IMG/VR virus record: IMGVR_UViG_3300042691_009514
Coordinates: 1 to 26,032 of that record
Strand: one strand, 5' to 3'
Origin: a virus
Length of the DNA: 26,032 nucleotides
In this document: piece by piece, positions 1 through 26,032 of the stretch
How positions within the stretch are numbered: the first letter of the stretch is position 1
How the letters are laid out: each line of letters starts with the position of its first letter
Position numbers and translations under genes: made by a program
The notes under the pieces: model-generated
The model's input: only the letters and a program-made list of their open reading frames with translations
Databases searched by the model: none
What the model was told of the DNA's origin: nothing

Positions 1-1868
1 TAAATACTATTTTTGAAGAAAACCAATACGATAATATAAGAAAGCAACTTAATTATGATGCTACTGTTCTTGGTATATCTATAGCTAAACATGAGTTTCT
101 TCAAGGTTCTGGAGTTGAAATATCTTATGTTGATCCTGCGAATGTGGTATATAGTTATACTGAAGATCCATACTTCAAGGATTGCTTCTATTGGGGTGAG
201 ATTAAAACATTGCCCATCACTGAGTTAATGAAAATAGACCAAAGTCTTACTAAAGAGGATTTGCAAGAAATAACTCAATATAGTCAGGCTTGGTATGACT
301 ACTATAACGTAGCTCAGTTTTATGAGAATAGTGTATTCTCAAGAGACACTTGTACATTACTATATTTTAATTATAAAACCACTAAGAAAGTAGTTTACAA
401 AAAGAAAATGCTTGAGACTGGTGGTACTCGTATTATTGAGAAAGATGATACATTTAATCCTCCTGCTGAAATGATGGAGGAAGGGAACTTTGAGAAGATA
501 GAAAAGACCATAGACGTTTGGTATAATGGTATTATGGTAATGGGAACCAACATTCTTATAAAGTGGGAACTATCTAAGAATATGGTTAGACCTAAGTCTT
601 CTTCTCAGCATGCTATACCAAATTATGTTGCTTGTGCTCCAAGAATGTATAAAGGTGTTATCGAGTCATTGGTTCGTAGAATGATACCTTTTGCTGACCT
701 TATTCAAATCACGCACTTAAAACTACAACAAGTTATTAATAGGACTGTTCCTGATGGAGTGTTTATTGATGCGGATGGACTTAATGAGGTAGACCTTGGT
801 ACTGGTGCGGCATATAATCCTGAGGATGCGCTTAGACTTTACTTCCAAACTGGTTCTGTAATTGGTCGTAGCTATACTCAGGATGGTGATTTCAACAATG
901 CAAGAGTTCCAATTACTCAGTTAACATCTAACTCAGGAGCAAGTAAAACACAAATGCTTATTGCGAACTATAACCATTATATGGATATGCTTCGCTCGGT
1001 AACTGGATTGAACGAAGTCAGGGATGGCTCAACTCCAGATCCTAATGCACTTGTTGGCGTTCAGAAATTAGCTGCATTAAACTCTAATACAGCCACTAGA
1101 CATATACTGGATGGAAGCTTGTTTATTTACAAAACATTGGCTCAAGCATTAACATATAGGGTTGCAGATATATTAGAGTACTCTGACTTTAAAGATGACT
1201 TTATCAATAAAATTGGAAGATACAATGTATCTATATTAAATGATATAAGTGATTTATATATTTATGACTTTGGAATTTTTGTAGAGGTATCTCCAGATGA
1301 AGAACAAAAAGCACAGCTTGAAGCAAATATTCAAATGGCTTTATCTAAAGGAGATATCAACCTTGAAGATGCAATAGATATCAGAGAGCTTAAGAATATA
1401 AAAATTGCTAATCAACTTCTTAAAATGAAACGAGTTAAGAAGCAAGAAAGAGAAGATCAAGTTGTAATGCAAAAACAAGCAATGATTGCTGAACAACAAC
1501 TTCAATCACAACAATTTGCTGCTCAAACTGCAATGCAAAAGATACAAATGGAAACTCAAGCTAAAATGCAGTTAAAACAAGCTGAGATTGCATTTGAGAT
1601 TGAATTACTTCAGAAAGAAGCCGAGATGAAGTCACGACTAATGGCTGAAGAGTTTAACTATAATCAGCAGATTAGAGGACTTGAGGTTCAGAGTCTTAAT
1701 ACTCGTGAGAAAGAGAGAGAAGTTGCAAAAGAAAAGCGGATAAGTCTACAAAACACACAGCAGTCAAAACTAATAAATCAACGTAAAAATAATCTTCCAC
1801 CACTTAACTTTGAGTCTAATGAAGATAGTTTAGATGGGTTTGATTTAGGCGAGTTTGAACCTCGATAA
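1..1868 (+). CDS. Portal protein (5' end outside the window)
   Basis: The dodecameric portal is the DNA entry and exit ring at one vertex of the capsid. The reading frame is open from base 3 to the stop at 1866-1868, so 621 residues are visible and the true start lies upstream; a GTG at 144 is internal, because the sequence before it (including a GVEISYVDPANVVYSY stretch) reads as normal portal protein. The best signature is at about 985-1120, where VTGLNEVRDGSTPDPNALVG is followed by QKLAALNSNTATRHILDG; I recognise this pattern from portals of crAss-like and related podoviruses. The last ~170 residues (about 1400-1750) are Gln/Glu/Lys-rich and should form a long coiled coil, the usual barrel-like C-terminal extension. 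It lies immediately before the scaffold and capsid genes, which is the expected order. The family call is from recognition, not a search, but context and motif agree. Confidence 0.9.
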   Translation, partial: NTIFEENQYDNIRKQLNYDATVLGISIAKHEFLQGSGVEISYVDPANVVYSYTEDPYFKDCFYWGEIKTLPITELMKIDQSLTKEDLQEITQYSQAWYDYYNVAQFYENSVFSRDTCTLLYFNYKTTKKVVYKKKMLETGGTRIIEKDDTFNPPAEMMEEGNFEKIEKTIDVWYNGIMVMGTNILIKWELSKNMVRPKSSSQHAIPNYVACAPRMYKGVIESLVRRMIPFADLIQITHLKLQQVINRTVPDGVFIDADGLNEVDLGTGAAYNPEDALRLYFQTGSVIGRSYTQDGDFNNARVPITQLTSNSGASKTQMLIANYNHYMDMLRSVTGLNEVRDGSTPDPNALVGVQKLAALNSNTATRHILDGSLFIYKTLAQALTYRVADILEYSDFKDDFINKIGRYNVSILNDISDLYIYDFGIFVEVSPDEEQKAQLEANIQMALSKGDINLEDAIDIRELKNIKIANQLLKMKRVKKQEREDQVVMQKQAMIAEQQLQSQQFAAQTAMQKIQMETQAKMQLKQAEIAFEIELLQKEAEMKSRLMAEEFNYNQQIRGLEVQSLNTREKEREVAKEKRISLQNTQQSKLINQRKNNLPPLNFESNEDSLDGFDLGEFEPR

Positions 1869-1887
1869 AAAAATCAAAAATAATTTT

Positions 1888-1895
1888 TAATTTTG
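1888..1895 (+). promoter_or_regulatory. Possible Bacteroidota -7 promoter box
   Basis: TAATTTTG fits the TAnnTTTG -7 consensus of Bacteroidota primary sigma factor promoters and lies 15 bases before the ATG at 1911. No TTTG is visible at the right distance upstream for a -33 element, and the surrounding AT-rich spacer makes chance matches likely. Weak call. Confidence 0.2.
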
Positions 1896-1910
1896 CTAAA
1901 ATTTAATCAA

Positions 1911-2996
1911 ATGGAAATCAAAGTAAGAGCATTAGATGCTACAGAACAAAAGAGTGTCGCAGAAGTAGAACAAGAATTGCTTGAAAAACACGAACAGCAA
2001 TTCCAAGAGGAACAAGTTGTACAACAAGAAGAAGTACAACAAGAGGTTTCAAATGATTTTGAAGACTTAAGTGAAGAAAAAGTTCTTTCATATATTGGTA
2101 AAAGATATAATAAAGAGATAAAGTCTTTCGATGATTTAATGGCTGAAAGAAAAGAAGCCGCTGAATTACCTGAAGATGTTTCTGCGTATCTAAAGTATAA
2201 GCAAGAAACAGGAAGAGGTTTTGAAGACTTTATTAAACTTAACAAAGATATTGACTCTATTGATTCTGAAACTCTTCTTAAAGAGTATTTGCAATCAACT
2301 GAAGAAGGTCTTGATGAGGATGATATTGATATTCTAATGGATCAATATCGTTATGATGAAGATCTTGATGATGAGTCTACTGTTAAGAAAATAAAGATAG
2401 AAAGAAAAAAGGCTATTGCTGAAGCCAAGAAATATTTCAATTCGCAAAAGGAAAAATACAGAATCCCACTTGAGTCAAGAAAAGATTCTATTCCTGATGA
2501 AGAAAAAGAGATATATGAAAGCTACAAGCAATACATAGAACAGTCGAAGACTATCGAAGAGGAAAACGAAAGAAAGCGGTCATGGTTTGACCGTAAAACT
2601 GATGAAGTTTTTAGTGAACAGTTCAAAGGTTTTGAATTTAACATTAATGACAAAAAGATTACTTTCAACCCTGGAGATAGGAATGAGTTAAAAAAAATCC
2701 AGTCTAATACATCAAACTTCATTAGCAAGTTTTTAGATGAGCAAGGATTAATGAAAGATGCCGCAGGGTATCACAGAGCTCTTTCGATTGCTATGAATCC
2801 CGATAAGTTTGCTAGGTTCTTTTACGAACAAGGTCAGGCTGATGCTGTTGAAGGTACAATGAAAAATATAAAGAATATTCAAATGACCGAAAATAGAGCA
2901 CCTGAAGTAAGCAAGTTAAGGGATGGTATTCAGGTAAAAGCGGTAAATCCTGACCATGGAAGAAGCCTTAAAATCCGTAGTATAAAACGATTGTAA
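1911..2996 (+). CDS. Probable capsid scaffolding protein
   Basis: The product is 361 residues, hydrophilic and highly charged. The N-terminal third is a Glu/Gln-rich stretch (EEQVVQQEEVQQEV near residues 33-46) followed by acidic helical sequence, the middle is Lys/Glu-rich and likely coiled coil, and the C-terminus is basic (SLKIRSIKRL). This build, together with its place between portal and major capsid protein, is typical of scaffolds such as T7 gp9 (about 307 residues), whose basic C-terminus contacts the capsid protein. I chose the ATG at 1911; an in-frame TTG at 1893 would add six residues but is a less likely start. There is no Shine-Dalgarno sequence, only A/T-rich leader. No family signature is recognised, so the function rests on position and composition; it could instead be another head-associated protein. 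Confidence 0.55.
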   Translation: MEIKVRALDATEQKSVAEVEQELLEKHEQQFQEEQVVQQEEVQQEVSNDFEDLSEEKVLSYIGKRYNKEIKSFDDLMAERKEAAELPEDVSAYLKYKQETGRGFEDFIKLNKDIDSIDSETLLKEYLQSTEEGLDEDDIDILMDQYRYDEDLDDESTVKKIKIERKKAIAEAKKYFNSQKEKYRIPLESRKDSIPDEEKEIYESYKQYIEQSKTIEEENERKRSWFDRKTDEVFSEQFKGFEFNINDKKITFNPGDRNELKKIQSNTSNFISKFLDEQGLMKDAAGYHRALSIAMNPDKFARFFYEQGQADAVEGTMKNIKNIQMTENRAPEVSKLRDGIQVKAVNPDHGRSLKIRSIKRL

Positions 2997-3017
2997 AATT
3001 TTAAAAATTAAAAAAAA

Positions 3018-4436
3018 ATGGCAAGTGCTTTATTAAACACCCCTACTTTTGCTCTTCAGCCTGCTGCTGAGCAAGTGGCTTTGTCCACAAACTACATTAC
3101 TAACTTCAACTTCTTGAATCAGTATCTTCCTGATACCTACGAGAAAGAATTTGAGCGTTATGGTAATCGTACAATTGCTTCTTTCCTTCGTATGGTAGGA
3201 GCTGAGATGCCTTCTAACTCTGATCAAATTAAATGGGCAGAGCAAGGTCGTCTTCATATTAAATACACTAACTGTACTTCTGGTGCTGCTATTGGTTCAG
3301 CTACTGCTACATTTACTGTCGCAGATTCAGGAGTTACTTACATCGCAATTCGTGTAGGTCAAACTGTAATGATTCAAAATAATAGCACAGGTGTATTTAA
3401 CAAAGCTATTGTTACTGCTGTTCCTACTGCAACTACTTTCACTGTAGCTTACTATGAGGCTGCTGGTCAAGCTTTTGCTGTATCTACTCAATGTACTGTA
3501 TTTATCTATGGTTCTGAGTTCAAAAAAGGAACTAACGGAATGGTTGGCTCTCTTGAGGCAGAGGATGACATCTACAGCAACAACCCAATTATCATCAAAG
3601 ATAAGTATGCTGTTAACGGTTCTGATATGGCTCAAATCGGATGGGTTGAAGTAACTACTGAGAATAATGCTACAGGATACTTGTGGTATTTGAAATCAGA
3701 GCACGAAACTCGTCTTCGTTTTGAAGATTACCTTGAAACTGCTATGATTGAGGCTGTTCCTGCTGCTGGTGGTTCAGGTGCTGCTACTGCTGGATTCATT
3801 GGTTCAGAAGGTGTATTCTACGTTGTAAACAATCGTGGTAACGTATGGGGTGGTGGTACTCCAACAACACTAGTTGATTGGGATACTATCGTTTCTCGTC
3901 TTGACAAGCAAGGTGCTATTGAAGAAAACGCTTTGTTCGTAAATCGTGGTCTTAGCTTCGATATCGACAACATGTTGGCTACCTTAAATGGTTATGCAGC
4001 ATCTGGTTCTTCAAATGCAGCTTCATTCGGTTTGTTCGACAATGATATCAACATGGCGTTAAACCTTGGATTTACAGGTTTCCGTAGAGGTTATGACTTC
4101 TATAAGTCTGATTGGAAATACCTTAACGATCCAACAATGCGTGGAGGTCTAAGCAATGCTGCTGCAACTGCAACTGGTACAATCACTGGTCTTTTAGTAC
4201 CTGCTGGTTCTACTTCAGTTTATGACCAAATCCTTGGTAAAAACGCTAAGAGACCATTCTTACATGTTCGTTATCGTGCTTCTGAAACAGAAGATCGTCG
4301 TTACAAAACTTGGATTACTGGTTCTGCTGGTGGAGCTCAAACAAGCGACTTAGATGCAATGGAGGTTAACTTCCTTTCTGAGCGTTGTGTTTGTACACTT
4401 GGAGCTAATAACTTCGTATTGTTCCGTTTCGGATAA
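3018..4436 (+). CDS. Major capsid protein, HK97-like fold
   Basis: The 472-residue product forms the icosahedral shell. I recognise the C-terminal half, including GYDFYKSDWKYLND, LLVPAGSTSVYDQILGKNAK, RPFLHVRYRASETEDRRYKT and the final AMEVNFLSERCVCTLGAN, as the major capsid protein family of crAss-like and related Bacteroidota phages. Residues about 84-166 are a Thr/Val/Ala-rich beta segment (GVTYIAIRVGQTVMI, then AIVTAVPTATTFTVAYY) that looks like an inserted beta-barrel in the shell protein. Arginine is written almost always as CGT, whereas neighbouring genes mainly use AGA, and Phe/Asn/Tyr often end in C; this is the codon choice expected of the most highly translated gene. The leader before the ATG is a run of A with no Shine-Dalgarno sequence. 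A strong terminator follows 14 bases after the stop. Confidence 0.92.
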   Translation: MASALLNTPTFALQPAAEQVALSTNYITNFNFLNQYLPDTYEKEFERYGNRTIASFLRMVGAEMPSNSDQIKWAEQGRLHIKYTNCTSGAAIGSATATFTVADSGVTYIAIRVGQTVMIQNNSTGVFNKAIVTAVPTATTFTVAYYEAAGQAFAVSTQCTVFIYGSEFKKGTNGMVGSLEAEDDIYSNNPIIIKDKYAVNGSDMAQIGWVEVTTENNATGYLWYLKSEHETRLRFEDYLETAMIEAVPAAGGSGAATAGFIGSEGVFYVVNNRGNVWGGGTPTTLVDWDTIVSRLDKQGAIEENALFVNRGLSFDIDNMLATLNGYAASGSSNAASFGLFDNDINMALNLGFTGFRRGYDFYKSDWKYLNDPTMRGGLSNAAATATGTITGLLVPAGSTSVYDQILGKNAKRPFLHVRYRASETEDRRYKTWITGSAGGAQTSDLDAMEVNFLSERCVCTLGANNFVLFRFG

Positions 4437-4450
4437 ATATTGGTTAAACA

Positions 4451-4486
4451 AGAGGGGGGATATAAATTCCCCTCTCTATTTTTTTT
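4451..4486 (+). terminator. Intrinsic terminator after the capsid gene
   Basis: A perfect 7-bp stem pairs AGAGGGG (4451-4457) with CCCCTCT (4469-4475) around an 11-base loop, and is followed within three bases by a run of eight T (4479-4486). It starts 14 bases after the capsid stop codon, so it would end or attenuate the capsid message and let capsid transcripts exceed those of downstream tail genes. Confidence 0.88.
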
Positions 4487-4516
4487 AGTAATAGAATCTA
4501 ATTAAATATTTTTAAA

Positions 4517-5260
4517 ATGGCAAAGTCAAAATCAGTAGACAAGGTCTACAAATTAAAAAATGGAAATCCACTTTCCTACACATTAGCATCAAGAAACCAC
4601 CCAAGATTCCCTTTGATGTGGTATGATGAAGAAAAAAATCAAAACAGAGCATTACGTTACGCTGTAAATCAGAAGTCACCATTTGAAGATGAGCAAGATG
4701 GCAATGCCATTCTTGAGCCAATTACATTTGAAGATGGTTTCTTAAGTGTTCCAAGAACAAATCCAGTATTGCAAGAGTTCTTACATTATCATCCTTTAAA
4801 CGGAATTATATTTACAGAGGTTGATGAAGAAAAAGAAGCTCATGAAGAAGTATCTGACTTAAACATTGAAATCGATGCTTTGATTGCTGCTAGAGAACTT
4901 TCAGTGGAGCAAATAGAAACAATGACAAGAGTTATGTTTGGGAAAGATCCATCAACAATACCAACAGATGTATTGAAGAGAGACATTCTTGTTTTTGCTA
5001 AAAACGAACCTCGTGAGTTCTTGAATATTATTAACGATCCTGAACTTCAGTTTCAAGCTAAAATCCGTAAGTTCTTCGAGAGAAATTTATTAGGATTTAG
5101 AAACAATGATAAAGAGGTTTGGTTTAATACATCTACTAATAAAAAGAAGATGCTAACAGTTCCATTTGGAGAAAGTCCTTATGATGTCGTTGGTCAGTAT
5201 CTATTAAGCAATGATGGTTTTGATGCATTAAAAATGCTTGAGGCAATGATTGACGAATAA
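4517..5260 (+). CDS. Conserved phage protein of unknown function downstream of the capsid gene
   Basis: The product has 247 residues. The N-terminal half is recognisable as a conserved phage family with YKLKNGNPLSYTLASRNHPR, a RALRYAVNQKSPFEDEQDGNA segment, FEDGFLSVPRTNP and LQEFLHYHPLNG. The middle is acidic and helical, and the end contains NNDKEVWFNTSTNKKKMLTV followed by a short helical tail. I know of no assigned biochemical role. It has no signal peptide, membrane segment or catalytic motif. It sits between two strong intrinsic terminators, so it is expressed either by read-through from the capsid gene or as its own unit. Position right after the capsid suggests a head-associated protein, a head completion factor, or a DNA-binding accessory; that is inference. 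The ATG is preceded by an A/T-rich leader without Shine-Dalgarno sequence. Confidence 0.9.
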   Translation: MAKSKSVDKVYKLKNGNPLSYTLASRNHPRFPLMWYDEEKNQNRALRYAVNQKSPFEDEQDGNAILEPITFEDGFLSVPRTNPVLQEFLHYHPLNGIIFTEVDEEKEAHEEVSDLNIEIDALIAARELSVEQIETMTRVMFGKDPSTIPTDVLKRDILVFAKNEPREFLNIINDPELQFQAKIRKFFERNLLGFRNNDKEVWFNTSTNKKKMLTVPFGESPYDVVGQYLLSNDGFDALKMLEAMIDE

Positions 5261-5279
5261 TCTTTATATACTCAATAAT

Positions 5280-5307
5280 AAAGGCGCAAATATATGCGCC
5301 TTTTTTT
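5280..5307 (+). terminator. Intrinsic terminator after the 247-residue protein gene
   Basis: A perfect 9-bp stem pairs AAAGGCGCA (5280-5288) with TGCGCCTTT (5295-5303) around a 6-base loop, running into seven T (5301-5307). It is the most stable hairpin seen in any intergenic space here and lies 20 bases after the preceding stop codon, so it should separate the head block from the tail block. Confidence 0.92.
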
Positions 5308-5310
5308 ATT

Positions 5311-5318
5311 TATATTTG
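5311..5318 (+). promoter_or_regulatory. Candidate Bacteroidota-type promoter for the tail gene block
   Basis: TATATTTG is an exact TAnnTTTG match, the -7 element of Bacteroidota promoters. It begins only four bases after the T-run of the preceding terminator and 23 bases before the ATG at 5334, where a new promoter would be needed after termination. No clear -33 TTTG is present at the usual spacing; the terminator stem occupies that position. The call depends on placement. Confidence 0.4.
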
Positions 5319-5333
5319 TAAAAAGTATTTAAG

Positions 5334-6263
5334 ATGATAAACGAAGTTAGAAATACGGTATTATCTGTTCTAAACAAAAATAACTTTGGATATATTTCTC
5401 CATCAGATTTCAATTTATATGCTGAAAATGCACAAATGGAAATATATGAAGAGTATTTTGCTAATTATAATAAGTCAATAAATTTAGAGAATACAAGAGT
5501 TGCTGGTAGTGATTATGCTGAAGTCGAAGGACCTATAGCAGAGGCATTAGAAACATTCTTAGTTACTAATTATTTATCTCATATTGGTGCAAATATTTTT
5601 TCTGCACCAAGTTTAGTAACAACTAATGATACTTCTTACTATATTCTTAAAATGCTTTGTTATCCTCATGTTTTACAAACAGGAACAAACACAAGTATAT
5701 TAATTGATTCTTTAGATGATTCTAATGCTACATTTATAACAAATGGAGTTAAGATTGGAGACATAGCTGTTAATACCACAACTAATGATGTTGCTACAGT
5801 TATATCTGTGATATCAGAAACGCAACTTTTATTAGATGCTGATATATTTACTTCTTCTGGAGATGATTATGTTATTATATCACAAAAAATTAAAGAAGCT
5901 GAAAAGGTTAGTGTTGGAAAAATTACAATGTTAAATAGTTCTCTTCTTACTGCTCCTAATAATATATTTCCATCATATACACTTGAGGGAGATAAAATAA
6001 AAATATTCCCAAATACAATGACTTATTATGGTCAATTGCAAGCGGTTTATTTTAGACATCCTAAACCTCCAAAATGGACTTATGTGTCAATATTTAATGG
6101 AGAGCCTTCATTTAACCAATCAGCAGTTGATTATCAAGACTTTGAGCTTCCTCCAGAAGATATCTATAAGTTGGTAACAGTAATTTTAAGGTATTGTGGC
6201 ATATCAATAAGAGAAACTGAGGTTGCTCAATACGCTATGGCTCAAGAACAACAACAACAATAA
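5334..6263 (+). CDS. Head-tail connector / adaptor-type virion protein
   Basis: The product has 309 residues. The N-terminal segment with ISPSDFNLYAENAQMEIYEE and FANYNKSINLEN is a helical motif I recognise from a conserved structural protein located just before the tail-tube genes in crAss-like and related phages. Residues about 121-183 form a separate Thr/Val/Ile-rich beta module (NGVKIGDIAVNTTT, VISVISETQLLLDADIF, SGDDYVII) that resembles a small beta-barrel found in many phage virion proteins. The C-terminus ends in a short Gln run. Position in the T7-like order (gp11 region) suggests a ring protein that joins the portal to the tail. It starts a new transcription block after a terminator. 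The exact role (adaptor ring or tail tube subunit) cannot be told from sequence alone. Confidence 0.65.
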   Translation: MINEVRNTVLSVLNKNNFGYISPSDFNLYAENAQMEIYEEYFANYNKSINLENTRVAGSDYAEVEGPIAEALETFLVTNYLSHIGANIFSAPSLVTTNDTSYYILKMLCYPHVLQTGTNTSILIDSLDDSNATFITNGVKIGDIAVNTTTNDVATVISVISETQLLLDADIFTSSGDDYVIISQKIKEAEKVSVGKITMLNSSLLTAPNNIFPSYTLEGDKIKIFPNTMTYYGQLQAVYFRHPKPPKWTYVSIFNGEPSFNQSAVDYQDFELPPEDIYKLVTVILRYCGISIRETEVAQYAMAQEQQQQ

Positions 6264-6274
6264 AACAATAAAAG

Positions 6275-7186
6275 ATGGCATATCTATCTCAATATCAATA
6301 CTATGAGAATGATGGCAACCAACCAGTAAATGAAAACTGGGGTTCCTATCAGTATATTAGTCTTGAAGACATAGTTAACAACTATATGTTGATGTACTAT
6401 GGGAACCACTCATTGGTGAATAATGAAGAAAGGTATAAGATTATTTTCCACGCAAAGAGAGCTATACAAGAACTTAACTACGATGCTTTCAAAGAGATTA
6501 AAGTACTTGAGCTTAGTGTTGCAGACTCATTAAGATATATACTTCCATCTGATTATGTAAATTGGGTTAGGATATCACTATATAAAGATGGATTTCTTAG
6601 ACCACTTACAGAGAACATACAGACATTGTCGTCAAGAGCTTATTTACAAGACCAACAAGGAAATATACTTTTTGACCAAAACGGAAACGTACTTGAGCCA
6701 CAATACTCCAATATTGACTATGAGAGATTAACAAAAACTAAGAAAAGTATATATCTAAATCAAGGCAATCCTTTCCATGGCATGGAGGGTTGGTATTATG
6801 ATGGATCATGGTATTTTGAGACAAGGTTTGGTCTTAATACAGAGACTGCTAATTTCAATCCTACTTTTAATATAGATAAGAAGGCAGGTGTAATTAACTT
6901 TGATTCTAGCATGGCAGGAGAGTTGTGCATACTTGAGTATATTTCTGATGGTATGGAGGGTGGAGATGACTCGTTAATTACTGTAAATAAGTTATTCGAG
7001 AAGTATGTTTATGCATACATTCAATATGAGATTTTAAATTCTAAATTAGGAGTTCAAGAGTACGTTGTTGCTCGTGCAAGAAAAGAAAGAGGTGCTTTAC
7101 TTCGAAATGCTAAAATTAGAATTAGCAATATACACCCAGGTAGATTGTTAATGAACTTGCGTGGAATGGACAAAATAATTAAATAA
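6275..7186 (+). CDS. Tail-tube / connector-type virion protein
   Basis: The product has 303 residues. It opens with Tyr/Asn-rich sequence (YLSQYQYYENDGNQPVNENW) and SYQYISLEDIVNNYMLMYYG, then a helical RYKIIFHAKRAIQELNYDAF segment and VADSLRYILPSDYVNWVRI. This matches my memory of a conserved structural protein in aquatic Bacteroidota phages and crAss-like relatives; helical AIQELN plus LPSDYV-type motifs also occur in T7 gp11/P22 gp4-like ring proteins. It begins 11 bases after the previous stop and ends 1 base before the next start, so the three genes are almost certainly co-transcribed. With its neighbour it is a candidate for the tail tubular A / adaptor function. There is no catalytic motif. 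The CDS is certain, the role is inferred. Confidence 0.68.
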   Translation: MAYLSQYQYYENDGNQPVNENWGSYQYISLEDIVNNYMLMYYGNHSLVNNEERYKIIFHAKRAIQELNYDAFKEIKVLELSVADSLRYILPSDYVNWVRISLYKDGFLRPLTENIQTLSSRAYLQDQQGNILFDQNGNVLEPQYSNIDYERLTKTKKSIYLNQGNPFHGMEGWYYDGSWYFETRFGLNTETANFNPTFNIDKKAGVINFDSSMAGELCILEYISDGMEGGDDSLITVNKLFEKYVYAYIQYEILNSKLGVQEYVVARARKERGALLRNAKIRISNIHPGRLLMNLRGMDKIIK

Positions 7187-7187
7187 T

Positions 7188-10100
7188 ATGGCAAATTTTA
7201 CTAGAAATTTTATAGCAGGCAGGATGAATAAAGTCGTTGACGAAAGACTTCTTCCTGATGGAGAGTATATCGATGCTATGAATATTAGGATGGGTTCAAC
7301 CGAAAAATCTGAGGTTGGTGTCATAGAGAATACAAAAGGAAATGAAGATTTAACAGTATTAACATATATAGATGGCACCAAATTAAGTACAGATGCAAGG
7401 TGTATAGGTGCTATTGAGGACAGTGCTAGAGAGACAATATACTGGTTTGTTCATGATCCTAATTTTACTGAAACATTAGCAGGACCAAATCCAACTAATA
7501 AACTTGATTTAATTGTATCATATAATGTAAATACTAATATACTACTATATCATGTTATTAGCATAAATGATGGAAGTGGTGTAAATACTACACTTAATTT
7601 TAATCCTACATATCTAATAACAGGAGTAAATATTATTGAAGATTTATTGTTCTTTACAGATGATTATAATGCTCCTCGCAAGATTAATATAAAGGCAAAC
7701 TATGCTAATCCAGTTGGAGATATAGACCAATTCACAGAAGAGGCAATACTCGTAATTAAGAGACCTCCTATAGAGTCTCCTACTATTGAATTATTAAAAA
7801 CAGCAGGTCAAGAGAACTACTTAGAAGATAGATTCATTTCATTTGCATATAGATATCAGTATGCAGATGGAGAATATTCTGCCACATCTCAGTGGTCTGA
7901 TATTGCATTTTCACCAAACCCATTCTCATTTGATATTAGTAGTATGCTTAATGAGGGAATGACAAATGCATTTAATACTGCTATTGTAAGTTATAACTCA
8001 GGAGGACCACTTGTAATTGGTATAGATCTTTTATTTAAGCAAGCAAATAACAATATAATTAAAGTAATTGAGAAAATAAATAAGGCTGAAGCTGGATATG
8101 AAGACAATCAAATTTATCAAATTTCGTTTAATAATAGCAAAATATTTACTGTATTAAGTGAGGCTGAATTATTAAGGTTATACGATAATGTTCCAAGATT
8201 TGCTAAAGCTCAAACTATTATGGGCAATAGACTTATGTATGGGAACTATGTTGAGGGTTATGACTTATTAGACTCAAATGGAGTTCCAATAAGACTTGAA
8301 TACGAACCATCAGTTATATCTGAAGATATTGGTGTTACTGACGTTACTACGACATTTGATGAAGGTCAATACTTTATTAATGGAAGTGAAACTATACCAA
8401 ACTCTGTCATATATGTTGACTTAGATGGTGTTGATCTAGTAGAGGGAGCATTTTTAGATGTTGCAATTAGATTTACTCACAATAAGTTTACGGGCACTTT
8501 ACCTTTCCCTACTGAAGAGACAGGTGTAGTTGAAATAACATTTAATTTCTTTTTAGGGCAAAGCTATAGTTCAGTTTATGAAATGGCTTCTAGCGTTGAA
8601 TTTCAAGAAACTGTTGGGACAGTAGCTAATATAGAGCCAATTTTAACATCATGCGATGGTATAACATTTACAGACCAATTCAATTGTGCTGTGCCTCCTG
8701 CTTTAGATACTATTCAGAAAAAACAAAGTGGTATAACTGCTGATGGACAACCAATTGCAATAATAACAAGTCCTAGTAGCAATCAGATAGGATTTCAATT
8801 ATTAGCAGTAAGGTATGAAGATAATCCAGTTACAGGATATGTATATGAATACTATGAGGCAAATTTTGCAGAAGCAGTATTTCAAGAGATAGCAAGTCCA
8901 AGAAGTTTACATAGCAATCGTGGATATGAGATAGGTATTGTGTATATGGATGAATTTAATAGAGCAACAACAGCTCTTGTTAGTTCTAGCAACGCAGTTC
9001 ATATTCCATGTTCATTATCTTCACTTAAAAACTCAATTCAAGTTACAATACCATCTACTCAAAAACCTCCTTATTGGGCAACAAGATATAAGTTTGTAAT
9101 TAAACCAGATGAGGAGAACTACGATATTATATATTCAAATATATTTTTTACAGATCCAAATAATAACTCTGTTTGGTTTTATTTAGAAGGAGAAAACACT
9201 AAAAAAGTAGAGGTCGGAGATAGACTTATTGTTAAGTCAGATACAGATGGTCCTAAACAAAACTGTGCTTATGCTACAGTTCTTGAAAAAGAAACTAAAG
9301 CAGCTGGATTTATAGAACCAGTTGGAGATGTTGCAGTTCCTTCAGGTGTTTACATGAAGATTAATCCAACTAATTTTTCTGCTGTATTAGATCCTGATGC
9401 TATTGTAGATTTAACTAGAAAAAGTTTGTGTAATAATATTTCTGGAGGACTTCCTGAACCTGATAACTTAAACTATCTCGTAAATAAAGAAGATCCAGAC
9501 AACCCTGGAATGTATATAGATATAGATATTCCTGCTGGAAGTATTATTACATTATTTCTTGATTGGAATAGAGCTGGTGGCGTTAATGGATGTGAAGCAA
9601 GAGGATATACTCTTGAAAAAAGATTAACAGCATCTGCTAACTATGATAGTTTTGAGGATTGGTGGAATGGGGATAATATAGCTGAACTATTAAATACTGG
9701 AGTTTCAAAAGATGGAACTACAGAACTTGAGTATGTGCCTACAAATGGAATTTTAACTCAAAGAGATTTCACTACAATGTATCTTCAGTTTTATACAGAT
9801 GGTGCCAATAAAACGATATTACAGTTATCAAGAGGATTTTCTTGCTCTGGAATAAGTAAACCAAATTCAAGAAAGTATTGTGCTACTGCTGATATTCAAA
9901 TTTTTAGAGCTGCTGACCTTATTGTATTTGAGACAGAGCCACAAGATGCATTGCCTGATGTTTTCTTCGAGAACAACTTGTCTTTCCCAATTGTAAATGG
10001 ATACCACACAGGCAACGTACAAAATCAAACCTCATCCAATCCAGCTATTATTGACACTGGATTCTTCAACTGCTTTGCATTTGGAAATGGAGTCGAGAGC

Positions 10101-11576
10101 TATAAGATTAGAGACTCAATTATTGGTAGGTCTTTTAATTTAGGAGAAAGAGTTACTACTGTTGCAGAGCAAGACTATAGAGAGATTGATAGGTTTGCAG
10201 ATATTACATATAGTGGTAACTATAATCAAGAGACCAACGTAAATAGACTAAATGCATTCAACAAAGGTCTTCTTAACTACAAGAACTGTGAACTTTCTTT
10301 CGGAGAGATATTTATATTAGATGGAAGAGAAACAGACGTACTTGTTCTTCAAGAGGATAAGATATCTTATGTATTAGCTGGTAAAAACCTACTATCTGAC
10401 GCAAGCGCAGGTAATGTTATTACTGCGACACCAGAGGTATTAGGAACGCAAATAGCAAGAACAGAGAAATACGGTATTAGCTTTAATCCTGAGAGCTATG
10501 TTCAATGGGGATACGATAGGTATTTCACTGATGCAAAAAGAGGTGCTGTACTTCAAATAACTGGAGACTCTGCTCAAACTGATAAGCTTACAGTTATATC
10601 AGAGCAGAATATGCGTACATGGTTTAGAGATGAGTTTAATACATCATTCAACACTCAGAAGCTAGGTGCTTTTGATCCATACATGAATGAGTTTGTATTA
10701 AGTATGAATGAAGAGCCTCTTCCATCAAAAGTTGAATGTACAAATTGCGGTATCACTCAGACATTTACATTGTCAGGAAATGATGGAGAATACAATTACT
10801 GTATAAACTTAGATTCTATTATTGGAGATGTAGAGGTATCTTGGATAATAACAGACATTGGAGATGAAGACGAAATTGAGATTGAAACCGACTATAATGG
10901 TAATATAGAATCATCAGGAGTAACATCATCAAGTGGAAGCTTTACTTTTAATAAAGATAGCTTAACCGTTAATAAAGTGGATGTTAACTTGTATTATTCA
11001 GGTAATATTAATATATCAATAAGCATTGGATGTCCAACTGGAGAGATACTAAACATTGTAGAGGTTGTTCTTACAAATAACTTTGAGGCTAGTGAGACAA
11101 TCCATGTTCAGTATAGATACACTAATGGTTCGTTTGTAGGACCTTTAATGTCTGACCTAGTTGTGTTCCAAAGTGGAACTGGTAATCCACTTGTATCGAG
11201 ATACAATATAACAACAGGTAATGTTGGATCTGGTGCATTCCCTCCAGAGTCAAGCACAATGAGAATGTACACAAACAAAATACCACCTGATACTTATAAC
11301 TTTGATATTTTACAAGACAAGTTCAAGTATCTAAGGAGCTCAACACTATATAATAACAATGATGTTGATATGCAAGCAATGCTTGCAGCAGCATCTATTG
11401 CTACTCCAATCGTAAATATTGGAGATATATACTATGCAGACTTCACAGTTCCTTTGAGTTCTAATGGTAATTATCTATATTTGATTTGGGATTTGAGAGA
11501 TACTTACCCAGTTGAGTTATGTTACTCAGATGTAAGTGAATTTGATGTGTGTTGTAATTGTACAGAACCATTGTAA
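7188..11576 (+). CDS. Large beta-structured tail stabilisation / tail tubular protein
   Basis: The product has 1462 residues, nearly twice the 794 of T7 gp12, the tail protein at the same place in the T7 order. The N-terminus contains NFIAGRMNKVVDERLLPDGE followed by IDAMNIRMGST and IENTKGN, a signature I know from tail stabilisation proteins of crAss-like phages and several other phages. Most of the rest is Asn/Thr/Gly-rich beta sequence, fitting a beta-propeller or tube. Near residues 1095-1125 KYGISFNPESYVQWGYDRYF plus TDAKRGAVLQI is a second conserved block. From about residue 1183 (CTNCGITQTFTLSG) an Ig-like beta insertion begins, and the chain ends in a Cys cluster (CYSDVSEFDVCCNC). The next gene also encodes a Cys-rich protein. 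The start ATG lies 1 base after the previous stop. Structural assignment is firm, the precise ring or tube position is inference. Confidence 0.78.
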   Translation: MANFTRNFIAGRMNKVVDERLLPDGEYIDAMNIRMGSTEKSEVGVIENTKGNEDLTVLTYIDGTKLSTDARCIGAIEDSARETIYWFVHDPNFTETLAGPNPTNKLDLIVSYNVNTNILLYHVISINDGSGVNTTLNFNPTYLITGVNIIEDLLFFTDDYNAPRKINIKANYANPVGDIDQFTEEAILVIKRPPIESPTIELLKTAGQENYLEDRFISFAYRYQYADGEYSATSQWSDIAFSPNPFSFDISSMLNEGMTNAFNTAIVSYNSGGPLVIGIDLLFKQANNNIIKVIEKINKAEAGYEDNQIYQISFNNSKIFTVLSEAELLRLYDNVPRFAKAQTIMGNRLMYGNYVEGYDLLDSNGVPIRLEYEPSVISEDIGVTDVTTTFDEGQYFINGSETIPNSVIYVDLDGVDLVEGAFLDVAIRFTHNKFTGTLPFPTEETGVVEITFNFFLGQSYSSVYEMASSVEFQETVGTVANIEPILTSCDGITFTDQFNCAVPPALDTIQKKQSGITADGQPIAIITSPSSNQIGFQLLAVRYEDNPVTGYVYEYYEANFAEAVFQEIASPRSLHSNRGYEIGIVYMDEFNRATTALVSSSNAVHIPCSLSSLKNSIQVTIPSTQKPPYWATRYKFVIKPDEENYDIIYSNIFFTDPNNNSVWFYLEGENTKKVEVGDRLIVKSDTDGPKQNCAYATVLEKETKAAGFIEPVGDVAVPSGVYMKINPTNFSAVLDPDAIVDLTRKSLCNNISGGLPEPDNLNYLVNKEDPDNPGMYIDIDIPAGSIITLFLDWNRAGGVNGCEARGYTLEKRLTASANYDSFEDWWNGDNIAELLNTGVSKDGTTELEYVPTNGILTQRDFTTMYLQFYTDGANKTILQLSRGFSCSGISKPNSRKYCATADIQIFRAADLIVFETEPQDALPDVFFENNLSFPIVNGYHTGNVQNQTSSNPAIIDTGFFNCFAFGNGVESYKIRDSIIGRSFNLGERVTTVAEQDYREIDRFADITYSGNYNQETNVNRLNAFNKGLLNYKNCELSFGEIFILDGRETDVLVLQEDKISYVLAGKNLLSDASAGNVITATPEVLGTQIARTEKYGISFNPESYVQWGYDRYFTDAKRGAVLQITGDSAQTDKLTVISEQNMRTWFRDEFNTSFNTQKLGAFDPYMNEFVLSMNEEPLPSKVECTNCGITQTFTLSGNDGEYNYCINLDSIIGDVEVSWIITDIGDEDEIEIETDYNGNIESSGVTSSSGSFTFNKDSLTVNKVDVNLYYSGNINISISIGCPTGEILNIVEVVLTNNFEASETIHVQYRYTNGSFVGPLMSDLVVFQSGTGNPLVSRYNITTGNVGSGAFPPESSTMRMYTNKIPPDTYNFDILQDKFKYLRSSTLYNNNDVDMQAMLAAASIATPIVNIGDIYYADFTVPLSSNGNYLYLIWDLRDTYPVELCYSDVSEFDVCCNCTEPL

Positions 11577-11590
11577 TTAATTAAAATAAT

Positions 11591-12139
11591 ATGGCTACAA
11601 GTGGAAGTTATTATTTAAATGGACCATCATTAACATCATCCACTTCTGTTTTTACAGATAGTGGATTGACTACATTAGCTCCTGATGGATTCTATTCTGA
11701 TGGTGTTATAGTAAGAGAGCAAGTAGGTGGGGTTCTTCTACCTGCTGTTGCTTGTAGTAGTTGTGAACCTCAGTGTCTTGAGTACAGTGCTATATCGGAA
11801 GGTCCATCTGGTGTTGTAGAATATAACGACTGTGAAGGCAATCCTGCTTTAATATATTTATCAGAATTTGAGGAAGTGTTCTTTTGTGCTTTATCAAACT
11901 CTATAGTTCCATCAGAGGGAATTGCTATAATTGAGGTTGGAGCTTGCACTCCACTTGAGTGTACTAGATATCTTGCTGATGCAGAAGCTGAATCTGGAGG
12001 TGTTACTTATACAGATTGTTTTGGAGATATTCAAACAATAACATTAGCAATGGGAGAAACGCAAGAATTCTGCGCATCAGATACGCCATCTACATCAGGA
12101 GGGGTTTTAATTAGTTTGGTAGCTGGTACTTGCCCATAA
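11591..12139 (+). CDS. Cys-repeat virion protein, likely tail accessory or adhesin
   Basis: The product has 182 residues with ten cysteines. The N-terminal ~60 residues (YYLNGPSLTSSTSVFTDSGL, then APDGFYSDGVIVREQVGGVL and CSSC) form a motif I have seen in Bacteroidota phage tail genes. The rest is two tandem modules with identical cysteine spacing: C62, C81, C99, C119 and C124, C143, C161, C181 (steps of 19, 18 and 20 residues in both). Each has a Y-x-DC-x-G turn followed by beta strands and ends in VG/AG-x-C-x. The domain is small, beta-rich and probably disulfide-stabilised outside the cell, which suits a surface-exposed tail decoration or receptor-binding part. Function is inferred. It lies 14 bases after the 1462-residue tail gene and 11 bases before the next. 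Confidence 0.6.
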   Translation: MATSGSYYLNGPSLTSSTSVFTDSGLTTLAPDGFYSDGVIVREQVGGVLLPAVACSSCEPQCLEYSAISEGPSGVVEYNDCEGNPALIYLSEFEEVFFCALSNSIVPSEGIAIIEVGACTPLECTRYLADAEAESGGVTYTDCFGDIQTITLAMGETQEFCASDTPSTSGGVLISLVAGTCP

Positions 12140-12150
12140 ATATAAAAACT

Positions 12151-12969
12151 ATGCCTAATTACACACTAACATATAGCGAAGGAGTTGCAGGATGGGTTTC
12201 ATTCTACTCTTACTATCCTGATTGGATGATAGGAATGAATAACTACTTCTACACGTTTAAAGGAGGAAACCTTTACAGACATAATGTAAATGAGAATAGA
12301 AACACTTTCTATCAACTTTGGTGGACTCAACTAGAGGATCCATTGCAGGCTTTTAAACCATCTGTAATAAAGAGTGTGTTCAATAACTCTGTCCTTGAGA
12401 ATAAACTATTCAAAACCATAAACATAGAAGGAGATGCTCCTTGGAGTGCTACACTAGTTACTGATTTGCAAAACTCAGGATTTATATTAGGTCAATGGTT
12501 TGAAGAAAAAGAAGCATCATTCTTTGCATTTATTAGAAACAATAGTTCTGGACAGTTCAGTCTTAGAAGTGTTAATGGTATTGGGGATAGTATTAATGTA
12601 ATAGGTAATGGAACCAACAATGCTCTTGTTGAATTTAGTATATCTCCACTTATATCTATTGGAAGCATAGTAAGTGTTGGTGATGATGTATATTTCGGAA
12701 CTCCAATTCCTGAGTATGCAGGACCAGTTATAGGAATAAATGTAGACCTTCCAAATGGTATAAACCAATTAGAGGTTAATAACAATATGTTAACTCCATT
12801 AACTACTCCAATACCTGGAGATGTGAATTATTTCTTATACGTTAAAAACTCAATAGCTGAATCCCATGGCGTTCTTGGTCACTATTGTGTGTTTACTCTT
12901 GAGCAAAATTCTAATTCAAAGGTTGAACTTTTTTCTGTTGAGTCTGAAGTAATGAAAAGTTTCCCATAA
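12151..12969 (+). CDS. Conserved tail-associated phage protein
   Basis: The product has 272 residues. The N-terminal signature SEGVAGWVSFYSYYPDWMIG followed by MNNYFYTFKGGNLYRHN is a conserved block I recognise from structural genes of crAss-like phages and from tail-region genes of other large phages; it is aromatic-rich and suggests a compact beta fold. The middle is mostly beta sequence, and a Gly/Ile/Val segment near VGDDVYFGTPIPEYAGPVIG resembles a small barrel. No enzymatic motif was seen. The ATG at 12151 is preferred over an upstream in-frame TTG at 12130 that would overlap the previous gene; the homologous-looking sequence starts at PNYTLTYSEG. Likely a tail hub or baseplate-like component; exact role unknown. 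Confidence 0.65.
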   Translation: MPNYTLTYSEGVAGWVSFYSYYPDWMIGMNNYFYTFKGGNLYRHNVNENRNTFYQLWWTQLEDPLQAFKPSVIKSVFNNSVLENKLFKTINIEGDAPWSATLVTDLQNSGFILGQWFEEKEASFFAFIRNNSSGQFSLRSVNGIGDSINVIGNGTNNALVEFSISPLISIGSIVSVGDDVYFGTPIPEYAGPVIGINVDLPNGINQLEVNNNMLTPLTTPIPGDVNYFLYVKNSIAESHGVLGHYCVFTLEQNSNSKVELFSVESEVMKSFP

Positions 12970-12986
12970 TATGTATATATTTGTAT

Positions 12987-13391
12987 ATGGAAATTAGGAA
13001 ACTAGATACCAATGACTATGAAAATATCCTTGTAGATTGGTGGAAGGACTGGGGATGGACACCACCTCAGAAAGACTTTCTTCCTGAAGATGGAACTGGT
13101 GGTTTCATAGTTTATGATGGAGATACTCCAGTATGTGCAGGATTTATTTATATCACAAACTCAAAGGCTTGTTGGATTGATTGGATAGTTTCCAATAAAA
13201 AATATAGGAAAAAGCCAAACAGGAAGCAATCTTTAGATTTATTGATAGAAACTTTAACAAATGTTGGTAAATTGTCTGGAAATAAATATGCTTATGCATT
13301 AATAAAGAATAATAGCTTAATAAAAACGTATGAGTTTTTTGGTTATATAAAAGCAGACTCATACACAAGTGAAATGATTAAAATATTATAA
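12987..13391 (+). CDS. GNAT-like N-acetyltransferase family protein at the T7 gp13 position
   Basis: The 134-residue product resembles small phage GNAT proteins: an N-terminal strand-helix (MEIRKLDTNDYENILVDWWK) with a WGWTPPQKDFLPEDGTGGF loop, an IVYDGDTPVCAGFIY hairpin, a core strand (KACWIDWIVS) leading to the acetyl-CoA loop region, and a C-terminal LIKTYEFFGYIKAD segment. The loop that normally reads as R/Q-x-x-G-x-G/A is here VSNKKYRKKPNRKQSLDLL (residues 68-86), without glycines, so acetyl-CoA binding may be weakened or lost. T7 gp13, which lies in the same place before the internal core proteins, also belongs to a GNAT-related family (DUF2833), so this may be its counterpart in assembly. 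The ATG at 12987 is chosen; a TTG six bases earlier is in frame but unlikely. Confidence 0.75.
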   Translation: MEIRKLDTNDYENILVDWWKDWGWTPPQKDFLPEDGTGGFIVYDGDTPVCAGFIYITNSKACWIDWIVSNKKYRKKPNRKQSLDLLIETLTNVGKLSGNKYAYALIKNNSLIKTYEFFGYIKADSYTSEMIKIL

Positions 13392-13392
13392 T

Positions 13393-14268
13393 ATGGGAGT
13401 AGCAACAGCAACAACTATAGCTGCTATAGGTGGTTTAGCTATATCAGCAGGATCAACAGCCATGTCTTTTGCTCAAGCAGGTCAGCAAAGAAGACTTCAA
13501 AGACAAGCAGAAGCTGATGCTGCAAGAGCAATGGAAGAGGCTAAAAAAAAGCTTGAAATAAATTATGCTGAAGAACTTGCAATTCAAAAAGAACCTTACG
13601 AACTTCAAAGAGAGGCATTGTTATCTCAAGGAGCAATGGCTTTAGAGGCTGCAAGAGAATCAGAAAGAGGTGCAGAAGCAACTGCTGGAAGACTTCAAAT
13701 GGCTCAAACAGAAGCTCAAGCAGGAGTAAGAAGTGCTATGGGTGAAGAGTTACAGAGAATTGAAGAATTACGAGTGGCTGAAGAAAGCAGACTAAGAGAT
13801 CTTGGTGCTCAAATAAATTTAGAGGAAGCAGCAGGTGCTCAGCTTGCAGCTAGAGAGGCTCAACAATTAAAAACTCAAGCCACTCAAGAGGGAATTGCTG
13901 GAGCTATATCTACAGTTCAACAAGGTCTTAATATGATTCCTTTGTTTCAACAAAATACAGCAGCTCAACAAAAAGCAATGTCTGGCATTCAAATGAGTGA
14001 ACAAGAATTTATAGATTTTGGAAATGTAACAGCAAAAGGAGGAGGCGTAAGTAAAAGCATGGGACCAGCATCTCAAGATCTAGGTATGACAAATATGGAT
14101 TTTGAAAAAATTGGAGACATGACTAAAAAACAATTTAGACAATTTAGAAAAGAGCTATCTCCTGGGCAAAGAGCAATGATACAAAGAAATCCAATGTATA
14201 TGCAAAACTATAATATGTATATGCAAAACTATAATCCATACAATTTTTTAAATCAACCAAATAAATAG
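13393..14268 (+). CDS. Candidate internal virion / ejection protein (gp14-like)
   Basis: The product has 291 residues. The first ~30 are hydrophobic and Gly/Ala/Ser-rich (TTIAAIGGLAISAGSTAMSF), compatible with a membrane-inserting segment. Residues about 30-165 are an Ala/Glu/Gln/Arg-rich continuous helix, probably coiled coil, and the C-terminus is Met/Gln/Asn/Tyr-rich with a perfect duplicated MYMQNYN. T7 gp14, the internal protein that lodges in the outer membrane during DNA ejection, has a similar build and the same gene position. Sequence similarity to gp14 itself is not claimed. It starts one base after the GNAT-like gene and is followed after two bases by the next large virion gene. 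Confidence 0.6.
   Translation: MGVATATTIAAIGGLAISAGSTAMSFAQAGQQRRLQRQAEADAARAMEEAKKKLEINYAEELAIQKEPYELQREALLSQGAMALEAARESERGAEATAGRLQMAQTEAQAGVRSAMGEELQRIEELRVAEESRLRDLGAQINLEEAAGAQLAAREAQQLKTQATQEGIAGAISTVQQGLNMIPLFQQNTAAQQKAMSGIQMSEQEFIDFGNVTAKGGGVSKSMGPASQDLGMTNMDFEKIGDMTKKQFRQFRKELSPGQRAMIQRNPMYMQNYNMYMQNYNPYNFLNQPNK
14194..14235 (+). repeat. Perfect 21-bp tandem duplication near the gene end
   Basis: Two identical 21-bp units (14194-14214 and 14215-14235) sit in frame and encode MYMQNYN twice. They add seven residues to the Tyr/Asn/Gln-rich C-terminal tail of the putative ejection protein. A recent slippage duplication in a tolerant tail is the simplest explanation. Confidence 0.9.
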
Positions 14269-14270
14269 TT

Positions 14271-15818
14271 ATGACATACTATAAGTACGCAGAGAGGAAT
14301 GCAAGTTCTCAAATAAATTGGTATGAAGTTGGTAAGAGCGTAACAGACATGCTTGCTGAGACAGCTAGAATTAGAGAAGAAAAAAAAGCTGCATTTCAAC
14401 AAGCATATAAAGAACAAGAAGAGAATATATTAAATTCTCCTCAAGGTCAAAACCAAGATGTAAATAACTTCACTAATAAGTTTTCAAATAACATGCTTAA
14501 TAGTGCTCGTCTTGACTATCAGCTTTTGACTTCAGGTCAAATGCCTATGGATCAATACTTATTAAGAAGGCAAAATGCTATTGATGGGACAAAAAGGCTA
14601 TATAATCTTTCTAAATTATTCCAAGACGAATATGAGAAAAAAATTTCAGGAGTTAATTCAGGAGCTTTACAAGCATTAAATATATTTAACATGAAGACCG
14701 TAGAAGGCTATCTTGACTTTAATAATTCAGAAGCCACGATAGATCAGTTAGGAGATGGAAGGATAGGTATTGGAACGTATGAAAACAAAACTATTGATGG
14801 AAAAGAAGTTAGGGTTTTAGCAAAAAACATTTTTAATGTAAAAGAAATTGAGGGAAAAATACTTCAAAATGTAGAAACATTTAATGTTGAAGAAAAAACT
14901 TCTTCATTTGTAAAAAACTTAGGTGCTATTAAAGATGTAGTGTATAATGAAGCTTCAAAATCAAAAGCAGGAACTATACAAGAATTATTAGGTGTTGAAT
15001 TTTTATCAACATCACCAAAAGCAGATGATGCTACAAAAAAAGTAGTTGCTAACTTAAATTTAGCTATTGATAATCAAGTAGCAAGTTATTTGGATGAAAA
15101 TCCATATAACCTAGCATCTGTTTTAACTGAAAATACAGGAAAGTATAATGAAGATTCTTTTACATTTAGTAAAGAAGAAGCAGACAATAATCCTAGTAAA
15201 ATACTTGTTAAGATAGATCCAATTACCACCATGACAACTATTGATAAAGATGGCAAAAATTATGAGGCACAACTTAAAGAGGCTAAGGATTGGGTAAGAA
15301 ATAGCATTATAAGTAAAATGGATCAAGAGAGATCTATTTCTACAACATCTCAAATTCAAGATCAGTCTAGACCTTTTAATCCAGCTGAGCAAAATTACAG
15401 AGATCGTAAAGCTATGTTGGCTGATTATGTTAAAAATTTATATAAATTTACAACATCTAAGAATTTCAAAGAAAGACAAGTTTCTGGCGAATATTTTCAA
15501 GGATTTTTCCCATCTGGTGCTGAAGGTAGCATGGAAGTTGTTGTTAACCCTGGTAGCAAAAAAGGAGTTTTCCTTAGAGATCCAGGTGGAAAAGAAAATC
15601 CATATTTAATTCCAGGTAATGATCCTCTAGAATCAGCGTTAGCATATGGAACAGCTCATAGTGGTGCTGCTGGATTTAATTTTTCATCAGATGAATTAAG
15701 AGCTGAGATGAAAAAACAAAATTTAGATTTTACAGGTACTACTATTAGTGATGTGAATACTGGATCTTTTTCACAGCCAACTACACAACCAATGAATAAA
15801 TATAATAAACCTAAATAA
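14271..15818 (+). CDS. Candidate internal virion / ejection protein (gp15-like position)
   Basis: The product has 515 residues, mostly predicted helix. The N-terminal half starts MTYYKYAERNASSQINWYEV and is rich in Gln, Glu, Asn and Lys (FQQAYKEQEENILNSPQGQN), followed by a mixed beta/helix middle and a low-complexity Thr/Gln/Asn C-terminus. There is no signal peptide, membrane helix or catalytic motif. Its place between the gp14-like protein and the giant last gene matches T7 gp15, which forms a periplasmic conduit with gp16. I recognise no domain by sequence; the call depends on synteny and composition. The start ATG is two bases after the previous stop, and the giant gene begins two bases after its own stop. 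Confidence 0.5.
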   Translation: MTYYKYAERNASSQINWYEVGKSVTDMLAETARIREEKKAAFQQAYKEQEENILNSPQGQNQDVNNFTNKFSNNMLNSARLDYQLLTSGQMPMDQYLLRRQNAIDGTKRLYNLSKLFQDEYEKKISGVNSGALQALNIFNMKTVEGYLDFNNSEATIDQLGDGRIGIGTYENKTIDGKEVRVLAKNIFNVKEIEGKILQNVETFNVEEKTSSFVKNLGAIKDVVYNEASKSKAGTIQELLGVEFLSTSPKADDATKKVVANLNLAIDNQVASYLDENPYNLASVLTENTGKYNEDSFTFSKEEADNNPSKILVKIDPITTMTTIDKDGKNYEAQLKEAKDWVRNSIISKMDQERSISTTSQIQDQSRPFNPAEQNYRDRKAMLADYVKNLYKFTTSKNFKERQVSGEYFQGFFPSGAEGSMEVVVNPGSKKGVFLRDPGGKENPYLIPGNDPLESALAYGTAHSGAAGFNFSSDELRAEMKKQNLDFTGTTISDVNTGSFSQPTTQPMNKYNKPK

Positions 15819-15820
15819 AT

Positions 15821-18800
15821 ATGAACGAAGAAGCACTTATAGACGCATATAATTTATTTAAGAGAAACGGATACGGAGATTCTATAGAGGATTTCAAAGT
15901 ATTAATATCTAAAAATCCTGAAGCTTTAAGAGATTCTTATTCTTTATTTGTATCAAATGGATATGGAGATTCTATAGATGACTATAAAAAATTATTAGGT
16001 GTTGGCGTGGCTCCTATTGTAAAAAAAAAATCCGCTTTGGACTCGTCTTCGGAAGCTGGTTCATTGGTATCGCAAGAATCAGTTAAGCCACAGAAACAAG
16101 TAGCTCCTTTAGCTACACAGCAACAAGTAGCTCCTTTAGCTCCACAGAAACAAGTAGCTCCACAAGTTGATGGTGAACCTCCTGTTAAGCCTATGCAGAA
16201 GCTTACCAAAAAAGATTGGGGATTGGAAAAGATGGCAGAAGAAAAAGAACTTCCTGCTTGGGCACAAGATATTGTTAAAAAGGAAAAAGAAGATATAAAA
16301 AAATTAAAAGTAAGTAAAGCTCTTTTTAAAAATGCAAATAAAAATGCATTAAAAACAGAAAGTTCTTTGCAAGATGCATATAAGAAAGATCCTATATCTC
16401 CTATTTTTACTGTTCAGCCTTTAATTGGTACAGATGGTAAACCAATTTTACAAGAAACAAAACTTGAAGATATAGTAGGTGTTCCTTCTAAAGAGAAAGT
16501 AGAAGAAGAATATAAAAAACTTGACTTAGATAATCCTAACCCATACCTATCAGCTTCTACTTATAGTAGAGAGCCTGTAGATAATGTTCCTATAAATAAA
16601 GATAGTTTTATTGAAGAAACATTTACAGATGAAAAATTAATTAAACTAGGTATAGATCCTGCTGATTTTGATGGATATCTTAATCTTTCAGGATTTAAAG
16701 AAGATTATAAAAAAAGAAGAGATAGAGGTGATTTTAATCCTAATCTTTGGTCAGATTCAAATAAAAAGTTAAACGAAGAATTATATAAAAGTAAATTACT
16801 ATCAAATTATATAGAAACAAAAAATAATAGGGAGGTATTAAAAAGCAAACTTAATTCTGTTATAGCTAGCTATGATGGTAAAAAAATACCTGTAAACAAA
16901 AATGCAAAAGCTTTTGATAATAATTTAATAGCAAAATATACAGAAGAAAATCTCCCTATATTATATCAAAAATTAAAAGAAAGAGATCAATTAAACAAAG
17001 AAAAATACCAAGAATTAACACAAGATAACACTGGTCTAAATTCACTTGCAATAGGAACTAAGAACTTTTTAAAATCAGGTTTAAATGGATTTATGGATGC
17101 TGTTAATAAAACTTCAACTACACTTTATGATGTATTAGGAGCTGAAGACATAGCAGAAGACTTAAGATATTTAAATGAAGAAAGACAACTAGAAAGACCT
17201 TCTGAAAGACAGGTTTCTTTTGCTAGTGGTAAGGTTGTTGATTTTAATGGTAAAAAATATCTTGTAGATGAAAAGGGTACTGTTTATGATAAAGATAATG
17301 AGATAGTTGTAAATGATTTAATTGAAGAAAATTCTTTAAATAAAATATTAGAAGAAGCTAAAAAATCAAAAGAAGAAGATTGGTTTTTTAGTCCACAAGG
17401 TACAGCTGTTCAAACAAGTTCTGTTCTTGGCGATATGATTTGGCAAGTAGCTTATCAAGCTACTCTTGGTCGTGTAGTAAAAGGTTATGGAAATCTTCCT
17501 ATACCAAAAACTACTGCTGATGCAATAATAGCTCAATCATCACTTGGTTATTCTCAAGGATATGAAACAGCATTAAAAGAAGCTAGAGAAGCAGGATTAA
17601 CAGATAAAGAATCAGAAGAAATAGCAGCTGATGCAGCTCAAAGAACAGCTATATGGTATGGTATGACCGCACCTATATCTCCACAGACAAAAGCTGTTGA
17701 ATCTTTATTTGGTTCGGCAGAAAAAGAACTTATCAAAAAAGCGGTCAGTGCATATAAAACAAATGGGAAAAAAGGTTTTATATCTACATTAAATAATGGA
17801 TTTAAAAATATTCCTAAAAAAGCTGTAGGATTTATTGAAGAAGGTGGTAAAGAAGCCATTCAAGAAAACATTCAACAAGCAGGTGAGTCTTTATGGATTA
17901 ACGCACAAAAAAATATAGAAGCAGGTAAAGAAATATCTAACGAGACAATGTCTTTTGATGACTTTGTAAATACATCTGCTCTTTCTTTTCTATCAGGTGG
18001 TATCGTTTCTAATTTAAAGATACCTTCTTTTTCTTCAAATAAGAAAACACAAATAAAAAATCTATATCAATTATCTCAGGATATGGATGTTTTAGATGCG
18101 AATCTAAAAGAGATGGTAGGTAATAAAATAATTTCTCAAGAAGATGCTGATAACGTAAAGAAAGATGTTGTAGCTGTTTCAAGAAATATCACGAGAATAC
18201 CAAAGGATACCAATCCTGATGTTCAACTTGATATTATGAGAAAGCTTAATGATATTGAGGATTTAGAAAATAGTAAAGAAACATTAGATAAATCATTTCA
18301 TTCTCAAATAGACGATAAGATAAAAGAGAAAAGAAATGAAATAAACGAAATTTACAATAAATCATTAACTAAAATAAGTGAACAGCCTATAGCTGAATAT
18401 ATTATTGATAATAACAAATACACCAAAGAAGAGTTCTTCAATCAGTTGCAAGGTAAGACTCAGGATGAGTTAAAGGCAATGAATATTGTCGTTAATAACG
18501 ATGAGCAGACTGCAACAGAGATTGGGAAATTATTTGAAGTACCTGTACAGCCAATAACCAGAGTTGGCGAAACGATGGAGAAAGAATCAGGATTAACTCC
18601 TGAGGAGAGAACTCAAAGAATATCTGAGTTAAACAACTTGCTTGCATCTGATGCAACAAGTCTTCAAGAAACAGGTACAGGTAACTTAATACCTGAAGCA
18701 AGACAAGAGATACAACAAGAATTACAAACCTTAAAAGCAGAACAAGATGCCATTCAAAAGCAAGCAGCAGGTCAAGTACCTGTACAGCCAACAACCAGAG

Positions 18801-21800
18801 TTGGCGAAACGATGGAGGAAGGAAAACCCCAAGCAGAACCTGAAGTCACTACCAAAGAAGGTGTCAAAGAAGAAGTAACGCAAACTATCATCAGTCCTAA
18901 GGTTGTAATCACAGGAACTAGGAATGGGATGGAGAATCTTGAGAGTTCTAATTATGATCAAAAGACTGATACTAAAATAAAAGATGCTAGAGGAAGAGAG
19001 CAAGAGTTTGGAGAGAACAATGTATTAGTTGAGGATGATGGTAAAGGTAATAAGGTAATAAATGTAAAAGCTGATGCTATAGATTCTTTTGGCAGAGCAG
19101 GATTCTTACAAGCATCTGTTATTGTTCCAGCAGATACTGATGTAGATGTAGATGCTGTTAAGCAAGTAGTTGACTCAGAAGTAAATAGAATAAAGGAAAA
19201 GAATAACGAGACTCTTAGATTGAATGAAGTAGATCCAAGAGACTTGTCATTAATGAGAGATGCAATAGTAAACGCTGTTAAGCCAGCTCCAACAACTGAA
19301 GCAGCACCAACAGCTCCTACTGTTAAGGTTGAAGGTAAAATTATACCTGGTAGTAAAGCAGTAATATCTGATATTGAAATAACATATCCAACAGAACAAG
19401 AGAAAACTCAAAGAGAAGAAGAAAGATCTACTAATGAATATATAAATAAAATTTCAGAAGATCTAAATGAAGAGGATGTAAATGTATTAAAATCTGAACT
19501 TGGAGGAACATTTGGTTTATTAAGTGCAAATAATCCTATGACAGAACCATTAAGTGAGGAAGATAATGCAAAACTTAATGAAAAAGCAATTGATTGGCTT
19601 AAAAAAAGAGGATATAATCCAAGACAAATTACTGGTAAGTATGGTCAAGGTGAAAAATCTTTGTTTGTTCCAAAACTAAAAAAACAAGACGCTATAGATT
19701 TTGCTATTGAGTTTAATCAAGAATCAGTAGCTCATTCTGAAGGAATGATTTATCAAGATGGATCAATGAATCCAAGGGTAAAATCTGAAGACGATTTCTT
19801 TTTTAATGAATATACTCCTGGTGCAAATAATATATCTATTGTAAAAACTCCAGAAGGATTTAAGGCATTTAAGGTAGGATATGACTTTAAAACAAAAAAT
19901 CCACCTACTGCGTCTGTTCAGCAAGAGGTAGAACAGTTAGGTAATTTGATATCAGGAACTGATGCTCAGATAGATCAGAAGTCTGATAATATCAAAAATA
20001 AGAAACTGTCAAATGCTGTTTCAAAAGCTGCAAAGTCTCTTTCTAAAATTCTTCCAAATGTGAAGTTTGTTGTTCACGATACAGATGAGTCTTATAGAAA
20101 ATCCACTGATGAGGAAGGAAGATCTCAGTCATCTAGAGGTCAGTATATTCAAAAAGGAAAGACAAAAACTATACATATCAATGGAACAAAAGCAAATAAT
20201 AGGACTATTGCACACGAGGTGTTCCATGCTATTTTATTAGATAGAGTACAATCAGAAAAACAAGCTGCTGATGTGACTAAAAGAATGATTGAGGCTATAT
20301 CTAAAAAGATAGAAGCAAATCCAGAGCTTAAAAAAGATTTGGATGATTTTGCAGCTAACTATAAAGAAAACATTCAAAACGAAGAAAAACTTGCTGAACT
20401 AGTTGGTATACTAGCTGAGAACTACCAAAGCCAAACACAAATTGTAAAAGATATTATTAAGAGATGGCTTAACAAACTATCTCAAATGTTTGGACTATCT
20501 CCAATAACATCTGAGACAGAAGTAATGGAGGTTTTAAACACAATAGCAAGAAAGGTTGCTACTGGTAAGGCTATTAAGGAAAGACAAGTTGCTAAAGTGC
20601 TTGGAGAAAAAGCTGAGTCCAAAATTTCAGAAACAAAAAAGAAACAAGCTGTAACTATAATGCAAGGGAAAGAATCCATGAAAAAATTTGGATTATTACC
20701 AGGTAAAAATGTTACAAGAAAAATTGGTGAAGCTCTTCAAGCAAGACAAAGATCTAAATATGGAATGATAGATCAAAAAGATAATTCATTAGAAGCTAAA
20801 AAGAAAATATCAAACTGGATGGTTGATGAAGTTAAATACTTTATTGAACTTATGGGAGATAAAAGTGGAAAGGGATGGTATGGTGAATTATATCAAAAAT
20901 CATTAGATGCAATGTCTAATGTGTTTCCAGAAATGAAGACTGATCAAAATGCACGGGATTTATTTACAATGCTTGTTGCTATAACATCTGATGGACAAAA
21001 AGTTATGAGCAACTTTAAATTAGCATCCGCAGCATATGATTATTATAAAAAAAATGGTAAAATGCCAAAAACATTACCTGGTCAACGTGTTGCATCTTTT
21101 GAAGCTAATTTAAATAGAATAAATAATTTACTAAAAGAATATAATGGTGATGTTGCCGCTATTAAAAAAGATTTAATGGAGGTAAAATCTATTGAAGAAA
21201 TAAATAAAGAAAGAAAAAAAGAAGGTCTTGAACCTTTATCAACAAATTGGCCTGTTAGTTTTAAAGCTCCATTTGCAGCTTCAGTATTTGGACCTAAATT
21301 AGGAATGTTTTATTCAAATTTATCTGGTAACGAAGCGTATCCAACGCTTGATAGATGGTGGTCTAGAACTTTTAATAGATATAGAGGAACATTAATTCCA
21401 GGATTAAAAGGAGGATTTAATAAAAAAGGAGAAGCGATAGGACTTGATAGATTTAAACAATTACTTGGAAATAAAGAAATGAGTAATGAAGAGGCTCTTT
21501 TAGCTGCAAAATCTTATCGTGATTCTTATGCAGCAAAAGGATATAAATCTGGAACTGAAATAGAGAAAGCAGCAAATACAATATATAAAATAGCATTTGA
21601 AAATTTAAATGATGCTCCATTTACAAAAAATGATCGTCAGTTTATGTATGACACAGTATCTGATGCTGTAAATAAATTAAAAAAACAAGGATACAATTTA
21701 AGTATTGCTGATGTACAAGCAATACTTTGGTACTTTGAAAAGAATCTATATAAAAATCTTGGAGTTCAAGCTAAAATAGAAGGAATAAGTTATGAAGATG

Positions 21801-24800
21801 CTGCCAATTATACATTTGATAAATGGAAAGAATCTGGTAAAAAATTTGATTATAAGATTAATGAATCAGAAGAAGGTCAATCTGTAGAAGATGCTGATGA
21901 AGATATAGAAGAAGATATAATATCTAGAAAACAAGTAGAGTTCAAAGCAAGAAGACAGGAGCCAGTCGCTGGAAACAAGCTATTTAATGAGCCTCTACAA
22001 GATGCCACCACAATTGCAGAGAGATACGCTAAGAAAGCTGGTATTGACATGCAAGAGGTAACACCTATTAGATCTTTAGATAAGGAAAACTCTAAGGCAA
22101 TAGCAAAAGAGTTTGACAAGATGAAGGATGATCCTACAGATCCACAAGTGGCTAAATCATACAAGGCAATGGCAGATGAAACCATTGAACAGTATAAAGA
22201 AATAATAAAGGATGGTTATGTTGTAGAGATAAACAATGAGGAGCCTTACTCAAGTAGTGAGGATATGATAAATGACCTTAGAAAAAATAAAAGGTTTAAG
22301 GTATTCTCTACAGAGTCTGGTTTTGGAGATGAGCCTATAACAGATCAACAAAGAAAAGAAAATCCATTACTAAGAGATAGTGGATTCAAGGATGTAAACG
22401 GACAGACACTACTAGTAAACGATGTGTTTAGATTTGTTCACGACTTCTTTGGACATGCTAAAATGGGTAATAGTTTTGGTCCTGTAGGAGAAGAGAACGC
22501 ATGGTTAATCCACTCTGTAATGTATACACCACTTGCTAGAAGAGCAATGACAAGCGAAACAAGAGGTCAAAACAGTTGGGTTAATTTCAGTGGTGTAAAT
22601 GACGAAGCATTTAAGTTAAGAGATAAGGCAAGAGAACTTCGTAAGGAAGGTAAAACCAATGAGGCAAATGAGCTTGTTGGTCAGGTATATGACATGATGA
22701 AGTTTGCTGATCAGAAGATTGGTCTTATGCCTGAGTGGGTTTCTGGTACAGGAAATGTTGAATCTGCAATAAATGCTAGAAAACAAAAGACATCAGAAAT
22801 AGATAACATTGTAAAAACAGGAAAGCAAAATAACTTCTCTGATGACGCTATACGTCAGTACCTTAAACAACAAGGATACTCAGACATAGAGGCTACAAAT
22901 GCTATTAATAAATATAATGTAAGGGAAGAAGGTGTATTTATTCGATCTGAAGAAAACTTAGGTAAGAAAATAAAATCGTCAATTAATTCTTTCAGAAGAA
23001 GATTCTTATCTGCAAGGTCATTCCTTCCAAAGTCTGTTTTTGCATATAAAGAGCAGAAAGAGGCATTTGTTGCAGCACATTTGAATATTGTAGATCAAAA
23101 TGTAACTGACTTTAATAGGTTATACAATAAGTTTATAGGAGATAAAGACCAACTAGTAAAAGACTTTGATGCTTACTTAACAGGAGATAATACTGTTAGT
23201 CTTCCTATAGAGTTTATGCTTATAGCTAACAGAATGAGGAATCAAATAGATACTCTATCTAAAATGTTAATAGATAATGGTTTGGTTGACGTAGAAATGG
23301 CTAATACCATAAGAAAAAAATTAGGTAAGTATCTTACAAGAGACTATGAGATATATCATAATGACAACTGGAAGGATAAGGTTGAAGAAGAAGTTAAACA
23401 AAAAGCTATTAACTTACTGAGAATCCAATACTTACCAATGGCTCAAGATGCAGCAACTAAGGAGGGTATACCAGTTAATGAGGTACTAGATAGATATGTT
23501 AATAACAGACTTGATGAGTTACTCAATAAAGGAGGTGCTACAAATTTTATAAAAGGATCAAGGCTTGGATCTAAGGATCTATCAGTATTAAAAGAACTCC
23601 AAGACATACCTTATGAAATTAGAGCACTAATGGGAGAGTATGGTGATCCTGCATTAAACTATGCAAACACTATACTCAAACTATCATCACTTGCTGCTAA
23701 CCATAACTTCTTAACTCAAGTTAAGGAGGCTGGAATGGAAAAGTATTTCTTTGAAAAGAATGATCCAAGAAGACCTAAAGAATTTAATACTCAAATTGCG
23801 GTAGAGGGTAGTGAGACAATGAACCCTTTGAATGGTCTATATACCACTAAAGAAATAGCAGAAGCGTTTCAAGCTCAACAAAAACAACTTGGAGACTTGA
23901 TGGAGACTTTTATGAAACTTCAGTCTATTGTTAGGTATGGTAAAACAATTCTATCTGCTGGTACTCACGCCAAGAACGTACTTGGTAACCTAGGTTTTGT
24001 ATGGGCAAACGGTCACTACACAGACATGGACAAAGCATATAGCATTGTAAAGAATGACTTACTAAAAGCCAATAACCAAGAGAAAAGAGAGATAATGGAG
24101 AACTATATCAGATTAGGTATAGTTAAACAGTCAGCTGGTATTGGAGAAATCATGGATATGTTTAAGGATGCCAACTTTAACACAGCTATGGCATCAAGAC
24201 TTAACAATAAAAAATTAAATATTTTAGGAAAAGCAAAAAGATTTTTATTCCAAGCTAAAAAATTTGCAGAGGATCTATACCAAGCTGAAGATGACTTCTT
24301 TAAAATAGTAGCATATGAGAACGAGTTAAGAAGATACTCAAAAGCTTTATTTGATAAATCTAAAAAAGACTTAACTCCTAAAGAACTTGAGCAGGTAAAT
24401 AAAGTAGTTGCAGAAATAGTTAAGAATACTTATCCAACATACAGTAGGATACCTGAGGCGATCAAGATGATCAGAAGGTTCCCATTCATAGGAAACTTTG
24501 TATCGTTTCAAGCTGAGGCATATAGAACTGCATTTAACACCATGGCTCTTGCAAAAAATGAAATATTATCTGATAATCCTGAGATAAGAAAAATAGGAGC
24601 TATAAGACTTGCTGGTGCTACAACATACATATCAGCTAAAACAGCAGTACTACAATATTTTGGAATGGCTGTTGGGACAGGACTTACTGGAGTATTTGGA
24701 TACTTGTTTGATAATGATGATGAAGAAGAAAAGGATAAGGATATCAGAGAGTTTATAGCTCCTTGGTCTAAAAAGTCTGATCTAATGGTTTTAAGTGCTG

Positions 24801-25774
24801 GTGATGGTAAAATAAAATACATAGACTTTAGTGCTTCAGATCCTCATGGTGGTATCAAGAAAGCAATTAATGCGTTCCTCCTTGGAGAGTCAACAACAGA
24901 TAGTTTTATAGATGGAGTTGTAGGAGTTCTTGAACCATTTATAGGAGAGGAGATGACTACATCAACTATACTTTCTTTGAAGAACAATAGAGATAAGAAT
25001 GGTAATCAGATATGGAATCCAGAAGATACTGAAGCAGAAAAAATGAATGCAATCTTAGGAGAGGTATATAAATTAATGGAACCAGGAACTGCTTCTTCAA
25101 TAAGAAGAGGTATAGCATCTGAAGATAAAGCCAATGAACTTATAGCTAACATAACTGGATTCAGAATATATGATGTAGATGTTAATAAGCAGTTTGGGTT
25201 TAAAGTTAAAGACTACTCAGAAAGAATTAAAGATGCAAGAAGACTATATAACTCTGTGCTGTATAAAAAAGAATCCACAGAAGAAGATAAGAAAAATGCT
25301 TTAAACAAAGCAGATAATGCTCTTAAAGAAATATATGGAGAGCTATCAACAGTATACAACTCTGCTGAAAGACTTGGAGTAAAACCTGAAGACTTGAAGA
25401 ATTTAATGAAGACTTTTGGTGATATGGGTAAGGATGACATAACAAAAATACAGTCAGGAAAAATACCGAGTCTAAAACAAAATATAGAACAAGAGAAGTA
25501 TAAAGAATCTCTTCTAATCGACAAACAGAGTGGTGTAAGGTATGACAATCAGAACGATCTCAAGAGATATAATAGAGATCTTTGGGAGAAAAACTTTGGT
25601 GAGAAATCTGATTACTACAAATCTAAAAAAGGAGAAAGGGAAGAAAGAAAGAAACTAAGAGAAGAAAAAGATGAGGAGTATGACTATACTCCAAAGAAAA
25701 AGAAAAATAAAGATGGATCTCGTAAGAGAAAATATAATATGTATTATGACACACGTTATGAGATACGTTATTAA
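15821..25774 (+). CDS. Giant 3317-residue polyvalent virion protein with zincin protease motif
   Basis: Single uninterrupted frame of 9,954 bp, last gene of the late block, in the T7 gp16 position, so probably packaged and injected with the DNA. Visible parts: residues 8-60, twin LFxxNGYGDSIxDx(K) repeats; 93-115, QVAPLA linker repeats; about 528-690, a hydrophobic Ala/Gly segment; 908-1000, two PVQPxTRVGETME copies; about 1215-1360, a DUF3293-like domain (GGTFGLLSANNP, ITGKYGQGEKSLFVPKLK); about 1395-1560, a zincin with IAHEVFHAIL (H1465, E1466, H1469) and a candidate third ligand E1526 in EEKLAE; about 1614-2017, a helical domain with TLDRWWSRTFNRYRG; about 2041-2309, a conserved domain with VHDFFGHAKMG (H2207), ENAWLIHSVMYTPLARRAM and SETRGQNSW; about 2377-3004, a long helical region, perhaps LPD38-like; 2931-2965, a likely membrane helix; 3267-3317, a Lys/Arg-rich tail. 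Such multidomain 'polyvalent' proteins are known in phages and conjugative elements. No lytic transglycosylase motif was recognised. Confidence 0.85.
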   Translation: MNEEALIDAYNLFKRNGYGDSIEDFKVLISKNPEALRDSYSLFVSNGYGDSIDDYKKLLGVGVAPIVKKKSALDSSSEAGSLVSQESVKPQKQVAPLATQQQVAPLAPQKQVAPQVDGEPPVKPMQKLTKKDWGLEKMAEEKELPAWAQDIVKKEKEDIKKLKVSKALFKNANKNALKTESSLQDAYKKDPISPIFTVQPLIGTDGKPILQETKLEDIVGVPSKEKVEEEYKKLDLDNPNPYLSASTYSREPVDNVPINKDSFIEETFTDEKLIKLGIDPADFDGYLNLSGFKEDYKKRRDRGDFNPNLWSDSNKKLNEELYKSKLLSNYIETKNNREVLKSKLNSVIASYDGKKIPVNKNAKAFDNNLIAKYTEENLPILYQKLKERDQLNKEKYQELTQDNTGLNSLAIGTKNFLKSGLNGFMDAVNKTSTTLYDVLGAEDIAEDLRYLNEERQLERPSERQVSFASGKVVDFNGKKYLVDEKGTVYDKDNEIVVNDLIEENSLNKILEEAKKSKEEDWFFSPQGTAVQTSSVLGDMIWQVAYQATLGRVVKGYGNLPIPKTTADAIIAQSSLGYSQGYETALKEAREAGLTDKESEEIAADAAQRTAIWYGMTAPISPQTKAVESLFGSAEKELIKKAVSAYKTNGKKGFISTLNNGFKNIPKKAVGFIEEGGKEAIQENIQQAGESLWINAQKNIEAGKEISNETMSFDDFVNTSALSFLSGGIVSNLKIPSFSSNKKTQIKNLYQLSQDMDVLDANLKEMVGNKIISQEDADNVKKDVVAVSRNITRIPKDTNPDVQLDIMRKLNDIEDLENSKETLDKSFHSQIDDKIKEKRNEINEIYNKSLTKISEQPIAEYIIDNNKYTKEEFFNQLQGKTQDELKAMNIVVNNDEQTATEIGKLFEVPVQPITRVGETMEKESGLTPEERTQRISELNNLLASDATSLQETGTGNLIPEARQEIQQELQTLKAEQDAIQKQAAGQVPVQPTTRVGETMEEGKPQAEPEVTTKEGVKEEVTQTIISPKVVITGTRNGMENLESSNYDQKTDTKIKDARGREQEFGENNVLVEDDGKGNKVINVKADAIDSFGRAGFLQASVIVPADTDVDVDAVKQVVDSEVNRIKEKNNETLRLNEVDPRDLSLMRDAIVNAVKPAPTTEAAPTAPTVKVEGKIIPGSKAVISDIEITYPTEQEKTQREEERSTNEYINKISEDLNEEDVNVLKSELGGTFGLLSANNPMTEPLSEEDNAKLNEKAIDWLKKRGYNPRQITGKYGQGEKSLFVPKLKKQDAIDFAIEFNQESVAHSEGMIYQDGSMNPRVKSEDDFFFNEYTPGANNISIVKTPEGFKAFKVGYDFKTKNPPTASVQQEVEQLGNLISGTDAQIDQKSDNIKNKKLSNAVSKAAKSLSKILPNVKFVVHDTDESYRKSTDEEGRSQSSRGQYIQKGKTKTIHINGTKANNRTIAHEVFHAILLDRVQSEKQAADVTKRMIEAISKKIEANPELKKDLDDFAANYKENIQNEEKLAELVGILAENYQSQTQIVKDIIKRWLNKLSQMFGLSPITSETEVMEVLNTIARKVATGKAIKERQVAKVLGEKAESKISETKKKQAVTIMQGKESMKKFGLLPGKNVTRKIGEALQARQRSKYGMIDQKDNSLEAKKKISNWMVDEVKYFIELMGDKSGKGWYGELYQKSLDAMSNVFPEMKTDQNARDLFTMLVAITSDGQKVMSNFKLASAAYDYYKKNGKMPKTLPGQRVASFEANLNRINNLLKEYNGDVAAIKKDLMEVKSIEEINKERKKEGLEPLSTNWPVSFKAPFAASVFGPKLGMFYSNLSGNEAYPTLDRWWSRTFNRYRGTLIPGLKGGFNKKGEAIGLDRFKQLLGNKEMSNEEALLAAKSYRDSYAAKGYKSGTEIEKAANTIYKIAFENLNDAPFTKNDRQFMYDTVSDAVNKLKKQGYNLSIADVQAILWYFEKNLYKNLGVQAKIEGISYEDAANYTFDKWKESGKKFDYKINESEEGQSVEDADEDIEEDIISRKQVEFKARRQEPVAGNKLFNEPLQDATTIAERYAKKAGIDMQEVTPIRSLDKENSKAIAKEFDKMKDDPTDPQVAKSYKAMADETIEQYKEIIKDGYVVEINNEEPYSSSEDMINDLRKNKRFKVFSTESGFGDEPITDQQRKENPLLRDSGFKDVNGQTLLVNDVFRFVHDFFGHAKMGNSFGPVGEENAWLIHSVMYTPLARRAMTSETRGQNSWVNFSGVNDEAFKLRDKARELRKEGKTNEANELVGQVYDMMKFADQKIGLMPEWVSGTGNVESAINARKQKTSEIDNIVKTGKQNNFSDDAIRQYLKQQGYSDIEATNAINKYNVREEGVFIRSEENLGKKIKSSINSFRRRFLSARSFLPKSVFAYKEQKEAFVAAHLNIVDQNVTDFNRLYNKFIGDKDQLVKDFDAYLTGDNTVSLPIEFMLIANRMRNQIDTLSKMLIDNGLVDVEMANTIRKKLGKYLTRDYEIYHNDNWKDKVEEEVKQKAINLLRIQYLPMAQDAATKEGIPVNEVLDRYVNNRLDELLNKGGATNFIKGSRLGSKDLSVLKELQDIPYEIRALMGEYGDPALNYANTILKLSSLAANHNFLTQVKEAGMEKYFFEKNDPRRPKEFNTQIAVEGSETMNPLNGLYTTKEIAEAFQAQQKQLGDLMETFMKLQSIVRYGKTILSAGTHAKNVLGNLGFVWANGHYTDMDKAYSIVKNDLLKANNQEKREIMENYIRLGIVKQSAGIGEIMDMFKDANFNTAMASRLNNKKLNILGKAKRFLFQAKKFAEDLYQAEDDFFKIVAYENELRRYSKALFDKSKKDLTPKELEQVNKVVAEIVKNTYPTYSRIPEAIKMIRRFPFIGNFVSFQAEAYRTAFNTMALAKNEILSDNPEIRKIGAIRLAGATTYISAKTAVLQYFGMAVGTGLTGVFGYLFDNDDEEEKDKDIREFIAPWSKKSDLMVLSAGDGKIKYIDFSASDPHGGIKKAINAFLLGESTTDSFIDGVVGVLEPFIGEEMTTSTILSLKNNRDKNGNQIWNPEDTEAEKMNAILGEVYKLMEPGTASSIRRGIASEDKANELIANITGFRIYDVDVNKQFGFKVKDYSERIKDARRLYNSVLYKKESTEEDKKNALNKADNALKEIYGELSTVYNSAERLGVKPEDLKNLMKTFGDMGKDDITKIQSGKIPSLKQNIEQEKYKESLLIDKQSGVRYDNQNDLKRYNRDLWEKNFGEKSDYYKSKKGEREERKKLREEKDEEYDYTPKKKKNKDGSRKRKYNMYYDTRYEIRY
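16091..16161 (+). repeat. 27-bp tandem repeat, 2.6 copies, coding QVAPLA linker
   Basis: Units at 16091-16117 and 16118-16144, with a partial third from 16145 to 16161, share CAAGTAGCTCCTTTAGCT-type sequence. In frame they give KQVAPLATQ, QQVAPLAPQ and KQVAPQ, a Pro/Ala/Gln-rich flexible linker between the N-terminal repeats and the body of the giant protein. Confidence 0.9.
18537..18817 (+). repeat. Pair of 44-bp direct repeats inside the giant gene
   Basis: Copies at 18537-18580 and 18774-18817 differ at one base only. They are 237 bp apart (79 codons, in frame) and encode VPVQPITRVGETME and VPVQPTTRVGETME. The intervening ~65 residues are a Gln/Glu-rich helical spacer (LTPEERTQRISELNNLLA and so on). 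Near identity at DNA level implies recent duplication or ongoing homogenisation by recombination. Confidence 0.9.
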
Positions 25775-25778
25775 TATA

Positions 25779-26032
25779 CTAAGAATATCTGATATACTTT
25801 AAGTCCTTCTGTTTATCGAAGTAAGCCATGAGCTCAGGTGAGGAACTGCCACCCCATCTGAGCTCTGCTTTTATAGAGTCTACCTTTCCGTATATAATAC
25901 CATCCTCGCACGCCCATATAACTACAGGAGCCAGTCTTTTGTCTACAAGCTTAACTAATTTCTTTGCTGTAATACTAAGTGGATATGCGATGTGTATTGT
26001 CTTTACAAGACATACTACTTCAGCATAAGCAA
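25779..26032 (-). CDS. Convergent gene of unknown function, 5' end outside the window
   Basis: On the minus strand a frame is open from the window edge to a TAG stop at 25779-25781, giving 83 residues of the C-terminal part: it begins AYAEVVCLVKTIHIAYPLSI, continues with PVVIWACEDGIIYGKV and ends ELMAYFDKQKDLKYIRYS. The composition is that of a normal globular protein, in contrast to the Ser/Thr/Pro-rich plus-strand reading of the same bases, so the minus frame is taken as the gene. I recognise no family. The stop lies four bases beyond the stop of the giant gene, so two transcription units meet head-on here; this marks the end of the late plus-strand block. Confidence 0.7.
   Translation of the reverse strand, partial: AYAEVVCLVKTIHIAYPLSITAKKLVKLVDKRLAPVVIWACEDGIIYGKVDSIKAELRWGGSSSPELMAYFDKQKDLKYIRYS
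25830..25865. other. Inverted repeat near the convergent junction
   Basis: GAGCTCAG (25830-25837) is exactly complementary to CTGAGCTC (25858-25865). In the plus-strand RNA the stem can be extended inward to 11 pairs, with one G-U, around a 14-base loop; in the minus-strand RNA that pair becomes a C-A mismatch. It is 55 bases after the giant gene stop and is followed by TGCTTTTA, a weak T-tract, so it may help to end the late transcript. It lies inside the minus-strand gene, where it encodes AEL and PEL. Confidence 0.45.

Follow-up and report, generated by a model that had tools for sequence, protein, structure and literature searches.

What is the role of a single phage protein of 3317 residues, encoded at the very end of a block of structural genes? 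The DNA analysed here, hereafter the window, is a 26,032-base virus fragment of IMG/VR. The gene for this giant protein starts with ATG, contains no internal stop, occupies 38.2% of the window, and is the final gene of a one-strand structural block that begins with a truncated portal gene. The first-pass annotation had described it in the same terms, as one intact gene of about 38% of the window closing a T7-like late block, and had proposed an injected polyvalent protein composed of at least five conserved modules.

The resemblance to T7 was found to hold for the gene order and the cysteine content, but not for kinship, because homologues of the structural block are found in Cellulophaga phages phi38:1 and phi46:3, Flavobacterium elemo phages, and the Manatee Spring podovirus ctfjg026. 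The kinship is anchored by the 1462-residue structural protein (Table 1), and the phage is a Bacteroidota podovirus. Relatives of the giant protein itself are encoded by Cellulophaga phages of Pachyviridae and Pervagoviridae, by Flavobacterium elemo phages, and by about 80 IMG/VR contigs. A very large gene, in most cases annotated as ‘structural protein’, is located at or near the end of the late block in phi38:1, phi46:3, the elemo phages, and ctfjg026. In the middle of the block of the window, a 182-residue protein (11591-12139) contains 10 cysteines, and the gene at the same place of ctfjg026 is annotated as ‘putative glycosidase’. Chaperonin genes are also present among these phages: GroEL and a 10-kDa subunit in ctfjg026 (L002:1-983), and GroES (gp089, L004:9114-9698) directly ahead of the terminase gene in phi38:1. 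These genes are possibly tied to the folding of the giant protein.

Table 1. Features of the giant gene and its neighbours. Positions are those of the window; residues are those of the giant protein.
Feature	Residues	Positions	Strand	Basis or remark
Portal protein, 5' truncated		3..1868	+	phrog_6547, E 5.8e-92
Virion structural protein, 1462 aa		7188..11576	+	19 Cys; phrog_14478, E 1.5e-225; 50% identity to ctfjg026
Small protein of the predicted ejection triad, 291 aa		13393..14268	+	0 Cys; place of T7 gp14 / N4 gp52
Medium protein of the predicted ejection triad, 515 aa		14271..15818	+	0 Cys; place of T7 gp15 / N4 gp51
Giant protein (predicted ejection/polyvalent protein), 3317 aa		15821..25774	+	0 Cys
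N-terminal tandem repeat of about 40 aa	1-81	15821..16063	+	common to ctfjg026 and about 15 other ORFs
N-core, backbone part 1	391-904	16991..18532	+	HMM in 68 ORFs, including phi38:1, phi18:3, elemoE
N-side connector, DAxQKQ linker from N-core to first cargo module		18737..18880	+	motif search; DAIQKQ at 976
Cargo 1, DUF3293 module	1172-1380	19334..19960	+	Pfam PF11697, E 5.8e-08, residues 1234-1303
Cargo 2, zincin metallopeptidase-like module	1387-1619	19979..20677	+	HEVFH at 1465
Cargo 3, TLDRWWSR helical domain	1674-2000	20840..21820	+	AlphaFold pLDDT 85
Cargo 4, HDxFGH domain	2047-2308	21959..22744	+	HDFFGH at 2207; phrog_3170, E 1.7e-18; AlphaFold pLDDT 91
C-side connector, SDxxIxxYLxxxGY helical motif	~2339-2372	22835..22936	+	fixed spacing to C-core
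C-core, backbone part 2	2480-3226	23258..25498	+	in 89 ORFs; phrog_22602 ‘virion structural protein’, E 1.6e-27

The organization of the giant protein was analysed by scanning IMG/VR with profiles of its modules, followed by an HMM survey of ORFs. The protein is built of a conserved two-ended backbone, N-core and C-core, around an exchangeable cargo bay. All five modules proposed at first, DUF3293, zincin, TLDRWWSR, HDxFGH, and the C-terminal core, proved to be real and conserved, and the N-core, the N-terminal tandem repeat, and the two connectors flanking the cargo were added to them. The surveyed ORFs, ranging from 1.3 to 3.9 thousand residues (kaa), carry N-core and/or C-core on the sides of a variable middle, which consists of practically nothing, zincin, zincin plus TLDRWWSR, HDxFGH plus zincin, DUF3293 plus zincin, or all four cargo modules; the order of modules changes as well, being DUF3293, zincin with the HExxH motif, TLDRWWSR, and HDxFGH in the window. 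A second class of giants has the same N-core and cargo and a different C-terminus; this other C-terminus class of Bacteroidota gave an hhalign P of 0.0002 over 96 columns against the C-core, a lead only.

The borders of the bay are marked by the connectors. The DAxQKQ motif was detected 24 times in 559 kaa of module-bearing ORFs vs 0 times in 246 kaa of other ORFs, and this linker is followed by DUF3293, zincin, or HDxFGH. On the other side, the SDxxIxxYLxxxGY motif is located 142-152 residues ahead of the C-core HMM, independent of the cargo. Near the N-side connector, the linker of the giant includes an internal direct repeat, VPVQPxTRVGETMEx, at residues 907 and ~983 (18539-18800). In pairwise comparison, the C-terminal 780 residues of the giant match gp123 of Cellulophaga phage phi18:3, the C-core of which aligns with residues 2443-3220. 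A match to LPD38, the phage-type C-terminus of polyvalent proteins, was given by one of 38 C-cores (E 0.0015), and the C-termini of proteobacterial giants were not accepted as homologues of the C-core (hhalign P 0.051). No strongly hydrophobic membrane segment was found in the giant protein.

Modules have been exchanged recently, as naturally recorded in near-identical phages whose giants differ chiefly in the bay. The record is provided by three contigs from different metagenomes (L103, L104, and L105; giants of 2417, 2174, and 2987 residues), in which the C-parts are 96-98% identical and the N-parts 78-94%, while the middles are unrelated or absent, and by another pair (L113 vs L119) that shares a C-part at 98.7% and differs ahead of it. 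One further giant (L094) is 68% identical to that of the window over the C-part and carries none of its cargo. The pieces of the window giant also differ in kinship: the DUF3293 plus zincin piece (1173-1610) has its counterpart in elemoE, at 55% identity, TLDRWWSR and HDxFGH resemble the giant gene of the podovirus ctQRb9, and the giant of Limnohabitans phage DC33 shares TLDRWWSR only. The 39-kb record of DC33 (PQ492659, L007) has a podovirus-like gene order, and its taxonomy line, Inoviridae, looks wrong.

Among the cargo modules, DUF3293 was the sole match of the whole giant in searches of Pfam, NCBIfam, and PADLOC, with 33.7 bits against the curated cutoff of 25. The H, E, and H of the zincin motif are invariant in 28 members and the HExxH is intact in the window; a faint match of this module to IrrE was observed (E 0.12). 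The structure of TLDRWWSR matches phage proteins that are named after ART-PolyVal, RelA/SpoT, and LPD domains (E 3e-15). The HDxFGH domain has at least 590 viral relatives, and in Bacteroidota, Actinomycetota, and Pseudomonadota it also occurs as a protein of its own. Pfam includes no model of HDxFGH or of TLDRWWSR, and NCBIfam none of HDxFGH. Structure prediction by AlphaFold yielded folded domains for both HDxFGH and TLDRWWSR. Profile searches identified DUF3293, and gave no convincing relative for any module among PDB sequence profiles. Foldseek against PDB gave nothing significant for HDxFGH or TLDRWWSR.

The HDxFGH domain is also found outside the giants. A 433-residue protein of mycobacteriophages (Alice gp99, L008:4779-6080, and 187 mycobacteriophage records) includes this domain, and its gene is located downstream of a 753-residue gene of unknown function. 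HDxFGH proteins of 521 residues with equal match scores were detected in four records named Croceicoccus, Microbacterium, and Acidobacteria (L285, L287, L288, and L320), which suggests mis-binned contigs or a mobile element.

Physical evidence for ejection of the giant protein comes from its lack of cysteine. It contains no cysteine in 3317 residues, vs about 32 expected from the rate of other proteins of the window (P ~1e-14). ORFs with N-core or C-core altogether contain 0.08 Cys per 1000 over 260,492 residues, vs 8.6 per 1000 in 464 other ORFs on the same contigs. The two genes preceding the giant are Cys-free in 71 of 77 and 56 of 71 related loci. Together with the giant, they form the row of adjacent small, medium, and giant Cys-poor virion genes that characterizes an ejection triad of the T7/N4 type, as defined by function; for comparison, T7 gp15 and gp16 have no cysteine and gp14 has one, N4 gp50, gp51, and gp52 have none, and the crAss001 cargo proteins have 0-2. 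For N4-like virion RNA polymerases (vRNAPs), the absence of cysteine was interpreted by the authors as a need of passage through the tail and the oxidising periplasm (PMC3715699, PMC3915230).

The same exclusion is observed for the cargo. Free bacterial HDxFGH proteins contain 161 Cys in 12,441 residues (12.9 per 1000), vs 3 in 22,678 residues (about 0.1 per 1000) in viral giants and 0 in 3,419 residues in giants of bacterial genomes. A cysteine follows GQx in 36 of 50 free copies, and is replaced in giants by serine or another residue, never cysteine. Free copies of DUF3293 mostly contain 1-4 cysteines, and giant-borne copies none. The giant-borne HDxFGH domains, however, belong mostly to one clade, and a sign test across the phylogeny, with 3 independent pairs, was underpowered; the Cys loss may represent a few events. 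The case for ejection therefore rests on the agreement of several unrelated modules and the two upstream genes. Cysteine exclusion, as seen in these, offers a simple mark by which ejected proteins may be recognised, and one that can be tested.

MS/MS identified the backbone orthologue, phi18:3 gp123, as a protein of the virion (GenBank record note). Since gp123 is devoid of the cargo of the window giant, packaging of the cargo part is a prediction. Triad order, cysteine absence, and the virion annotation of gp123 agree with the ejection-protein slot assigned to the giant at first, and the protein is very probably a component of the virion that enters the bacterium as a threaded chain, together with the DNA. 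Alternatively, the giant might remain inside the particle as a scaffold or structural protein. Its domains would then have structural roles, and its lack of cysteine would be no more than a consequence of assembly or head chemistry. The annotation of relatives as ‘virion structural protein’ is in line with this reading, as is the lack of cysteine in the N4 major head protein and the T7 scaffold, but the portal and the 1462-residue structural protein of the same window keep 3 and 19 cysteines, free-standing homologues of the cargo are Cys-rich, the HExxH and HDxFGH residues of the cargo are invariant, and some backbones carry little or no cargo; we consider it improbable. Even less probable is that the virion holds the backbone only, the cargo having been removed ahead of packaging, for disposal or maturation, by cleavage in the style of a prohead protease. 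A conserved connector is present at the junction, and in three contigs (L126, L150, and L151) the giant is split into an N-core ORF (~930 residues) and an ORF of zincin plus C-core (~1940 residues), but the cargo is as Cys-free as the backbone, which would be needless if it never travelled.

If the cargo enters the host, on what does it act? The first-pass annotation had pointed to host defence or envelope proteins. The chromosomal relatives of two modules point instead to a small-molecule substrate. The free HDxFGH gene of Aquimarina, Ulvibacter, Aureispira, Enterovibrio, and others has a gene for an AdoHcyase-NAD-domain protein on one side and a DUF3293 gene on the other, and this chromosomal unit of AdoHcyase-like, HDxFGH, and DUF3293 was identified in L268, L272, L274, L276, L278, L279, L281, L282, L283, L298, and L273:6798-9239. 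In Actinophytocola (L273), all three are combined in one chain of 814 residues, and a genome of the BD1-7 clade encodes an HDxFGH-DUF3293 fusion (fusions overall in L273, L281, and L282). Some actinobacterial HDxFGH copies are near genes for AdoHcyase, homocysteine S-methyltransferase, a Cys/Met PLP-enzyme, and class V aminotransferase. Based on the operon partnership and the fusions, the two cargo modules of the window most likely form a functional pair. As judged from these gene neighbourhoods, HDxFGH and DUF3293 probably act on S-adenosylhomocysteine/homocysteine-type metabolism and not on envelope proteins. The link is based on genes in chromosomes, and the substrate may have become a different one in the phage copies. 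The three-gene unit also offers a route to assay two uncharacterised families.

The opposing proposal is that the protein is injected but its cargo targets proteins of the host or of rival phages, by proteolysis or modification, as in classic polyvalent counter-defence, the metabolic link being incidental. Polyvalent proteins often have zincin as their hub, according to the sections of the survey by Iyer et al. (2017, PMC5512222) considered here, and TLDRWWSR accompanies ART-PolyVal and RelA/SpoT, with ART-PolyVal present in 4 of 13 relatives. This proposal is at odds with the operon partnership of chromosomal HDxFGH and DUF3293 and their fusion with an AdoHcyase-like protein, and no PADLOC family matches the giant; it is rather unlikely, though more credible than retention in the particle.

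With respect to the chemistry of HDxFGH, a fold distantly related to the biopterin-type aromatic amino acid hydroxylases, including an iron site of the form HxxxGH...E, may tentatively be considered, with more doubt than confidence; the group hydroxylated would be on an amino acid or on a small molecule related to one. The domain motif is similar to the iron motif of these hydroxylases, HD/HExxGH...E, which in bacterial PAH reads EPDxFHDVFGH, and this idea predated the comparisons that follow. The hhalign score against the hydroxylase was 32.5 (P 0.001), compared with a maximum of 22.9 over 300 column shuffles and 9.0 for the reversed profile, but its probability was 22% and the expected third ligand was left unpaired. 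Foldseek against PDB placed tryptophan hydroxylase 2 at ranks 2 and 4, albeit without significance (E 0.75, TM-scores very low), and the PF00351 HMM gave no match in the window.

Taken together, we regard it as likely that the giant is the inner member of a three-protein ejection set, in which a backbone with connectors delivers exchangeable enzyme-like cargo with the first DNA. N-core and C-core would load the chain into the virion and let it be threaded through the tail and the envelope, and the bay between the two connectors would hold enzyme-like domains arriving with the first DNA. After delivery, zincin would probably cut the chain into working pieces, by analogy with the zincins of polyvalent proteins, which are proposed, in the sections considered of that survey (PMC5512222), to cleave the chain into units. 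DUF3293 and HDxFGH would then probably act jointly on an S-adenosylhomocysteine/homocysteine-type metabolite, and the presumed aim might be, for instance, to disturb or support methylation in the first minutes of infection. In a more specific version, the plug-in bay of the carrier would bring in DUF3293 together with an iron-dependent, hydroxylase-like HDxFGH as an enzyme pair for S-adenosylhomocysteine/homocysteine chemistry and thereby alter the methylation pool of the host before expression of any phage gene, with selection for passage stripping almost all cysteines from every domain joining the bay; this version is unlikely as a whole and still speculative.

We know of no similarity between the giant and the SAM lyase (SAMase) of phage T3, and T3 SAMase is made after entry while the substrate of the giant is a prediction. 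A possible parallel nevertheless lies in its counter-restriction, in which the S-adenosyl pool is hit very early in infection (PMC7877911, PMC8406200). The closest likeness in kind is to the polyvalent proteins (PMC5512222), for which the sections considered here describe unlike domains in one chain with a zincin hub, a neighbourhood of structural genes, and predicted injection. The giant combines four cargo domains with a backbone, includes zincin (common in such proteins, not obligatory), and is in the company of described polyvalent domains, as expected for the polyvalent protein that it was first named, but differs in HDxFGH and TLDRWWSR. Those sections describe no N-core/C-core backbone with connectors and no Cys-free triad, and make no mention of DUF3293, cysteine, or Cellulophaga; DUF3293 is not mentioned in the literature searched. 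The earlier suggestion that the domain set is undescribed thus holds within Pfam, NCBIfam, and the literature searched. Injected polyvalent proteins are a kind already known, and the backbone, the two domains without a model, and the operon link look new.

The vRNAPs of N4-like phages (Schitoviridae gp50; DEV gp71) are likewise Cys-free, multi-domain giants of a triad, of about 3400-3500 residues, but no RNA polymerase domain was detected in the window giant (Pfam), and it carries other cargo. The T7 gp14-gp15-gp16 ejectosome shares the order of small, medium, and giant at the block end and a Cys-poor or Cys-free composition; the giant is 2.5 times longer than gp16, and no sequence homology of the C-core to gp16 was detected (hhalign P 0.22). 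No Pfam or NCBIfam match to a lysozyme or transglycosylase domain was found in the giant. The crAss001 proteins gp45-gp47, gp49, and gp50 are also large, Cys-poor, virion-carried proteins of a Bacteroidota podovirus, and partial unfolding on exit was proposed for the capsid and tail cargo of this phage (PMC10172136); they differ in being of the RNA-polymerase type and on separate chains. Further close systems are phi18:3 gp123, phi38:1 gp101, and the giant genes of the elemo phages, all backbone homologues in the same slot. Those of phi18:3 and phi38:1 are without the cargo modules of the window, and the elemo giant shares DUF3293 and zincin but is without TLDRWWSR, HDxFGH, and a C-core of the window type. 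What had been a guess at a giant injected polyvalent protein is thereby replaced by a defined architecture of N-core, connector, cargo, connector, and C-core, which can be recognised in other genomes.

Follow-up and report, generated by a model that had tools for sequence, protein, structure and literature searches.

A conserved domain in a giant phage protein is homologous to early phage proteins and carries a candidate metal site

We identified a conserved domain of ~255 residues inside a giant phage protein, and profile comparisons indicate that it is homologous to standalone bacterial proteins and to proteins encoded in the early region of T7-like Pseudomonas phages. The evidence supports a reading in which a metal-dependent enzyme from an undescribed superfamily has its active-site region in the HDxFGH block; the enzyme would be delivered into the host or made early and would act on a small molecule relevant to defence (probability about 0.55). 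The part of this reading that makes the domain a metal enzyme is, judging from its motifs, probable.

A compact domain in a giant phage protein

The window, by which we mean the whole stretch of viral DNA analysed here (IMG/VR record IMGVR_UViG_3300042691_009514, 26,032 bases), is probably a fragment. A single ORF at 15821-25774 (+) encodes a polyvalent-type protein of 3,317 aa, in which one chain combines the HDxFGH domain with a DUF3293 match (aa 1234-1303, positions 19520-19729, +; Pfam PF11697, E 5.8e-8) and an HEVFH zincin-like motif (aa 1465-1469, positions 20213-20227, +). When the whole chain was searched against Pfam, DUF3293 was the sole match, and it lies outside the HDxFGH block. 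Like the polyvalent proteins described by Iyer et al. 2017 (PMC5512222), the window protein is giant, multidomain and phage-encoded, with a zincin-like motif, and some relatives of the HDxFGH domain in BFVD carry the names large polyvalent or ART-PolyVal-like. That study named 40 unassigned domains (LPD1-40); its main text never mentions COQ4, hydroxylase or HDxxGH, and none of the LPD models present in Pfam matches the giant protein. We consider the protein to be, probably, cargo of the virus particle.

The ORFs upstream of the giant protein run in its direction, and one of the ten that we scanned has a virion-type Pfam match, while the other nine have no Pfam match at all. The matching ORF (12130-12969) hits the model for the C-terminal domain of the crassvirus muzzle protein (PF25729, E 2.4e-13).

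The initial annotation regarded the pairing with a zincin in the same chain as a useful clue. A loose single-sequence search detected the zincin region in just 24 of the 85 ORFs that carry the domain, and many standalone members have no zincin; the motif is therefore an optional partner, and the data do not support the pairing as a clue. By single-sequence search, DUF3293 (PF11697) was seen in just 4 of 85 relatives. A further stretch at aa 1631-1960 (positions 20711-21700) has the pattern WYGELYQK...LFTMLVAITS, which recurs in at least 14 of the 85 HDxFGH-domain ORFs; similar text is also present in gp205 of Rhodococcus phage E3 and in locus L298, and the region probably represents a further domain of giant phage proteins that has yet to be described.

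The HDxFGH domain itself spans aa 2050-2305 (positions 21968-22735, +), as delimited by conservation in sets of 42 and 69 sequences, by an AlphaFold2 model and by PHROG 3170, in good agreement with the interval of 21940-22745 given by the initial annotation. The three peptides that it had quoted, VNDVFRFVHDFFGHAKMG (aa 2199-2216, positions 22415-22468, +), GEENAWLIHSVMYTPLARRA (aa 2223-2242, positions 22487-22546, +) and TSETRGQNSWVNF (aa 2244-2256, positions 22550-22588, +), are exact in the ORF at 15821-25774, as is its numbering of H2207, D2208 and H2212. One more conserved block, FADQKIGLMP (aa 2295-2304, positions 22703-22732, +), belongs to the domain and was absent from that annotation.

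The block had been described as dense in His, Asp, Glu, Arg and Trp, catalytic in appearance and strictly conserved, and its conservation agrees with this in an alignment of 69 diverse sequences whose identity to the window is as low as 26%. Ten residues are invariant in 69/69 (Y2114, F2203, R2204, H2207, D2208, H2212, G2223, E2224, H2231 and Q2250) and E2246 is kept in 67/69, a degree of conservation that is far above chance and like that of an active site. Four of the invariant residues (R2204, H2207, D2208 and H2212) lie in the first peptide, which would form the first part of the proposed metal site; G2223, E2224 and H2231 lie in the second, where E2224 would supply the x11-E element of the metal motif; and E2246 and Q2250 lie in the third. 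In the FADQKIGLMP block, Q2298 and K2299 are conserved, the latter in 60/60 sequences that extend to that position.

AlphaFold2 predicted a confident single domain (pLDDT 93.2, pTM 0.89) built chiefly of helices, with only a few short strands among them, and the conserved block is the core of one compact domain. The HDxFGH motif lies on the helix at 160-174 of the model, E2224 and H2231 on the next helix (182-193), and E2246 and Q2250 on a third (198-217). Two viral members (L071 and L080) lack E2246, reading GTRGQ and STRGQ at this site with the HD-x3-H-x11-E part intact, and are useful natural variants with regard to which residues bind metal.

Relatives in phages, plasmids and cells

PHROG 3170, whose function is unknown, is the sole family model that covers the block (aa 2057-2258, E 1.7e-18); no Pfam, NCBIfam or PADLOC model does so. 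In this family, which includes Bixzunavirus gp103 (433 aa), the domain core is shared with the window, but it is not part of a giant protein. When PADLOC-DB was searched, neither the window domain nor the member at the Micromonosporaceae locus L196 had a match, though the neighbours of L196-type genes do. Among PDB sequences the domain found no usable match. Foldseek searches of the PDB likewise turned up no clear match for either of two predicted models (the window domain and a T7-like member), and VIA-align on Foldseek's candidate chains returned low Z scores throughout, an outcome that excludes no family. The earlier statement that the block has no known reaction thus agrees with our searches of Pfam, NCBIfam, PDB sequences and Foldseek, which matched no characterised enzyme to the domain.

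Foldseek against viral models returned the known relatives, followed by weaker matches to small proteins such as Q0E607 of Pseudomonas phage LKA1. By length, Q0E607 is LKA1 ORF7 (188 aa, the sole ORF of such size in the LKA1 record), and the ORF7 translation contains NAWFRAFHDLGH...E...DTVGQ. The homologue in phage phi15 is gp02, located downstream of host-type promoters; both genes are in the early region, upstream of the RNA polymerase gene. The papers on LKA1 early proteins that we consulted hold no functional data on ORF7.

We aligned 74 diverse members of this T7-like family, which were collected by IMG/VR pattern scans and an HMM, and compared them with the window family. In hhalign the two profiles aligned across 119 columns with every motif in register (probability 96%, E 2.5e-9; an earlier comparison gave 93% and E 3.6e-7). 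The predicted model of the T7-like member (pLDDT 94.8) places the helices around the motif in the same order as the window model, and forms intermediate between the two families occur in some large ORFs, for example at L298, which has FRAWHDYEHHYLHGNDFSLDGE and FPPQKVALL. Searching six whole genomes with the T7-like profile yielded a single match, at E 7.4e-4, to the HDxFGH gene in a genome of 12 Mb (locus L202). The LKA1 ORF7 family (PHROG 7806) shares with the window the order N-x2-FR-x2-HD...E...E/D-x2-GQ...FxxQ, and its counterpart of the FADQKIGLMP block is likely FPxDQ. In contrast to the window domain, its members are small (~160-190 aa) and early, do not have the longer stretch before the motif, and place the second H one residue closer to the D. 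The T7-like family is present in 123 phage records, chiefly those of Pseudomonas phages. Where the initial annotation had suggested an enzyme acting in early infection, homology to these early-region proteins bears out the timing, while the enzymatic part follows from the motif and is kept as a proposal.

Near-identical blocks were also said to occur in large proteins of unrelated phages and prophages, and we found the block in large proteins of many phages, in standalone genes and in bacterial genomes. Pattern scanning of IMG/VR found a relative encoded in 420 of 435 matching stretches, and a profile-guided scan found at least 593 relatives. Among named records, the domain matched 200 phage records and four plasmids, all actinobacterial. 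Cyanobacterial phages carry it inside large proteins, one of which is annotated as a large polyvalent protein, and Rhodococcus phage E3 carries it in gp205. Planktothrix phage Pag-Yong1 is an example of a phage with the domain in a giant protein. It also occurs in 187 records of Mycobacterium phages, where the one member examined forms a gene of its own (433 aa) with head-decoration genes nearby. It is now possible to treat the domain as a single family whose members come from hundreds of environmental phage contigs and from early genes in well-characterised laboratory phages.

Bacterial and archaeal assemblies contain the domain at 45 loci, some of which are probably phage-derived; others are standalone genes of ~200-280 aa. 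Just one new full-length member came out of searches of 337 alphaproteobacterial and 343 Streptomyces-order genomes, and the family is therefore rare in cells. A plasmid-type actinobacterial branch (L182, L185, L191 and L084) has HDAIAH, is shorter by one residue before GE and differs in its N-terminal region, and its gene at L084 is near ArdC-like and HNH genes.

The candidate metal site and its alternatives

The window family carries HD-x3-H-x11-E in 66 of 69 sequences, which is one residue longer than the HD-x2-H-x11-E of COQ4 and of the T7-like family, where it is kept in 73/74; the T7-like counterpart of E2246 is E or D in 74/74. In COQ4, HD-xx-H-x11-E is a zinc motif and zinc promotes C1 decarboxylation, and the double mutants H142A-H146A and D143A-E158A have no zinc stabilisation and form no product (PMC7615680). 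Based on the motif, we propose that a metal ion would be bound by H2207, D2208 and H2212, which share a helix, together with E2224, where the following helix begins, and that H2231, E2246 and Q2250 may be second-shell or second-metal ligands. It is plausible, from these sequence patterns, that the HDxFGH site works like a COQ4-type metal site. The family now has a concrete metal-site hypothesis, and its small members should express easily.

Alternatively, the domain could be non-enzymatic, with metal stabilising a fold whose role is to bind nucleic acid or a host protein and, for example, to block a defence protein. Proteins made early by phages often inhibit a target by binding to it, and the ligand-like residues may be structural. 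However, homologues lie within bacterial metabolic gene clusters of two phyla, which is a better fit to an enzyme, and the invariant residues, most of them polar, gather in a few motifs. We consider a binding role without catalysis to be unlikely.

The domain could also be a true, very distant member of COQ4 (PF05019), the zinc-dependent C1 decarboxylase of coenzyme Q synthesis, and act as a zinc decarboxylase of an aromatic or lipid-like substrate. Compared by hhalign with a bacterial COQ4 alignment that we built for the purpose, the motifs are in register, with R-x2-HD-x2/3-H-x3-G-x6-GE common to both, including the R at -3 and the G before E, but the likeness is confined to this one short motif, the E-value is 0.006-0.008 and the probability just 5-6%. 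Column-shuffled COQ4 profiles scored as high in 0 of 150 comparisons with the T7-like profile and 1 of 100 with the window family, which is a mild control because shuffling columns destroys local order. The COQ4 homologue Alr8543 was among the best 331 Foldseek chains. When the T7-like model was compared with the COQ4 fold (6e12, 3msq), chain 6e12_B was among the candidates, but its Z of 2.2 (rmsd 7.3, 97 aligned) is at noise level and unrelated globins scored higher (Z 3.5). PF05019 did not match the giant protein even at E 1, the conserved E/D-x2-GQ and F-x2-Q elements were not found in COQ4, and COQ4 is part of a multi-enzyme metabolic complex. Consequently, the shared motif makes a COQ4-like site plausible, but the E-values and a structural score below that of globins make COQ4 identity the weaker proposition, and we hold it to be distinctly unlikely.

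Aromatic amino acid hydroxylases and HD hydrolases fit worse. A relative of the hydroxylases would use H2207, H2212 and E2246 as 2-His-1-Glu iron ligands, and HDxFGH is near-identical to the hydroxylase iron motif HDVFGH; when a hydroxylase alignment was built and the profiles compared, hhalign aligned exactly those 11 columns (E 0.0021, with 0 of 100 shuffles scoring as high). The window family does fit H-x4-H with a distal Glu, but the T7-like family, which must share its mechanism, has the wrong spacing (HD-x2-H, and hence H-x3-H) and aligned out of register (E 0.037). Furthermore, D2208 and E2224 vary no more than the histidines do, PF00351 is unmatched by the giant protein (the same model finds real hydroxylases in 4 of 12 genomes searched), and no hydroxylase is among the Foldseek rows, though that by itself is not decisive. 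We hold this relationship to be very improbable. An HD-superfamily phosphohydrolase acting on nucleotides can be set aside as scarcely credible: the succession of an HD pair, GH and GE recalls dNTPase motifs, but the superfamily signature needs an upstream His, no upstream column exceeds 39% His in either alignment, and there is no HD Pfam match.

Bacterial neighbourhoods and the proposed role

An SAH-hydrolase-family gene adjoins a standalone member in five genomes from two phyla, three Streptomyces and two alphaproteobacteria; gene calls at the bacterial loci are mechanical ORFs backed by conservation. The Streptomyces loci (L208, L205 and L363) hold one shared cluster in which the SAH hydrolase is 83-84% identical and the HDxFGH gene 52%. 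The cluster, annotated by Pfam on L208 and by identity on L205 and L363, also holds an MFS transporter, a class V aminotransferase, a SAM methyltransferase, a Cys/Met PLP enzyme and a homocysteine methyltransferase. With its methyl-cycle enzymes, aminotransferase and transporter (4879-13098 in L208), it looks like an unstudied biosynthetic cluster. The Ruegeria (L179) and Pelagibius (L192) members are on a separate tree branch, and their SAH-hydrolase-family gene is directly downstream of the HDxFGH gene.

Micromonospora and Nocardia members (L203, L204, L209 and L210) have class V aminotransferase, solute-binding or TldD/PmbA genes nearby. In Micromonospora, the TldD/PmbA protease genes close to the HDxFGH gene (L203 8715-11662 and L209 9406-11436) recall some peptide natural-product clusters.

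At nine Micromonosporaceae loci (two near-copies), the HDxFGH gene has a type I methylase on one side and a protein kinase on the other, and UvrD, Cas3e and Cas8e then follow in eight of the nine. In the two loci examined, CRISPR arrays with 61-base spacing are at the end opposite to UvrD, Cas3e and Cas8e. These HDxFGH genes and the Kibdelosporangium member form one clade in the tree. Annotation was by PADLOC on L193 and, for the other loci, by identity to L196. The type I methylase, HDxFGH gene, PD-T4-6-like kinase and GajB-like UvrD helicase are conserved (L193 5412-16400, L196 3400-16411 and L199 737-16459) and sit as a module between a type I-E CRISPR array and cas3/cas8e. This may be an undescribed CRISPR-associated defence module.

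Returning to the metal-enzyme reading, the genomic context suggests that the phage would deliver the domain with its DNA inside a large virion protein, or make it first, as in T7-like phages. The domain would then act soon after DNA entry and change a small host molecule that is relevant to defence. This molecule may be S-adenosyl-methionine (SAM), S-adenosyl-homocysteine (SAH) or a derivative, and a SAM-related substrate is our leading guess, though a weak one. We make it because of the bacterial neighbours and because of an analogy: the first protein made by phage T3 is a SAM-destroying enzyme that counters restriction (PMC8406200, PMC7877911). The T3 SAM lyase (gene 0.3 product) is likewise a first-made protein of a T7-like phage, and we liken it to the HDxFGH domain in genome position and proposed substrate only, claiming no kinship of sequence or fold. 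The domain's own link to SAM comes from the bacterial neighbours only, and other bacterial members adjoin TldD/PmbA or solute-binding genes.

A broader proposal, in which an undescribed superfamily of metal enzymes serves both the phage side (in giant or first-made proteins) and the host side (at actinobacterial CRISPR I-E-cas3 loci, along with a methylase and a kinase) with SAM, SAH or a related compound as its substrate, is a long shot. If correct, the superfamily would add a second means of disarming or running methyl-dependent defence, one unrelated to the SAM lyase of the T3 type. If either the SAM link or the link to CRISPR-adjacent defence is true, the domain would represent a new counter-defence route and partly explain the cargo of giant phage proteins.

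Rhodococcus phage E3 gp206 (L083 7250-8509) is annotated as a 'putative aminotransferase', and we considered it as a link to the Streptomyces cluster; it has no similarity to those enzymes. Part of gp206 reads like an ADP-ribosyltransferase-type domain.
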